A model generated the notes under the pieces. The model saw nothing but the letters and a program-made list of their open reading frames with translations, did not search any database and was not told the DNA's origin. From Ruficoccus sp. ZRK36 (GTDB lineage: Bacteria; Verrucomicrobiota; Verrucomicrobiia; Opitutales; Cerasicoccaceae), in NCBI RefSeq assembly GCF_019603315.1, contig NZ_CP080649.1, positions 883,501-947,500 on the forward strand: a stretch of 64,000 nucleotides of DNA. The letters run 5' to 3'. Positions 1 through 64,000 of this stretch are shown piece by piece. Position numbers and translations under genes: made by a program. The stretch's first letter is position 1. Each line of letters starts with the position of its first letter.

Positions 1-1
1 A

Positions 2-421
2 GGGCGCGTCCGTGAAAAGCTCACCCAGATCGAACACTGGACAGATAAGCTAGAAACGACCACGACCCGTGGGGGTACCTACGGCGACCTGCTGCGCAGG
101 AACCGCAATGAGACGGAAAGCCTGCTACCAGCGGACTTTCTCGCCCTGCCGCAGGCTACCCGGGACGAAGTCCTGTACGACATCTGCTACCGCGGCTACC
201 GAGAACGTGAGCTGCGGCACATCGAAAAGCTGAAAGACATAGCTAAAATCAAGCTCCCCAAGGACTTCGACTACACGGCGATCAAGGGCTTGCGCAAGGA
301 AAGCGCCTTAAAGCTCGATGAAATCCGCCCGCTGGACCTCGCCCAGGCAGGCCGCATCAGCGGGGTCAACCCGGCCGACATCAGCTTGATCATGATCGCC
401 CTCAAGGCTCGCCGAGGCTAG
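2..421 (+). CDS. mnmG: tRNA uridine 5-carboxymethylaminomethyl modification enzyme MnmG (GidA), 3' part
   Basis: The last 139 codons of MnmG; the start lies upstream of the window. With MnmE it installs the cmnm5 group on wobble uridine of certain tRNAs, using FAD and methylene-THF. The visible part is the C-terminal helical domain that contacts MnmE and tRNA: it carries the family pattern YRGY..R, then [12 protein letters not shown], then [19 protein letters not shown] close to the stop. The FAD-binding part is not in the window. In many bacteria this gene sits near oriC. Identification rests on this C-terminal pattern, which is very distinctive. Confidence 0.95.
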
Positions 422-938
422 TATCTAAGCCCCCGGCCTCCTCCGCCGCAGTCGAGCCGCTCGCACAGCCGTGAAGTCGACATCCGCATTCATCAGAATC
501 GCAGTTCGCGTCCAGGCACAGGATTTTGCACGCAGTGGTAGGTATACCCCACACCACAGGCTTGCCATACTACAGCACAGTCTCCCAGCGCCTGTTCAGA
601 TAAACGCCCAGGGAGGCTGAAATGGGTCTTTTCAGTCCGAAAGAAAACCTTTTCGGCACGATGAACTTAACCCAGCAGATCATTGAGTATGATGCATGGC
701 TTCCAGTCCAAGCCACACCGGCGTCAACGCATAGCTTCACTTTGTTGCGTAATTTTATGGTTACGGGCGTGAAACAAACACGTAACGGAACCCACAGGCT
801 TAACCACAAGGCGTTGAGAGCCAAACATTTACAAGTAGCACGACCCCAGCTACTTTCTTTTACAATTTATTTACAAAATGTTTTCATCATTGGCAAGTCT
901 AATCTTTTAACGCAAACCCAAGGAAAGCTATTACTTCG
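422..938. other. Gene-poor gap between mnmG and phoB
   Basis: 517 bases without a convincing gene. A 106-codon frame at 622-942 has no family resemblance, overlaps the phoB start and is probably chance. The last 110 bases are AT-rich and hold the 11-bp-period repeat described separately. No tRNA-like cloverleaf was seen. Confidence 0.6.
828..887 (+). promoter_or_regulatory. Pho-box-like 11-bp-period repeat upstream of phoB
   Basis: TTTACAA occurs at 828-834, 859-865 and 870-876, and TTTTCAT at 881-887. The last three are spaced exactly 11 bp apart, the period used by PhoB/PhoP-type OmpR-family regulators, whose boxes are tandem half sites facing one side of the helix. The site ends about 50 bp before the phoB start, suggesting autoregulation. 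The base sequence resembles the TT(A/T)ACA half sites known from Gram-positive PhoP more than E. coli CTGTCAT. Binding is inferred. Confidence 0.5.
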
Positions 939-1634
939 GTGAACAAAGATAAGAAAATCCTCGTCGTTGACGATGAACCTGACGTAACCGAGCTGCTGGA
1001 CTACAAGTTGCGGCAGGACGGGTACCGCGTCTCGGTCATCAACGACCCCTTGATGATCATGGGGACGGCTCGGTCGTTCCACCCCGACCTGGTCATCCTT
1101 GATATTATGATGCCTGACCTCAATGGCATCCAGATCTGCCGCATGCTGCGTGCCGACCCCGTGATGAAGGCCGTGCCCGTGATCTTTCTGACAGCACGCG
1201 GCGAGGCCGAGGACCGCATCCGTGGCTTTGAGACGGGTGCAGACGACTACATCAGCAAGCCGTTCGATACCCGTGAGCTCCTTTTGCGCGTCAAGGCCCT
1301 GTTTAAGCGCCTGGGCCAGAGCGCCGAGGCGAACGTGGAGAAGGAAATCTCCATCGGTAAAGTGGTCATCGACATCGAAAAGCACCGCCTGAACGTAGAC
1401 GGCACCGATGTGGACCTGACTGCCACCGAGTTTAAGCTCCTGCGCCTGCTGATGGAGCGCAAGGGTAGGGTGCAGAGCCGCGAAAACCTTTTGGTCAATG
1501 TCTGGAACTACGAAGCCGATATCGAGACGCGCACCGTCGATACCCATATCCGACGCCTGCGCGAGAAGCTCGAGGACCATGCCGCGATCATCGAGACCGT
1601 GCGTGGCGTAGGTTACCGGGCAGTTGACAAGTAG
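939..1634 (+). CDS. phoB: Phosphate-regulon-type response regulator, OmpR/PhoB family
   Basis: 231 residues: receiver domain (about 5-120) followed by a winged-helix DNA-binding domain (about 135-230). The acidic pocket (VVDDE), phosphoacceptor Asp55 in LVILDIMMPD, the LTA switch residue segment and the YISKPF lysine are all present. The C-terminal part ends with DTHIRRLREKL and VRGVGYR, typical of OmpR/PhoB winged helices. The start is GTG, with AGGAAAG 11 bases upstream. It is followed directly by a PhoR-like kinase, so assignment to phosphate control is reasonable, but a generic OmpR-type regulator cannot be excluded. The 11-bp-period repeat upstream suggests it controls its own operon. 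Confidence 0.85.
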   Translation: MNKDKKILVVDDEPDVTELLDYKLRQDGYRVSVINDPLMIMGTARSFHPDLVILDIMMPDLNGIQICRMLRADPVMKAVPVIFLTARGEAEDRIRGFETGADDYISKPFDTRELLLRVKALFKRLGQSAEANVEKEISIGKVVIDIEKHRLNVDGTDVDLTATEFKLLRLLMERKGRVQSRENLLVNVWNYEADIETRTVDTHIRRLREKLEDHAAIIETVRGVGYRAVDK

Positions 1635-1662
1635 GCCGCTCCGCCGCCACCATTCCAGCAGC

Positions 1663-2991
1663 ATGGAGGTCATCGTATTGCTTTTGGCGGTCTGGGTGCT
1701 GGTGTTGCTGGTGCGCTTGGCACGGCTGCGCACGCTCTTGCGTAAGTCCGCCGAGGCCATCGAGGATCGCAAGTCATTGCTGTTAAACGAGAAGGGGAAC
1801 TGGCCGAAGCGCTACTACCTGGACCGTCTGGCACGTGAGATCAACACCCTGACGGATATCCGCCGCCACACCGAGCGCCGCGAGGAGAGCTATCTGCACC
1901 AGATTGAGACGGCTCTGGAAAACCTGATCGAGGCCGTGCTGGTCGTAAATGACGAAAACCAGCTCATCATGGCCAACCCCGCCGCCCGCCGCCTGCTGCG
2001 CATAGAGGGGCGCACCGAGGGTAAACGCGTGGAGAGCTATCTGCAGAGCCCGCAGTTCCTGGAGCTGATGAAGCGCATACGCGCCGGTGAGTACAGTGGC
2101 TTTCAGGAGATCGACCTCGTACGGGGTAAGAGCTCGCACACCTTTGAGATTACCGGCGCCCCGATTTCGAGTATCGACCCCCAGGCGCCAGACATGACGC
2201 TGTTTGTGCTGCACGACATCACCCGCCTGAAGGTCCTCGAAGGCATCCGCAAGGAGTTCGTGGCCAATGTCTCCCACGAACTGCGCACGCCCGTCACGAT
2301 CATCAAGGGCTATTCGGACACCCTCTTGGAAGACCAGGACACCCTGAGCCCGGAGGAAATGGCCCGCTTTCTGGCCAAGATCCAGAAGAACGTCGATCGG
2401 CTACACCTGCTGCTGGAGGACCTGCTGGTGCTCTCCCGGCTGGAGTGGGGGACTGAGTCGGTCTCCAAGGAGCCATACTCGCTGCCGCAGATCATCCGCG
2501 AGCTCCAGGAGAATATCCAGCCGCGGCTCGACGCCGGTGGCCAGCGCGTCCTGCTGGACGTAGACCCGATGATCGACCGGCTGATGATCGATCCGATCAA
2601 GATTTCGCGTGTCTTTCAGAATGTTTGCGACAATATCACCCGCTATGCCAAGGGCTTTACCAAGATACAGATACGCGCTCACTTCGAAGACGGGCGCATC
2701 CGGGTGTCGATCGAAGACGATGGCTGCGGCATCCCCAGCAGCGATCTTTCGCACATTTTCGAGCGTTTTTACCGCGTGGACAAAGGCCGTTCGCGCGAAC
2801 TGGGAGGGACGGGCCTGGGCTTGAGCATCGTGAAGCACATCATCCAGCTCCACGGGGGCGAAGTCTCTGCGCACAGCGTGGAGGGCGAGGGCACCCGCAT
2901 CGAGTTCACACTGCCCGATACCAGCGCCGAGGCCGACGCACGCGTCAGCCGCAAGCGCCGCATATCCCAGCCTGCCGACCCCAATGTCTGA
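1663..2991 (+). CDS. phoR: PhoR-type sensor histidine kinase
   Basis: 442 residues from the ATG at 1663; a TTG at 1624, overlapping the phoB stop, is an alternative start. One N-terminal membrane helix (about 2-22), a linker, a PAS-like domain (about 80-185), then HisKA with the phosphoacceptor His about 205 in FVANVSHELRTP, and HATPase_c with DDGCGIP, the F-box region IFERFYRVDKGRSR and GGTGLGLSIVKH. The N-box is slightly divergent (DNITRYAK). There is no sizeable periplasmic sensor loop, as in PhoR proteins that sense through PstSCAB-PhoU at the membrane. It partners the regulator encoded just upstream. trmB starts inside its last codons. Confidence 0.85.
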   Translation: MEVIVLLLAVWVLVLLVRLARLRTLLRKSAEAIEDRKSLLLNEKGNWPKRYYLDRLAREINTLTDIRRHTERREESYLHQIETALENLIEAVLVVNDENQLIMANPAARRLLRIEGRTEGKRVESYLQSPQFLELMKRIRAGEYSGFQEIDLVRGKSSHTFEITGAPISSIDPQAPDMTLFVLHDITRLKVLEGIRKEFVANVSHELRTPVTIIKGYSDTLLEDQDTLSPEEMARFLAKIQKNVDRLHLLLEDLLVLSRLEWGTESVSKEPYSLPQIIRELQENIQPRLDAGGQRVLLDVDPMIDRLMIDPIKISRVFQNVCDNITRYAKGFTKIQIRAHFEDGRIRVSIEDDGCGIPSSDLSHIFERFYRVDKGRSRELGGTGLGLSIVKHIIQLHGGEVSAHSVEGEGTRIEFTLPDTSAEADARVSRKRRISQPADPNV

Positions 2992-3601
2992 GCAAGCAAC
3001 CTTTACCGGCCTGGACGGGCACGCCGCGGCGCTCGCCCGCTCACGTCAACGCTGCCGGGAGCTTTCCGCGTGGTGCCAGGAGCACCTCGACCCGGCCGAG
3101 CCCATCGTGCTGGAGTTTGGCTGCGGGCACGGTCATTTTCTGACCGCCTACGCGCAGGCTCACCCGGATCGCACCTGCGTAGGGATCGACATCATGACCA
3201 AGCGCATCGAAAAGGCGACCTCCAAGGCCGCCAAGCGCGGGCTCGACAAGCTGCACTTCCTCAAGGCCGAGGCCGATGAATTCCTGGCTGCGCTAAAAGG
3301 TCGGGCTCAGGCGGAGCTTGTGTTCATGCTGTTTCCGGACCCGTGGCCCAAGAAGCGCCACCATAAGCACCGCATGATCCAGAGTGGCTTCCTGGAGGAG
3401 CTGGCCGAGGTCACGCTGCCGGGCGGGCGCTTCTGCTACCGCACCGACCACGCTGGCTATCACCTGTGGACGGCGAACCACCTCTATGAGCATTCGCGCT
3501 GGCAGATCAGCCCGCAGGAGCCTTGGCCCTTCGAGCAGGAAACGCATTTCCAGGGTTACATGGACGCCTACCGGTCCATCGTCTCCACACGCGTGGTGTA
3601 G
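2984..3601 (+). CDS. trmB: tRNA (guanine-N7-)-methyltransferase TrmB
   Basis: 205 residues. Methylates G46 of the tRNA variable loop to m7G using SAM. The class I methyltransferase motif EFGCGHGHFL is near residue 42, the motif II acid in GIDI follows, and the hallmark TrmB sequence FPDPWPKKRHHKHR lies in the middle. The ATG overlaps the end of phoR by 8 bases, so translation is probably coupled although the functions are unrelated. Length is normal for the short bacterial form. Confidence 0.95.
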   Translation: MSEQATFTGLDGHAAALARSRQRCRELSAWCQEHLDPAEPIVLEFGCGHGHFLTAYAQAHPDRTCVGIDIMTKRIEKATSKAAKRGLDKLHFLKAEADEFLAALKGRAQAELVFMLFPDPWPKKRHHKHRMIQSGFLEELAEVTLPGGRFCYRTDHAGYHLWTANHLYEHSRWQISPQEPWPFEQETHFQGYMDAYRSIVSTRVV

Positions 3602-3629
3602 TCTCGGTCTGCGCTGAGCAACCGGCGCC

Positions 3630-4127
3630 TTAGGCGGCTTTGACCTGACTTGCCTCCTCGGCGAGCAGTCGGCGCTTGATGGTGAGGCCCCAGCGATAGC
3701 CGCCCAGCGTACCATCCCGGCGGATGACGCGGTGGCAGGGGATCAGCCAGGCGAGGGGATTACGACCGATAGCGGTGCCCACAGCACGGGTGGCACTGGG
3801 GCGGCCCACAGCCTGGGCGATATCCGAGTAGGTGCGAGTCTCTCCCGCCGGGATCGCCTTGAGGGCATCCCAGACGGCTTGCTGGAAGGCCGTGCCAACG
3901 GGCGCGGTTTCAACGTGTTCACCGGAAAAGACTTGGTCGGCCAACCACTGGGCTGCGCTGTCATCGCGGGCGAAATCACTGCCAAGTCGAGCCCCTTGCA
4001 GGGTGTCCTCCGGCTGCTCGCCAGCTTCTGGAAAGCCGAGGTAGAGTAAAGTTTTACCGCGAAAAGCCACCAGAGAGCGGCCGAAAGGGGAGGAAGCGAG
4101 ACCGTAGCTGACCTTGGAGGGATTCAT
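3630..4127 (-). CDS. ogt: Methylated-DNA--protein-cysteine methyltransferase (Ogt/MGMT)
   Basis: 165 residues. Suicide repair protein that moves the alkyl group from O6-alkylguanine to its own cysteine. The active-site motif IPCHRVIRRDG.LGGYRWG and the DNA-binding helix segment YSDIAQAVGRP..ATRAVG are intact, preceded by a short N-terminal domain. There is no Ada-type zinc domain, so it is the Ogt-like stand-alone form. It lies 3 bases downstream of a small membrane-protein gene, suggesting one transcript, and converges on trmB. Confidence 0.93.
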   Translation of the reverse strand: MNPSKVSYGLASSPFGRSLVAFRGKTLLYLGFPEAGEQPEDTLQGARLGSDFARDDSAAQWLADQVFSGEHVETAPVGTAFQQAVWDALKAIPAGETRTYSDIAQAVGRPSATRAVGTAIGRNPLAWLIPCHRVIRRDGTLGGYRWGLTIKRRLLAEEASQVKAA

Positions 4128-4130
4128 GCG

Positions 4131-4364
4131 CTAGAAGATATCCAGAGCAACGATCAATGCAAGCTGCCCCAGCAATGCGATGAAAAGTAAACTATAGACC
4201 CAGATACCGAAAAGGTCCGGGTTCAGGCGCCGTTCGCTCGGAGCAGCAGGGGCGTTAACCGGTTGACCCATGGCGGGTTGCGGGTCCGGTCGAGCCGATT
4301 TCCGCTTTTCCCAATCTGACAGGGAACCGGTGATATCCTTCGGGCTGGGCATGCGTCCAGTCAT
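4131..4364 (-). CDS. Small membrane protein, unknown
   Basis: About 77 residues from the ATG at 4364; a start at 4352 or 4412 is also possible and none has a clear Shine-Dalgarno site. The N-terminal 50 residues are polar and proline/charge rich, and the C-terminus is one hydrophobic helix (GIWVYSLLFIALLGQLALIV). I do not recognise a family. It is divergent from the ATP synthase operon and 3 bases upstream of ogt. It is not an AtpI, which would have two helices. Confidence 0.5.
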   Translation of the reverse strand: MTGRMPSPKDITGSLSDWEKRKSARPDPQPAMGQPVNAPAAPSERRLNPDLFGIWVYSLLFIALLGQLALIVALDIF

Positions 4365-4454
4365 GCAAAAGGGCCAGCGACCGTCAAGCCGGGAACCATG
4401 CACGCAAAGCATAACGATTACTAATTAATGCCACGTCTGGTTGCGACCGAACCG

Positions 4455-4483
4455 TTGAACGTGAATAGAGAGTTGACGACAAT
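4455..4483 (+). promoter_or_regulatory. Candidate sigma-70-type promoter of the atp operon
   Basis: TTGAAC at 4455-4460, a 17-base spacer and GACAAT at 4478-4483, about 95 bases before the atpB start. TTGACG also occurs at 4473 and 4501 without a good partner. Prediction from pattern only. Confidence 0.3.
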
Positions 4484-4577
4484 TCCCGTGGATTCGAGTG
4501 TTGACGCGTCTAGAAGGATACGTCAATGCGTATGCCCTTTATTCAAAAATCTCTCCAGCCCTATTAGTACAATTATC

Positions 4578-5525
4578 ATGCCCGTGCCCAGGAAAACGGC
4601 TTCTCTCATCGGCGCCGCCGCCCTTTTCACCACCCCTGCTTTCGCTAGCAGCAGTGCGGTCAGCCCCTACGCCTACGAGATCACCGAAGTGCTCGGGCTG
4701 CCGATCACCAATGCCATGCTCACCGGCTGGGTGTTGTCGATCCTGCTGATTCTTGTCATCCGCTTCATGGTCGGCCGCGCCACCCTGATCCCCGGAGCCG
4801 GGCAGGCCATGGTCGAAGGGCTCGTACAATGGGTCTATGACACGATGGCCCCCATCGTTGGCAAAAAGCTGATCAAGAAAGTCTTTCCCCTGCTCCTGTG
4901 TCTGTTCACCTACATCCTGATCATGAACTGGAGCGGCCTGCTCCCCGGCGTGGGTACCTTCGGGCACTTCGTCCCGACTCAGGAGATCAGCATGGAAGAG
5001 ATGCAGGCCAAAGAGGATGCCGGCTATGTCGTGCGCGAGATTGACGGTAAGTACTATGACGGGCACTTCGAGTACTACTTCCGCCCGGTCAACTCGGACC
5101 TGAACACTACCTTGGCTCTTTCTATTATATCCTTCCTGGCGTGGATCTGGTTTGTCCTCAAATACGCAGGCCCGAAAATACTGCTCTTTGACCTATTTGG
5201 AAACAAAGCCGACAAGAACGAGGTACCCGGCTTCATCTATATACCTCTGTTCGCCATCTTTATGGGCGTCGGCCTGATTGAGGTCATCTCCATCCTGTCC
5301 CGCCTTGTTTCGCTGCCGTTCCGACTCTTCGGTAACGTCTTCGGGGGCGAAAACCTGCTGACCAGCATGCACGGCATGTTCGAGTGGGTCCTGCCGGTTC
5401 CTTTTTACTTCCTGGAGATCCTGATCGGTTTCGTCCAGGCCCTGGTCTTTACCCTGCTGACGGCTGTGTACATCGGCCTGATCTGTAACCACGACAGCGC
5501 GGAGGAACACGCCCACGCGCATTAG
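4578..5525 (+). CDS. atpB: F1Fo ATP synthase subunit a
   Basis: 315 residues from the ATG at 4578. The frame is open from 4428, but the extra 50 residues are polar and unlike the family. The protein opens with a signal-like stretch (RKTASLIGAAALFTTPAFAS), then several membrane helices. The key proton-channel helix near FRLFGNVFGGENLL carries the essential Arg-equivalent context, and the last helices read LIGFVQALVFTLLTAVYIGLI. An insert of about 60 polar residues (about 140-200) separates two helices. It forms the stator half-channels with the c-ring. First gene of the atp operon; no obvious ribosome-binding site. The C-terminus is His/Glu rich (EEHAHAH). Confidence 0.93.
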   Translation: MPVPRKTASLIGAAALFTTPAFASSSAVSPYAYEITEVLGLPITNAMLTGWVLSILLILVIRFMVGRATLIPGAGQAMVEGLVQWVYDTMAPIVGKKLIKKVFPLLLCLFTYILIMNWSGLLPGVGTFGHFVPTQEISMEEMQAKEDAGYVVREIDGKYYDGHFEYYFRPVNSDLNTTLALSIISFLAWIWFVLKYAGPKILLFDLFGNKADKNEVPGFIYIPLFAIFMGVGLIEVISILSRLVSLPFRLFGNVFGGENLLTSMHGMFEWVLPVPFYFLEILIGFVQALVFTLLTAVYIGLICNHDSAEEHAHAH

Positions 5526-5606
5526 AGACTTTCCCGGACGGGACCATGCCAACGCGTGTGGGCGCCCGGGTTTCCAACCAAAAAGAAAAACCAACTCATA
5601 CACATC

Positions 5607-5825
5607 ATGTTCGATCTGATCGCACAAATCACCGGTGACATTGGCTCCGGCATCACGGCTGGCCTCGGCTGTCTGGGTGCTGCCCTCGGCGTGGGCTTCG
5701 TCGGTACCAAGGCTGTTGAAGCCGTTGGCCGCAACCCCGGCGCTTCCGGTAAGATCCTCGTTCAGGGCATTCTCGGCATGGCGCTGGCTGAAGCTGTCGC
5801 CTTCTACGCCCTGTTCCTGTACTAA
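5607..5825 (+). CDS. atpE: F1Fo ATP synthase subunit c
   Basis: 72 residues, two membrane helices joined by a polar loop (VGRNPGA). Helix 1 is glycine-rich (GSGITAGLGCLGAALGVG), which packs the c-ring. Helix 2 carries the ion-binding carboxylate Glu62 in GMALAEAVAFYALFLY. The residues after Glu62 are Ala-Val, not the Ser/Thr seen in sodium-binding rings, so proton coupling is likely (inference). The start is the ATG at 5607. An upstream extension to 5556 would add a polar leader foreign to the family. Confidence 0.95.
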   Translation: MFDLIAQITGDIGSGITAGLGCLGAALGVGFVGTKAVEAVGRNPGASGKILVQGILGMALAEAVAFYALFLY

Positions 5826-5883
5826 GGCTTAAACCCTTCTATGTGTGCGGGTCGCCTGAAACGGCCCGCACCGACACTTTCCC

Positions 5884-6465
5884 ATGATCGATCTCCTGCC
5901 CAACCTTATCGCTGCCGCCGCTGAAGTCTCCCACGAGGGAGTCGGCTCTGGCAGTGTCATCGAAAAACTGGCCGCTACCTTTCACGTAGAGTGGCACCTG
6001 CTGCTGGCTCAGGGCATCAACTTCATTCTTGTGGCCATCGTGCTGTGGAAGTTCGCCTTCAAGCCGGTCGTCTCCACCCTCGATTCCCGCAAGAAGAAGA
6101 TCGAGGACGGCCTCCAGTATGCCGAGGAGATGAAGACCCGTCTGGCCGAAGCCGAAAAGCAGTACGCCGAAAAGATGAAGGACGCGGCTGTCGACGGCGC
6201 CAAGATCATCGAAGAGGCCCGCGCCAACGCCAAGACCTACCTGGAGAAGCAAACCCAGGAAGCCGTCACCAAGGCCGAAACCATCATCAACAAGGGGCAC
6301 GAATCCGTCGAGCTGGAGCGCAAGCAGATGCTTAACGAGCTGCGCCGCGAAGTGGCCCAGCTGGTCGTGCAAACCTCCGGCAAAGTTCTCAACCGCGACC
6401 TTTCCGGCGAAGAGAAGACCCGCTTCAGCGAGGCCGCCGCGAAAGAACTCTACGGCAAGAACTAA
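5884..6465 (+). CDS. atpF: F1Fo ATP synthase subunit b
   Basis: 193 residues: a longer than usual N-terminal segment (about 35 residues), one membrane helix (about 40-62, [17 protein letters not shown]), then a long charged coiled-coil stalk to the C-terminus. This is the peripheral stalk that dimerises and binds delta. There is one b gene and no b' copy in the operon. It lies 58 bases after atpE and 17 bases before atpH. Confidence 0.93.
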
Positions 6466-6482
6466 GGCCCCCTTTAGCCGCA

Positions 6483-6887
6483 ATGGACCGCAAAACCCAA
6501 GACCAACTGAAAACCTTTGCCCACAAGCTCGTGGAGCTTTCGCTCGACGAGACCGGTCGCGTCAGCGCCGAGCGGGTAGGGGGCGTCTTGACCACGCTTG
6601 AGCAGAACCCACCGCGCCACCTGCGCGCCCTCCTCAAGCAGTACCTCGTGTATATCCGTCAGGAGCTGGCCCGGAGCCAGGCTCAGGTGGAGTACGCCGG
6701 TGAGCTTCCCGCATCCACCCTGGCCGAGATCCGCCAGGAACTCAGCGAACACTACAATCGCGCGGTGGACGTAATGCCCCGCGAAAACGAAAGCCTGATC
6801 GCGGGCTTCCGGGTGGCTATCGGTGACGACGTCTACGACGCCTCTCTGGCCGGTCGCCTCCACGCCCTCGAAACCGCCATCGACTGA
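6483..6887 (+). CDS. atpH: F1Fo ATP synthase subunit delta, short form
   Basis: 134 residues against about 175-180 in the usual family. The C-terminal part matches delta: AQVEYAGELP, then SLIAGFRVAIGDDVYDASLAGRLHAL close to the end, the counterpart of LIGG..V.IGD...D.S....L. The N-terminal domain, normally a six-helix bundle of about 105 residues that caps the alpha N-termini, is cut to about 60 residues. Position between atpF and atpA supports the call. No frameshift is visible upstream: the 17-base gap after atpF leaves no room for lost sequence. Confidence 0.85.
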   Translation: MDRKTQDQLKTFAHKLVELSLDETGRVSAERVGGVLTTLEQNPPRHLRALLKQYLVYIRQELARSQAQVEYAGELPASTLAEIRQELSEHYNRAVDVMPRENESLIAGFRVAIGDDVYDASLAGRLHALETAID

Positions 6888-6940
6888 TCCTCTTTTAATC
6901 CCTTACCCGTAAACCGTACCTCTCAGACCTCCGCATTGAT

Positions 6941-8485
6941 ATGAGCACCGTTCTTGAACAAATCCAGGCCGAGATAGCCAAGCTCGAAACCCAGGCCGTC
7001 AAAACCAATGTCGGCAACATCGTACAGATCGCCGACGGCGTGGCCCGTATCGACGGCCTCTCCGAGGCCATGTACAACGAAATGATCGAGTTCCCCGGCG
7101 GCGTGTACGGCATCGCCCTGAACCTTGAAGAAGACGACGTCGGTGTCGTTATCCTCGGGGACGCCTCCGAGCTCAAGGAAGGCGACCAGGCCAAGACCAC
7201 CGGCCGCCTGCTCTCCGTCCCCGTCGGTAAGCCCCTGCTGGGCCGCGTAGTGGACGCTCTCGGCACGCCGATCGACGGCAAAGGCCCGATCGAAAGCAAC
7301 GAATTTTACCCGGTTGAGAAGATCGCCCCCGGCATCATCCCCCGTAAGTCTGTGGACCAGCCGGTGCAGACCGGTATCATGGCCATTGACGCGATGATCC
7401 CCGTCGGCCGTGGCCAGCGCGAGCTGATCATCGGTGACCGCGCCACTGGTAAGACCACTGTGGCCATCGACACGATCATCAACCAGGCCCAGATCAACGA
7501 GCAGCACAAGAACGAGGACGGCAGCTTCGAGGAAGGCTTCCGCCCCATGTACTCGATCTATGTCGCTATCGGCCAGAAGCAGTCCAACATCGCCCGTACC
7601 ATCAAGGCCCTCGAAGCCGCCGGTGCCATGGACTACTGCACGATCGTGACCGCTCCTGCCGCTGACAACCCGGCCAACCAGTACATCGCTCCCTTCTCCG
7701 GAGCCGCCATGGGCGAGTACTACATGAACAACGGCATGGACGCGCTCATCGTCTTTGACGACCTTTCCAAGCACGCCGTGGCGTACCGCCAGATTTCGCT
7801 CGTGCTGAAGCGCCCCGCCGGTCGTGAAGCTTTCCCCGGTGACGTCTTCTACCTGCACAGCCGCCTGCTGGAGCGTTCCGCCCGTGTCAACGAAGCCAAC
7901 GGTAACGGCTCGCTGACCGCCCTGCCGATCATTGAGACGCAGGCCGGTGACGTGTCCGCCTACATCCCGACGAACGTCATTTCCATCACCGACGGTCAGA
8001 TCTTCCTGGAGACCGACCTGTTCAACCAAGGCGTGCGCCCGGCTATTAACGTCGGTATCTCCGTCTCGCGTGTGGGCTCGGCCGCTCAGGTCAAGGCCAT
8101 GAAGCAGGTCGCCGGTAAGGTGAAGGGTCAGCTGGCCCAGTACCGCGAGCTGGCCGCCTTCGCGCAGTTCGGCTCCGACCTGGACGCCCGCACCAAGGCC
8201 ACCCTCGACATGGGTGACCGCATGGTCGAGCTGTTCAAGCAGCCGCCGCTCTCCCCGAAGCGCACCGAGGTGCAGGTCGCCCTCATCTGGGCCGTCCAGA
8301 ACGACTTTATGGCCGACATCGAGGTGAAAAAAGTCACCGCCGCCGTCACTTCGCTTGAGCAGTACCTGATCGCCGGTAAGGCCGACCTTTTGAACAAGAT
8401 CCGCACTGAGGGCAAACTCACCGACGATATCAGCGCCGAGCTAAAGACTGCCATCGCGGACTGGAAGAAGACCTTCGTCGCCTGA
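6941..8485 (+). CDS. atpA: F1Fo ATP synthase subunit alpha
   Basis: 514 residues, normal length. The beta-barrel N-terminal domain is followed by the nucleotide-binding domain with P-loop GDRATGKT and the YVAIGQKQS segment, then the helical C-terminal domain. It alternates with beta in the F1 hexamer and holds the non-catalytic nucleotide sites. It lies 53 bases after atpH; atpG starts 4 bases after its stop. Confidence 0.97.
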
Positions 8486-8489
8486 TCCC

Positions 8490-10825
<2,336 letters not shown>

Positions 10826-10837
10826 TCCCGCTTCCTC

Positions 10838-11251
10838 ATGCCTCTGACACTGGAAATCGTCACCCCCGAGGGCAAAGCCTTCAGCGGCGAAGTTGCCGAC
10901 GTGGTCCTGCCCACCGCCAACGGCGACGTGGACATCCTGCCCGGTCACCAGCCGATGATGACCATCCTCGAGCCGGGCGAGATCCAGGCCACCATGGACA
11001 CCGGCCGGGAATACCTGGCCGTGGACAAGGGCTTCGCGCGCATCCAGAACGACGTGGTCTCCGTCCTCTCCGAGGGCGCGATCAACGTTCAGGAGATCGA
11101 CCTGAACTTCGTCGAGGATGCCCGCCAGAAGGCTGAAGCCGCTCTGAAGAAAGCCCGCGAGGAAGGCCACGACGCTGCTCAGATCGAGAAGCTCGAGTCC
11201 CTCGCCCGCTTCGCCATGACCCAGCAACTGGTCAAGCGCAAGAAGCACTAG
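10838..11251 (+). CDS. atpC: F1Fo ATP synthase subunit epsilon
   Basis: 137 residues. N-terminal beta-sandwich (LEIVTPEGKAFSGEVADVVLPTANGDVDILPGHQPM) followed by a two-helix C-terminal domain rich in Ala, Glu and Lys, which can inhibit ATP hydrolysis in this family. Last gene of the operon. Its stop codon is covered by a 7-bp hairpin with a three-base loop at 11250-11266. Confidence 0.94.
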   Translation: MPLTLEIVTPEGKAFSGEVADVVLPTANGDVDILPGHQPMMTILEPGEIQATMDTGREYLAVDKGFARIQNDVVSVLSEGAINVQEIDLNFVEDARQKAEAALKKAREEGHDAAQIEKLESLARFAMTQQLVKRKKH

Positions 11252-11355
11252 CGGGTTACACCCGCTGGCAATCATGGGGCTTTGCCCCATCGCTCGCTAA
11301 GGCTCGCTGCCCCTCTGTAGGGGCAGCACATTAGCATTGTCTGTGCGCTACGCGC
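11250..11355. repeat. Mini-hairpin cluster at the atpC stop, includes dispersed 40-bp element copy 1
   Basis: Hairpins: 11250-11266 (AGCGGGT-TAC-ACCCGCT, over the stop codon), 11274-11290 (ATGGGGC-TTT-GCCCCAT), 11306-11327 (9-bp stem, CTGT loop) and 11345-11355. The segment 11274-11313, read on the minus strand, matches 46104-46142 and 47519-47558 almost base for base. No U-run follows, so this is not a standard intrinsic terminator. Confidence 0.75.
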
Positions 11356-11452
11356 CCTCCCTCAGGCACCTCACCGGTGTCCTGTCGGCCCTGCCACTGG
11401 CATTGAGGAAACTTTTGAACGCGGGACCGCTCAATGCCGTCTTATATCAACA

Positions 11453-12088
11453 ATGAGTACCCTTACTGGCTTGGCCAAATCCGCCACCTTCGTGCCGTTC
11501 GAGCGGCTCCGCAAACCGGTTTCGCTTATCATCGCCTGTGCACTTATGGCCGGGGTCTTGGTCGGTGTCCCCAAGGGGTTTTGCTCGATGCCCTATGAGG
11601 GGATAGAGTTTCTCGGCATGATGATGCTCGGCTGTGCCGCCATGGGGCGCATCTGGTGCCTGCTCTACATCGCCGGGCGCAAGAATGAGGTGCTCTGCCA
11701 GTCCGGGCCCTACTCCCTGAGTCGGAACCCCCTGTATCTGTTTTCCTTTATCGGGGTCGTCGGCTTTTTCCTCGCTGCCCAGAGCGTGATCTTTGCGGGG
11801 CTGGCCGCTCTGCTCTTCCTGGCCTATTACCGTGGCGTCATCCTCAGCGAGGAGGCACGCCTGCAGACACTCTTTGGGGCGGACTTTACAGCCTACAAGG
11901 CTGAGACCCCGCGCTTCTGGCCGAGCCATCTGCGCATCCAGCGTGTGGACGAGATCATGATCAAGCCGAAGATTATTGAGCGAGGGATGTGTGAAGTGAT
12001 CTGGTTCCTCATGGCCATCGTACTGGCTGACGTGATCGAGTGCCTGCACGGCAACGAGTACCTGCGATTCTTCACGTTGCCCTTCTAG
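11453..12088 (+). CDS. Isoprenylcysteine carboxyl methyltransferase-family membrane protein
   Basis: 211 residues, several membrane helices. The C-terminal half has the ICMT/phospholipid methyltransferase signature: GPYSLSRNPLYL followed by a hydrophobic stretch, EEARLQTLFGADFTAYKAETPRFWP. In this superfamily the region binds SAM next to the membrane. The substrate in bacteria is usually unknown and I cannot assign one. A last hydrophobic helix follows near residue 190. Stands alone between atpC and another membrane-protein gene. Confidence 0.75.
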   Translation: MSTLTGLAKSATFVPFERLRKPVSLIIACALMAGVLVGVPKGFCSMPYEGIEFLGMMMLGCAAMGRIWCLLYIAGRKNEVLCQSGPYSLSRNPLYLFSFIGVVGFFLAAQSVIFAGLAALLFLAYYRGVILSEEARLQTLFGADFTAYKAETPRFWPSHLRIQRVDEIMIKPKIIERGMCEVIWFLMAIVLADVIECLHGNEYLRFFTLPF

Positions 12089-12149
12089 GGGCATATGCGC
12101 GGAATTTAAGCTTTCCCACGCGTCCCGGCTCGGGCAAGCTGAGTGCTTC

Positions 12150-12689
12150 ATGTCCCTCTTTCTGGCAACATTCCTGACCGGCCTGGTCCTGCTCGCACTG
12201 GGCAGCTGGTTTCTTTGGAAAGGCCCCTCCGGGCAATCCGCGTCTTTTGCCTGGATGCGCTCAACACCGGCAGCCGTCGTGCTGTTTGGAGCGGCAGCGA
12301 TCTGGTTTCTGTGGCATGTTGCCCATCTGGGACAGGCGGACTTTGGTGACTACAAGCAGCTCCTGCTGCTGCTTTTCGGCGTGACCGCCCTGGGTTCGTT
12401 TTTCTTCGTAAAGGATTTCCTGGCCGTACGCGGGCTGGCGGTGCTGATCCTGTTGTCAGCCCGGCCCCTGCTCAACGCCGCCTACATGCAGTTTGACCAC
12501 CCGCAGCGCCTGCTCATGGTCGCCGTCGTCTATCTGGCTATCATTGCTGCCCTAATCATCGGTGCCTCGCCTTTTCGCCTGCGAAACTTTTTCACCTGGC
12601 TCTATGCCAAAGCTACGCGCCTGAAGACCCTCGGGGGCATCCTTACCGCGTATGGCGCGGTCCTCTTTATCCTATCCTTCACCTACTAA
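12150..12689 (+). CDS. Multi-pass membrane protein, unknown
   Basis: 179 residues with about five hydrophobic helices (near 5-23, 38-56, 68-88, 90-108 and 120-140) and a last one at the C-terminus. No motif I can name. Lies 10 bases upstream of gmk, so co-transcription is likely, though no functional link is evident. Confidence 0.65.
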   Translation: MSLFLATFLTGLVLLALGSWFLWKGPSGQSASFAWMRSTPAAVVLFGAAAIWFLWHVAHLGQADFGDYKQLLLLLFGVTALGSFFFVKDFLAVRGLAVLILLSARPLLNAAYMQFDHPQRLLMVAVVYLAIIAALIIGASPFRLRNFFTWLYAKATRLKTLGGILTAYGAVLFILSFTY

Positions 12690-12699
12690 GCCGCCCTGC

Positions 12700-13311
12700 A
12701 TGCGTGATTCCGAGCCGACACAGGCCAAGCTGATCATCCTCTCCGGCCCAGCCGGTAGCGGTAAAACCACTCTATGCGAACGCCTGCTGGCGGAGCATCC
12801 GGACAGCTTCCGGCGCGTCATCACCTGCACCACCCGCAGCCCCCGTGAAGGCGAAGTCCACGGCGAGGACTACTACTTTCTCAGCCCCGAGGAGTTCGAG
12901 CAGCGGCTGGCGAAAGGCGAGTTTTACGAGCACGCCCAGGTCCATGGCCGCTACTACGGCACCCTCAAGAGCGAGATCGACCGCCATCTGGACGCTGGGC
13001 ACCACGTGCTGCTGAACATCGACGTGCAGGGTGCAGCCTCCTTCCGGGAGGCCGAAAAGGACAGCCCCGCCCTGACAGGGCGGCTACATACGATCTTCGT
13101 CAGCGTCACCCCCGAGCAGATGCGCGAGCGTATGCTGGGCCGTGGCGACAATGACGAATCCGACATCGCACGCCGCCTGAAAAGCGCCCAGGATGAGCTG
13201 GCCCGCACCGGAGAATTTGACCACGTGATCCCCAGCGCGGACAAGGAAAGCGACTATCAACGTGTGCTAATGCTAATCAAGCGCTTAACAAGCGGCCTAA
13301 CTGGCCGATAA
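12700..13311 (+). CDS. gmk: Guanylate kinase
   Basis: 203 residues. Phosphorylates GMP to GDP with ATP. P-loop SGPAGSGKTTL near residue 15, the GMP-binding segment CTTRSPREGEVHGEDYYFL, and the LNIDVQGAA region are intact; the lid has RGDNDESDIARRL. The ATG at 12700 is chosen because it lies just before the family start. The frame is open further upstream, inside the preceding gene. Confidence 0.95.
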   Translation: MRDSEPTQAKLIILSGPAGSGKTTLCERLLAEHPDSFRRVITCTTRSPREGEVHGEDYYFLSPEEFEQRLAKGEFYEHAQVHGRYYGTLKSEIDRHLDAGHHVLLNIDVQGAASFREAEKDSPALTGRLHTIFVSVTPEQMRERMLGRGDNDESDIARRLKSAQDELARTGEFDHVIPSADKESDYQRVLMLIKRLTSGLTGR

Positions 13312-13392
13312 TTCGGCTCGACTTCGGTGTGTCTTATTCCATTTATTAATAGGACAGTTCTCCAAGATCTCCACATCAACGCATTACATCGT

Positions 13393-14004
13393 ATGAAAAA
13401 CCTGAGCAAACTCCTCTCTCTCACTGCCGTGGTCGCTCTCGGCACCACCAGCCTCTCCGCCATGCAGAGTGCTCCCTCCGAAGAAACCGCACCTTCGAAG
13501 ACCCAGTATGCTGAAACGCTGGACAAGACAGCCAAGTCAGTCGCCACGGAAAACACCACCAAGGCCATTGACTCGCTGAAGAGCTCTTTCTCCGGCAACA
13601 AGGAAGCCAGCGGCCTCCTCAGCAGCGCCATTTCCAGCTTTAAGGGCGGCGATACGCTCAAGTCCCTCGACAACCTCAACAAACTGAGCGAACTCGACCT
13701 GACCGATGATCAGGCCAAGATCGTCGACGAGGTCAAGGGCACCGTATCGGCCTACGCCATGAACCAGAGCTTTGACACCTCCGATCCGGACATGAGCGGC
13801 CCCGTCAACAATGCCATCGCCGCCATGAAGACCGGTGACAAGGATGCTGCTGCCAAGAGCCTGACCGAAATCTATCAGATGGGTTCGCTCAGCGACGAGC
13901 AGAAGCAGGTCCTCCAGAGTGTCGCCTCCGACTACGCTGGCGTGGATTTGACCAAGGTTGGCAATGCGGTAAACGCAGCCAAGTCCGTCAAGGACATGTT
14001 CTAG
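13393..14004 (+). CDS. Exported protein of unknown function
   Basis: 203 residues. Signal peptide (KNLSKLLSLTAVVALGTTSLSAM), then a low-complexity, Ala/Ser/Lys/Asp-rich, probably all-helical body with no cysteines. Internal pattern of helices of about 40 residues, with similar phrases such as AISSFKGGDTLKSLDNL and AIAAMKTGDKDAAAKSL suggesting a duplication. I recognise no family. It has its own intrinsic terminator at 14041-14071. Confidence 0.7.
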   Translation: MKNLSKLLSLTAVVALGTTSLSAMQSAPSEETAPSKTQYAETLDKTAKSVATENTTKAIDSLKSSFSGNKEASGLLSSAISSFKGGDTLKSLDNLNKLSELDLTDDQAKIVDEVKGTVSAYAMNQSFDTSDPDMSGPVNNAIAAMKTGDKDAAAKSLTEIYQMGSLSDEQKQVLQSVASDYAGVDLTKVGNAVNAAKSVKDMF

Positions 14005-14040
14005 AACATCTGGAGCGCACAAACGCTTTTCGATAAAAGA

Positions 14041-14071
14041 AGCCGTCCGGTATCCTCCGGGCGGCTTTTTT
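14041..14071 (+). terminator. Intrinsic terminator
   Basis: 10-bp stem (AGCCGTCCGG / CCGGGCGGCT, one G-U pair), 6-base loop, then six T. Ends the transcript of the exported protein. Confidence 0.85.
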
Positions 14072-14094
14072 GTGGCAGGTGAGAAGCCTGACCC

Positions 14095-14128
14095 GGATGC
14101 GCAGCATCCAGGGTGTCGGGCATGCCCG
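14095..14128. repeat. Mini-hairpins between terminator and scpB
   Basis: GGATGC-GCA-GCATCC at 14095-14109 and CGGGCATGCCCG at 14117-14128, directly before the scpB stop (minus strand) at 14130. Same style as the other stop-codon clusters. Confidence 0.6.
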
Positions 14129-14129
14129 G

Positions 14130-14909
14130 CTATTTACCGGTGAAGTTGGGCGGGCGCTTTTCCTTAAAGGATAGCACGCCCTCGTGGTAGTCCTCGCTAT
14201 CGTAGACGCGGCGGCGCAGGCCCTGGATCTCCTCGAAGGTCTCGGCAGCCAGCGGCGACCCCTTGAGCAGGAGGCGGAACTGATGCTTGATCGCGCGGAT
14301 GGCGAGCGGAGCGTTAACCGTGATGCTGTCAGCCAGCGCGAGGGTAAAGCTCTCCAGCTCGGGGGCCGGGATCACATGGTTGACCATACTCACGTTGTGC
14401 GCCTGCTGCGCGGAGATGGGCTTGGCGGTGAAGAACATCTCCTTGGCGATCTTCGGGCCGAGGACATTCAGGAAGTGGACCACGCCGGAGGCGTTATAGG
14501 GCAGGCCGAGCTTGGCCGGGGTGATGGCAAAGGTCGAGCTCTCCGCGCAGACGATCATATCGCAGGAAATACACAGGTCGCAGGCCCCGCCCCAGACCGT
14601 GCCCTCGACCATCGCGATGACGGGGTAGGGGAAGTCCTGCACACGGCGCAGGAGTACCTCCAGGCTGTCGTAGTAGTTCAGGGGGTCGCGTCGGCCGTCA
14701 GGCAGCTCCTTGATGTTGTGGCCGGCGCTCCAGACCTTCACACCCGGCTCGGCCCGCAGGATAACCGCATACACCCTGTCCTCTTCAAAATCATCAAAAC
14801 CACCGACCAGCGCCTCCACCATTTCCTGGCTCAGGCAGTTGCGCTGCGCCGGGTTACTGAAGGTAAGGATACCGGTTTTCCCGTGGAGAGATTTAGTGAC
14901 TAGAGGCAT
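14130..14909 (-). CDS. scpB: Methylmalonyl-CoA decarboxylase, crotonase family
   Basis: 259 residues. Decarboxylates methylmalonyl-CoA to propionyl-CoA. It follows E. coli ScpB closely in the signature regions: SAGHNIKELPDGRRDPL, YPVIAMVEGTVWGGACD (oxyanion-hole glycines), FAITPAKLGLPYN, and the end RRVYDSEDYHEGVLSF.EKRPPNF. Other crotonases lack this combination. The strong SD-like AGGAGG sits only one base from the ATG, an unusually short spacing, and no better in-frame start is seen. No methylmalonyl-CoA mutase or CoA transferase is nearby. Confidence 0.85.
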   Translation of the reverse strand: MPLVTKSLHGKTGILTFSNPAQRNCLSQEMVEALVGGFDDFEEDRVYAVILRAEPGVKVWSAGHNIKELPDGRRDPLNYYDSLEVLLRRVQDFPYPVIAMVEGTVWGGACDLCISCDMIVCAESSTFAITPAKLGLPYNASGVVHFLNVLGPKIAKEMFFTAKPISAQQAHNVSMVNHVIPAPELESFTLALADSITVNAPLAIRAIKHQFRLLLKGSPLAAETFEEIQGLRRRVYDSEDYHEGVLSFKEKRPPNFTGK

Positions 14910-14982
14910 GCCTCCTTTTTGATCCCACAAGCAAAATGCAGCAAGGCCGGAGTTGAGCTGTCACCGCTTTGTTCCCAATCAA

Positions 14983-15013
14983 CAAAAAACCCCGGACCGA
15001 TTCGTCCGGGGTT
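14983..15013 (-). terminator. Intrinsic terminator of gnd
   Basis: 10-bp perfect stem (AACCCCGGAC / GTCCGGGGTT) with a 6-base loop. On the minus strand it is followed by a T run (A run at 14984-14989). Confidence 0.85.
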
Positions 15014-15044
15014 CGTTGGGAAAGGAGACCTTACCGAGGGGGCA

Positions 15045-15104
15045 GGCGCGCAGCGCCGATGGGGGGCAGAGCCCCCATCAAACGGATCAAACGCCGAGCG
15101 TTTG
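15045..15104. repeat. Mini-hairpin cluster abutting the gnd stop
   Basis: GGCGC-GCA-GCGCC at 15045-15057, an ATGGGG...CCCCAT hairpin at 15059-15078, and CAAACGC-CGA-GCGTTTG at 15088-15104. The last ends one base before the gnd stop codon (15105). A regular terminator lies further downstream, so these hairpins have some other role or none. Confidence 0.65.
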
Positions 15105-16607
15105 CTAGGACTTGATCTGCGGACGCTTCGGGTCGGGCCAGTCGATGTGGAAGAACTCGCCGCGCGGCTTGTCGGTGCGCTCGTAGGTGTGCGCGCCGAA
15201 GAAGTCACGCTGAGCCTGGAGGAGGTTCTGCGGGAGATTCGCGGTGCGGTACCCGTCGAAGTAGCTCAGGGCGCTGCCGAAGCACGGGACGCTGACCCCA
15301 TGAGTGACGGCGGTCGCGACGACCTTGCGCCAGTTGCCTTCCAGCTTGACCACGGTTTCCTTGAAGTACGGGTCGAGCAGAAGGTTCGCCAGGTCGGACT
15401 TGGTGGCAAAGGCGTCGGTGATCTTTTGCAGGAAGCCAGCACGGATGATACAGCCACCGCGCCAGATCTGGGCGATTTCACCGTAGTTGAGCACCCAACC
15501 GAACTCCTCGGCCGCGGCACGCATGAGCTGGAAGCCCTGTGCGTAGGAGCAGATCTTCGAGCAGTAAAGGGCGTCGTGGATGGCCTGGATGAGCGCGTCC
15601 TTGTCGCCTTCGTACTTGGCGGCGGGGGCGGCGATTTCCTTGGAGGCGGCCACGCGCTCTTCCTTGATCGCGCTCAGGCAGCGGGCGAAAACAGCCTCGG
15701 CCACAGTCGGAGCGGGCACGCCCAGGTCCAGGGCGCTGATCGAGGTCCACTTACCGGTGCCCTTCTGGCCAGCGGTATCGAGGACGATGTCCACAAAGGC
15801 GGCGCCGGTCTCAGGATCGTGCTGGGCGAGGACTTCGCCGGTGATCTCGATCAGGAAGGAGTCGAGGATGCCGGTGTTCCACTTCTTGAAAATCTCGGCC
15901 ATTTCCGGGGCGGAGAGGCCCAGAAGGTTACGCATGAGGTCGTAGGCTTCGCAGATCATCTGCATGTCGCCGTACTCGATGCCGTTGTGGACCATCTTCA
16001 CGTAGTGGCCAGCGCCGTTCTCACCGATGTAGGCGGTGCAGGGCACGCCACCTTCGACGGGCTTGCCGGGGGCGGCACCTTCGAGGGGCTTGCCGGTCTT
16101 GGCGTCGACCTTGGCGGAAACGGCTTCCCAAATCGGCTTCAGGTAGTCCCAGGCCTCGGGCGTACCGCCGGGCATGAGGGAGGGGCCGAAGCGCGCACCT
16201 TCTTCACCGCCGGAGACGCCGGAGCCGATGAAGCGGAAGCCCTTGGCGGTCAGATCCTTCTCGCGGCGGATGGTGTCGTTCCAGTTGGCGTTACCACCGT
16301 CGATGATGATGTCGCCCTCTTCGAGGAGCGGGACGAGGCCGTCAATAACGGCGTCCGTGCCGCGACCGGCCTGGACGAGGATGATAATCTTGCGCGGGCG
16401 CTTGAGGCTGGCGACAAAGTCTTTCAGCTCGGCACAACCGACGAGGCCACCGGGGGTATCCGGATGCTTGGCCACAAACTCCTCCATCTTGGAGGTCGTC
16501 CGGTTGTAGACAGAGATCTTAAAGCCGTGGTCGGCGATGTTGAGAGCGAGGTTTTGGCCCATGACGGCGAGGCCGACGAGACCGATATCGGAGATTGCTT
16601 CTGGCAT
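15105..16607 (-). CDS. gnd: 6-phosphogluconate dehydrogenase, decarboxylating, NADP-type (long form)
   Basis: 500 residues, full length for the long homodimeric form. Oxidises and decarboxylates 6-phosphogluconate to ribulose-5-phosphate. Rossmann start [16 protein letters not shown], then VYNRTTSK, the Asn-Arg-Thr...Lys set that in this family binds the 2'-phosphate of NADP. Substrate motifs [30 protein letters not shown], the catalytic-lysine region [19 protein letters not shown] and [14 protein letters not shown] near the end are all present. It is transcribed in the same direction as, and downstream of, a second, shorter paralogue. Confidence 0.95.
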
Positions 16608-16702
16608 AACTTACACGTGTTGGATTAGGTCAAAGTGTAGCAAGCCCGACCATCGGTCAAGCCGCAAGCGAGAGTTTCAGGTTCAGGGCTGGGGATGCAA
16701 TG

Positions 16703-16730
16703 AAAAAGCGCCCGGCCAGAACGACCGGGC
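16703..16730 (-). terminator. Intrinsic terminator of the short 6PGDH gene
   Basis: Stem GCCCGG/CCGGGC, 9-base loop, T run on the minus strand (A run at 16703-16707). It separates the two 6PGDH genes into different transcripts. Confidence 0.75.
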
Positions 16731-16763
16731 ACCGGAAAATGAATGCTTAAGAATCCGCTGTAC

Positions 16764-17786
16764 TTACCCCATCGGGGTGACACCTGATTTCTCCAGGTGG
16801 CCGCCGAACTGGTAGCGCATGGCGGAGCAGACCTTGTCCGCAAAGGCGTGCTCCTCGCGGGAGCGGAAGCGCGAGTACAGGGCGCTGGTCAGCACGGAGG
16901 CGGGCGTGGCGGAGTCGATAGCGGCCTCGATCGTCCAGCGGCCTTCGCCGGAGTCCGAGACGCGGCCCGAGAACTTCTCCAGCTCTGCGTCGCCGATGAA
17001 GGAGGCAGCGGTCAGGTCGAGCAACCAGGAGGCGATGACAGAGCCACGGCGCCAGACTTCGGAGACCTCACCCAGATTGATGTGGTAGTCGAGGTCACCG
17101 TGCATGGAGGGCGCGGTCTCGGCATCCACCTCCTGAGCGCGGGTGTCGCAGTCGGCGTTCTTGAGGATGTCGAGGCCCTCGGCGTAAGCGGCCATGATGC
17201 CATACTCGATGCCGTTGTGGACCATCTTCACAAAGTGCCCGGCCCCGGCCTTACCGCAGTGCAGGTAGCCCTTGTGGGCGGTGCCGCCGGCGGGGCGATT
17301 GGGGGTCGGCTCGGCGTCGCCTTCGCCGGGAGCGATAGTGGCGAAAATCGGGTCGAGGTGCTGCACCGGGCCATCCTCACCGCCGATCATGAGGCAGTAG
17401 CCACGCTCCAGGCCCCAGACACCACCGGAGGTGCCGCAGTCAATGTAGTGGATGCCCTTGGGCTCCAGCTCCTTCGCGCGGCGGCGGTCGTCGCGGAAGT
17501 AGGAGTTACCGCCATCGATGATGATGTCGCCCTTGTCCATGAGGTCGGCCAGCTGCTTGACCACCTTGTCGGTGATAGCGGCAGGGATCATGACCCAGGC
17601 GGCAGCCGGTTTTTCCAGTTTGGAGACAAATTCTTCGAGTGTACTGGAGCCCACCGCGCCCTCGGCTACCAGTTCAGCTACAGTTTCCGGGTTGGTATCG
17701 TAAACGACACACGTGTGCCCGGCTTTCATCAAACGGCGCACAATGTTAGCGCCCATACGGCCGAGGCCGACCATTCCCAATTGCAT
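16764..17786 (-). CDS. 6-phosphogluconate dehydrogenase, decarboxylating, short form, probably NAD-dependent
   Basis: 340 residues, the short (GntZ/YqeC-like) class. Rossmann start LGMVGLGRMGANIVRRL; where NADP enzymes have NRT it has VYDTNPET, and an Asp at this place usually selects NAD. Substrate motifs IIDGGNSYFRDD, DCGTSGGVWGLERGYCLMIGG and [16 protein letters not shown] are intact, as is a shortened C-terminal helical domain. A gap between terminator and gnd start suggests separate control. The NAD preference is an inference from the motif. Confidence 0.88.
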   Translation of the reverse strand: MQLGMVGLGRMGANIVRRLMKAGHTCVVYDTNPETVAELVAEGAVGSSTLEEFVSKLEKPAAAWVMIPAAITDKVVKQLADLMDKGDIIIDGGNSYFRDDRRRAKELEPKGIHYIDCGTSGGVWGLERGYCLMIGGEDGPVQHLDPIFATIAPGEGDAEPTPNRPAGGTAHKGYLHCGKAGAGHFVKMVHNGIEYGIMAAYAEGLDILKNADCDTRAQEVDAETAPSMHGDLDYHINLGEVSEVWRRGSVIASWLLDLTAASFIGDAELEKFSGRVSDSGEGRWTIEAAIDSATPASVLTSALYSRFRSREEHAFADKVCSAMRYQFGGHLEKSGVTPMG

Positions 17787-17894
17787 GACAGATCCTTGGT
17801 TGAATTGAATAGGAGAGAGGAGAGTGCTCAGGCTTATCCATGAGCAGACAATCTGCCAACCCTTTTCCCACAGTGGCAGACTTTTAACTTACAC

Positions 17895-18695
17895 TCAGGG
17901 ACGGCCCTGAGGGCCACTACCGGACTTCTCGGGAGGTCGTGTGCGTATGAGTTGCTGGTCGATATAGTCGAGCTCGGCCTTGGCCTGCCGGTCCTTGGGA
18001 TTCATTTTGAGACATTGTTGGTAAAGGGCCTTCGCCTTGTCGTAGTCGCCCAACTCGACGTAAACATACCCCTGCATACGCAGCGCACGACCGAGATCAT
18101 CGAGTTTGTCTGCCTCGGGTGAAAACTCCGTCGCTTTCTCAGCTTCCTGGTAAGTCTTCAGTGCCTTTTGCATATGCCCTTGCTTGATGTATGTGTAGCC
18201 CAGCTCGTTCAGAAACATGGCGTTCATAGGAGATAGGTCCAAAGCTTCGTTCAGGTACTGCTCGGCCTGATCAAAATTGCCCCGCGAGACCTCAATGTAT
18301 CCGCTGTAGTACAGAGCAAGTGCGAACCGATAATCCACCACAATAGCGCTCTTTTTATCCGTGGGCCGGATCGGCTTTCCCGCGGCGATAGCCGCCAGGT
18401 AAACCAAACTTTCCGTATTACCACGGGCGCAGTAAAACTGCTGCCCGTCCGCCTTCTCCAGCGCGTGCAGTTGCGCGATCGCCGGAAGGAGGATATCCTG
18501 CATCGCACGATTTGTCTTACCCTCGGTGACGAGAGTCGGCACTTCGAGAACCGGATACTTGCAGGTTAAGTCCCGATCGGTCTTGGAGGGGGTTTCCTGT
18601 GCTTGTATCGGGAGCGCAAGACAGGCAAAAAACAAAAGTCGGAGATAGCGTGCGGGTATTTTCACATCCACAAAAGGTTGGGTAAGACACATCAT
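17895..18695 (-). CDS. Exported tetratricopeptide-repeat protein
   Basis: About 266 residues from the ATG at 18695. A GTG at 18665 would give a tidier signal peptide (VKIPARYLRLLFFACLALPIQAQ). After a region with a few cysteines come at least four TPR-like helix pairs (YYSGYIEVSRGNFDQAEQYL, LNELGYTYIKQGHMQKALKTY, LRMQGYVYVELGDYDKAKALY). This is a periplasmic scaffold type; partners are unknown. It is divergent from the GPP34 gene. Confidence 0.75.
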   Translation of the reverse strand: MMCLTQPFVDVKIPARYLRLLFFACLALPIQAQETPSKTDRDLTCKYPVLEVPTLVTEGKTNRAMQDILLPAIAQLHALEKADGQQFYCARGNTESLVYLAAIAAGKPIRPTDKKSAIVVDYRFALALYYSGYIEVSRGNFDQAEQYLNEALDLSPMNAMFLNELGYTYIKQGHMQKALKTYQEAEKATEFSPEADKLDDLGRALRMQGYVYVELGDYDKAKALYQQCLKMNPKDRQAKAELDYIDQQLIRTRPPEKSGSGPQGRP

Positions 18696-18830
18696 GTTAT
18701 ATACCCAGTGCAAAGATACAACCGCATACTACTAGTGAATACTAATCTGGCTGGATACGTGCCCCACAACTCGTCAGACCCAATCCCAAATAATCTTGCC
18801 GCAACGATCAGCTCCTTCCATAACCGCCTT

Positions 18831-19484
18831 ATGCTCCGATTTGCCGAAGAAATCATCCTCCTCGCCTTGAATGATGAAACCGGCAAGATCAGCCGGAACG
18901 TCCCCGAGCTCTCGCTCGAATGTGCCATCGCAGGCGCCCTGCTCATGGAGCTGGACTTCACCAAGCGGATCGACACCAGCGTGGACAGCATCACGCTCGT
19001 CAACTCCGACCCCACCGGCGACCCGCTGCTGGACGAAACCGTCGCCATGCTGGGCAAGGTCGGCCAGAGCACACCCATTACTCAAGCTCTGGCCAAGCTG
19101 ATGCTCAAGGCGGACGAGTTCGAAAGCCGCCTGCTGGCCTCGCTTATCCACAAGGGCATTCTGAAAGAGGAGAACAAATCCTTTCTGTGGATCAAAGGCG
19201 AGCGGACCTACCCGGCCATCGACGGCTCTGAAGAATCTGAAGTGCGCACGCGCATCCGCATGATCATCCTGACCGACACTCTGCCGGACCCGCGCGACGT
19301 GGCCATCATCTCGCTGATGGAGGCCTGCCGCCTGTACCGCACGGTCTTCCTCAACGAGGAGCTCTCGCACTGCCGGAAGCGCATCGCCCAGGTGGCGAAA
19401 ATGGACTTCATCGGGCAGGGCATCGCCCGCGTGCTCAAGCTCACCGATACGCATCCGATCGAAGAAATCGCCCACATGGGCTGA
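18831..19484 (+). CDS. GPP34 (Golgi phosphoprotein 3) domain protein
   Basis: 217 residues from the ATG at 18831; a GTG at 18735 would add 32 polar residues, and the frame is open to 18603. It opens with LRFAEEIILLALNDETGK, then ECAIAGALLMELDF, the usual start of the GPP34 fold, and continues as an almost wholly helical protein. Eukaryotic GOLPH3 binds PI4P at Golgi membranes. In bacteria the domain is of unknown function, probably membrane-peripheral. No motif for lipid-headgroup binding can be judged from sequence alone. Confidence 0.75.
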   Translation: MLRFAEEIILLALNDETGKISRNVPELSLECAIAGALLMELDFTKRIDTSVDSITLVNSDPTGDPLLDETVAMLGKVGQSTPITQALAKLMLKADEFESRLLASLIHKGILKEENKSFLWIKGERTYPAIDGSEESEVRTRIRMIILTDTLPDPRDVAIISLMEACRLYRTVFLNEELSHCRKRIAQVAKMDFIGQGIARVLKLTDTHPIEEIAHMG

Positions 19485-19493
19485 TCACCTCGA

Positions 19494-19817
19494 TCATTCC
19501 CCATTCACGGCCGGATTATCGTTTTCTGGCTTCGGCGATTGATCTGCGCTCATCGCAGGCACAGCCACCACATCTACCTGCGAGAAGTCCGGGGGCTCCA
19601 GTAGGTGATCAAAGCTTTGGCCCGCCTGCTCGGGGCTCATGCCCGCGAAGCTCGCAACCGGTTTAGCGGATGCGGTCTCTATCTGATCAGCCGCAGGTGT
19701 CGAGTGACAGCCGATTAACGGTAAACAACCGGCAACGACAAAAATCAGGGAAAAACAGCGGAAGACGCACACCACAGGTCCGCGCACCGAGTTGATCATT
19801 ACCAAAAAGCTATTCAT
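19494..19817 (-). CDS. Putative lipoprotein
   Basis: 107 residues; hydrophobic N-terminus with a lipobox-like LIGC (an earlier VAGC is also possible), then a Pro/Ser/Ala-rich, probably disordered tail. The ATG overlaps the stop of the upstream cupin gene, so translation is probably coupled. No family recognised. Confidence 0.55.
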   Translation of the reverse strand: MNSFLVMINSVRGPVVCVFRCFSLIFVVAGCLPLIGCHSTPAADQIETASAKPVASFAGMSPEQAGQSFDHLLEPPDFSQVDVVAVPAMSADQSPKPENDNPAVNGE

Positions 19818-20178
19818 CGAGATAAACCATATCTGAAAGATGCCAAGCAGGCACGCAGGTCAGGATCATCACAAGCGTTTCGTCGCCGAGCGTCCAGATC
19901 TGATGATGCTGACCGGGACGTACCAGGATCGTGTCGCCGGGCTCAATGGTGCCCAAGTCTCCGTCTAATTCCACCCGACCGCGGCCCTCCAGAACGTAGA
20001 AGCTCTCTTCGGAAATCGGGTGGTAGTGCGGCCTGGAACTTGCTCCAGGTTTGATCTCAACCCGGAATAAACTGTGGATTTTTGTGCCGGCTGAGCGAGG
20101 GCCGACTAGTTCGTAAATGCTTTCTCCGTGGGGCCAGTGGATGGGCTCCAAGCGGCGGGTCTTGGACAGGTGATGCAT
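19810..20178 (-). CDS. Single-domain cupin protein
   Basis: 122 residues. Cupin motif 1 is RPHYHPISEESFYVLEGRG (His, His, Glu) and motif 2 is IEPGDTILVRPGQHHQIW, with metal-binding His. It resembles the sugar-phosphate isomerase type II C-terminal cupins, but the substrate is unknown. Overlaps the lipoprotein gene downstream. Confidence 0.8.
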   Translation of the reverse strand: MHHLSKTRRLEPIHWPHGESIYELVGPRSAGTKIHSLFRVEIKPGASSRPHYHPISEESFYVLEGRGRVELDGDLGTIEPGDTILVRPGQHHQIWTLGDETLVMILTCVPAWHLSDMVYLDE

Positions 20179-20251
20179 ATTACCTGCACTAATGTTTGAG
20201 ACAAAAGAAGATGCAAACCTATTTTAGGGGTTAGTCCCTAACGCCGTTAGA

Positions 20252-21145
20252 TTAATAAGACATCGTTGTCCCGAGATAATTCAGCATCCAAATCTCTTTC
20301 CACAGCCGGTAGCGCCCCTCCTGTGTCAGATGACCATACTCCTCCTGCAGATCCGTCGGCATGAGGAATCCCAGCTGGCGATTCAGGCGCTCCAGCGCCT
20401 GCTGCTCACGGTTTAGCTCCAGCACGGGCTCATCATCGGGGTCCCAGGGCTGCACCTTTACACCGTTGAGGCCAAGCTCATGGAGCCGCCGACGGTGGAA
20501 GCGGATCAACGGCTGCAGGCGGCGGATGAGCGGCTTGCGGCGGATATCCCAGGTCTCCGGGTAGTAGCCGCCAAAGGGCAGAAAGATGTTATCGCTGACG
20601 ATCCGGCGGCCATCGGTGGTATTCGTCGTCAGGATGTAGGCGACATTGACCGCCCCGGCCCGCTGCGGGAAGAACAGGATCTGGCAACGCGTCTCGCCAT
20701 TGCCCTCCTGATAGATCGTTGAGCGGATAGAGAAGGTGTTGGCGAACTCGGCCTTGACCGCCTGAAGCTTTTTAAAGCCCTGCCCACGCAACCAGTCACG
20801 CATGGCGATAAATTTACGCTGGGCCGGCCACTCATCCCCGTCGAGATTGGGGCCGAACTTCGGAAAAAGCGGGATCGGGCTCTTACTGATGGCAGCGATG
20901 AGCAGCCAGTTGTAAACGGTCTCGATCAGAAACCAGCCGATGAAAGCGACCAGCGTCAGCAGCCAGAAGGGCCGCGCGCTCCACTCAAAGGCATGAGCAA
21001 AAACCGCCATACCCACCGCAAACAGGATCCAGCGCAGCCAGCGGTTTAAAATACCGATCAGAGGCAGGCGCCAGTTGATGTTCCCCAGGCTGATAAGCAG
21101 GGACAACAACAACAATCCGATGACAATCTGGACGGCAAGGGACAT
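20252..21145 (-). CDS. Membrane protein, unknown
   Basis: 297 residues: three hydrophobic helices in the first 90 residues (near 3-20, 37-54 and 60-80), then a soluble domain of about 200 residues with RRAGAVNVAYILTTNT-like beta strands (FPQRAGAVNVAYILTT) and an Arg-rich stretch (RRKPLIRRLQPLIRFHRRRL). No known family recognised. It lies 63 bases after dnaN on the same strand and could be on its transcript. Confidence 0.65.
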   Translation of the reverse strand: MSLAVQIVIGLLLLSLLISLGNINWRLPLIGILNRWLRWILFAVGMAVFAHAFEWSARPFWLLTLVAFIGWFLIETVYNWLLIAAISKSPIPLFPKFGPNLDGDEWPAQRKFIAMRDWLRGQGFKKLQAVKAEFANTFSIRSTIYQEGNGETRCQILFFPQRAGAVNVAYILTTNTTDGRRIVSDNIFLPFGGYYPETWDIRRKPLIRRLQPLIRFHRRRLHELGLNGVKVQPWDPDDEPVLELNREQQALERLNRQLGFLMPTDLQEEYGHLTQEGRYRLWKEIWMLNYLGTTMSY

Positions 21146-21208
21146 AATACTATGTCAGGTGCTCGCTCAGTATTGTTCCGTCCTGACGAGTGGGTGAAGC
21201 AGCACTCC

Positions 21209-22348
21209 TTAGCTCAGGCGCAGCGGCATGATGACGCAGAGGAAATCATCCAGCGTCTTGAACACGCCCGGGCTCAGCTCATCCTTGAACTCGAAGTAAA
21301 TCTCGTCGGCATTGAGGGCCTTGAGCGGGTCCATGAGGAAGTGCGGGTTAAAGGCGACCTGAACTTCCTTACCCTCGTAGGCGATAGCCATACGCTCGCG
21401 GGATTCACCGACCTCGGGGGACGAACCGCTGATTTCGAGCAGGTTGTTACCCAGCTTCAGCTTGACCGAGTTGTTCTTGTCGCTGGTGACGAGGGCGGCA
21501 CGCTGCACACACTCGGCCATCAGCTCACGCTCGATCTTGATGCGGCTTTCGGTCTCCTTCGGGATGACCTGGCGGTAGTTCGGGTAGTTACCCTCGACGA
21601 TCTTCGAGACCAGATAGATCGACTCGGTGAGGCCGGAGGAATCGGCCGCGTCCTCAGCGATGCGGATCTCAAAGGCGACCTGACGGTCGGTAAAGGTGAT
21701 TTTCAGCTCTTCGCCCTGGCCGAGCAGGCGCTCGAGCTCAGTCACGGTCTTGGCCGGGAGGATAAAGTTACCGGCGTTTTCAGCGGTCACTTCCAGCTCC
21801 TTGCCGGTGAGGGCGAGACGGCGGCCATCGGTGGCCACGAGCGTCAGCTTTTCATCCCCGAAGACGAAGTACACGCCGTTGAGAATGTAGCGGTTTTCGT
21901 CCGAGCTCATGGCGTAGGACACGCTCTTGAGCATCGACAGGATATCACCCTGCTGGAGGTTGAAAACGTGCTGATCTGCAAAAGAGGGCAGGGGCGGGAA
22001 TTCCTCCTGGGCGATGCCCATGATGCGGAACTCCGAACCGCCGGAGGAGCAGGTGATCTTGGCCTGGTTGCCACTGGAGGCATCCAGCTCGACTCCGGTA
22101 TCAGGCAGGGCGCGAACGATCGTAGCCAGGCGGCGTACGGGCAGCGTGATACCGCCCGGTTGCTCCACTTCGCACTTGATGCGGCAGCGGATGCCCAGGT
22201 CGAGATTGGTCGTGGTCAGTGAAAGCGTGTCGCCCTCAGCCTGGATGAGCACATTGCTCAAAATCGGCATGGTGGCGCGGGTGCCAACGACGTTGAGCAC
22301 CTGCTGGAGTCCGTTCACGAAGTGGTCCCGGTGAATCTTAAACTTCAT
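21209..22348 (-). CDS. dnaN: DNA polymerase III beta subunit (sliding clamp)
   Basis: 379 residues, three repeated clamp domains. It begins [33 protein letters not shown] and ends [17 protein letters not shown], both close to the family pattern, including the C-terminal MPLRL that shapes the clamp-binding pocket. DnaA is not in the window. The upstream gap contains repeated boxes (see origin candidate). Confidence 0.97.
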
Positions 22349-22717
22349 GTGACAGCGAGAGTGAGTGGTTTTGGAATAACTGACAACCCTTGAATATTAA
22401 TGTATTAGATATTTAAAAAGGGTATTACTCTTAATAAGGGCTGTCGGTGAGTGGAATAACCCGGTAAACCCGATGGCTACCAAGTGCTTGCCGAACAATT
22501 TGGCGGTGGATAACTCCGGGCGCAAGCCTCAATAACCCTGAATAAGTTACCCTCTTTTTTTACCGACACAGTTATTCCCAACTTACCGGCACCTTTTTGT
22601 TACCTTTCTCCACAGAGGCAGAAAACGGGTGACTTTTCATAAATTCTGGGCACGACAAAGTTGGTCGACCTGCTTGTTGTCGGCAATCAGAAGGGGGGTG
22701 AGATAGCCTCTCTCTTA
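22349..22717. other. Candidate replication-origin or dnaN control region
   Basis: 369 bases upstream of dnaN. A 49-bp AT-rich core at 22390-22437 is flanked by repeated boxes: TTGGAATAAC at 22371-22380, GTGGAATAAC at 22451-22460, GTGGATAAC at 22506-22514 (reverse complement GTTATCCAC, one base from the DnaA consensus TTATCCACA) and TTATTCCCA on the plus strand at 22572-22580. mnmG and the atp operon, often near oriC, lie within 22 kb. This could equally be only an autoregulated dnaN promoter. Confidence 0.4.
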
Positions 22718-24004
22718 CTACTGCTCGGAGGCCATGGCCTGGAGGGCGTCCTCGACCTTGTACTTGTTGAGCTTGCGGCGCATCACATCGAGGGCACGCA
22801 TGACGGCGCGGACCTTGACGGTGGAGCGTTCGCCCGGATAGACCATGCGCACGCACCAAGTACCGGCGGGGGCATGGTAGCCGATGTAGATAGTGCCGAC
22901 CGGGTTCTCCTGGGTGCCGCCGTTGGGGCCGGCAAAGCCCGTCACGGAGAGGGCGTACTCGGTGGAGAGGCGCTCGGCTGCGCCGGTGGCCATGGCCACG
23001 GCGGTTTCGGCGCTGACGGCTCCGTGCTGGGAGATGATGCACTCGGGGACCCCGAGCAGCTCCATCTTGGCGTCATTGTTGTAGCACACGATGCCCCCGG
23101 CAAAGACCTTGGAGGCGCCGGGGATGTCGGTAAAGGCGTTTGAGAGCAGGCCGCCGGTGCAGGATTCGGCCACGGCGAGCGTTTTTTCGTCCGCACGCAG
23201 GTGGTCAAAGATGACCTTGGCGATGGAATCCTCGCCGTAGCAGACGAAGTCCTCGCCGAGCGCTTCGCGGCACTCCTTGGCGATGTTCTGCACGGCGCAG
23301 CGGGAGAAGTCTCCGCGCCCGCGGCTCAGGCGCACATCGACCATGCCCTGATGGGCACAATAGGCCACGCCGAGCCCCTCGTGCTTGACGAAAATCGGGG
23401 TCAGCAGGTGGTCGAGGGCACTCTCGCCAATGCCCATCGTGCGCAGCTGCACGTAGGCCTCGTCGAGTTTGCACATGCCCTCGGCGCAGAGGCGGGGCAG
23501 GACCTGATCGGCGAGCATGGGGATCATTTCATTGGCGGGGCCGGGCAGCATGGCCAGGCACTTGCCGTCCTTTTTCAGCCAGATGCCGGGTGCGGTGCCG
23601 TTGGGATTGGGTAAAATCTCCGCGCCCTTGGGCAGGTAGCACTGCTTGAGGTTGTTCGGGCTGACGGTGCGGCCCATGCGCTCAAAGCGCTTGCGGATGG
23701 CCTGCTCGATTTCCTCGGCGTAGATCAGCTCCAGCCCGAGCACGTCGGCGATGACTTCGCGGGTGTTGTCGTCGCTGGTCGGGCCGAGGCCGCCGGTGGT
23801 CAGAATGATGTCCGACTGGTTCCAGCTCTCCGTGAAAAAGCGGCGGATCTCGTCCGGGGCATCGTTAAAGCAGACGTTGCGCTGGAGAAAGAGGCCGTGG
23901 CGGGCCAGTTCGCGCCCGATGTGGGCGAGGTGGGTGTTCTCGCGGATGCCGAGCAGCAGCTCGTCGCCGAGATTCAGAAGTTCTACGCGGGGATTTGACG
24001 ACAT
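22718..24004 (-). CDS. cinA: CinA-family protein (nicotinamide-nucleotide amidase / ADP-ribose pyrophosphatase type)
   Basis: 428 residues, two domains. The N-terminal MoaB/COG1058-like domain carries LLNLGDELLLGIRENTHLAHIGREL and TTGGLGPTSDDNTREV. The C-terminal PncC-like amidase carries AESCTGGLLSNAFTDIPGASKVFAGGIVCYNN with the catalytic Ser region. In this family the protein recycles pyridine nucleotides (NMN deamidation) and is historically linked to competence. Divergent from uvrC with a 110-base gap. Confidence 0.93.
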   Translation of the reverse strand: MSSNPRVELLNLGDELLLGIRENTHLAHIGRELARHGLFLQRNVCFNDAPDEIRRFFTESWNQSDIILTTGGLGPTSDDNTREVIADVLGLELIYAEEIEQAIRKRFERMGRTVSPNNLKQCYLPKGAEILPNPNGTAPGIWLKKDGKCLAMLPGPANEMIPMLADQVLPRLCAEGMCKLDEAYVQLRTMGIGESALDHLLTPIFVKHEGLGVAYCAHQGMVDVRLSRGRGDFSRCAVQNIAKECREALGEDFVCYGEDSIAKVIFDHLRADEKTLAVAESCTGGLLSNAFTDIPGASKVFAGGIVCYNNDAKMELLGVPECIISQHGAVSAETAVAMATGAAERLSTEYALSVTGFAGPNGGTQENPVGTIYIGYHAPAGTWCVRMVYPGERSTVKVRAVMRALDVMRRKLNKYKVEDALQAMASEQ

Positions 24005-24114
24005 GGGTAAATACGGGTTCAGTCGGACCAGTGACCACCCGTTACCCTGCGCTCGCGCATTTTGGAGCGGACTTTGGCCGACTATTCCCGTCTAATTAAC
24101 GCACGCGCCCGCAA

Positions 24115-25647
24115 ATGCCAACCCCGCAAACCAAGAAAAAATTGAATGAGGCGGTGCGGCGACTGCCGCACACCCCCGGCGTCTACCTGATGAAGGACCG
24201 GGTCGGGACCGTCTTGTACGTGGGCAAGGCCAAGGACCTGAAGAAGCGCGTCAGCACGTATTTCCAGCCCTCTCGCAAGCGCCAGATCGCCCAGCCCAAA
24301 GTCACCGCCATGATCGAGTTGGTGCACGAGGTCGAGACGATCGATGTGAAAACCGAGACCGAGGCGCTGCTGCTGGAGGGCCGCCTGATCAAGGAGTACA
24401 AGCCCAAGTACAACACCGATTTTACCGACAACAAACAGTTCCTGCTCGTGCGGGTGGACATCGGCGCGGAGCTGCCGCGCTTCCGGCTGACCCGTAACCG
24501 CAAGGACGACGGTGCGCGCTATTTCGGTCCGTTTGTGCACGCCGGATTGTTGCGTAAGACCCTGGCGCAGATGCGGATAAAGTTTGGCATCCTCCTCGGG
24601 GACGCCCACCCGGTGCGTCTGCCCGATGGTCGCTGGATGCGCTACGACGACGCCCGGGCCGAGATTTACAAGGCCGCCGAACCGGTCAGCGTGGAGGAGT
24701 ATCGGGGCTTTGTGGAGGAGGCCTGTGCCTTTCTCGATGGGAAATCCCGCGAGTGGCTGGCCAAGCTGAAGGAAAAAATGGCCGTCGCCGCCGAGGCCCG
24801 CGAATACGAGAAAGCCGCCGAGCTGCGCGACCAGGTGCAGGCTATGGAGGCGACGCTGGAGCCGGCCCGCCGTTTTACCCGGACCACGCTGCCGCTGCCG
24901 GACGCCCCGGCCGAGGCCATGGCCTCACTGCAGGCTTCGCTCGAGCTACCGACGCTGCCGCAGCACATGGAGTGTTTCGATATTTCGCACATCTCGGGTT
25001 CCTTCGTGGTGGCGTCGATGGCGTACTTCGCCAGCGGCAAGCCCGACCGCGCACAGAATCGCCGCTACAGGATCAAGAGTTTCGTGGGAAATGATGACTT
25101 CCGGGCGATGGAGGAGGTCGTCGGCCGCCGCTACCTGCGCTTGAAGGAGGAGGGCCGGGCCTTTCCGGATCTGGTCGTGATCGACGGTGGGCAGGGCCAG
25201 GTCCACGCCGCGATGAAGGCCTTTATGTTCCACGGGCTGGAGATGCCGCCGCTCATTGGCTTGGCTAAAAAGGAGGAGACGGTGATTTTCGCCGACGGGC
25301 GCGAGCCGCTCAACCTGCCGCACCACAACAGCGGGCTGCGGCTGCTCCAGCGTCTGCGCGACGAGGCTCACCGCCTGGCCAACGGCTACAACGCCCAGCT
25401 GCGGTCCAAGCGTATCCGCGAGACGATTCTGGACGAGTTCGAGGGGCTGGGCCCGGTCCGCCGCAAGGCCCTGCTGGATCACTTTCACTCGATCGACCGC
25501 CTCCGCAAGGCCAGCCCCGAGGAGCTTCAGCAGGTCGAGGGCATCGGCCCCAAGCTCGCCGCTGCGCTGCATGCGTTTCTGCGCCGCGAGCCGTCCGGCC
25601 CCGCCATGCAAAAGGGGGACCCTGCGGCCCCCCTACGTTTACACTAA
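24115..25647 (+). CDS. uvrC: Excinuclease ABC subunit C
   Basis: 510 residues, shorter than the usual 590-610. Order: GIY-YIG nuclease (HTPGVYLMKDRVGTVLYVGKA), UVR motif near residue 225 (AREYEKAAELRDQ), then the RNase-H-like 5'-incision nuclease domain (ECFDISHISGS, DLVVIDGGQGQ) and a C-terminal double helix-hairpin-helix (LGPVRRKALLDHF, VEGIGPKLAAALH). All catalytic parts remain; the shortening is in linkers. Acts with UvrAB in nucleotide excision repair. Confidence 0.94.
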   Translation: MPTPQTKKKLNEAVRRLPHTPGVYLMKDRVGTVLYVGKAKDLKKRVSTYFQPSRKRQIAQPKVTAMIELVHEVETIDVKTETEALLLEGRLIKEYKPKYNTDFTDNKQFLLVRVDIGAELPRFRLTRNRKDDGARYFGPFVHAGLLRKTLAQMRIKFGILLGDAHPVRLPDGRWMRYDDARAEIYKAAEPVSVEEYRGFVEEACAFLDGKSREWLAKLKEKMAVAAEAREYEKAAELRDQVQAMEATLEPARRFTRTTLPLPDAPAEAMASLQASLELPTLPQHMECFDISHISGSFVVASMAYFASGKPDRAQNRRYRIKSFVGNDDFRAMEEVVGRRYLRLKEEGRAFPDLVVIDGGQGQVHAAMKAFMFHGLEMPPLIGLAKKEETVIFADGREPLNLPHHNSGLRLLQRLRDEAHRLANGYNAQLRSKRIRETILDEFEGLGPVRRKALLDHFHSIDRLRKASPEELQQVEGIGPKLAAALHAFLRREPSGPAMQKGDPAAPLRLH

Positions 25648-25671
25648 AATGATCGGTGGTTTCAGAACAAC

Positions 25672-26406
25672 TCAGGCAGCTTTGCGCTGAGCGTTACTGC
25701 GGATACGCCGGTAGGTCAATGCGCCCAGCCCGGCGGCGCCCATCAGCCAGATGCCGTCGGAGGGTTCGGGGACGAGTGTCAGCGAGCCGCGAATCATGTC
25801 CGCCCCGCTGTTACCGCTGAAGCGAATGATAAAGGCGTAGGTCCCGTTGGTGGCTTTTTCCGGGAAGAAGGTTTCGCCGGGCACCGGGAAGGCGATGTTT
25901 GCGTCGGGATAAGAGGCGTTGTTCCCCAGGATCATGTCGTATGGCTGGTCTTCGTCGGTGAAGTTGAACTCGATCGACATGACTTCGTTGCCGCTGACAT
26001 CCGGTGCGACCACGGCACCTTCGACTCCGGAGGAAAAGCTCATGGTCAGCTGGTCGTAGTTGCCGGAGGGGGCGTCTGAGGTCGCATTGATTATGCTAAT
26101 GCTGCCTGTGGTGGGGCTCACACTCTGAAACTCGGCACTGTACCAGCCATCCACGGTTACCTCGCCATTACTGACTGCGCCCCGGTAGGAGCCCGTCGTG
26201 GTGTAAAAGCTTAGGGGGAACGCATTGGACGGCTCCACACTGGTGTCGACATCCATGCTGATGCTGAAGGTATCTCCCGCGCTGAAGCTGCTCTGCAGCG
26301 ACGTCGAGACATAGTTCAACTCGCCGGCAAACTGCCAGGTTTGGATTTCAGCGCAAACAGGCGAAGCGAGAGCAAAGAGGAAAGCGGCGGAATAAGATTT
26401 GTTCAT
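25672..26406 (-). CDS. PEP-CTERM-anchored exported protein
   Basis: 244 residues from the ATG at 26406. Signal peptide (NKSYSAAFLFALASPVCA), a beta-rich body of unknown family, and a C-terminal PEP-CTERM tail: VPEPS, a hydrophobic helix (GIWLMGAAGLGALTY) and basic RRIRSNAQRK. In this system exosortase cleaves at the PEP motif during export, often linked to exopolysaccharide. No exosortase gene lies in the window. It converges with uvrC. Confidence 0.85.
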   Translation of the reverse strand: MNKSYSAAFLFALASPVCAEIQTWQFAGELNYVSTSLQSSFSAGDTFSISMDVDTSVEPSNAFPLSFYTTTGSYRGAVSNGEVTVDGWYSAEFQSVSPTTGSISIINATSDAPSGNYDQLTMSFSSGVEGAVVAPDVSGNEVMSIEFNFTDEDQPYDMILGNNASYPDANIAFPVPGETFFPEKATNGTYAFIIRFSGNSGADMIRGSLTLVPEPSDGIWLMGAAGLGALTYRRIRSNAQRKAA

Positions 26407-26941
26407 GGTATTGATTAGCGGATGATGAGCGAACGCTAGGGCTCCTTCTCCTGCTGTCAACTGGTAAGCAACAGCTTATATAAAATCCACGGCTATCGGC
26501 CGGATCTGCGTATGGAAACCGTCCCTAGGCTGCTACAGTATTGGCGATGTGGGGCACTACAGGGTTTTACCAGGCGGTATCTACGAGACTTGTATAACCG
26601 TGCCTACGGCATTTTACTTTAAATAAAGTATTGTTTAACAACGCCTTACGTCATTGAATGATGGGTATGCGAGTTACCATTAAAAGCAAGCCCGACCTGT
26701 CGATGCTGAATAATGTGGCCTGCGAAGCACCCCGTGCCGCTGCGCCTTTACCGCGGGTTAGTTACCGCTCGGGTACGCCCGGTCTGTTGAATGGAGCCTC
26801 GCGTGATCAGGCCGGGGCCTGGAACTCTTTTTGGAGCCGCCTGTTGCGGCGCTAGTCCGGTGAGAGGACCGAGGCGGCGCGGCCTGTGGGAATGAGGTCG
26901 CGCCGCTTGCATGCGAGAAGGGCTTGCAGTAAGTTGCGCCC
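26407..26941. other. Gene-poor gap upstream of the peroxiredoxin
   Basis: 535 bases. A 16-nt palindrome, TACTTTA-AA-TAAAGTA, sits at 26615-26630. A 65-codon frame at 26658-26855 begins 30 bases later, has no Shine-Dalgarno site and resembles nothing I know; it might be a small basic protein. Otherwise nothing is seen. Confidence 0.45.
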
Positions 26942-27457
26942 ATGAAAAATCCCTTGCTGATTCTCGCCGGTGCGCTCGGACTGAGCAGTGCCGTTCAAGC
27001 TGAGCCCCTCAAAGTGGGGGATGACGCCCCTGTCATGGTTGTCGTCAATCAGGACGGTGAAGAAGTGGACCTAGGCAATGTCTATGCCGAAGGAACCACG
27101 CTCGTCTACTTTTACCCCAAGGCCGACACTCCCGGCTGTACGGCTCAGGCCTGCAGTCTGCGTGATGCCTACACAGAGCTGACCGATGCCGGGGTGACAG
27201 TGATCGGCGTCAGCGGGGACTCTGTGAAATCGCAGAAGGCATTCGCCGAGAAGTACAAGCTGCCGTTTACGCTGGTCTCCGACCCGGACAGCAAGCTGAT
27301 GGAAGCCTTTGGAGTGCCCCATCGGTTGAGCTTTGCCTCCCGCCAGGCATACTTGATCCGGGACGGCAAGATCGTCTGGCTTGACTATAAGGCATCGACG
27401 AAGCAGCAGGCCGCCGATGCACTGGCCGCCCTTAAGGATGTTTCCGACGGCAGCTAA
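26942..27457 (+). CDS. Exported peroxiredoxin, Bcp/PrxQ type
   Basis: 171 residues. Signal peptide (KNPLLILAGALGLSSAVQA), then the AhpC/TSA fold. YFYPKADTPGCTAQACSLRD holds the peroxidatic Cys in TPGCT and the resolving Cys five residues later, as in PrxQ. Reduces peroxides with a thioredoxin-like donor. Most Bcp proteins are cytoplasmic, so export to the periplasm is a mild oddity. The gene stands alone. Confidence 0.88.
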   Translation: MKNPLLILAGALGLSSAVQAEPLKVGDDAPVMVVVNQDGEEVDLGNVYAEGTTLVYFYPKADTPGCTAQACSLRDAYTELTDAGVTVIGVSGDSVKSQKAFAEKYKLPFTLVSDPDSKLMEAFGVPHRLSFASRQAYLIRDGKIVWLDYKASTKQQAADALAALKDVSDGS

Positions 27458-27617
27458 GCGTCGTTATTCTACCGCTACGTGTAGTAACCTTTGGCCCTAC
27501 TGACATCATAGCGGTTCAGGTGTCCGAGGACTCTCTAAGCAGTCATCCATTACTGGCCCACGTCGGGCTCTTGGACACTTGTTATTGATAGATGTTTATC
27601 AACTAGGGTGGGGCACG

Positions 27618-27890
27618 CTAATTGAACATCACTAGATATGTGATGAGTGACATCCCTGCGCTGAATAGCAGTGCCAGAGTGCCTAGTATACGACTGGACC
27701 AAATGATCGTGCGGTGATCACCATTGCAAAAATCACTCGGCGACTCATGAGTCAGGCTATAGATCAGTGAATGATAGCGGTCTATAAGCTTTTCCTGGCT
27801 CGCAAGTACGAGATGTAATCCTAGCGCCGCAGAGATTAGGACCAATGCAGGTAGAAGCATATAAGGCATCATGTTTACGACCGCACCCAT
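27618..27890 (-). CDS. Small two-helix membrane protein, paralogue A
   Basis: 90 residues, perhaps starting at the internal Met-Met pair. Helix 1 (MLLPALVLISAALGLHLVLA), a polar loop of about 35 residues, and helix 2 (GTLALLFSAGMSLITYLVM). It shares its layout and the phrase LVLA...L...Y with the next gene at 28091-28357. Unknown function. Confidence 0.55.
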   Translation of the reverse strand: MGAVVNMMPYMLLPALVLISAALGLHLVLASQEKLIDRYHSLIYSLTHESPSDFCNGDHRTIIWSSRILGTLALLFSAGMSLITYLVMFN

Positions 27891-28090
27891 AACAGGGTTA
27901 ATTGCCTAGGCACCCAGGGCCGCACAATCAATGTTTTATACCGCCGTATTGAGGCACAAACGAATAATAAGACAGGCGAAACGAGCCATTAGATATGCTG
28001 TCTTAAATCCCGGCACATGTATCTACGGGCTCCTAAGGCTGTCCTTGAAAGCCTCTTAACGTATCTGGACAGGTCTTTGCGTGACCTTAC

Positions 28091-28357
28091 CTAGATCGCT
28101 ACGTAAAAGATGACTCCGATGCTGAAGAGCAACAACACCACGCCGACCGCCTTAAGGCGCCAGATAATCTTCGGCATATTCCTGAAGTCTTCATCCTTCA
28201 GGGGCTGCATCGTCCGGGCCAGCTGGTAGTTCTGGTATTTTACCGTGAGGTTGTCTGCATTGGCCAGCACGAGATAGCACCCGAGAGCAGCGGGCACGCC
28301 GATTAATGCAGCGATACAAATCCAAAAAAGTCCTTCAAGCATTGCACTCGATATCAA
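28091..28357 (-). CDS. Small two-helix membrane protein, paralogue B
   Basis: 88 residues. Helix 1 (GLFWICIAALIGVPAALGCYLVLA), a polar loop ending MPKIIWRLKAVG, and helix 2 (VVLLLFSIGVIFYVAI). Aligns end to end with the 90-residue protein at 27618-27890 (LVLAN/S, IIW, LLLFS). The two genes are 200 bases apart on the same strand, so this looks like a tandem duplication. Unknown function. Confidence 0.6.
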   Translation of the reverse strand: MISSAMLEGLFWICIAALIGVPAALGCYLVLANADNLTVKYQNYQLARTMQPLKDEDFRNMPKIIWRLKAVGVVLLLFSIGVIFYVAI

Positions 28358-28552
28358 AAAAAGCCATACACCTAGTTATTCTTCGTTCTTTTCAGAACTT
28401 ATCACCATTCCCATAGAACCAAATTTGCAAAAAGGTAACCTCCGAATGCAGAAATTTCACATTTTTACAATTTTCTGTACTACGGTGTAGAAAAATCAGA
28501 AAAATAAAAAAGAATGGTTGACTTCGCCAAATAGAGTGATTCTATTGGGCGT

Positions 28553-28658
28553 ATAAACTTTTTACGACTTCTCCTACGGGAGATGGGGTAACAAGCAACG
28601 AGATAAAGTAGAAAACAAATGGCGGAGCGTTTAGGGGTAGGCGCTCCGCCTTCATTTT
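28553..28658 (+). ncRNA. Candidate small structured RNA
   Basis: About 105 nt. Upstream: TTGACT (28518-28523), 17-base spacer, TCTATT (28541-28546). Inside: TCTCC-TACG-GGAGA at 28570-28583, whose C(UACG)G loop belongs to the very stable UNCG class. End: 9-bp GC-rich hairpin at 28621-28650 followed by TTCATTTTA. No open frame of note. Not a family I recognise; existence is inferred. Confidence 0.4.
28621..28658 (+). terminator. Terminator-like hairpin
   Basis: GGCGGAGCG / CGCTCCGCC stem with a 12-base loop, then a broken T run (TTCATTTTA). Confidence 0.6.
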
Positions 28659-28761
28659 ATCTGGTCACAACGAGCCGCCAGAGTAATCCAGGCTCGGGGA
28701 TGAGGATGCATTGATGCATCCGGACCCATCGGTAAAGAGGCGTTTCTAAGATCTGCATAAA

Positions 28762-29346
28762 ATGCGCAAGCCTCCGACTACCAAGGATAAGCGAACATCG
28801 CCTCGTGCGTATGTGGCACTCCTGCGGGGCATCAATGTAGGCGGAAAAAACAAGATCCCCATGCCGGTGCTCAGGCAGAGCTTTGAGCGGGTGGGGATGA
28901 CGAATGTCGCCACCTATATCAACTCCGGTAACGTCATCTTTACCGCTGGCGAGTACCCCCAGTCGGCACTGGCAGCGATCCTGGAAAAGGCGATCGAGGA
29001 AGACTTCGGACTGGAGATACCGGTGTTAGTGCGCAGCCGGGAGGAGATCGCAGCCGTCCACGCGGCTTTGCCGTCCCACTGGGAGAATGGAAAAGCTATG
29101 AAGGCGGACGTGCTCTTCCTCTGGGACGAGGTTGACGAGCCTGCTGTGCTGGAGCGCCTACCGCTCAAGCCCGGACTGGCCGAGGCCCTTTACGTGCCCG
29201 GAGCGGTGATAGTCGGAATTGACCGTGCCAACGTCAGCCGTAGTGGCCTGAGCCGTCTGGTCGGCTCACGTCTTTATGCGGCCATGACGATCCGCAACGT
29301 GAATACGCTCCGGCGTATCCATGCGCTGCTCTCAGGCGAAGAATAG
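28762..29346 (+). CDS. DUF1697-family protein
   Basis: 194 residues. It begins, after a short basic leader, with the family hallmark YVALLRGINVGGKNKIPM, followed by NVATYINSGNVIF, and closes with RNVNTLRRIHAL. DUF1697 proteins are widespread, cytoplasmic and uncharacterised. The gene is single, converging with the DnaJ-like gene. Confidence 0.9.
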   Translation: MRKPPTTKDKRTSPRAYVALLRGINVGGKNKIPMPVLRQSFERVGMTNVATYINSGNVIFTAGEYPQSALAAILEKAIEEDFGLEIPVLVRSREEIAAVHAALPSHWENGKAMKADVLFLWDEVDEPAVLERLPLKPGLAEALYVPGAVIVGIDRANVSRSGLSRLVGSRLYAAMTIRNVNTLRRIHALLSGEE

Positions 29347-29361
29347 TCGCGCGAGAGTGCG

Positions 29362-30348
29362 CTAGGTGTCCAGTGACTCGCGCAGCGTTTCCCAGGCCTT
29401 TTTCTGCGCCTCGGTTTGAGCCGGGGGAACGACAATCATGATGACCACGTAGAGGTCGCCACGGGTGCCATCGGCCTTTGCCATACCGAGCCCCTTGAGG
29501 CGCATGCGTCGCCCGGAGGGAGAGCCCGCTGGCACGTTGACCGATACGCGCTCTTTCAGCGTGGGCACGGTATGCTTCGCGCCGAGTGCGGCGTCCCAGG
29601 GCATGATTTCGAGCTCATATTCGAGATCGGCCCCTTCGACATGGAAGTCCGGGTGGCGCTCCAGTTTGACGTTTAGCAACAGGTCTCCAGCCGGACCGCC
29701 ATTGCGGCCGCCCCGGCCTTTACCGCCGAGCCGGATCTGCTGCCCTTCGCGGACGCCTGCCGGGACTTTGACGCGCAAGGTCTCGACGCGGGTACTGCCT
29801 GCATGGTCAGGGCGCTTGAGACTGATTTCGCGGGTGGAGCCGTTGTTGGCCTCCTCCAGGGAGACGAGCAGGTCTGCCTGCAGGTCGCTGCCACGCTGGG
29901 GGCGCTGAGAGGCTCCACCGAAACCTCCGCCATAGCCGCTTCCGTCCTGATACTCGAAGCCTCCGACACCGCCTCGGCCTGCAGAGCCGAAGATGTGCTC
30001 GAAAAAGTCGCTGAAGCCCGTCCCGCCGAAGTGGAAGTCACGCGGGGTGCCACCGCCGGTACTGAAGCGCACGCCTTGGCCGCCACCCCAGTTGGGCGGC
30101 GGGGTGAAGTTCGCGCCCGCCTGCCAGTTACTGCCGAGCGCGTCGTACTTCTCGCGCTTGGCCGGGTCGCTCAGTACCTCGTAGGCCTCGTTGATCTCCT
30201 TGAACTTGGCCTCGGCACTTTCTTTGTCCTTGGCATGGTCGGGGTGGTATTCCCGCGCCAGCTTGCGGAATGCCTTTTTGATCTCGTCCTGGGGAGCCTC
30301 GCGGCTCACGCCCAGCACTTCATAGTAGTCACGATAACGCACAGACAC
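29362..30348 (-). CDS. DnaJ-class co-chaperone, CbpA-like
   Basis: 328 residues. J domain ([14 protein letters not shown]...YHPDHAKD) with the HPD motif that stimulates DnaK ATPase, a Gly/Phe-rich linker (about 80-150), then the DnaJ C-terminal substrate-binding domain without the cysteine-rich zinc region. That layout is CbpA rather than DnaJ. No dnaK or grpE nearby. Confidence 0.9.
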
Positions 30349-30521
30349 GTTATAGAATTTGAATCAATTTTTTCTGAGAATCAACTGCTGCTTTACACTG
30401 TTTGCCGGGTTCCTTTCCTTAGCAGGGCATGAGAGCGGCTTCACTGACTCAAAAGTAGCATTCGGCGGCGGGTAAAAATCGGGATTGCCCCGATGGCAGG
30501 CAGCTTGCCATAGTCGTGGCC

Positions 30522-31616
30522 ATGTCTGGAGCGGCTTTCACCTTCATCTGCGGGGACGACGATTTTCTCGTCGGCCAGGAAGGTCGGGCCCTCTTTACAG
30601 AAAAAACCCGCGACCTGGCGGACGATTTTTCCAAGGAAACGGTCGAGGCCGCCGCCCAGAACGTGGGCGAGGTCGAGGAGGTGGTGAATCGCTTCCGCGA
30701 CTCCGTGCAGACGCTCTCCATGTTTGGAGACAAGAAGGTCGTCTGGCTCAAGGATGTGAGCTTCCTGGCCGACTCGGTCACGGGTCGCGCCGAGGGCACG
30801 AAAAAGCTGGTCGAGGACCTGCAGAGCGTGCTTGAGGGGCTCGATCCGGCCGCCGTCGAGGTGCTGATCACGGCCTTTCCCGTGGATCGCCGCCGTAAGG
30901 AGTTCAAGTGGTTCCAGAAAAACTCGGACTTCCATGACCTCAAGGGCGCCGGAGATGAGGACTCGCTCATCGAGCTGGCCCGCACCGAGGCCGCCAACCT
31001 CGACGCCTCGCTCTCCATGCGCGGGGCCGCCGCCCTCGTCGCCCGCGTGCAGGGAAACACCCGGCTCATCCTGGAGGAGACCCGTAAGCTCGCCACCTAC
31101 GCCGGACCCGGCGGGGAGATCTCCGAGAACCACGTGGCTGAGCTCGTACCGGCCTTCGGGGAGGGGGACTTTTTCGAGGCCGCCGAGGCGTTCTTCTCCA
31201 TGGACCTGGGCTGGACGCTGGAGGCCCTGCGCCGGCACTTTTTCACCAGTAATGAGGCGCGGCCGCTCATTGCCTCGATGCAGAACCGCAACCGTCTCAT
31301 GATCCAGCTGCGGGTGCTGATGGATGCCGGAGAGCTGAAGCTGAGTCCGCGCGGCTTCGCCAAGCCTGAGTTTGACCGCGCCGCGCGCACCTACGCCAAG
31401 CACTTTGGGGGCTTCGACACGAAGGCCTCCTTTAACGTCTTTACCCAAAACCTCTGGTACCTCGGCAACAAGATCGCCCCCAGCGCCCGCCCGCTCAACC
31501 TCAAGCGCCTGATCGACTTCCAGCTGGAGTTCATGCGGGCCTTCGAGGACCTCATCCGCCGCTCCACCGACCAGGAGGCCGTCATGCGCGACCTCGCCAT
31601 CCGTTGCCTGTCCTAG
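30522..31616 (+). CDS. holA: DNA polymerase III delta subunit
   Basis: 364 residues. Clamp-loader subunit that opens the sliding clamp. The N-terminal AAA+-like domain begins TFICGDDDFLVGQEGR; there is no functional P-loop, as expected for delta. The middle contains VEVLITAFPVDRRRKEFKWFQK and GNTRLILEETRKLATYAG, and the C-terminal collar domain ends near residue 350. The start is the ATG at 30522; a GTG two codons earlier is possible. Diverged but recognisable. Confidence 0.85.
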   Translation: MSGAAFTFICGDDDFLVGQEGRALFTEKTRDLADDFSKETVEAAAQNVGEVEEVVNRFRDSVQTLSMFGDKKVVWLKDVSFLADSVTGRAEGTKKLVEDLQSVLEGLDPAAVEVLITAFPVDRRRKEFKWFQKNSDFHDLKGAGDEDSLIELARTEAANLDASLSMRGAAALVARVQGNTRLILEETRKLATYAGPGGEISENHVAELVPAFGEGDFFEAAEAFFSMDLGWTLEALRRHFFTSNEARPLIASMQNRNRLMIQLRVLMDAGELKLSPRGFAKPEFDRAARTYAKHFGGFDTKASFNVFTQNLWYLGNKIAPSARPLNLKRLIDFQLEFMRAFEDLIRRSTDQEAVMRDLAIRCLS

Positions 31617-31633
31617 GCACTGCGAGCTTCAGT

Positions 31634-31668
31634 AAAAAAGAGACCGGCGCGGGGTTACCGGGCCGGTC
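31634..31668 (-). terminator. Intrinsic terminator of the SET gene
   Basis: GACCGGC/GCCGGTC stem; on the minus strand it is followed by a T run (A run at 31634-31639). Lies 65 bases downstream of the SET gene stop and 17 bases after holA. Confidence 0.7.
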
Positions 31669-31733
31669 CACATGGGTTGGTTGTTTGAGTGTGCCATGGT
31701 GCCGGCGCATGTGCGCCGGTCATCAGCAAAGTT

Positions 31734-32285
31734 TTATCCGTGGCCGTTGAGGGTTATCCCGAGGCCGCTCGGGGCCACATCCTTGACCAGCGAGCGGGGC
31801 AGGGTGCGGCGGCGGGGCCGGGGCTCCTCTACCTCGGGTGAGCAGGTCAGGTCGCTCCACGGGCACGGGTCGTAGTGGCCGTAGTTTTCGACGATTTCCT
31901 CGCCTGCGTAGATATCGCGCAGGGTGACCGAGCACAGCGGGTCCCCGTCGGAGGGGGCGCCGGAGTTGGGCTCGTCCGAGTGGTTGACGTAGCGCGCATT
32001 GTCCAGGCAGACGATGATGCTGTCCAGACGCTGGGAGTAGTAGCCATAGATGCGGGCGGCGCTGAGGATCCCGTTGATGGTTTTGTTGGTGCGCGAGGCG
32101 GCGAGGGTTTCGAGCTGGACGCGGCCCAGGAGCATGACGTTGTCGACGGTGGCTTTCCACCATGTGGTGCCGGCAGGAATAAACGTCCGGGCGAAAACGC
32201 CGCAGCCGTGGATCGGGCTGGGGCGGACCTCCGTGTAGATGTCGAGCAGACTGTCGGAGGAGGAGGGAACGGGATTCATGGACAT
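31734..32285 (-). CDS. SET-domain protein, putative protein-lysine methyltransferase
   Basis: 183 residues. SET core: VRPSPIHGCGVFA near the start, then RYVNHSDEPNSG (the NHS..PN SAM-binding and knot motif), and LRDIYAGEEIVENYGHYDP (catalytic Tyr). A C-terminal tail with Cys and basic residues (PRPRRRTLPRSL) follows, in the place of a post-SET region. Such small bacterial SET proteins are mostly uncharacterised. No substrate hint among the neighbours. Confidence 0.85.
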   Translation of the reverse strand: MSMNPVPSSSDSLLDIYTEVRPSPIHGCGVFARTFIPAGTTWWKATVDNVMLLGRVQLETLAASRTNKTINGILSAARIYGYYSQRLDSIIVCLDNARYVNHSDEPNSGAPSDGDPLCSVTLRDIYAGEEIVENYGHYDPCPWSDLTCSPEVEEPRPRRRTLPRSLVKDVAPSGLGITLNGHG

Positions 32286-32642
32286 GACGGATCCGGATTT
32301 TAAAGCTCCTGACCCTCACGCACTCCCGACGGTTTTGACCCCGTCCGCGGCCGATATTTCCTCTGTTGTTCCGCCGCCTCATCAGGTGCGACCACAAAGC
32401 AATAACCGGGCGCTCAAGCCAAGAATTGAAGACGTTTGTGGTGTGTTGATGATGGTTGCCGCGGGCCCGAAACGGACCGCTCGCGGGCGGTTATATCGAC
32501 GGGGTAAATATCTGTGTTAATTTGTGCTAAATGTCGAGATTGATATACGCGGAAACCGCAGATTTTTAAGGGGGCTCAGCGGCGGGTTTCCCGCCCGGTA
32601 AAGCACTCGACACCGGGCCTGAATCCGGGCAGGCTTGCTGCC
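32286..32642. other. Gap upstream of the DUF4019 gene
   Basis: 357 bases. It holds GGCGGG-TTT-CCCGCC at 32581-32595, a short stem-loop with a three-base loop, and a further GCCCGGT/ACCGGGC hairpin at 32593-32618. A plus-strand frame at 32239-32520 overlapping the SET start has no recognisable features. Confidence 0.5.
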
Positions 32643-33083
32643 ATGAAAATCCGCCCGATGTGTTCGCTTTCGCGCCTCTGCGCTGTGCTTGTTTTTGCCC
32701 TGCTGGCGACTCCGGCCTGGGCGCTGCCGGTACGCGAGGTCGCCGGTCGCGAGGCCGTGGACGCGTGGCTGAAGCTCGTGGACAACGGCGAGTACGCCGA
32801 AAGCTGGAAGGCGACGGCCCCGCTGTTTCGCGAGTCGATCAAGCAGCAGGAGTGGGTCGAGCTGATCAGTAAGGTCCGCTCACCGCTGGGCAAGGTCGAG
32901 AGCCGTACGCTCAAGGCCCTCTTTATCACCGATGAGCTGCCGGATGCCCCTCCGGGCGAGTACCTGGTTGCGCAGTTTCAGACGAAATTCGCCGGGCGCG
33001 AGGACATGGCCATCGAGACCGTCACCCCCATGTGGGACAACGATGCCCAAGCCTGGTATGTATGCGGCTACTACATCAAGTAG
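32643..33083 (+). CDS. Exported DUF4019-family protein
   Basis: 146 residues. Signal peptide ending in TPAWA, then the DUF4019 core (AWLKLVDNGEYAESWKATAPLFRESIKQQEWVE, FQTKFAGR, ending WYVCGYYIK). A small secreted fold of the cystatin/NTF2-like kind; function unknown. DUF3465 gene follows after 10 bases. Confidence 0.88.
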   Translation: MKIRPMCSLSRLCAVLVFALLATPAWALPVREVAGREAVDAWLKLVDNGEYAESWKATAPLFRESIKQQEWVELISKVRSPLGKVESRTLKALFITDELPDAPPGEYLVAQFQTKFAGREDMAIETVTPMWDNDAQAWYVCGYYIK

Positions 33084-33093
33084 CGGATAGCGG

Positions 33094-33642
33094 ATGTCGG
33101 ACCGATTCTCCAGAGCCTCTCGAATGTCGATGAAACGCTTGCGCCTTTTCCGTCCGGATCGACGCAGACATGGCTTTTCCCGCAGCGGGTTGATCGCTGG
33201 GCTGGCCATGGCGGGCCTCGTCACGGCACTCGTGCTTTGGGATGATGGCTCACGGACGCCCAGCTCGCCCCCCACGCTTCAGCAGTCAACGCCCAATCAA
33301 GCGCCTCCTCCGCAAACGCCTGGCGCAGAGACGGCCTTCCAGCAGCACCTGGACAAGGTCTGGATCACGGGCGAGGGGGTTGTGGTCAGAGTGCTGCCAG
33401 ACGACGAAAAAGGCTCCCGCCATCAGCGCTTCATCCTGCGCCTGCCCTTGGGTCAGACACTGTTGATTGCCCACAATATAGACGTCGCGCCTCGCATCCC
33501 TGACCTGAAAAACGGCGACAGCGTCCGCTACTACGGCGAGTATGTCTGGAATAAGAAGGGCGGCCTCGTGCACTGGACGCATCGCAAATCTGCTGCCGTA
33601 TCCGCCGGATGGCTGGAAAGGGACGGCGTCAGGTATGAGTGA
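33094..33642 (+). CDS. DUF3465-family membrane-anchored protein
   Basis: 182 residues. Basic N-terminus, one membrane anchor (about 30-47) and a Pro/Gln-rich linker, then the DUF3465 domain: GVVVRVLPDDEKGSRHQRF, LLIAHNIDVAPRIPDL, YYGEYVWNKKGGLVHWTH. Probably periplasmic OB-fold-like; function unknown. Internal starts at 33124 and 33130 are possible. Likely co-transcribed with the DUF4019 gene. Confidence 0.88.
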   Translation: MSDRFSRASRMSMKRLRLFRPDRRRHGFSRSGLIAGLAMAGLVTALVLWDDGSRTPSSPPTLQQSTPNQAPPPQTPGAETAFQQHLDKVWITGEGVVVRVLPDDEKGSRHQRFILRLPLGQTLLIAHNIDVAPRIPDLKNGDSVRYYGEYVWNKKGGLVHWTHRKSAAVSAGWLERDGVRYE

Positions 33643-33660
33643 GAGTCGGCTATCCCGGCT

Positions 33661-34149
33661 CTACGCCAGATAGAATCCGTGGCTCGGGTAGTAGTCGGGC
33701 TCGGTGGCTGCTCGTCGCTTACGCGTGCTGCGATACTCGGCCTCAAGCAGGCCGGCCCAGGTGCGTAGATATAGGGCGACATCCGCGGGCTGGTTACGCC
33801 TCAGGTAGCGCATCCCTCCGGGTAGCGCCATGAGTACACGCACATCGCTCAGGTACTCGAGCCGATGGAGGTCGCGCCGGTCGAGTCCGGCCGCCATCAT
33901 GCGCGAAATAATCTCGTCGATGGGCAGGCCGCTGGAGGGGCAGTAGTCGTTGGCATACTCGGACCACTCGGTGAGCTCGTGCTGTTGGGCACACTGGAAA
34001 ATTTCACTCGGGCTCAGCCCGGTAATGACTTGGGCGAGGTGGCCACAGTTGCACTTACCTGCGTGTGCCCAGTGGTACCCGTCGCCCCGCTCGATTTGCC
34101 GGGCGGTTTCCCGGAGAGCTTGTATGAGTTGCGGGCGCGCTTTGGCCAT
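33661..34149 (-). CDS. Conserved hypothetical protein
   Basis: 162 residues, soluble, with several Cys/His (CNCGHLAQVITG, YCPSSGLPIDEIISRM) that might bind a metal. No signal peptide or membrane segment. I do not recognise the family. Converges with the DUF3465 gene, divergent from purB. Confidence 0.65.
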   Translation of the reverse strand: MAKARPQLIQALRETARQIERGDGYHWAHAGKCNCGHLAQVITGLSPSEIFQCAQQHELTEWSEYANDYCPSSGLPIDEIISRMMAAGLDRRDLHRLEYLSDVRVLMALPGGMRYLRRNQPADVALYLRTWAGLLEAEYRSTRKRRAATEPDYYPSHGFYLA

Positions 34150-34277
34150 GACGCCCTAATTTGCCCCCGAGTCGGCTTAAATTCAAGTGGTTGACCCAGT
34201 TTTTATCTGAAGCGCTCTCTGGCAGATGAGTGAGAAATAGCCGTGCAATTTGCCGCGATCCTCTTTTTATCGGTGCC

Positions 34278-35702
34278 ATGGAGAGCATTCCCAATGTGCT
34301 GGCCGACCGCTATGCCAGCGAGCCGATGAAGAAAATCTGGTCGCCCCGCGGCCGTATTATCCTTGAGCGCGAGTTCTGGATCGCCGTGCTGAAGGCGCAG
34401 GCCGATCTCGGCCTGGGCGTCCCCGAGGGCGTCGTCGCCGACTACGAGAAGGTACTGGAGCAGGTGGATCTGGAGGCGATTAAGAAGCGCGAAAAGATCA
34501 CCCGTCACGACGTCAAGGCGCGCCTGGAGGAGTTCTGCGACCTGGCCGGGCATCAGCAGCTCCACAAGGGGATGACCAGCCGCGACCTGACCGAAAACGT
34601 CGAGCAGCTGCAGGTTTATCGTGGGCTGGAACTGCTCCGTGAAAAGACCGCCGCCGCGCTGGTCGCGCTCAGCCGCAAGGCCGTGGAGACGCAGAGCCTG
34701 CCCGTCACCGCCCGTACGCACAACGTGGCCGCTCAGCTCACGACCTTTGGCAAGCGCCTCTCGATGTTCGGTGAGGACCTGCTGCTGGCCTTCGAGAACC
34801 TCGACCGCCTCATGCAGCACTACCCGGTGCGTGGCCTCAAGGGTGCCGTCGGCACCCAGACCGACCAGCTCCGCCTCTTCGAGGGTGACAGCGCCAAGGC
34901 CGCCCAGCTCGATCAGCGCGTGAGCGAGCACCTCGGGCTGCCCGCTTCGCTCGACTGCGTAGGCCAGGTCTATCCGCGCAGCCTCGACTTCGAGGTGGTG
35001 AGCGCGATTTACCAGATCGCCTGCGGGCCGGCATCTTTGGCCAAGACCCTGCGCCTGATGGCCGGGCACGAGCTGGCCTCCGAGGGCTTCGCCAAGGGCC
35101 AGACCGGCTCCTCCGCCATGCCCCACAAGATGAACTCGCGCAGCTGCGAGCGCATCAACGGTTTTCACCACATCCTGCGCGGCCACGTCACTATGGCGGC
35201 CGAGCTCGGCGGGGACCAGTGGAACGAGGGCGACGTCTCCTGCTCGGTCGTGCGCCGGGTTGTCCTGCCGGATGCCTTCTTCGCGCTCGACGGCCTGCTG
35301 GAGACCCTGCTCACGATCCTGCGTCAGATGGAGGTCTACCCGGAAATGACCGCCAAGGAAAACGCCTACTACCTGCCCTTCCTCTCGACCACGGCCTTCC
35401 TCATGGAGGCGGTCAAGGCCGGGGTGGGCCGCGAAGAGGCGCACGAGGTGATCAAGGAGCATGCGCTCGCTACCGTGCGCGACCTGCGCACCGGCAAGAT
35501 CAAGGAGAACGACCTAGTCGATCGCCTGGCCAAGGACTCGCGCCTCGGTCTGGCCGAGGACAAGCTCCACGCCGTGGTCGAACGCGCCAAGGAGGAGACC
35601 GGAGCCGCCGTCAAGCAGGTGGGCCGCTTCGCCGAAAAGGTCGTCCCCATCGCCGAGATCTTCTCCGCCGCCGCCGAGTACGTCCCCGAAGAGATTCTCT
35701 AG
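34278..35702 (+). CDS. purB: Adenylosuccinate lyase
   Basis: 474 residues from the ATG at 34278. Acts twice in purine synthesis, releasing fumarate from SAICAR and adenylosuccinate. The fumarase/ASL signature is GSSAMPHKMNSR; HDVKA..E, HKGMTSRDLTEN and ARTHNVAAQ hold further active-site residues. The layout resembles the human/Bacteroidetes type. No other pur genes nearby. Confidence 0.95.
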   Translation: MESIPNVLADRYASEPMKKIWSPRGRIILEREFWIAVLKAQADLGLGVPEGVVADYEKVLEQVDLEAIKKREKITRHDVKARLEEFCDLAGHQQLHKGMTSRDLTENVEQLQVYRGLELLREKTAAALVALSRKAVETQSLPVTARTHNVAAQLTTFGKRLSMFGEDLLLAFENLDRLMQHYPVRGLKGAVGTQTDQLRLFEGDSAKAAQLDQRVSEHLGLPASLDCVGQVYPRSLDFEVVSAIYQIACGPASLAKTLRLMAGHELASEGFAKGQTGSSAMPHKMNSRSCERINGFHHILRGHVTMAAELGGDQWNEGDVSCSVVRRVVLPDAFFALDGLLETLLTILRQMEVYPEMTAKENAYYLPFLSTTAFLMEAVKAGVGREEAHEVIKEHALATVRDLRTGKIKENDLVDRLAKDSRLGLAEDKLHAVVERAKEETGAAVKQVGRFAEKVVPIAEIFSAAAEYVPEEIL

Positions 35703-35745
35703 GGGCAGGACGACGCGCCTTAGCGCCCGCTAACCCGTTTTTCCG

Positions 35746-35780
35746 AGCCCGTGGAGCCCGCCGCTTCACGGGCTTTTTTT
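35746..35780 (+). terminator. Intrinsic terminator of purB
   Basis: AGCCCGTG / CACGGGCT stem, 13-base loop, seven T. It overlaps the 3' end of the convergent gene, which stops at 35766. Confidence 0.85.
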
Positions 35781-36149
35781 GTCTTCGTTGTCTATGGACT
35801 GATTTGCCTCGCGAATAAGCTCAACCGACCAGCTGTCAGGGCCATTTCTTTTGATGACACTTTCCACGTAGGCGTCGCGTTCGGCTTTAGGTTTTGGCCG
35901 CAATGGTAGTCCCCAGAAGAGTGGTCGTTCGTACAATCCGGGGCGGTAATAAGATATGCGGGGTTTTCCATCGATGGATTCATCGTAGGCGAGCTGGTAC
36001 AGTATGGAATGCAATTCGGCGTGATAGAAAACCGGACCATCGCGTTCGCCGATGCGCCAATAACCGGCAATGAGAGGACCGGCGAGATAGAGGCATCCGA
36101 GTAGTACCGTGCCTACCGCGAAAGTCTTCTTTTTGCTCCAGCGCCTCAT
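35766..36149 (-). CDS. Small membrane-anchored protein, unknown
   Basis: 127 residues: basic start, one hydrophobic helix (AVGTVLLGCLYLAGPLIAGY), then a soluble part with several Tyr/Arg. No family recognised. Its last codons lie in the purB terminator hairpin. Confidence 0.55.
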   Translation of the reverse strand: MRRWSKKKTFAVGTVLLGCLYLAGPLIAGYWRIGERDGPVFYHAELHSILYQLAYDESIDGKPRISYYRPGLYERPLFWGLPLRPKPKAERDAYVESVIKRNGPDSWSVELIREANQSIDNEDKKSP

Positions 36150-36229
36150 CTAGATTTCTGTCGTATATCACGATTGGGCAGTTATTGCGTACATACAGGC
36201 TCATTTTTTATCTCTTTCCCTGTTTCTAG

Positions 36230-36258
36230 TTGAATTTAAGGCCTAAATAAGTTTTATT
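36230..36258 (+). promoter_or_regulatory. Candidate promoter of the 53-residue membrane peptide
   Basis: TTGAAT (36230-36235), 17-base spacer, TTTATT (36253-36258), 31 bases before the ATG at 36290. Confidence 0.4.
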
Positions 36259-36289
36259 TATGGAGTAACCCCAACCCAAGGATCTCTCC

Positions 36290-36451
36290 ATGAGCGACGA
36301 AACCGCCAAGCCCCAAGGCCACGTCGATTACGAACACGAGGATTACGGTGACTACCCGCAACCCACCGGTAAGGACAAGCTGGTCCTGGTCGGCATGCTG
36401 GGTGGGCTGGTCCTGCTCTTCCTGTTCATCATCGTGGCGGTCGGCTTCTGA
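36290..36451 (+). CDS. 53-residue single-helix membrane peptide
   Basis: ATG with AAGGA at 36278-36282, a well-placed ribosome-binding site. The N-terminal half is acidic and Tyr/Pro rich (HVDYEHEDYGDYPQPTGK), the C-terminal half one membrane helix (LVLVGMLGGLVLLFLFIIVAV). Plausible promoter upstream. No family recognised; the good start signals and clean layout suggest a real gene. Confidence 0.65.
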   Translation: MSDETAKPQGHVDYEHEDYGDYPQPTGKDKLVLVGMLGGLVLLFLFIIVAVGF

Positions 36452-36527
36452 CCCGAAACCTTTTCTTGTGTCGACTCCGGCTGTGTGAATGCGGCGTGCA
36501 GCTTCCGCGGTCGGTAGTCGGCCCCTT

Positions 36528-37391
36528 TTATTCAGATGAACGGCCCGCTGCGGGCCGTTCTGCGCTGGGAGAGTGTCCCCAAAAACGCCGGTACAGGCGA
36601 GAAAAGTAGAGCGGGTCCGGGTAGCCAACCTCGGCAGCGATGCGCTTGAGCTGCCAGTCCGTGGCGCGGATCAGCTGGCGGGCACGCCGCAGGCGCAGCC
36701 GCTGCACATACTCGCCCGGCGTGCAGTGCATGGCCTGGCGAAACTGCAGGCGAAAGTAGTTTGGGGTCAGCTCACAGGCGGCTTCCAGTCGCGCCAGTGC
36801 ATCGGCCTCGTAAGCATGGGCCTCCAGCCAGCGCAGGGCTCTCTGCACCTCCGGGTGTGGCGAGGGGAGTGCCTGAAAATCGTCCCCCTGCAGCGTCGGC
36901 TCGGCCTCGGGCCAGAAGCGGGCCAGTAGCGACTTTAGCTCAGCCTCAAGCTTCAGCTTTATTAGGGCGCTCTGCGGCGCTTGGGCCTGCGCCCACAGCG
37001 CAGCCATGTCGGCCAGTGTGCGCTTGTCGCGGGTAAAAGCCGCTTTGTTTGGCCTGCGCCGGTAGCCCTGCACGGGAGCGAGTTCGCGCGGATCATCGTC
37101 AAACTCACACCAGGCGATTTCGCAGTCCCCCTGCAGCGGTGTCGCCCACATCCGCCGCGTCCACGCCGGTACAAACAGCTCGTCCCCGGCCTCAGCGATA
37201 AATGTCCGGCCCTCGATCGTATAGCGCATGGACCCGCGCAGGATCAGGATCAGGCGGCAGGTGGTGACGATCTCGTCCTCTGCCCCAAGCCCGCTGCTGA
37301 AGACACCGCGCGTGGCCCGGCTGACCACAAGCGGAGCGCGCAGCACGCGTGCGAGCAGGTTCTCCGCGGTTTGTGGGGGAAGAGTATTCAT
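36528..37391 (-). CDS. AraC-family transcriptional regulator
   Basis: 287 residues from the ATG at 37391. N-terminal cupin-like sensing domain (about 20-110), C-terminal double helix-turn-helix: LEAACELTPNYFRLQFRQAMHCTPGEYVQRLRLRRA and LKRIAAEVGYPDPLYFSRLYRRFWGHSPS. Divergent from the FAD oxidoreductase gene, which it probably controls; the 100-base AT-rich gap between them holds the promoters. Confidence 0.88.
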   Translation of the reverse strand: MNTLPPQTAENLLARVLRAPLVVSRATRGVFSSGLGAEDEIVTTCRLILILRGSMRYTIEGRTFIAEAGDELFVPAWTRRMWATPLQGDCEIAWCEFDDDPRELAPVQGYRRRPNKAAFTRDKRTLADMAALWAQAQAPQSALIKLKLEAELKSLLARFWPEAEPTLQGDDFQALPSPHPEVQRALRWLEAHAYEADALARLEAACELTPNYFRLQFRQAMHCTPGEYVQRLRLRRARQLIRATDWQLKRIAAEVGYPDPLYFSRLYRRFWGHSPSAERPAAGRSSE

Positions 37392-37492
37392 GAAAACATA
37401 GAATATTGTGTATAAATTGTTGATTTTGTCTATATCATTGAGGGTCTCGATCATGTGTCTGCGCTGGCGAGTGGAGAGGGGGGTAGGTGAAA

Positions 37493-38836
37493 ATGCTGAC
37501 CATGCAGACAGATGTTATCCGCGAACCCGCTCGCGACCTGCCGGTGACGGGCGAATACGATCTTTGCGTCCTCGGGGGCTCCTGCACGGGTGTCTTTGCG
37601 GCGATCCGTGCGGCCCGGCTGGGGTTGTCCGTGGCGCTGGTTGAGCGCATGGGCACGCTGGGTGGCGTGGCCACGCTATCGCTGGTCAATATCTGGCACA
37701 GCGATCTGGACGAAGCCTTTGAAAAGCGGATCTTTGCCGGGCTCTCGACCGAGCTGATGGAGCGCCTGAAAAAGCGTGACGCAGTCACCGAGCGCCCCCG
37801 TGATGCCGGCATCGCATGGACCTTTAACAGCGCCGAGATGCAGATCGAGCTGGACGAGGTCATCGCCGAGGCGGGCGTCCACCCGTGGCTGCACACGGCA
37901 TTCTGTGCTCCCCATGTGGAGGATGGGCGACTGACCGCCGTTATCGTGGAGAATAAATCCGGCCGCTGTGCCCTGCGGGCCCGGTTCTTTATCGACGCCA
38001 CCGGCGACGGGGACCTCTGCCATCGCCTCGGCCTCCCCACCTACACCTCGGCCCGCTTCCAGCCCTCCACGACGTGTGCGCTTCTGGAGGGATGGAACCG
38101 CGAGTGGGGCAATGTGATCGGCCGCCATGCCGCCGAGTATGGGCTGCCCGAGGGTTTTGTCTGGTCCGCGCCGGTACCGGGGACCCAGCTCGGGATGCTG
38201 GCTGGGACGCGTGTCTTTGAGAACTGCTCCGAGGCCGAGGGGCTGACCCGTGCCGAGATTGAGGGTCGCCGCCAGATACGTGCGATCCAGGCCCTCGTTC
38301 ACGAAAAAGTGCCCGGCTCGCGGATGGGGTTGGTCGGCCTGCCAGCCCGGATCGGTATCCGGGAGACGCGTCATGTGCGCTGCCTGCATCAGCTCAGCGG
38401 CGAGGAGGTGCTCCACGGCCGCAGCTTCCAGGACGCCATCGCCAACGGCTCCTACCGCGTGGACATCCACCACACCGACAAGCCGGGCATCACGTTCCGC
38501 TACCTGAACGGCACCGAGGTCTACGCGCGCCCTGGTTTTCCCTCTGAGGAGCGGCGCTGGCGCGAACCTCAGGCCGTGGACCCGACTTTTTACCAGATCC
38601 CGTACCGCTGTCTCGTGCCGCAGGGGCCGTACGATAACCTGCTCGCAGCCGGGCGCTTTATCGACGCCGATGAGCAGGCCCACGCCGCCATCCGCGTCAT
38701 GGTCAATATGAACCAGACCGGCGAGGCCGCCGGGACCGCTGCTGCCCTTGCCCTGCGTGACGGCATCAGTGCAGCCGCCGTTGATCCGGCCAAGCTTCGC
38801 ACTGCCCTCGCCGACGGTGGCTCCGTCATGCTGTAG
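37493..38836 (+). CDS. FAD-dependent oxidoreductase (FAD_oxidored family)
   Basis: 447 residues from the ATG at 37493, which has a GAGGGGGG purine run 10 bases upstream. Dinucleotide-binding start YDLCVLGGSCTGVFAAIRAARLG, then VERMGTLGGVAT, a second FAD site ARFFIDATGDGDL, and a C-terminal AGRFIDADEQAHAAIRVM. The family occurs widely in Verrucomicrobia and Planctomycetes next to carbohydrate genes; substrate unknown. Confidence 0.85.
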   Translation: MLTMQTDVIREPARDLPVTGEYDLCVLGGSCTGVFAAIRAARLGLSVALVERMGTLGGVATLSLVNIWHSDLDEAFEKRIFAGLSTELMERLKKRDAVTERPRDAGIAWTFNSAEMQIELDEVIAEAGVHPWLHTAFCAPHVEDGRLTAVIVENKSGRCALRARFFIDATGDGDLCHRLGLPTYTSARFQPSTTCALLEGWNREWGNVIGRHAAEYGLPEGFVWSAPVPGTQLGMLAGTRVFENCSEAEGLTRAEIEGRRQIRAIQALVHEKVPGSRMGLVGLPARIGIRETRHVRCLHQLSGEEVLHGRSFQDAIANGSYRVDIHHTDKPGITFRYLNGTEVYARPGFPSEERRWREPQAVDPTFYQIPYRCLVPQGPYDNLLAAGRFIDADEQAHAAIRVMVNMNQTGEAAGTAAALALRDGISAAAVDPAKLRTALADGGSVML

Positions 38837-38911
38837 CGGTTGCTCGGCGTTTGATCCGAATGTGGGGCTCCGCTCCTACACGGCCCAAAGCCCGCACCCC
38901 CCAATTGCTTC

Positions 38912-38956
38912 TCCAGCTGGACTGCCGTGTACTGTCACACTATTGGTCCAGCTGGA
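38912..38956. promoter_or_regulatory. Paired 10-bp palindromes upstream of the Na/Pi transporter
   Basis: The perfect palindrome TCCAGCTGGA occurs at 38912-38921 and 38947-38956, 35 bp apart, about 60-100 bases before the transporter start. Two identical palindromes in a promoter region suggest an operator pair; the regulator is unknown. Confidence 0.35.
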
Positions 38957-39014
38957 TCGCCGCACTTTTTATGCTGGCAAGGTGGGAGCGTGTTGGTAGG
39001 ACTTGTGCCCACGC

Positions 39015-40640
39015 GTGGAAGAAGGGCTCTTTTTCATCATCGGATACATCCTGGCCGGGCTGGGGCTCTTTTTTGTGGGCATCCAGATCATCGACCAGCA
39101 TTTGAAGCGGTTGACTGGCTGCCGACTGCACGCGATTTTCCTGCGGCTGACCGCGACCCGCTGGCGGGCCGCCTGGTGGGGGTTCTGGATCGGGGCTGTT
39201 ACGCAGACGGCGGCGGCTATCACCTTTCTGACCATCAGCGTGGTCTCCAGTGGCCTGATGAAGCGCCAGCGGGCGATCTCGCTGCTGAACTGGTCCAACC
39301 CCGGCACCTGTTTGCTGATCTTCTTTCTGGTACTGCCTCTGAATCTCTTCATCGCCTATCTGGTGGGGATTGCGGGGATTCTCTACGCCTTTCAGGTGCC
39401 GCGTCGCGGGCGTGACTTGCTGGGTTTTCTCTTCGGGATGGGGCTGCTGTTCACGGGATTGTTCACGCTTCAGGACTACGGGGAGGATTTTCAGAACTTC
39501 GTCTGGTTCCGGCATATCATGGAGGCCACAGCGGGCCAGTACCTGCTGGTGTTTGCCGCCGGGTGCGCGCTGACGGTTATCGCGCAGTCCGGTAACGCCG
39601 TCATCCTCGTCACCATCGTGCTGGCTCAGGCCGGTCTGATGGGCCGCCTGGAGGCGCTGATGGCGATCTACGGGGTCAACCTCGGAGCGAGCCTGATCAC
39701 GCATCTGCTCACACTTCGCCTCAAGGGCACGCCCAAGCAGATGGCGATGTTCCAGGTTTACTACGGGTGGATCGGTACGCTGATCCTGGTGCCGCTGTTT
39801 TTCATCGAGGTGTGGGGCGGAGTGCCGCTGGTAGCGGCGTTTCTGGACCGGTTTTCGACCTCGCTCTCGACCGAGATGGCCGTGGCCAACCTGCTCTACT
39901 GCGTGCTGACGACGCTTGTAATCATGCCGCTGGAGGGGCCGCTCTCGCGCTGGCTCAACCGCGCCTATCCGCCCCCGGTGGACGAGGATGCCAGCCGCCC
40001 GAAGTTCCTCTATCCCCGCTGCGAGGCCCAGCCGGAAACCTGCCTGGACCTGATCGAGATGGAGCAGACGCGGCTCGGTGAGCAGCTCGGGCGCTACCTC
40101 CGGCTCGACCCGCACTCAAACTTCCTGAGCGAGGAGGCACGGGCCATCCACGAGAGCTGCCAGAGCCTGCGCGGCACGATCGAGCATTACCTTCAATTGC
40201 TTGTCCATCAGTCACTTGCCACGGATACCGTTCACCGGGTCGGCATCCTGAACGAGCGGCTGGACGTCTACGGAGCGCTGGAGGCAGAGTTTTATAAAAC
40301 CCTGCCCCGTGCCAAGGTCCTCGCCCGGCGGCGGGACACCAGCGGCGGGCGGCTCTATGAGGGCTTCGAGGCGGCTGCCTTGACGGTGCTGGACGCGGTC
40401 GAGTCTCGCAGCGCGGACGATATTGCCCTGGCCCTGTTGATCACAGAGGACGGCAGCGATACGCTCTCGCGCCTGCGACAGGGCGTGGTGGAGACGACTC
40501 GCGAGGTCGCCCCGCGTGAGCAGGCCGAGCTGCTTCAGCTCGTGGCCGGTGTGGAGCGGCTGATCTGGCTCTCGAACTCTCTGGTACGCTCGCTTGAGCA
40601 CGCTGCCACCCGGCCTGTTCTCAAGGCTGACGCCGGTTGA
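39015..40640 (+). CDS. Na/Pi-cotransporter family protein
   Basis: 541 residues from a GTG at 39015; a TTG at 39003 is possible. The N-terminal 310 residues form the NptA-like transporter with two inverted repeats: GAVTQTAAAITFLTISVVSSGLM and ALTVIAQSGNAVILVTIVL, corresponding to the QSSSA-type repeats of the family, here altered to QTAAA and QSGNA. The C-terminal 200 residues are a helical PhoU-like domain. Imports phosphate or a related anion with sodium. The changed QSSS motifs leave the substrate open. Confidence 0.8.
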   Translation: MEEGLFFIIGYILAGLGLFFVGIQIIDQHLKRLTGCRLHAIFLRLTATRWRAAWWGFWIGAVTQTAAAITFLTISVVSSGLMKRQRAISLLNWSNPGTCLLIFFLVLPLNLFIAYLVGIAGILYAFQVPRRGRDLLGFLFGMGLLFTGLFTLQDYGEDFQNFVWFRHIMEATAGQYLLVFAAGCALTVIAQSGNAVILVTIVLAQAGLMGRLEALMAIYGVNLGASLITHLLTLRLKGTPKQMAMFQVYYGWIGTLILVPLFFIEVWGGVPLVAAFLDRFSTSLSTEMAVANLLYCVLTTLVIMPLEGPLSRWLNRAYPPPVDEDASRPKFLYPRCEAQPETCLDLIEMEQTRLGEQLGRYLRLDPHSNFLSEEARAIHESCQSLRGTIEHYLQLLVHQSLATDTVHRVGILNERLDVYGALEAEFYKTLPRAKVLARRRDTSGGRLYEGFEAAALTVLDAVESRSADDIALALLITEDGSDTLSRLRQGVVETTREVAPREQAELLQLVAGVERLIWLSNSLVRSLEHAATRPVLKADAG

Positions 40641-40762
40641 GGCCGCTGCTAAATTTTTGTCAGTGTGCGCGAGGGCGCGCTTGATCGCGTTTTTACGTTG
40701 CCAAGCCCTGTGGCGGTGCTCAAAAGTTGCGCTCTTTTAAACACTTGAACCCACAGACAGAC

Positions 40763-42022
40763 ATGTCCGAAGAACTCACCGGAAACATTTTGATCATCCA
40801 GGACGGCGAACCCACCGCCACCGTTAATTCAACCCTGGCTGGCGCCGTCACCGAGGCGCTGAACCACGGCTGTATCGAGGAGATCTACGGCGGGCTCAAC
40901 GGCCTGCGTGGCCTCATGAACGAGGAGATCATCGATCTGGCCGAAGAATCCCAGCAAGTGATCCGCGGCCTGCGTGTCACCCCCGGCGCTGCTTTGGGTG
41001 TCAGCCGCGGTGCTGTCCGTCGCCCCGAAGAATTTGAGCGCATCCTGACGGTGCTCGAGGCCCACAACATCTGCTTCCTGCTGATCATCGGCGATCGCGA
41101 GACGATCGAAGCCGGTGCCCGCCTGAGCGAAATGGCCGAAGCCAAGGGCTCCAGCCTCCGCGTCATCGGGATGCCCAAGTCCCTGACCAACGAGCTTTCC
41201 GTCACCGACCACTGCCCCGGCTATGGCAGCGTGGCCAAGCTCATCGCCACCACCGTAAAGGAACTGGCCGTCGATGCAGCCTCTCAGGGGAACCATGACC
41301 TGGTCTCCATCCTCGAAGTCGGCGGTGGCCACACTGGCTGGTTGGCAGCGGCTTCCTCGCTGGCCAAGCGCCGTAACGAGCCCTCCGATCCGCCTCACCT
41401 GATTTTGATGCCCGAGGTTGCTTTCAGCCCCGAGACTTTCGTGGAGCAGGTCAGCCAGATCCTCAAGACCCACAGCTACTGCCAGATCGTGGTGGGCGAA
41501 GGCCTTGTGGACAGCGACGGCAACTACCTGGCCACCTCCATCCCTGCGGAAATGGCCTCCCTGCCAACGATCACCAGCCCGCTGGTCTTCCTGCGCACGC
41601 TGCTGGAGCAGCACCTCTCGATCAAGGTCCAGGGCGCGCAGCTCGGCTCCACCCAGCGTTGTGGCTCCCATGCCGCTTCCCTGACCGACAGCAACGAAGC
41701 TTTCCTCAGCGGCCAGTCGGCTGTCACCGCCGCCGTAGGTGGCGAAACCGGTAAGATGGTTACCCTCTCGCGCGGCGACACCGATACCTACAGCTGCGAA
41801 ACCGGTCTGGCCTCGCTGGCCGATATCGCTGACAGCAGCAAAACCTTCCCCGCCAACTGGATCAACGAGGACGGAATCAGCATCAGCTACCAGTTTTACA
41901 AGTACGCCAGCCCCCTGATGGTCGGCGAAGTGACCGTCCCGTTCGAAAACGGTACGCCTCAGTTCGTCGCCTTGGTCGCCAACCGGGTGGACAAGCGCCT
42001 CGAAGCCTATTCGATGGCTTAA
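40763..42022 (+). CDS. Phosphofructokinase-family protein with degenerate active site
   Basis: 419 residues. The fold follows the PPi/ATP phosphofructokinase family along its length: DGEPTATVNSTLAG at the nucleotide loop, NELSVTDHCPGYGSVAKLIATTVKELA, EVGGGHTGWLAAASSLAKRR, AQLGSTQRCGSHAASLTDSNEA. But the catalytic motifs are lost: the GGxDS equivalent is IGDRE (109-113), PKTIDND is PKSLTNE (138-144) so both catalytic acids are replaced, and MGR is GGG. No frame damage is present. I infer a pseudo-enzyme or a changed reaction. Confidence 0.75.
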   Translation: MSEELTGNILIIQDGEPTATVNSTLAGAVTEALNHGCIEEIYGGLNGLRGLMNEEIIDLAEESQQVIRGLRVTPGAALGVSRGAVRRPEEFERILTVLEAHNICFLLIIGDRETIEAGARLSEMAEAKGSSLRVIGMPKSLTNELSVTDHCPGYGSVAKLIATTVKELAVDAASQGNHDLVSILEVGGGHTGWLAAASSLAKRRNEPSDPPHLILMPEVAFSPETFVEQVSQILKTHSYCQIVVGEGLVDSDGNYLATSIPAEMASLPTITSPLVFLRTLLEQHLSIKVQGAQLGSTQRCGSHAASLTDSNEAFLSGQSAVTAAVGGETGKMVTLSRGDTDTYSCETGLASLADIADSSKTFPANWINEDGISISYQFYKYASPLMVGEVTVPFENGTPQFVALVANRVDKRLEAYSMA

Positions 42023-42067
42023 AGGGAACTTGGGCCGTTTTGGCCTGACGTATTTTCCGACTCTTAC

Positions 42068-42104
42068 GCTCCCCGCATCTCATGATGCGGGGAGCCCCAT
42101 TTTC
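42068..42104 (+). terminator. Intrinsic terminator-like hairpin
   Basis: Perfect 12-bp stem GCTCCCCGCATC / GATGCGGGGAGC, TCAT loop, then CCCATTTT. Follows the PFK-like gene. Confidence 0.65.
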
Positions 42105-42142
42105 GCCTCTGACTCACCGGACAGCTAGGAGACCCAACGACC

Positions 42143-42955
42143 ATGACATTTCTGGACAGGCTTGAGCGCCGCTTCGGCGGCCTGGCCATCAAGAACCTGA
42201 CCCTCATCCTGATCATGGGGCAGCTCGCGGTCTTTGGGCTCACGTCTATGGGGGTGCTGTCCACCCAGCAGCTCACCCTGATCCCGGCCTATGTGCTGCA
42301 GGGCGAGGTCTGGCGCCTCCTGACCTATCTTTTCATTCCGCCGGCCACGGGCATGATCTTTCTGATCATCGCCTGGTATGTCTTCTTCATGCTGGGGCGG
42401 GCGCTGGAGGAGACCTGGGGCGATTTTCGCTATAATCTTTTTATCCTCGTGGGGACACTGGCCACGGCAGTGGCATCTTTCGCCGCACCGGGTCAGGAGA
42501 CGGGTAATGCCTTTCTCGCCGGTTCGGTCTTTCTGGCTTTTGCCTTTCTGTACCCGAACTTCGAGTTCCTGCTTTTCTTCATCCTGCCGGTTAAGGTCAA
42601 GTGGCTGGCTGCCCTGACCTGGGGGATGTATGCCTTCCAGTTCATTGCCGGGCCGGGCTCCACCCGGTTGATGGTTCTCGCCGCCACGGCGAATTTTTTC
42701 CTCTTCTTTGGCCCGTCCATGCTCCGGCGTGGCAAGGCCATCAAGCGCCGTCAGGCTTTTGAGCACAAACAGCGCGTCGAGGCCGAGAAGCCCTTCCACC
42801 TGTGCTGCATTTGTGGGGCGACAGACAAGACCAAGCCCGACGATCAGTTCTACTACAAGGACGGGCGCGGCTACTGTGAGAAGCACACCGGCCTCATGGA
42901 TAAGCCCGAGGCCGAACAGCTTGCCGCTGCCGGCGGCCAGTTCCAGAGCGAGTAA
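42143..42955 (+). CDS. Rhomboid-like membrane protein with C-terminal Cys cluster, probably non-proteolytic
   Basis: 270 residues. Six or so membrane helices in a rhomboid-like order: GEVWRLLTYLFIP, then FFMLGRALEETWGDFRYNLF and LYPNFEFLLFFILPVKVKWLA, phrases typical of bacterial rhomboids. The catalytic GxSG is not present (FLAGSVFLAF at that place) and the TM6 histidine is not seen (AATANFFLFFG). A cytosolic tail holds CCICG...YCEKH, a possible zinc site. Confidence 0.7.
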   Translation: MTFLDRLERRFGGLAIKNLTLILIMGQLAVFGLTSMGVLSTQQLTLIPAYVLQGEVWRLLTYLFIPPATGMIFLIIAWYVFFMLGRALEETWGDFRYNLFILVGTLATAVASFAAPGQETGNAFLAGSVFLAFAFLYPNFEFLLFFILPVKVKWLAALTWGMYAFQFIAGPGSTRLMVLAATANFFLFFGPSMLRRGKAIKRRQAFEHKQRVEAEKPFHLCCICGATDKTKPDDQFYYKDGRGYCEKHTGLMDKPEAEQLAAAGGQFQSE

Positions 42956-43072
42956 ACGGGCACCTATCCCCGTTTACAGAGGGGACTGAGGAGGTGGTCG
43001 CGAGGCTCGCCGCGTTTAGCTAAAGCCCTGCGTGGCAAATGTCTCTGCACTGAGTCTTACTCGGCGAACCGC

Positions 43073-44539
43073 TTACTGCGGTGCATTCGGGCCGAAGTCT
43101 CCGGGCAGGCGTCCATCGGGATCGGTGTTGTTCATGCCGGCCATCTTGCGGGCGATTTCCCCCTCCAGATAGAGCGAGCGGGTGGGGAAGGCCACAGACA
43201 GGCCACGGGCCTTGATGGCGCGCATGATCTTGCAGTTGATGCGCTGGCGCGCGTCCATGTGTACGAGCCACGCGGTGGACTTCGTAAAGTAGTACACGAG
43301 AATGTCCAGCGAGCTGTCCCCGAAGTCCGTGAAGTTGACCAAAATGAAGTCTTGATCCACGCCCTCGTCCTCTCGGAGGATCTGGCGGATGTCCTCCACG
43401 ATGGCTTCCATGTCATCGGCGCTCGTCTCATAGGTGACGCCTACGTACTGCTTGACGCGGCGTTTCGGCATCCGGGACCAGTTGTTGATGTACTCGTTGG
43501 CGAGGATGGAGTTCGGGATGGACATCACGGTCTTGGGCCAGGTGCGCACCTTGGTCGAGCGCAGGCCGATCGACTCGACGTCCCCGTCCACCTTGTCCCC
43601 GACGATGATCCAGTCTCCGACCTTGAAGGGCCGGTCCAGTACGATCATGAGCGAGCCGAAAAAGTTGGCCACGGTATCCTTTGAGGCCAGGGCGATCGCC
43701 GCGCCGCCGATACCGAGGGTGGCGAAGATCCCCGCCACGTTGTAGCCCATGTTATCGATGATCATGAGCGCGCCCACGCACAGGATAAAGGCCTTCGTGG
43801 TCTTTCTGAGCAGCGGGATGAAGCCGAAAAGCGCCGACTTCTTGTCTTTGATGCGACTGCCCAGCACATTGGCGAATACATCGGTCAGCCGCAGCATCGC
43901 CCATACGATCAGGAGCATCGTGCCCCCGTGGAACATGTTCTGGATCAGCAGGGCGATGGTCGTGTCCAGCGGCAGGATGGCCAGCGAGACATAGATGCCG
44001 ATGCACATGATAAACCACGAGACGGGCTTTTCCAGTGCATCGATGATGTGGTCATCAAATTCGACCCGCGTCTTGGTGGTCAGCGCGCGGATACGCCGGA
44101 AAATGAATGCCGCGATGATGTTGCGGAAAATCACGGCGAAGAGCAGGACGATGAAGCTCACCGTCAGCTGCCCGGTGGTAAAGCCGAAGATCGAGACATT
44201 CCAGTAGCCACCCTCCAGGACAAACGGGGCGTGGATGTGGTCGAGCTTCTCCTTGGGGTCTTCTTTCTTCTTGGCGGTCTGTGCGTTCTGGCCCTGAGCG
44301 TTGCTTTCCGCATTAAGGGTTTCGGCGGTTGTAATCGCCGCTGCGGTAGCGCTGTTGGCGGTGCTCTCGTCCTCCCCGGTCTGCGGGGTGCCGGTGTCAG
44401 CTGCGCTGCTGTTGCCCTGCACGGTGGCCGGGGCCTGCTGGCTGGCTGTTTGGGGCTGCTCGGCGGCATCCTGCGCCGGGAGCTGCGCGGGGAGGGCCGT
44501 AAGAAGCAGACAGGTGCACAGGGCAGTCAGGGCTCGCAT
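43073..44539 (-). CDS. MscS-family mechanosensitive channel
   Basis: 488 residues. Signal peptide, a Gln/Ala/Thr-rich periplasmic linker of about 90 residues, several membrane helices, then the MscS pore helix and beta domain: GIGGAAIALASKDTVANFFGSLMI, DRPFKVGDWI, GLRSTKVRTWPKTVMSIPNS. Releases solutes at osmotic downshock. The long low-complexity exported N-terminus is unusual for small MscS. A hairpin ACCGC/GCGGT covers its stop codon. Confidence 0.9.
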   Translation of the reverse strand: MRALTALCTCLLLTALPAQLPAQDAAEQPQTASQQAPATVQGNSSAADTGTPQTGEDESTANSATAAAITTAETLNAESNAQGQNAQTAKKKEDPKEKLDHIHAPFVLEGGYWNVSIFGFTTGQLTVSFIVLLFAVIFRNIIAAFIFRRIRALTTKTRVEFDDHIIDALEKPVSWFIMCIGIYVSLAILPLDTTIALLIQNMFHGGTMLLIVWAMLRLTDVFANVLGSRIKDKKSALFGFIPLLRKTTKAFILCVGALMIIDNMGYNVAGIFATLGIGGAAIALASKDTVANFFGSLMIVLDRPFKVGDWIIVGDKVDGDVESIGLRSTKVRTWPKTVMSIPNSILANEYINNWSRMPKRRVKQYVGVTYETSADDMEAIVEDIRQILREDEGVDQDFILVNFTDFGDSSLDILVYYFTKSTAWLVHMDARQRINCKIMRAIKARGLSVAFPTRSLYLEGEIARKMAGMNNTDPDGRLPGDFGPNAPQ

Positions 44540-44676
44540 AGGCCAAACGTATAGCAGAGCGCTTCGGGACCAAAAGAAAAAAAGGCCCCGATCTCCGCCC
44601 CGTAAGACTCGCAGGACTTCGTATTAAAAGTTGCACTTCGGCCTAAAGGGGCGAACAATCTCAGGCATTCTCGGCC

Positions 44677-45027
44677 ATGTATCAGGTCAACTTTAGCGAA
44701 CAAGCCATGCACGAGCTCAATGGACTCGATATCGAGGTCCAGATGCCGCTCATTGAAAAATTCACCAGCCTCACGAATGAGGAGCTGGCTCATCCCAAGG
44801 ACGAGCTGGGCCACTTTGAGCGCAACGGGCGCACCTACTACCGGCTGCGGGCGGGCGAGTTTCGCATCTATTTCGAGCAGCGGGGCGATACGCTCTACAG
44901 CCACTACATCCTGCACCAGCACTCGCTGGCCGACTTCATCTTCCGCTTCAAGCTCCCCTACAAGGAGGAGACTCTGGTCGAGCAGCACCAGTCCTTCTGG
45001 AAGTACATCGAAAGCCTCTACAAATGA
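44677..45027 (+). CDS. RelE/ParE-like protein without antitoxin
   Basis: 116 residues. The core YRLRAGEFRIYFEQ resembles the beta-hairpin of RelE/ParE toxins (YRLR.G.YRV.Y), preceded by two helices. The C-terminal 30 residues are extra (YKEETLVEQHQSFWKYIESLY). No antitoxin-sized gene lies on either side: upstream is divergent MscS and downstream pssA after 70 bases. It may be a domesticated family member rather than an active toxin. Confidence 0.6.
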   Translation: MYQVNFSEQAMHELNGLDIEVQMPLIEKFTSLTNEELAHPKDELGHFERNGRTYYRLRAGEFRIYFEQRGDTLYSHYILHQHSLADFIFRFKLPYKEETLVEQHQSFWKYIESLYK

Positions 45028-45054
45028 CGGGGAGGCGGCCTGCGTCTCGTCATG

Positions 45055-45077
45055 AATAACCCGTAATCGGCGTTATT
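45055..45077. repeat. Hairpin between the RelE-like gene and pssA
   Basis: AATAAC-CCG stem with CGG-(C)-GTTATT, TAAT loop, one bulge; 20 bases before the pssA start. Could be an attenuator or operator. Confidence 0.35.
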
Positions 45078-45096
45078 CCACCATCACACTCTCACT

Positions 45097-45981
45097 ATGT
45101 CCGATCCGACCAACGAAAAACCGGATAACCTCTGGAAAGACACCGCCGAGGCGGGTCGCATCTATATCCTGCCGAACCTTTTCACGGCGGGTAATCTCTT
45201 TTTCGGCTTCCTCGCCATCATCTGGTGTATCCGTGGTAAATACGCCTCCCCCGATGAGGTTCAGTCGGCACGCTTTTTCACCGAGGCAGTCTTTTTCATC
45301 CTCGGTGCGGGCTTCTGTGATGCCCTCGACGGGCGGGTGGCCCGCCTCGGCGGGCGCGAATCCCTCTTCGGCAAAGAGTTCGACTCGATCGCCGATGTGG
45401 TCTCCTTCGGGATGGCTCCGGCGCTGATGATGTTTTTCCTGATTCTCGACCCAACGAATGGCTACCCCTTCTTCCGCCAGATCGGCTGGCTTATCGGCTT
45501 TATTTACCTGCTGTGCGCAGGGGTGCGCCTGGCGCGCTTCAACGTATTGACGAACCCCTACATCCCGCGCGGGGACATCGGTGCCGCAAATGCCCGGGCG
45601 GACGATTTCCTGGGCCTGCCCGCGCCCATGGCTGCGGGTACGGTGGCCTCGCTCGTGCTGGTGATTCTGAACTTTGACCTGAAGGCTTTTACGCTGCTGT
45701 TGCCGCCGCTCATGCTGCTGATTGCCTGGCTCATGATCAGCCTCATCCCGTACCCGTCGTTTAAGCATGTGGGCTGGCAGACACATATGCAGGCCCGGCA
45801 CTTCATCGGGTTGATCATTATGGCCGCGCTCATGTTCCAGTTCTGGCGCTTCTCTTTCGCGGTCGGCTTCCTGCTGTATATCTTCTGGGGGCTGGGAAAG
45901 AGCATCCAGTACCGCCGCCAGCAAAAGAAAGCTGCCGCTGCCGAAACACCTACCGAGCCGACCAGTCCACACGAAGAGTAG
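45097..45981 (+). CDS. pssA: CDP-diacylglycerol--serine O-phosphatidyltransferase
   Basis: 294 residues, integral membrane. The CDP-alcohol phosphotransferase motif DG..AR........G...D...D is present in full (DGRVAR, FGKEFDSIAD) near residue 80. About seven helices. Makes phosphatidylserine, the precursor of phosphatidylethanolamine; no psd gene nearby. The C-terminal tail is polar and Thr/Glu rich. Confidence 0.93.
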   Translation: MSDPTNEKPDNLWKDTAEAGRIYILPNLFTAGNLFFGFLAIIWCIRGKYASPDEVQSARFFTEAVFFILGAGFCDALDGRVARLGGRESLFGKEFDSIADVVSFGMAPALMMFFLILDPTNGYPFFRQIGWLIGFIYLLCAGVRLARFNVLTNPYIPRGDIGAANARADDFLGLPAPMAAGTVASLVLVILNFDLKAFTLLLPPLMLLIAWLMISLIPYPSFKHVGWQTHMQARHFIGLIIMAALMFQFWRFSFAVGFLLYIFWGLGKSIQYRRQQKKAAAAETPTEPTSPHEE

Positions 45982-46030
45982 GATCCCCTGCGGCAATGGT
46001 TCGGAGGTTGTTGGAGCCCCGTATTGACAG

Positions 46031-46181
46031 CGAGTGCAACTCGTGGGGTAGGCACGCAGTGCCGTAGGGGCAGCGCCCCTCAATGTTCAGTGCGATTACG
46101 CACGGGGCAGCGAACGCAGTGAGCGATGGGGCAGAGCCCCATTGAGATGCGAAGCATCTCGGGTGAAGGGCTATGCCCTTC
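46031..46181. repeat. Array of seven mini-hairpins, with dispersed 40-bp element copy 2
   Basis: In order: CGAGT-GCA-ACTCG (46031-46043), GGCAC-GCA-GTGCC (46051-46063), AGGGGC-AGC-GCCCCT (46066-46080), GTGCG-ATTA-CGCAC (46090-46103), ATGGGGC-AGA-GCCCCAT (46126-46142), GAGATGC-GAA-GCATCTC (46144-46160), GAAGGGC-TAT-GCCCTTC (46165-46181). The last covers the stop codon of the NTF2-like gene. The repeated element is 46104-46142. Confidence 0.85.
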
Positions 46182-46560
46182 CGTACCAGTTGTGGAAGGC
46201 GATGATTTTGCCCGCCTCGTCAAAGTGCAGGTGCAGGGCGTTGGCCATGTCAAAGGTCGTCGCGTCGCTGTTCTTTCCGGCCACGCGCACAATGCAGGCT
46301 ACAGCCCGCCCCGGTACGTCCACGACGCGGTCGGTGTAGCTGGCTTCGAAGTGATCGACCAAGTCGAAAAAGCGCCGGTATTCGCCCTCGATGGCAGCAG
46401 GAGTCGAGGCGGCTTTGGAGTTCCACGCGCTCGCATCATCCTCCATCCCGTGTACGCGGTAGAGGTGTTCCCCGGCAAAGCAGTCGGCCACGGCCTGGGC
46501 GTCGCGGTTATTCACGGCGTGCCCATAGGCATTCAGCAGGGCGTTGGGATCGATGCTCAT
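46171..46560 (-). CDS. NTF2-like (SnoaL-type) protein
   Basis: 129 residues. Small alpha+beta fold: LLNAYGHAVNNRDAQAVADCFAGE at the start and LHLHFDEAGKIIAFHNWYGRA at the end are typical of the SnoaL/NTF2 superfamily, which includes isomerases, cyclases and binding proteins. No clear catalytic residues to assign a reaction. Its last codons form one arm of a mini-hairpin. Confidence 0.75.
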   Translation of the reverse strand: MSIDPNALLNAYGHAVNNRDAQAVADCFAGEHLYRVHGMEDDASAWNSKAASTPAAIEGEYRRFFDLVDHFEASYTDRVVDVPGRAVACIVRVAGKNSDATTFDMANALHLHFDEAGKIIAFHNWYGRA

Positions 46561-46651
46561 CCTGCCCTTTTATGCAAAGGCGACGATAAGCGGCAACCGG
46601 TTTTTACGGGCGAGCCACCGTGATCAAGAGCCCCCTCACAGAGCGTTCGGC

Positions 46652-47284
46652 TCAGAGCCGAACGATATCGAGCTCTTCGGCCAGATCGCAGCAGCATTCG
46701 GTCATGTGCTCGACGAGCGCGCGTTTTTCGTCTGTGTAGGGGAGTCCGAACTCCAGATAGATGAGCGTGCCCTTATGGAGTTCGAGAAAGCCGTTACCCC
46801 GCCCCCATTCCTTCTCGATGGAGCGCCGGCGTTCGCGGTTGAAAAACTCGGCGGTAGACTCGGGGGCATTGCTGCGGATGGAGTACAGGCGATCAAATTC
46901 GCTGTCCCCGGTCGGTGTGTACTTCAGCCGTCCGATTTGTCCGAGCTTGGAGAGGACCTTTTGGCGTACGAGCGTGAAGGAAAGGCTTTCGGGGGCGCGG
47001 GTGGCGACCCGGATGGCGATGTCCGTCTGGCGTGTGTTGTCGAGCCCGTAGCCCTTGGGGGCGATGGACATCTCGCGCCCGCGGTAGCGCCCGTAGAGGG
47101 TAGGGTTGCGCCGGTAGATCCCAAACATCGAGGCCTCGGGGACGGTCAGCTCCAGTCCGAGCTTTTCGGACAGCACGCGCATCTGCGCCTCCAGTTTGTG
47201 GAAGTTGCGCAGGTGGGTCACAACGGCTGCGATGCACACAATGATGAATGTGCCGCCAACCACGGCGAGTAGGATCCATTGCAT
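46652..47284 (-). CDS. Membrane-anchored protein, unknown
   Basis: 210 residues from the ATG at 47284. One N-terminal membrane helix (WILLAVVGGTFIIVCIAAVV), a short coiled segment, and a cytosolic beta-rich domain (YGRYRGREMSIAPKGYG, IAIRVATRAPESLSF). Unknown family. It lies downstream of proA on the same strand, separated by the hairpin-rich region. Confidence 0.6.
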   Translation of the reverse strand: MQWILLAVVGGTFIIVCIAAVVTHLRNFHKLEAQMRVLSEKLGLELTVPEASMFGIYRRNPTLYGRYRGREMSIAPKGYGLDNTRQTDIAIRVATRAPESLSFTLVRQKVLSKLGQIGRLKYTPTGDSEFDRLYSIRSNAPESTAEFFNRERRRSIEKEWGRGNGFLELHKGTLIYLEFGLPYTDEKRALVEHMTECCCDLAEELDIVRL

Positions 47285-47361
47285 GGCAATGAGCTTTAGC
47301 GACCCCGCGCCGCTTGCCAAGCGTGTTCGACCCGTCGGGGAGGATTATTGTGCGTATATCT

Positions 47362-47598
47362 GCGGGCTTGCGCCGCCCGCACCCGCGGCAGGCAAAGCCT
47401 GCACTTTCGATGCTGCGCATCGTGTCATCGATTACTTAAACCAGCGTCGCTGGTTTAAGTAATCGATGAGCAAAGCATCAAAACGGGACCAGCATCATAA
47501 TACCGGGTGCCAGTTGTCGGGGCAGCGAACGCAGTGAACGATGGGGCGGTAGCCCCATGAAAGCTGCTCCAGCCGGAGTGTCCAGTGCGGTCACGCAC
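47362..47598. repeat. Mini-hairpin cluster at the proA stop, with a 21-bp perfect stem and element copy 3
   Basis: GCGGGC/GCCCGC (47362-47380), GCAGGC-AAA-GCCTGC (47388-47402), CGATGC-TGC-GCATCG (47408-47422), a 21-bp perfect stem with loop GTC (47425-47469), the dispersed element (47519-47558) with ATGGGGC/GCCCCAT, and GTGCG-GTCA-CGCAC (47585-47598), whose loop contains the proA stop codon. No T run follows the long stem. Confidence 0.85.
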
Positions 47599-48874
47599 CT
47601 CTGCACTGGCCGGTGCCGTGGACCTGGTACTTGTAGGTGCACAGTTCGCGCAGGCCCATGGGGCCGCGGGCGTGCAGGCGGTCGGTGGAGATGCCGATCT
47701 CCGCGCCCAGCCCGAACTCGTTACCGTCGGTGAAGCGGGTCGAGGCATTGTGGTAGATCGTGGACGAGTCCACCCCGGCAAAGAAGGCCTTGGCGGCGGC
47801 TTCGCTGTCGGTGATGATCGCCTCGGAGTGCCCGGAGCCGTACTGGTTGATGTCGGCCACGGCCTCTTCGAGCGTGTCGACCACCTTGATGGAAATAATC
47901 GTGTCGAGGTACTCGGTGCGGAAGTCCTCTTCGGTCGCCGGGACGGTCGGGATACCGGTGTCCTTTAAAATCGCGGCAGCTTTTTCCTCCACGCGCAGCT
48001 CGACATCCTTTTTGCGCAGGGCGGCGGCGATCTTCGGGAGCAGGGCGGGGGCGGCGTCTTTGTGGATAAAGAGGTTCTCGGCCGCATTACAGACGCTGAC
48101 GCGCTGGGTCTTGGCGTTGACGGTGACGGAAACGGCCATCTCGGGGTCGGCGTCCTTGTCCACGTAGACTGAGCAGATCCCGTCGTAGTGCTTGATGACG
48201 GGGATGCGGCTGTTGTCGGTGATAAAGCGGATGAGCCCCTCGCCGCCGCGGGGGATGATGCAGTGCACGTATTCGTTGAGCTTGAGCAGCTCGTTGAGGG
48301 CGTAGCGGTCCGTGGTCGGGATGATCTGCACGGCGTGCTCGGGCAGTTCGCACTTTTTCAGGGTCTGGCTGATGAGCTCGGCCAGGGCCATGTTCGAGTG
48401 GATCGCTTCCTTGCCGCCGCGCAGGATGCAGGCGTTACCGCTTTTGAGGCAGAGGACGGCGCAGTCGATGGTGACGTTCGGGCGCGACTCGTAGATGATG
48501 CCAATGACGCCGATGGGCACGCGGACCTTGCGGATGTCCAGCCCGTTCGGGCGCAGGGTGCGCTCGATCTCCTCGCCCACGGGGTCGGGGAGGGCGGCGA
48601 CTTCGCGGACCTCGTCAGCCATGGATTTGATACGCTCGGAGGTAAAGGTCAGCCGTTCAATCATCGGCGTGGGCAGCTCCAGAGCGCGTGCCGTGGCCAG
48701 GTCGCGGGCATTCTCGGTCATGAGCATGACCTCGTTTTGCTCGATCAGGTCGGCCAGGGTGTTGAGGGCACGGTTTTTCTGCTCGCTGGTGAGCATGGCG
48801 GTCTGCAGGGCCGCCTGTCGGGCCTGCCGGGCGATGCCTTCTACCAGTTCGTGGATGCTGTCCTTCTCCTTCAT
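47591..48874 (-). CDS. proA: Glutamate-5-semialdehyde dehydrogenase (gamma-glutamyl phosphate reductase)
   Basis: 427 residues from the ATG at 48874. Second step of proline synthesis, NADPH-dependent. [52 protein letters not shown] and the catalytic-Cys region [15 protein letters not shown] are standard; the end reads [27 protein letters not shown]. No proB next to it. Confidence 0.95.
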
Positions 48875-49024
48875 GGGTGCGCTTAAATAAAAGCATCTAA
48901 TGTACGCCCGCTCCGCCAAAAGGCAACCCCCGGTTGCGAAGCGCCGGGACGCCACGGGAGAGATGCGTGGGCGGGCCCACCATTTGCGGTTGTCAACGGC
49001 AGGCGGACCGCTTGAGGTGTTGGC

Positions 49025-49486
49025 ATGAAATCCCGGCCCATCCCCGGCTCGACCGGCGAAGTCCTCACCTGCCTGCCCTCACCGTACGAGGCACACCCGG
49101 CCACCGGCCTGCTCTACCTGCCGCGCTTTATCGCGAAAATCCGCTACACGCGCGACCACGGCGAGCTGCCCAAGAGCTACCGCAAGAACTACAAGCGCGG
49201 GCTCGACCGCTTCCTGTGCCAACATCTTGGGGTGGAGCCCGCAGACGTGGAGGAGGCCATCGCCGGGGCCTCCGATGAGGCCGACGCCGAGACGCGCCTG
49301 CTGGCGGTCCTCCCGGCGGATGCGCGTGCGCCAGTCTGGAACCGCGACCTCGTCCAGAAGGGCATGACCGAGGCTGGCCGTGAGTTTCTGGCCGAGGCCC
49401 TCGAAAAGATGGGCTGCTCCGACCGTGTGGGGGAGATTAAGTCCGTGCCCGACCTGATCGACTTCGACGAGGGGCGCATCGAGTAA
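49025..49486 (+). CDS. DUF5069-family protein
   Basis: 153 residues, soluble. Family phrases [33 protein letters not shown] and a C-terminal [13 protein letters not shown]5069 is common in Verrucomicrobia and Planctomycetes and uncharacterised. Divergent from proA. Confidence 0.82.
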
Positions 49487-49585
49487 ACCGCCGGTTGCGC
49501 TTGCGCGGGGGACAGGTGTGGCTTAAATCACCCGCAACGTTTTCCTTTATTGCAACTCCGCACCCCCTTTGGGGTTTATAGCGCC

Positions 49586-50950
49586 ATGTCCCTGTCTGCC
49601 AAAAAAGTTACCCTGCTGTCGGTCGCCTGGGGTGTGACCGTTCTCGTCGCCTATTTTGCGGGCTCGTCCCTGACCGAGTCCGAGGCTCCCGCCACGACCG
49701 CTAGTCGGTCCGGGCTCTCCTCCTCGGGGAATAACAAAACCTTTCTGGTGACCGAATCTCAGGCCCAGAAAAACGCCGACCTGATCGCCGAGGCCGAGGA
49801 AGACGTCGATCTGATGCAGGGCGTTGACGGGCTCACGCTCAATCAGGCGCTCGCCGCCTACCTCGCCAATCCCGGGAGCCGGGCGGCCCGCATGCAGCTC
49901 AGCGCGATGATCCAGTCACTCGGGCCGGACGAGATTAACGGCGCTCTGGAGATGATTCAGGAAATGCCTGCCGGCTCTAACCGCGATCGCCTCATGCTCG
50001 ACCTGATCGGGCAGTGGGCTTCCTACGATCCGCAGGCGGCCATCGCCTATGCTCAGGGGCTCCCGAACATGCAGCTCTCGAGCCGCGCCATGAACGAGGC
50101 CCTCCAGGGCTGGGCGCGCGTCAACCCGCAGGAGGCGCTGGCCTGGTGGTCTTCGCCGGACAATGTCGTTTCTTCCCGTATCGGCACCCGTCAGCTTGAC
50201 TCGATTTTACGCGGCTACGCTGAGCTCGATCCCTTTGGGGCCTTCCAGTACGTGGCAGGTCTGCCCGATGACACCGTCGAGGGGCGCCGCATGCAGAACC
50301 GCGCCATCGAGACCGTGGTAGACGCCATGCTCGATCAAGGCCGGCTCGATGATGCGCTGGCCTGGAGCAATCAGCTCCCCGCCGGTGAAGCCCAAACCTC
50401 TGCCCTTTCGGAAATCCTGGAGGACTGGACCCGTTTCGACCCCGATGCCGCGGCCCGGTATCTCGACACACTGGCCGACCGTGAGGACTTCAGCCAACTG
50501 CGTTCGAGCATGCTCCGCTCGCTGACGCGCACCGATCCCTCCCAGGCGGCCGAGTATATTTCATCCCTCGACACCGCCGACCCGGACACCAGCCGCTTGA
50601 CCACGATGCTGATCGCCGAGTGGGGCCGCTACGACATTGGCGCTGCCGCCGAGTGGCTCAACAGCCTGCCTGCCTCAGAATCGACCGACCGCGCGGTGGC
50701 GGTGTTTACCTTCCAGGCCGCTTCCGAAGACCCTGCCGGGGCCATGACCTGGGCCGAGTCCATCACCGACGATCGCATGAAGTCTCGCCTGATGGAGCGC
50801 GTGGCCCGCGAGTGGAAGGCGCAGGATCCCGAGGCGTTTGACGCGTATCTGAACGAAGCGGAAATCTCCGACGAGGAGAGGACCAAACTTCAAAACGTCG
50901 AGGCCAGCAGCAGCCAGGGACGCGGCTTTTGGGGCCACTGGCGCCGCTAG
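49586..50950 (+). CDS. Membrane-anchored helical-repeat protein (W-x-DP repeats)
   Basis: 454 residues from the ATG at 49586. An N-terminal membrane anchor (VTLLSVAWGVTVLVAYFAG), a linker, then about nine repeats of 32-36 residues: each begins with W/Y/L-x3-DP (WASYDPQAA, WARVNPQEA, YAELDPFGA, WTRFDPDAA, LTRTDPSQA, WGRYDIGAA, WKAQDPEAF) and contains A..W/Y...LP. The pattern predicts a periplasmic alpha-solenoid. Such repeat proteins are typical of Verrucomicrobia; role unknown. Confidence 0.75.
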   Translation: MSLSAKKVTLLSVAWGVTVLVAYFAGSSLTESEAPATTASRSGLSSSGNNKTFLVTESQAQKNADLIAEAEEDVDLMQGVDGLTLNQALAAYLANPGSRAARMQLSAMIQSLGPDEINGALEMIQEMPAGSNRDRLMLDLIGQWASYDPQAAIAYAQGLPNMQLSSRAMNEALQGWARVNPQEALAWWSSPDNVVSSRIGTRQLDSILRGYAELDPFGAFQYVAGLPDDTVEGRRMQNRAIETVVDAMLDQGRLDDALAWSNQLPAGEAQTSALSEILEDWTRFDPDAAARYLDTLADREDFSQLRSSMLRSLTRTDPSQAAEYISSLDTADPDTSRLTTMLIAEWGRYDIGAAAEWLNSLPASESTDRAVAVFTFQAASEDPAGAMTWAESITDDRMKSRLMERVAREWKAQDPEAFDAYLNEAEISDEERTKLQNVEASSSQGRGFWGHWRR

Positions 50951-50954
50951 GGGA

Positions 50955-50988
50955 TCAGGCGGTCGCCTGAGCCCGTTCTTTAGCGGGC
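50955..50988. repeat. Convergent-gene hairpins over the gluQ stop
   Basis: TCAGGC-GGTC-GCCTGA (50955-50970) and GCCCG/CGGGC (50971-50988), the latter with the gluQ stop codon (minus strand) in its loop. No T run. Confidence 0.55.
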
Positions 50989-51840
50989 CATATCCTGTAC
51001 CTGCCGGGGGCTCAGGCCCCGCTCACGCAGTGTCCGCAGGCTGAGGGCATCGGAGCGCTTGGCCAGACGCTTGCCCTGCTCATCGCGTATCAGTGGACAG
51101 TGGGCGAAGCGGGGAGTCAGCTCGGCACCCAGCACCCGGTAAATGAGCAGCTGGCGGGCGGTGGATTTGATCAGGTCGGCACCCCTTACGACCTCGGTAA
51201 TGGCCATCGCAAGATCGTCCACGACGACGGACAGCTCGTAGGCGGGGACGCCGTCCCGCCGCCAGATGAGGAAGTCCCCGAAATTCTGGCCGGCGGTGAA
51301 GCTCTGCTTCCCGGCCAGCTCATCCTCGAAGCTTATCCTCTCGCCATCAGGGACGCGAAAGCGCCAGTTAACCTCGCCGGGTTCTTGGGCGTCTTGCCCG
51401 GTGCCGGGGGCTGGGCGCCACTCAGGTGGATAAAGCGGCTCGGCCTCTTCGTCTTCTTCGTGAGGGGCGGCCACGCGTTCACGCAGTTCCCGGCGGGAGC
51501 GTGTGCACGGGTAGATGACACCGGCGTCGCGAAGCTTTGCCCAGGCTTCTAAATAGTACGGTTGGCGTTCGCTCTGATTGTAGGGACCGCAGGGGCCGCC
51601 ACAGTCCGGCCCTTCGCTCCAGCGCAGTCCGAGCCATCGGAGATCATCCAGCGCGTCCTGCGCATACTCGGGACGGCACCGCTGCGGGTCGAGATCCTCA
51701 TTGCGAAAGATGAGTGTGCCGTCCGCCGCCTGACAGCGCTCCTGTGCCCGTAGAAATGTAGCCGCGTGGCCCAGATGGAGCCGCCCGGTAGGGGTGGGGG
51801 CGAGCCGCCCCCGGTACGGTCTGTCGCCTGCCGTCTTCAA
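50980..51840 (-). CDS. gluQ: Glutamyl-Q tRNA(Asp) synthetase
   Basis: 286 residues if it starts at the TTG at 51840, which has AGGAG five bases upstream; the frame is open to 51879. A truncated class I GluRS: HLGH in PTPTGRLHLGHAATFL, FRNEDLDPQRC, LRWLGLRWSEGPD, and the KMSKS-like KRLAKRSDALSL. It lacks the anticodon-binding domain. It glutamylates queuosine at position 34 of tRNA-Asp. Confidence 0.93.
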   Translation of the reverse strand: MKTAGDRPYRGRLAPTPTGRLHLGHAATFLRAQERCQAADGTLIFRNEDLDPQRCRPEYAQDALDDLRWLGLRWSEGPDCGGPCGPYNQSERQPYYLEAWAKLRDAGVIYPCTRSRRELRERVAAPHEEDEEAEPLYPPEWRPAPGTGQDAQEPGEVNWRFRVPDGERISFEDELAGKQSFTAGQNFGDFLIWRRDGVPAYELSVVVDDLAMAITEVVRGADLIKSTARQLLIYRVLGAELTPRFAHCPLIRDEQGKRLAKRSDALSLRTLRERGLSPRQVQDMAR

Positions 51841-51951
51841 CACGGCTCCTACCTGAATCCCCAGCCCGGCAGGGAGCAACGCTATAGTGCGCTGGAGGTG
51901 TTCGCGCGTTTATTTTTCTCATTTTCGAGTTTGGGTTTGTCTTAAGCCGTC

Positions 51952-51964
51952 AAGTTGACAACTT
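51952..51964. promoter_or_regulatory. 13-bp palindrome upstream of barrel gene 1
   Basis: AAGTTG-A-CAACTT, perfect, 12 bases before the ATG. The position suggests an operator. Confidence 0.3.
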
Positions 51965-51975
51965 AACCAGCGCTT

Positions 51976-53127
51976 ATGCTGCGATACGTAAAAGAAATAA
52001 ATCTAATGGCCTCTTTGGTCTTGTCGGGAGTGGGGATTTCCGTGCAGGCCGCTGAAGAAGCTGTCGCCACGCCGGTGGCCGAGTCTTCTGCCAGTGGGGA
52101 CGTCGAGGCCGCCGATGCGTCAGCACCTGCCATGGTGGACCGCTTCATCGAGGGAGCCGGTAACGCCTCCGATGCGCCCGAAGTGCCTGCGGAGCCGGAT
52201 GCGAACTACGTGCGTTTCTCGCTCGGTACGGAGTATTCCGGGACTTTTGACAAGGATTCGCTCGATGCCAAGGGCAGCTGGTGGCAGTTTCGCGCGCGTA
52301 TCCACTACTCGCTCGGAGTCGCCGCGACGGAGATCGGCGATGTTAAGCTCAAGGGGCTTGCCGGGACTGGCGCCTTTTTTACCCACTCGTGGATCAACCT
52401 CGTGAGCACGATGGGGCAGCCGGTCACGAGCCGTCCTTTTAACATGCGCCAGATCTATCTCCAGTACGACTACGAGGGCTGGCAAGTCCAGGGCGGCGTG
52501 CTCCCTCCCAACGGCGGTGATGTGACCGACCTGGGCTACGACTCCGACGGCTGGGTGCGCGGGGGCCGCGTGACAGCCCCGTTGGGCGAAGGCCGTTTCG
52601 AGGCCGTGACGGGCATTATCGATGACCTTTACGATCCCAATGCCTTTAACTCATGGGGCCAGTGGAACTACCTGGGCACGAAGTTTATCCAGCCCCTGCC
52701 CTGGTACGAGCTGCAGGGGTGGCTCGCCTATGAGTACCTGGAGGACAACAGCTACATCGACTTCGAGTTGCAGCGCGAGTGGGACCTCGATGACGGCATC
52801 AAGCTGCTCGGACAGGCTGAGGCGCTCTACAACTTTACCACACCCAGCTGGGCCTGGGGCGCGTCCGCCCGGCTCCAGACCGAGTATGTCAACGTCATCC
52901 TCGAGTACAGCTACGTCAATCCGGACTTCGGTCTGCGCGGTGAGCTTTCGGAGGACTTCTTCACCTTTGGGCATCGCCTCGACTTTGAGCTCAACGGCGA
53001 CGTCCCCTTTGTCAAAGGTCTGAACTGGTTCGTCATGACCGACGTGGCCGAGCAACTGGTCCGCGTGCGTGCCGGGTTCAACTTCGGCTTTGGTGCGAGT
53101 ACGCCCGGCTACCTGATGCGCTTCTAG
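51976..53127 (+). CDS. Outer-membrane beta-barrel-like protein 1 of 3
   Basis: 383 residues. Signal peptide (about 1-25), a linker of about 45 residues absent from its paralogues, then a strand-rich body with alternating aromatic residues. Shared family phrases: FNMRQIYLQYDYEGWQVQGGVLPPNGGDVTDLGYDSDGW (broken here by one substitution set), DPNAFNSWGQWNYLG, TTPSWAWGASARLQ, NPDFGLRGELSEDFFTFGHRL. It ends in Phe (GYLMRF), the usual BAM-recognised C-terminus. I recognise no porin family. Confidence 0.7.
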   Translation: MLRYVKEINLMASLVLSGVGISVQAAEEAVATPVAESSASGDVEAADASAPAMVDRFIEGAGNASDAPEVPAEPDANYVRFSLGTEYSGTFDKDSLDAKGSWWQFRARIHYSLGVAATEIGDVKLKGLAGTGAFFTHSWINLVSTMGQPVTSRPFNMRQIYLQYDYEGWQVQGGVLPPNGGDVTDLGYDSDGWVRGGRVTAPLGEGRFEAVTGIIDDLYDPNAFNSWGQWNYLGTKFIQPLPWYELQGWLAYEYLEDNSYIDFELQREWDLDDGIKLLGQAEALYNFTTPSWAWGASARLQTEYVNVILEYSYVNPDFGLRGELSEDFFTFGHRLDFELNGDVPFVKGLNWFVMTDVAEQLVRVRAGFNFGFGASTPGYLMRF

Positions 53128-53152
53128 GGCGACCTTCTCTTTACCTGCTTCA

Positions 53153-53173
53153 GGGAGGCGAGCTCGTGCCTCC
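53153..53173. terminator. Hairpin after barrel gene 1
   Basis: GGGAGGC/GCCTCCC, 7-base loop, no T run. Probably limits read-through to barrel gene 2. Confidence 0.4.
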
Positions 53174-53289
53174 CATGGCTTCCGGTCATTTTATGCACCC
53201 GGTACGGGATTGCGCAGGCGTTGTATAATTTTTACAATGTTAAATATATTTTACAGATAGGCATGTAACCTGCCTCCGTGTCAGGTGCT

Positions 53290-54336
53290 ATGCTTATACG
53301 TAAAATTGCTATAATTCTCATCGCTAATGGACTGGCCGCTTGTGCCATGACATCTTCCTGGGGGGCCGGACTGGAGCCCAGTTCGATCAAGTTCCGCCTG
53401 GGGGCACGCTATAACTCCGTCTTCAACGACGCCATGGCACCTCAGACGGGATGGGCTCAGTGGCGTACGACGATCGACTATAACCTCGGGTTGGCCTCCA
53501 CGCCGATCGGCGACTTTACCCTGCAGGGTGAGGCCGGTACTGGCCGTAACTACACGGTCTCGTGGAATAGCTTCGCTACCACGCTGGACAGCAAGACTGT
53601 GCCCGATCAGGTCTTTAATATGCGTAAAATATATTTGCAGGACGTGGTTGAGGGCTGGGTCCTGCAGGGCGGTGTGATTCCCCCCAACAGCGGAGACATT
53701 CCCACCGTCGGCTACGATGTGGACGGCTGGCTACAGGGCGGGCGCGTGGTGGCCCCGGTCCTCGACGGTAATGTGCAGGTAGCCACCGGCGTGTTGGCCA
53801 ATGTCGCCGACCCTAATGCCTTCAAAGAGTGGGCGAGCTGGAACTACTTCAGCCTGAAGGCCGTGCAGCAGCTGCCGTGGGAGCTTCAGGGCTCTCTCTC
53901 CTATGAGTACATCGGCGACAACGGCGTCGATTACCTGCAGGACAGTAACTATGTCGGCGCCGAGCTGACCCGTAAGTGGACGCTCGACGACGGCATAGTC
54001 CTCAAGGGCGGGCTGGAGGCGATCCACAACTTCAGCCAGCCCAGCTGGGCCGGAGCGGCTGCTGTGTCTCTGAAGCTGAAGCCCGTGACGATCAAGCTGC
54101 GCTACACTTATATCAACCCGAACTTCGGACTGCGCGGCGAGCTCTCCAACGACTACTTCGTGGATGGAAACCGTGTCAGCATCAACTTTGGGGGCGATAT
54201 TCCCGGCGTGAAAAACCTCAAATGGTTCGCCAACACCGACCTCACTGACACGAAGTCCAAGTTCATGCGCATCCGTGCCGGTCTCACCTACGGCTTCGGG
54301 GCGAGTGAAGCCGGTTACTTGGCGCTGTTTGACTAA
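53290..54336 (+). CDS. Outer-membrane beta-barrel-like protein 2 of 3
   Basis: 348 residues from the ATG at 53290; a GTG at 53278 is possible. Signal peptide with a Cys (ANGLAACAMTSS) that might make it a lipoprotein, then LEPSSIKFRLGARYNSVF and the family phrases VFNMRKIYLQ, GVIPPNSGDIPTVGYDVDGWLQGGR, DPNAFKEWASWNYF, NPNFGLRGELSNDYF. Ends GYLALFD. Its own AT-rich upstream region contains TTGTA-N7-TACAA. Diverged the most in the trio. Confidence 0.7.
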   Translation: MLIRKIAIILIANGLAACAMTSSWGAGLEPSSIKFRLGARYNSVFNDAMAPQTGWAQWRTTIDYNLGLASTPIGDFTLQGEAGTGRNYTVSWNSFATTLDSKTVPDQVFNMRKIYLQDVVEGWVLQGGVIPPNSGDIPTVGYDVDGWLQGGRVVAPVLDGNVQVATGVLANVADPNAFKEWASWNYFSLKAVQQLPWELQGSLSYEYIGDNGVDYLQDSNYVGAELTRKWTLDDGIVLKGGLEAIHNFSQPSWAGAAAVSLKLKPVTIKLRYTYINPNFGLRGELSNDYFVDGNRVSINFGGDIPGVKNLKWFANTDLTDTKSKFMRIRAGLTYGFGASEAGYLALFD

Positions 54337-54365
54337 ACGCTGCCCCCCCTCCTGCCATATGCGGT

Positions 54366-54389
54366 GGGGCAGGGCGCTTGCTCTGCCCC
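54366..54389. terminator. Hairpin after barrel gene 2
   Basis: GGGGCAG/CTGCCCC stem, 10-base loop, no clear T run. Confidence 0.4.
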
Positions 54390-54524
54390 GCCTGCTTGTG
54401 GCGGCTATATCGGGATAATCGCTTATCTGGCCGATAAGAAACCATTGGGATCGGCACAAAAAACCGCATTTGAGCAGCTTTGGCTTGCTCGCATCAGTTC
54501 TGACAGCCTAAGCGTTTCGTCACA

Positions 54525-54553
54525 ATTGTAACAATCGTCATGATTGTCACAAT
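54525..54553. promoter_or_regulatory. Double palindromic operator candidate upstream of barrel gene 3
   Basis: Two copies of the 11-bp palindrome ATTGTNACAAT (54525-54535 and 54543-54553), which together form a near-perfect 29-bp inverted repeat. It ends 30 bases before the ATG, where a repressor or activator site would be expected. The cognate regulator is not evident. Confidence 0.5.
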
Positions 54554-54582
54554 GAGCAGAACTTCTCTGCCCTCGAAACGTT

Positions 54583-55602
54583 ATGCTACTTCGATCCAGT
54601 TTTACCCGTGCGGGCCTGATGATGGGCCTGGTTGCTATCTGCGCCATGCAGCCCCTCGATGCTGCCGAGCTTGAGCCCAGCACGATCAGCTTCAAGATAG
54701 GTTCCCGCTACAATACCGAGTTCTACAAGGATACGATGGACCAGCGCACCGGCTGGTTCCAGTGGCGCACGCAGATCAACTATGCCCTTGGCCTTGCGGC
54801 TTCTCCTGCCGGTAACTTTACCCTGCGCGGGGTGGCCGGGACCGGTGGTTCCTATACCTCAGCCTGGAACAAGTTCGCCTCCACCACAGGGCAGACCGTA
54901 CCCGATCAGGTCTTTAACATGCGCCAGATCTACCTGCAGGATGATTACGAGGGCTGGCGTGGCCAGGCGGGCGTCATCCCTCCCAACGGTGGAGACATCC
55001 CGACGCTCGGCTATGACTCCGACGGCTGGGTACGCGGTGGACGTCTGATTGCCCCGCTCGGCGACGGCGATTTCCAGCTCGTCACGGGGGCCATCGACAA
55101 CCTCGACGACCCGAATGCTTTCAACGGCTGGGAGGAGTGGAACTACTTTGGCTCCAAGCTCGTGCAGCCCCTGCCGTGGTGGGAGCTCAAGGGCGCTCTT
55201 TCCTACGAGTACCTCGCCGACCAGAACTACGTGGGCGCCGAGCTGGGCCGCGCCTGGGAGCTGGACGAGGGGATGAAGCTCCACGGCGGCCTCGAAGCTC
55301 TTTATAATTTCACCACACCGAGCTGGGCCTGGGCAGCCGCTGCCAGGCTCAAGACCTCGCCCGTCAACGTCACCCTGGCCTACACGTACATCAACCCCCG
55401 CTTTGGGCTGCGGGGCGAGCTCTCGGACGACTTCTTCACCCTCGGTCACCGCCTCAGCGTCAACTTCGGGGGCGAGGCCTTTATCAAGGACCTGAAATGG
55501 TTCGCGAATACCGACATCGCCGAGCAGCTCGTGCGTTTCCGCGTCGGCTTTACCTACAGCTTCGGGGCCAGTGAGCCGGGCTATCTCGCCCGCTTCGATT
55601 AA
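54583..55602 (+). CDS. Outer-membrane beta-barrel-like protein 3 of 3
   Basis: 339 residues. Signal peptide (about 1-27, ending PLDAA), then ELEPSTISFKIGSRYNTEFY, VFNMRQIYLQDDYEGW, GVIPPNGGDIPTLGYDSDGW, VRGGRLIAPLGDGDFQLVTGAID, DPNAFNGWEEWNYFG, TTPSWAWAAAARL, NPRFGLRGELSDDFFTLGHRL. The most regular of the three and nearest to protein 1. A clean terminator follows. Function unknown; channel or adhesion are both possible. Confidence 0.72.
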   Translation: MLLRSSFTRAGLMMGLVAICAMQPLDAAELEPSTISFKIGSRYNTEFYKDTMDQRTGWFQWRTQINYALGLAASPAGNFTLRGVAGTGGSYTSAWNKFASTTGQTVPDQVFNMRQIYLQDDYEGWRGQAGVIPPNGGDIPTLGYDSDGWVRGGRLIAPLGDGDFQLVTGAIDNLDDPNAFNGWEEWNYFGSKLVQPLPWWELKGALSYEYLADQNYVGAELGRAWELDEGMKLHGGLEALYNFTTPSWAWAAAARLKTSPVNVTLAYTYINPRFGLRGELSDDFFTLGHRLSVNFGGEAFIKDLKWFANTDIAEQLVRFRVGFTYSFGASEPGYLARFD

Positions 55603-55621
55603 ACAAGTTTCTAACCGATTG

Positions 55622-55652
55622 AGCCCTCAGGTGTTTTACTTGAGGGCTTTTT
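55622..55652 (+). terminator. Intrinsic terminator of barrel gene 3
   Basis: AGCCCTCA / TGAGGGCT, 11-base loop, five T. Confidence 0.85.
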
Positions 55653-55665
55653 ATTGAGCGGATAA

Positions 55666-55684
55666 ATTGTATACAGTATTCAAT
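55666..55684. promoter_or_regulatory. 19-bp perfect inverted repeat upstream of hydrolase 1
   Basis: ATTGTATACAGTATTCAAT: arms ATTG, ATAC / GTAT, CAAT match exactly around three single-base spacers. It lies 86 bases before the hydrolase gene. Confidence 0.4.
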
Positions 55685-55770
55685 TGACGCCACCGAAGCA
55701 CTCTCACTAGGGTAGGGCATTCTTCGGGCGAACTGCCCGCCCCACGCTTGAACTCGTTCAGACCCTGACC

Positions 55771-56652
55771 ATGAATACCCGCTCGTTATCTCTGTTTCGC
55801 CGTAGCCTGTTCCTGCTCGCGTTGTTCTGCCTGCCTATTGCCGCTCAGGCCGCCAAGCCTATCCCCGGCCACATGGCTGTTGAGGGTGAGCTCTACATCT
55901 CAGAAGAGGCCGCCGCACAGGCCGACGACTATCAGCTCGAGATGTGTCGCCTGGACCTCTATGTGCCCGACGACGTGAAAGACTTCCCCACCGTCATCTG
56001 GCTGCATGGTGGTGGCCTGACCGGGGGTAAGCGTTGCATCCCACGTGACCTCAAGGACAAAGGCCTGGGGGTTGTCGGGGTCGAGTATCGTCTTTCGCCC
56101 CAGGCTGATCTGCCCGCTTTCCTGGAGGATGCCGCAGCCGCGACCGCGTGGGTCCTGGACAACATCGCCAAGTATGGCGGTGACCCGAACAAGGTCTTTA
56201 TCTCCGGGCATTCTGCCGGCGGTTATCTGGCTGCCATGGTCGGCATGGACCCTCGCTGGCTCGCGCAGTATGGCCATCAGCCCAATGACCTGGCTGGCGT
56301 TATCCCGTGCAGCGGACAGATGAGCACGCACTTCACGGTGAAAAAGCTGCGCGGTGACACCGAGCCGCAGTGGCGAATCGTCGTGGACGAGTACGCACCT
56401 TTTACCCATGCCTCCAAAGACTTGCCTCCGATCTGTCTCATCCTCGGCGACCGCTATCTGGACTACCCGAACCGCACGGTGGAGAACGACCTGCTCGCCA
56501 CCAGCCTGCGCAACCTCGGCCACCCGCATGTTGAGTTCTACGAGCTCAAGGGCCTCAATCACGGCTCCATGGCCCGGGCGCAGTTTGTTATCATCCCCGA
56601 GTTTATCGAGCGCGTGCTCAACGGCGATCCTCCTCCCAAGGGGCAGATCTAG
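55771..56652 (+). CDS. Exported alpha/beta hydrolase 1 (BD-FAE-like esterase)
   Basis: 293 residues. Signal peptide (RRSLFLLALFCLPIAAQA), then the hydrolase fold: oxyanion motif IWLHGGGLTGG, nucleophile elbow GHSAGG (Ser about 150), acid region GDRYLDYPN, His in LKGLNHGSM. Overall similar to acyl-sugar and feruloyl-type esterases (BD-FAE). Paralogue of the following gene; both probably act in the periplasm on acylated carbohydrate, which is an inference. Confidence 0.85.
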   Translation: MNTRSLSLFRRSLFLLALFCLPIAAQAAKPIPGHMAVEGELYISEEAAAQADDYQLEMCRLDLYVPDDVKDFPTVIWLHGGGLTGGKRCIPRDLKDKGLGVVGVEYRLSPQADLPAFLEDAAAATAWVLDNIAKYGGDPNKVFISGHSAGGYLAAMVGMDPRWLAQYGHQPNDLAGVIPCSGQMSTHFTVKKLRGDTEPQWRIVVDEYAPFTHASKDLPPICLILGDRYLDYPNRTVENDLLATSLRNLGHPHVEFYELKGLNHGSMARAQFVIIPEFIERVLNGDPPPKGQI

Positions 56653-56731
56653 GGCAGCCTCACCCGTCGGCTCAGAATACGTCGTACGCCACTTGGCTTT
56701 ACTGTTATCATTATTAAATCTCAGAGCTATT

Positions 56732-57598
56732 ATGAAATTACGAGATCGCGTTACTCCCTCCGGCTTACGAAAGGGCCTGGCTGGTGCACTCATGACACTT
56801 GCGGCTGCCGCAGCCTTTGCCGGTGGGCGCGTAGAATGGGCGATCCCCTACCGGGCCTCTGACGCTCAGCTCCCCGAGGATGCCTATCAGCGTACACAGT
56901 GTAAGCTCGACATCTACATCCCCGAGGGGGTGGAGGACTTTCCCACGGTCGTGTGGTTCCATGGGGGAGGTCTTGTCAAAGGGGGGCGCCACTTCCCCGA
57001 TCTGAAGGACAAGGGTATTGCGCTCGTTGCGGTGGGCTACCGCCTGCATCCTCAGGCGAACTACCCGGCCTTTCTCGATGATGCCGGGGCAGCTGTCGCT
57101 TGGACGCTGGATAACATCGCCAAGTACGGCGGCGATCCGAACAAGGTCTTTGTCTCCGGGGCCTCTGCCGGTGGCTATCTCTCGGCCATGGTTGGAATGG
57201 ACCCCCGATGGCTTGAGGCCTATGGGCACGCACCGGATGAGCTTGCCGGGATCATCCCGGTTACCGGGCAGATGACCACACACTTTAATGTCAAAAAATG
57301 GCTTGGCGACGAGGGCTTGCAATACCGCCCCGTGGTCGACGAAAACGCCCCTATGTACTACGTCCGGCGCGGCTTGCCGCCGTTCTGCATCATCGTCGGT
57401 GACCGTGACCTCGACTTTCCCGCGCGTGTCTCCGAAAACCAGTTTATGGCCGATACGCTGAAGGTGCTTAAGAACAAGCAAGTCGAGTTCTACGCGCTGG
57501 AGGGCTTGAGCCATACGCAGGTTAGCGCTGGCGCTGCGATTATTATACCGGGCTTTATTGAAAGAGTAACTGAAACCGGCCCTGCCAAGAAAAAGTAG
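56732..57598 (+). CDS. Exported alpha/beta hydrolase 2 (paralogue)
   Basis: 288 residues from the ATG at 56732. Signal peptide (about 1-35), VWFHGGGLVKGG, nucleophile elbow GASAGG, acid region GDRDLDFPARVSEN, His in LEGLSHTQV. Colinear with hydrolase 1 through LDNIAKYGGDPNKVF and MVGMDPRWL, so a tandem duplication that has diverged. It ends in a Lys-rich tail. 79 bases separate the two genes. Confidence 0.85.
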   Translation: MKLRDRVTPSGLRKGLAGALMTLAAAAAFAGGRVEWAIPYRASDAQLPEDAYQRTQCKLDIYIPEGVEDFPTVVWFHGGGLVKGGRHFPDLKDKGIALVAVGYRLHPQANYPAFLDDAGAAVAWTLDNIAKYGGDPNKVFVSGASAGGYLSAMVGMDPRWLEAYGHAPDELAGIIPVTGQMTTHFNVKKWLGDEGLQYRPVVDENAPMYYVRRGLPPFCIIVGDRDLDFPARVSENQFMADTLKVLKNKQVEFYALEGLSHTQVSAGAAIIIPGFIERVTETGPAKKK

Positions 57599-57693
57599 CG
57601 TAATAGCCTCGCCGTACCGATTGCCTGCCAGGCTCGGGTGAAAAGAACGCGCTCCCGACTTGCCGGAGTGGGTAGACTTGCTAGCTTGGGCCT

Positions 57694-57951
57694 ATGGATG
57701 AAGCGAAAATGCGACGTGCGATCTTCGGGGTTGCGCGTGAGTGCGGCCCGACGGGATCGATAAGCCCGCTGGACGTGGCGCGAAAAATTTCTCCCTACAA
57801 AGCACGGGCCTTGATGCCGCAGGTAATCGGTGCTGCCCGTAGGATGGCAGTAGATGGTGAGATTGTTATGCTTCAGAACGGCAAACCCGTTGATCCTGCG
57901 GTTGCCAAGGGTGCTTTTCGTCTTCGCATCCCCACCGACAAGCTGTCCTGA
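57694..57951 (+). CDS. DUF3253-family protein
   Basis: 85 residues, a small winged-helix-like protein: ISPLDVARKIS, RALMPQVIGAARRMAVDGEIVMLQNGKPVDP and a final RLRIP match DUF3253. Possibly nucleic-acid binding; uncharacterised. Confidence 0.83.
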   Translation: MDEAKMRRAIFGVARECGPTGSISPLDVARKISPYKARALMPQVIGAARRMAVDGEIVMLQNGKPVDPAVAKGAFRLRIPTDKLS

Positions 57952-58113
57952 ATCGCCCGTGGACGGATGGTTTACGTGCTCGAAAGTAGCACCTCGACTC
58001 ATATGTAAGCATTCCTAATTGGGTCAATTAGTTGACGTATGCCGACTATGCGTTATGATGTTAGCTTAGCAAACGATTACTAACGCGAACACAAACCAGA
58101 AAAGGAGTTACCT

Positions 58114-58284
58114 ATGTTAGGATGGGCACTTGTATTCCTGATCATCGCCATTATCGCCGGTGTACTCGGCTTCGGCGGGATAGCCGGCGCCGCCGCAGGT
58201 ATAGCCAAAATCCTGTTTTTCATCTTCCTCGTGCTGCTGATTGTGGCGGCCATATCCGCTGCTGTACGCGGCAGAGCACCGTAA
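58114..58284 (+). CDS. DUF1328-family small membrane protein
   Basis: 56 residues with a good AAAGGAG ribosome-binding site at 58100-58106. Two membrane helices: [19 protein letters not shown] and [17 protein letters not shown], with [10 protein letters not shown] between, the pattern of YtjA/DUF1328 proteins. These are often stress-associated and uncharacterised. Confidence 0.88.
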
Positions 58285-58360
58285 GTGTGTGTGAAAAAGG
58301 CCCGGCCCTGAGGGGCCGAGCCTGAGGTAGCAAATCAAGTTGCTATCAGAATGAGTTTAG

Positions 58361-58396
58361 GTTCCCCGGCTGGCTTTTGCTGGTCGGGTTCTTTTT
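58361..58396 (+). terminator. Terminator-like hairpin between DUF1328 and uxaE
   Basis: CCGGCTGGC / GCTGGTCGG (with G-U pairs), TTTT loop, then GTTCTTTTTAT on the plus strand. A CGGCCC/GGGCCG hairpin lies at about 58302-58318. Confidence 0.5.
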
Positions 58397-58399
58397 ATC

Positions 58400-59650
58400 T
58401 CAACCAAAGATCGGCAGGATGTGCCGCTTGTAGAGGTTGTCCGTTACCCCTTGGTTAATGATCGCAGCATGCTCGTCGAGCGCGTTGAGATAGCGGTCAC
58501 CCATCTTGGCGGCGATTTTGAAGCCGACGTGGATCAACTGGCGCAGGTGAAGATTGTATTCAGCATTGGATACATCATGCTCCAGTGCGGCCACGAACTG
58601 CTCTGAGCTCCACCCTGCGACGGTCTCGGCGCTGGGAAGCTTGTCGGTGTCGATGTCGATCACGGTGCTGTACGGCGCTGTCAGCTCGGCGTAGTGCGCC
58701 AGGCTCTTGGCGTAAATTTCCTTGGCGATGGTGAGTCCTTCGCCTCCGGCGCGTGCCAGACCGATGACTTCCTCCAGCCAGGTCGTACCAGCGGTTTTGA
58801 CGTGCAGGCCAGCTCCGTGCTGCTTGATCAGGCGCTTGATGATCGGGTACAGGGAGAACTTGTCGCTGCCGGAGTGGACGCTGATCTTCAGCTGCTCGGG
58901 CAGGCCAAACTCCTTCACCGCGAACGTGATGATGCACAGGTCCGCGTGAAACTCCTGCTCGAACTGCTCCAGGTTGCCGACGTAATCGACGCCCTTGTTA
59001 AAGCGGCCCGTGAACTTCGGGGCCACGGTCTGCGCGGGGATCTGCTGCCAGGCCATCATGCTGAGCAGGTAGAAGATATCGGCCGGGCCCTGCGGCTGGT
59101 CCGTCTCGTCGATGGAGACCTCGGTCACAAAGGCGTCTTCGCCTTTCTTGGCATCGATGTGGCGGAAGAGTTCACCAGCCTTGACGATCGCGCTCAGGTA
59201 CTTGGCGGCTGCGGCCTTGGCGGCCTCGCTGGAAAGCACGAGCGGTTCGCTCAAGCCTTCGATCTTCTGCTCGCCAAAGAAGGGTTCAACGACCTTGAGC
59301 CAGACTTCCACATCCACCTCGGAGGGTGTTTCACCGACATAGTCGGCCACGTCGAGCGTGAAGAAGTTACTGCCCGCAAGGAAGCCTTCGACGGTTTCCA
59401 GGCGGATGTGGTCGGCGTCCACGTAGTAGCTGCCGTCCCAGTCGAGAGCTTTCACAGCGTCATCGGCTTCGGTGCGCAGGGAGCAGGGCTCGGTGCCGAC
59501 GATCGTGTGTTCGCGGTGGGATTTATTCCAGACCGGATAGATGTCGATGCCCTTGGCGCGTGCGTTCAGCACGGCCTGAAGCTGTGCCTGGCCCTGATGG
59601 CCGAAGCGGTCGCCCATCCCGAAGGTAAAGGATTCAATAGTTTTAACCAT
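58400..59650 (-). CDS. Tagaturonate epimerase-family protein (UxaE-like)
   Basis: 416 residues. Starts with FTFGMGDRFGHQGQAQLQAV, followed by PVWNKSHREH, YYVDADHI, FFTLDVADYVGE and LKISVHSGSDKFSLYP, a pattern I associate with the UxaE family (TM0440-type), which interconverts tagaturonate and fructuronate. This would place it in galacturonate catabolism. Conserved His/Asp/Lys fit a metal-dependent aldolase-like fold. Assigned from recalled motifs; no uxaB/uxaC neighbour confirms it. Confidence 0.65.
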   Translation of the reverse strand: MVKTIESFTFGMGDRFGHQGQAQLQAVLNARAKGIDIYPVWNKSHREHTIVGTEPCSLRTEADDAVKALDWDGSYYVDADHIRLETVEGFLAGSNFFTLDVADYVGETPSEVDVEVWLKVVEPFFGEQKIEGLSEPLVLSSEAAKAAAAKYLSAIVKAGELFRHIDAKKGEDAFVTEVSIDETDQPQGPADIFYLLSMMAWQQIPAQTVAPKFTGRFNKGVDYVGNLEQFEQEFHADLCIITFAVKEFGLPEQLKISVHSGSDKFSLYPIIKRLIKQHGAGLHVKTAGTTWLEEVIGLARAGGEGLTIAKEIYAKSLAHYAELTAPYSTVIDIDTDKLPSAETVAGWSSEQFVAALEHDVSNAEYNLHLRQLIHVGFKIAAKMGDRYLNALDEHAAIINQGVTDNLYKRHILPIFG

Positions 59651-59715
59651 GTCTATTGTGTCTATGGGGTTGTGTATCGATAGATTGGATACGTTTATGC
59701 GGATGTGTTTCCGTG

Positions 59716-61026
<1,311 letters not shown>

Positions 61027-61123
61027 AGTGAGGACGATCATACCGGAAAAGCGGTTTTTCGTCCATGGCAGGGGCGCTCAAGTATTTGACATTTTCGCTC
61101 ATTTTTGCAGCCTAAATAGCCCC

Positions 61124-61915
61124 ATGCTGACGTATTTTAACAGCGGTAAGCGGCGCTATTTCGAGCAGCCCATCTACGAGAAGATGCGGCCTTGCTGGGA
61201 GTTTCAGGCTGTGGTTCAGGGGGCTATCGGCCGACTCAGCGCCGATGGGAACGATGAATCCGAGCCGAGCGAGCGGACGCTGTGGCTCTCGCCGCCGGGC
61301 TCCTCACACGGGTGGACGGGGCTGCCCGGTCAGGCCGCCGCGATCGTTGTTTTTCATTTTCGCTACATCCCCGAGGTGCTTCATCAGGCCATCCCTGCGC
61401 GTGGCTGCAGTATCAAGCTCAGCGCGGGCGATTGTACCCGTTTGAGGCGGCTTGCCAGGCAGGTCCGCGTCTATTGGGAGAGCCCGGCCCCCGGCATGAT
61501 GCTCTGCTACGAGCACGCGCTGATGGAGCTGTCCCTGCTCATGTATGAAAGCTGGTGCGACTCCCAGCCTCCGGCCAGCAAGCGTGTCCACGAGCGCGTG
61601 CAGGGCGCGCTTTCATGGTTTAGCGAGCATATGCGTGAAAATCCCGGCCAGGAGGAAGTCGCTCGCGCCGTACATGTCTCCCCGGCCCATCTGAGGCGGC
61701 TTTTTCACGAATCGCTGCAAAATGCCCCCAAGGAAGTCTTTGACCAGCTGCGCTTTCAGCGCGCCATGCAGTTGATCACCGATACCGACCAGTCCGTGGG
61801 CGACATCGCCCTGGCCTGTGGCTTCGAGGAGCAAAGCTCCTTCACGCGGGCCTTTAAGCGCCGCTTCGGGGCCAGCCCCAGTAAGCTCCGCTCCGGCGTA
61901 AAAATCTACAACTAG
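61124..61915 (+). CDS. AraC-family transcriptional regulator
   Basis: 263 residues from the ATG at 61124. N-terminal ligand domain (about 1-155), C-terminal double helix-turn-helix: VARAVHVSPAHLRRLFHES and VGDIALACGFEEQSSFTRAFKRRFGASPS. Divergent from the Gfo/Idh/MocA-uxaE pair, so probably its activator, with a carbohydrate inducer. Confidence 0.88.
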   Translation: MLTYFNSGKRRYFEQPIYEKMRPCWEFQAVVQGAIGRLSADGNDESEPSERTLWLSPPGSSHGWTGLPGQAAAIVVFHFRYIPEVLHQAIPARGCSIKLSAGDCTRLRRLARQVRVYWESPAPGMMLCYEHALMELSLLMYESWCDSQPPASKRVHERVQGALSWFSEHMRENPGQEEVARAVHVSPAHLRRLFHESLQNAPKEVFDQLRFQRAMQLITDTDQSVGDIALACGFEEQSSFTRAFKRRFGASPSKLRSGVKIYN

Positions 61916-61996
61916 AGCGGCACGGCGTGCCTGCCCCTTGCGGTGTTGAATCACACGTCAGCGGAGTTCGTTTGAGTTGGCGTCAACCTCCGTTGC

Positions 61997-62094
61997 CCAT
62001 GGCTCCACCTTAGTGGGGCCATCAATGCCACCGGGTGCAACCTGGCCATGGCTCTACCAGGGTGGGGCCATTAATGCTACCGGGTGCAACCCGG
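61997..62094. repeat. 49-bp tandem duplication at the transporter stop
   Basis: Units 61997-62045 and 62046-62094 are alike at most positions. Each contains a stem formed by TGGC.CCA.../GTGGGGCCA and a CGGGT-GCA-ACC(C)G hairpin, perfect in unit 2 (62081-62093). The array ends two bases before the stop codon of the minus-strand transporter gene. Confidence 0.85.
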
Positions 62095-62095
62095 T

Positions 62096-63703
62096 TCAGC
62101 CGATCAGCTTGAGCAAGAACTTGGCCAGCAGGGCCATCATGATAACGGCCACCGGATAGACTGTCGCGTAGCTGACGATAGGTGCCTGCTGATGGGTTTT
62201 TGAGACGATGGCCCCGAGCGCGGGGGTACTGGTCATCCCGCCGCAGATCCCGCCCAGGCTCTGGGCGACGGTCAGCTTCATGATCTTGCGGGCGGTGATA
62301 TAGCCCACGATCATCGGCACGATACTGATCAGCGCACCGACCAGAAAGATCTCCGCACCCTGCGTCTGGATGGCTGAGCCCATGGAGGCTCCGCCTTTGA
62401 TCCCGGCATCGGCGAGGAAGAATACCAGCCCCATCTCCTGGAGGAGGACGCGCGTCGGCCGCGGGATGAAGCCGACCACACCGCCGACACGTCCGAAGTG
62501 TCCCAGCAGGAGCGCGACGAGCAACGGGCCACCGGCTAGTCCGAGCGAAAAGGTATCCCCCCAGGGCATGGGGATGGTCAGCTTGCCCAGGGCGACCCCC
62601 AGCGCCAGCCCGATAGCGAGCGAGGCGAGACTGGTTTCGGAAAAAGCCTGCGTGTGGTGACCGACTTCCTTGGCAAAGGCGGCGAGCTTGTCCTGAGCAC
62701 CGACGGTGGTGAGGATGTCGCCCTTTTCCAGGCGGGTCTTCGCATCCGGGACAAAGGTAAACTCCAGGCGGTTGATGCGGGTCACGACCACGCCGTGGTT
62801 ACGCAGCGGATCGATGTCGCTCAGCGTTTTGCCGATGAGCTCCTTTTTCGTCACGACGAACTGGCTGCGCTCGTTATCGGCATCGAGCACGATGTTCTGC
62901 TCGCTCACCCGGCCGATCAGCTCGGTGGCGATTTTGACAGCCTTGGCGTCACCCACGAGCAGCAGGAGCTGGTCAGGCTGGAAAACGTCCTCGTAGCTGA
63001 CCGGTTCGAGTCGGTTGTTACGCCAGATGCGTGAGACCTGGCAGCCGCCCAGGTCCGCCAGTGAGCTGTCCCCGAGGCGCTTGCCGAAAAGGTTCTCGTT
63101 GCGCACTTCGACCAGCTTGCGCTCGATGACAATCGAGGACGCGCCCTTGGTTTCCGGCGTGTCTTCCTCGATCTTGAGCTTGAGGAGCTTCGGGATGAGC
63201 TGGACGAAAAGCACGACCCCGATGACCCCAAAGGGGTAGGCGATCCCGTAGCCGACGACTACATCAGTCGCTCCCGGCCCGGCACCTTCGCTGGCCGCAG
63301 CCAGTGCGGGGGTGCTCGTCATGGACCCGGCAAAAGCGCCGACGGCCATGGCCGCATCGACGTGGAAAAGCTTGGCCAGCCCCCAAGTGGTTAAGGCCCC
63401 GGCTCCGACGACGACCAGCGCCAGCTTGGCCAGCTGGCTGCCCTCTCGCTTGAGCGCCCCGAAGAACCGATTCCCCGCGCTGATGCCGACGCAGTACACA
63501 AAGAGCGCCAGCCCGATGCTGCCGATACCGGCGGGCACGGTGCAGCCAAAATGCCCGGCCAGCAGCGCCACGAATATGACGGCGGAGGAGCCCAGGGTGA
63601 TGCCCTTGATCTGGATGCTGCCCAGGGCGAGTCCGATGCCGATCAGCCCGAAGAGGGTCAGCAGCGGATTGCTCAGGATGTTTTGGAAAAAGTCGCTCGG
63701 CAT
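62096..63703 (-). CDS. AspT/YidE/YbjL-type antiporter with two TrkA_C domains
   Basis: 535 residues from the ATG at 63703. Two homologous membrane halves of about five helices each (AspT/YidE/YbjL duplication domain): GSMTSTPALAAASEGAG in the first and GGMTSTPALGAIVSK in the second are the paired signature loops. Between them lie two cytosolic RCK-C (TrkA_C) ligand-binding domains (about 205-375). The family holds aspartate:alanine antiporters and uncharacterised YidE/YbjL proteins; substrate unknown. Confidence 0.88.
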   Translation of the reverse strand: MPSDFFQNILSNPLLTLFGLIGIGLALGSIQIKGITLGSSAVIFVALLAGHFGCTVPAGIGSIGLALFVYCVGISAGNRFFGALKREGSQLAKLALVVVGAGALTTWGLAKLFHVDAAMAVGAFAGSMTSTPALAAASEGAGPGATDVVVGYGIAYPFGVIGVVLFVQLIPKLLKLKIEEDTPETKGASSIVIERKLVEVRNENLFGKRLGDSSLADLGGCQVSRIWRNNRLEPVSYEDVFQPDQLLLLVGDAKAVKIATELIGRVSEQNIVLDADNERSQFVVTKKELIGKTLSDIDPLRNHGVVVTRINRLEFTFVPDAKTRLEKGDILTTVGAQDKLAAFAKEVGHHTQAFSETSLASLAIGLALGVALGKLTIPMPWGDTFSLGLAGGPLLVALLLGHFGRVGGVVGFIPRPTRVLLQEMGLVFFLADAGIKGGASMGSAIQTQGAEIFLVGALISIVPMIVGYITARKIMKLTVAQSLGGICGGMTSTPALGAIVSKTHQQAPIVSYATVYPVAVIMMALLAKFLLKLIG

Positions 63704-64000
63704 GGTCAGTAAATAGTGGTGGAGGCCCGGAAAGCCGGTCTCCAGCCTGTCCCCGGTTTTATCCGCGGGCACGCCGTGCGACCGACATCCCTAGCGCGAA
63801 GATGTCTGGTGATTCGGGCATTCTGGCTTCCGAGACTGAGGTCCGGTCACAGTTGCGCGTCAGCTCCTGGTTCTCACAGGATTTCCCCGAAGGTGTTCGC
63901 TATTGGAAATAGCGTGCGAGATCGTGGGAGCGAGGCGAAACTGAGTCAAGCCGTGTTTATGAATGGATTACCTGGTATGAGAGGGATTAATCGTTTGGTG
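63704..64000. other. Gap at the right edge
   Basis: About 300 bases with no gene seen. It contains CGCTATT-GGA-AATAGCG at 63898-63914, another three-base-loop hairpin. A gene may start beyond the window. Confidence 0.5.

Follow-up and report, generated by a model that had tools for sequence, protein, structure and literature searches.

The small hairpins crowded between two convergent genes at positions 46031-46181 of the window (the whole 64,000-nucleotide stretch of Ruficoccus sp. ZRK36 DNA that was analysed, positions 883501-947500 of a 3.75-Mb contig) make up a single copy of a palindromic repeat family which is mosaic in structure, dispersed over the genome and specific to its genus. In the explanation which we consider likely, though by no means certain, these hairpins are modules of intergenic elements whose arms would be kept identical by template switching and whose spread would be due to a mover that cannot be recognised here. 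The scores of copies of a 21-bp stem, nearly all perfect and many of them different, amount to a natural record of DNA hairpin evolution. Whether compensatory changes arise from selection or from template switching has long been debated, and these copies make the question testable in a bacterium whose own terminators provide an internal RNA control. Furthermore, the family represents a REP-like expansion in genomes which harbour no RAYT gene.

The array at 46031-46181 and its repeat family

The array, to which no strand is assigned, comprises eight small stems, seven of them perfect: H1 (46031-46043, CGAGT-GCA-ACTCG), H2 (46051-46063, GGCAC-GCA-GTGCC), H3 (46066-46080, AGGGGC-AGC-GCCCCT), H4 (46090-46103, GTGCG-ATTA-CGCAC), H6 (46126-46142, ATGGGGC-AGA-GCCCCAT), H7 (46144-46160, GAGATGC-GAA-GCATCTC) and H8 (46165-46181, GAAGGGC-TAT-GCCCTTC). 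The remaining one, H5 (46110-46124, GC[GA]AC-GCA-GT[GA]GC), contains tandem G.A mismatches below a GCA loop. An earlier note, made from the sequence alone, had described seven stems, six of them with three-base loops, as well as similar units elsewhere in the window. All of these exist, yet H5 had been overlooked, and what was taken for separate hairpins are in fact copies of composite repeats which are homologous at many loci. The array is flanked on its left by a pssA-like gene (45097-45981, plus strand; CDP-alcohol phosphatidyltransferase) and on its right by a SnoaL-like gene (46171-46560, minus strand; slightly under the Pfam cut-off), the stop codon of which (46171-46173) lies, as already noticed, within H8. 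When 46026-46185 is folded as DNA, each of its strands is much more stable than shuffled sequences (z -5.4 and -5.3). In relatives of H5 the tandem G.A mismatches persist despite covarying neighbour pairs (GCGAAC-GCA-GTGAGC, GCGACT-GCA-AGGAGC), and mismatches of this type reside on the same strand as the GNA loops.

A blastn search with the array locus reveals 44 similar places in the genome, and word counts resolve several modules, designated F1 to F4. Of 934 sampled spacers, 81 contain 20 or more bases of such high-copy words. F2, which forms the core of the array, occurs in two subtypes. The subtype a unit (46051-46080, plus strand; GGCAC-GCA-GTGCC-GTA-GGGGC-AGC-GCCCC) is found repeatedly in a 1.26-Mb sample of this genome, while the subtype b core (46103-46142, minus strand), which reads GGGGCAGCGAACGCAGTGAGCGATGGGGCAGAGCCCCAT on the plus strand and is sense for the minus-strand gene, is found in many places with 95-100% identity and is the part of the array with most repeats. 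F1 is represented in the window by a 127-bp copy on the plus strand (47364-47490), identified by blastn and a covariance model, with three hairpins including the apical one (47425-47469, no strand assigned) whose perfect 21-bp stem, closed by a GTC loop, is backed by the pairing statistics of the family. This copy is faced by a further F2 subtype b copy (47519-47558, minus strand) which is sense for a proA-like gene (47591-48874, minus strand). F3 has the form GTCCTGCACCTGTGATCC-TTC-GGATCACTGATGGCATTTTC-AGGA-GAAAATGCCATG, and F4 consists of the outer half of F1 joined to a different terminal hairpin. Elsewhere in the window, F2-type clusters are located at 11252-11329 (plus strand; CGGGT-TAC-ACCCG, ATGGGGC-TTT-GCCCCAT and neighbours) and, together with CAAACGC-CGA-GCGTTTG, at 15045-15104, where the cluster abuts the predicted stop of a minus-strand gene (15105-16607). 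Single mini-hairpins are present at 14095-14109 (GGATGC-GCA-GCATCC, with convergent genes on either side), at 62079-62095 (ACCGGGT-GCA-ACCCGGT, immediately adjoining the predicted stop of a gene on the minus strand, 62096-63772) and at 63898-63914 (CGCTATT-GGA-AATAGCG). Except for the first cluster, no strand is assigned to any of these.

Three observations concern the make-up of the elements. Several elements contain the module TGCTGGTCCAGCCGGACC or a close variant of it: in six (L129, L143, L144, L147, L187, L189) it lies at the F4 end, in L121 in the left part of F1. Hairpins thus seem to have been inserted or exchanged within elements already in place. In columns 51-65 and 121-126 of the F1 alignment A1, GATGC can pair either with a near GCATC or with a distant one past the big stem, and GGGGC and two GCCCC are arranged in the same way in F2; both thus have two alternative folds built in. 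Finally, positions 1443-1928 of L160, from the congener G002, contain two F1 copies 358 bp apart whose repeated flanks are identical while their apical stems and loops differ; this may stem from the assembly or reflect something that happened recently, and deserves a check.

Relatives of PssA pointed to the Opitutales and to three congeners, namely "Verrucomicrobiota bacterium JB024" (G001), G002 and G003 (the metagenome-assembled genome "5_bin.45"). JB024, whose PssA is 88% identical to that of ZRK36, is the nearest named genome found. Among the matches listed, the covariance model yields about 45 good F1 copies in ZRK36 and roughly as many in JB024, with about 25 in G002 and about 11 in G003. 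Of the 54 genomes searched, 50 are Opitutales outside the genus; one of these (G005) provides three weak matches, the other 49 none. Rfam gave no match above the gathering score, and neither a plasmid nor a phage match to the family was found, so that carriage by either was dismissed. At the orthologous pssA site the full array is seen in ZRK36 only, with two hairpins in JB024, one recognisable hairpin in G002 and none in G003. H8 has the same sequence in JB024 and is missing in G003. H7 corresponds to GGATGC-GAA-GCATCC in JB024 and to GGATGC-GCA-GCATCC in G002, so that between congeners both arms have changed together at one and the same site. Neither JB024 nor G003 has F1 at the place orthologous to the window copy.

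Hairpin excess and position at gene ends

Hairpin statistics were collected from a 1.26-Mb sample, about one third of the genome, using our own hexamer-based gene calls. Predicted intergenic DNA of this sample contains 269 hairpins with a stem of at least 6 bp and a loop of three bases, compared to 48.6 in dinucleotide shuffles (5.5-fold), whereas in coding DNA such hairpins are not in excess. The earlier note would have had to be abandoned if their frequency were no higher than in shuffles, which is clearly not the case. The excess of perfect stems of 6 bp or more with three-base loops is most pronounced in convergent spacers (3.74 per kb vs 0.25 shuffled, 15-fold), followed by tandem (1.20 vs 0.27 per kb, 4.4-fold) and divergent spacers (0.54 vs 0.21 per kb, 2.6-fold). 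It is absent from the convergent spacers of one genome of a sister genus of the same family (0.36 vs 0.22 per kb). Shuffles, coding DNA and sister genus together rule out a chance origin of the hairpins. The proposed preference for GNA loops, which are known to be stable in single-stranded DNA, is borne out as well: GNA/TNC loops account for 96 of 242 (40%), and still for 31 of 100 once identical inner stems are merged, while their share is 12.4% in shuffled sequence and 11.9% among hairpins of coding DNA. GNA loops lie on the antisense strand in 66 cases and on the sense strand in 28.

The elements are tightly placed and oriented with respect to genes. F1 starts at a median of 23 nt past a same-strand stop codon (79 of 96 copies), F1 and F2 words are strongly sense-biased (all repeated words: 2052 sense vs 481), and TGATGGGGCT has a fixed orientation to the upstream gene (19:0). 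The F1 copy of the window is an exception, as it resides in a tandem spacer, on the strand that encodes neither of its neighbour genes. The stretch preceding the first F1 hairpin varies in length and is rich in T (41% over the 12 nt upstream of F1; 96 copies, sense strand). Between convergent genes, half-elements are often paired head to head with a short spacer in the middle, which in F1-F4 doublets is recognisable and common to the members of a subfamily. The ends of F1 and F4 have GGGGC..GCCCC - CCCGCGGCAGGC..GCCTGCACTTTCG in common in inverted orientation, as terminal inverted repeats. About 12 F1 loci are common to different species, some with opposite orientation. The latter holds for four orthologous spacers (L112/L150, L145/L022, L176/L036, and L138 compared to ZRK36 near C1:1342270) and may reflect either inversion in place or independent insertion. 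In the one pair tested, L145/L022, the spacers show an identity of 0.81, no higher than that to a non-orthologous copy (0.82), and inversion of whole elements in place is therefore not established. By hand count, and with the origin assumed at the contig start, about 28 of the roughly 45 copies in ZRK36 run with and about 17 against replication, which renders a strict preference for the lagging strand unlikely.

A T-run terminator is present in only 2 of 31 hairpin-rich convergent spacers, compared to 41 of 135 others (Fisher p 0.006). Since 29 of the 31 do without one, the hairpins are, in agreement with the earlier note, no standard terminators; neither the T-run after the hairpin nor the tolerance of G-U on the RNA strand that characterises intrinsic terminators was found. 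As most of these spacers have no T-run terminator, the hairpins may accidentally act as a barrier to transcription or decay, possibly as a side effect by which the stems have not been shaped.

Stem pairing, loop inversion and rival explanations

The 21-bp apical stems of the 96 F1 copies vary widely in sequence, yet 1962 of 1988 positions (98.7%) form Watson-Crick pairs, the rest being 3 G-U, 7 A-C and 16 others. T-run terminators of the same genome, in contrast, show 32 G-U and no A-C, the expected mark of RNA (Fisher p 4e-6 for the difference). Compared to the column consensus, the F1 stems exhibit 421 two-arm but only 19 one-arm changes, counted as alignment cells rather than independent events. 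With 244 transversions and 177 transitions, most two-arm changes cannot have passed through G-U. Already the first 17 copies, gathered by sequence words alone, display a covariation of 0.349 (0.106 shuffled, at most 0.059 slid). The apical loop is nearly free in sequence, with 31 different loops. Among copies with near-identical arms, one loop is the reverse complement of the other 13 times, while 4.2 such cases are expected (0 of 2000 shuffles); a second count gives 19 vs 7.5, with about eight separate inversions behind the 19 pairs. Template switching between inverted repeats is known to homogenise arms and to invert the spacer (PMC8604942), and it can give rise to two-base stem changes without G-U intermediates (PMC8794818). 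From strict pairing, two-arm changes and flipped loops we infer that the stems bear the marks of DNA template switching rather than of selection on RNA, which sustains the view of the earlier note that evolution proceeds at the DNA level. Strong selection for a perfect single-stranded DNA hairpin could be another cause of the scarcity of one-arm changes.

The proposed mechanism would set out from half-elements lying sense-oriented close behind stop codons, often as facing pairs between convergent genes. Where a strand becomes single and folds into a hairpin with a three-base loop, the replication fork would use one arm as template for the other, now and then flipping the loop, as the substitution patterns suggest. 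The spread would be due to some enzyme or process that cannot be recognised in this genome, and the mover may since have been lost or replaced. Copies would survive mainly at gene ends, presumably persisting there because insertion does least harm. Template switching itself does not explain the tight position behind stop codons.

This position, with sense orientation at about 100 nt or less from stop codons, together with the scarcity of T-run terminators in hairpin-rich convergent spacers, would fit structures acting at mRNA 3' ends, either as terminators without U-tract or as stabilisers. We regard this as quite improbable, as F1 stems show no G-U excess while genuine terminators of the same genome do, most GNA loops are found on the antisense strand, and the family, confined to one genus, is not matched in Rfam. 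Less improbable, though still unlikely, is that the stems are perfect by selection since a recombinase or transposase binding single-stranded DNA, other than Y1, recognises the folded strand as in IS200/IS605, REPINs or attC. The conserved parts between hairpins (CTGCACTTTCGATGC ... GCATCAAAACTGG), the inverted F1-F4 doublets with their common ends, the opposite orientations at orthologous spacers and the stable GNA loops are in line with such recognition. The nearly free apical loop is hardly so, and template switching is the simpler source of loop inversion and transversions.

Recognition by a RAYT or IS200-like enzyme, as the earlier note had suggested, is not supported in this genome: Y1_Tnp (PF01797), which covers RAYT and IS200 transposases, has no hit in ZRK36, G002 or G003, two of the three repeat-carrying congeners, while control genomes were positive. 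JB024 contains four such genes. Moreover, widely spaced halves enclose housekeeping-type genes only and no transposase in the 1.26-Mb sample, which disfavours an autonomous parent element and also weighs, as do the missing Y1_Tnp genes and the failure to match any plasmid or phage, against an enzyme recognising the folded strand. No target duplication was seen by eye at the compared sites. That a classical GTAG REP/REPIN family, once mobilised by RAYT, was orphaned by loss of the RAYT gene appears rather unlikely. Y1_Tnp is indeed widespread in the Opitutales (31 of 54 genomes searched), GTA(G) precedes hairpins in F2 subtype a, Opitutus terrae has been described as rich in GTAG REPs, and REP ends are known to supply stop codons (PMC3733652). 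However, among 916 hairpin strands only about 10-12 per offset are preceded by GTAG, which is confined to a small subset (F2 subtype a) and absent from F1, so that the tag is not general and identity with GTAG REPs was rejected; in addition, Y1_Tnp is wholly missing from three of the four carrier genomes. We would assign a similarly low probability to a class of mobile palindromes which moves as a folded single strand by means of an enzyme unrelated to RAYT/IS200, hairpin replication during movement keeping the arms identical and flipping the loops.

Comparison with known systems

In form and place the family is comparable to REP/REPIN elements and MITEs, but it is RAYT-less. Like REPs, REPINs and BIMEs (PMC3116915, PMC3733652), it consists of high-copy short extragenic palindromes with loops of 2-4 bases and complementary stem variants, dispersed between genes and enriched at gene ends and in convergent spacers, often as inverted doublets and in some cases supplying the stop codon. 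Unlike them, its half-elements are composite, each with several different hairpins, and G-T pairs, frequent in REP stems (PMC3733652), are almost absent from F1 stems. As both a RAYT gene in this genome and a constant terminal GTAG (or CGTC) tag are missing, we refrain from classifying the family among the REPs.

With MITEs such as NEMIS/Correia and ERIC the family has in common that it is non-coding, 100-350 bp long and present or absent at orthologous sites, and the F1-F4 doublets resemble them by their common inverted ends. These ends, however, are themselves hairpins, halves of different families combine, and neither a target duplication (sites compared by eye) nor a parent transposon (1.26-Mb sample) was found. 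Integron attC sites are folded single-strand hairpins with variable tips which lie behind genes in fixed orientation, features that recur here. In contrast to attC, the family is scattered genome-wide and common to convergent genes, and the GTTRRRY/RYYYAAC boxes (R/L boxes of attC) are not recognisable in F1 by eye.

In its evolution F1 resembles template-switch palindromes (PMC8794818, PMC8604942), with perfect arms, simultaneous two-arm changes with few one-arm intermediates, and inversion of the loop or spacer. The coding palindromes of Nematomorpha, grouped here with them, are likewise reported to have perfect arms (PMC6649704). Compared to these published cases, the record presented by F1 extends over scores of copies, all belonging to a single repeat family dispersed in bacterial genomes.
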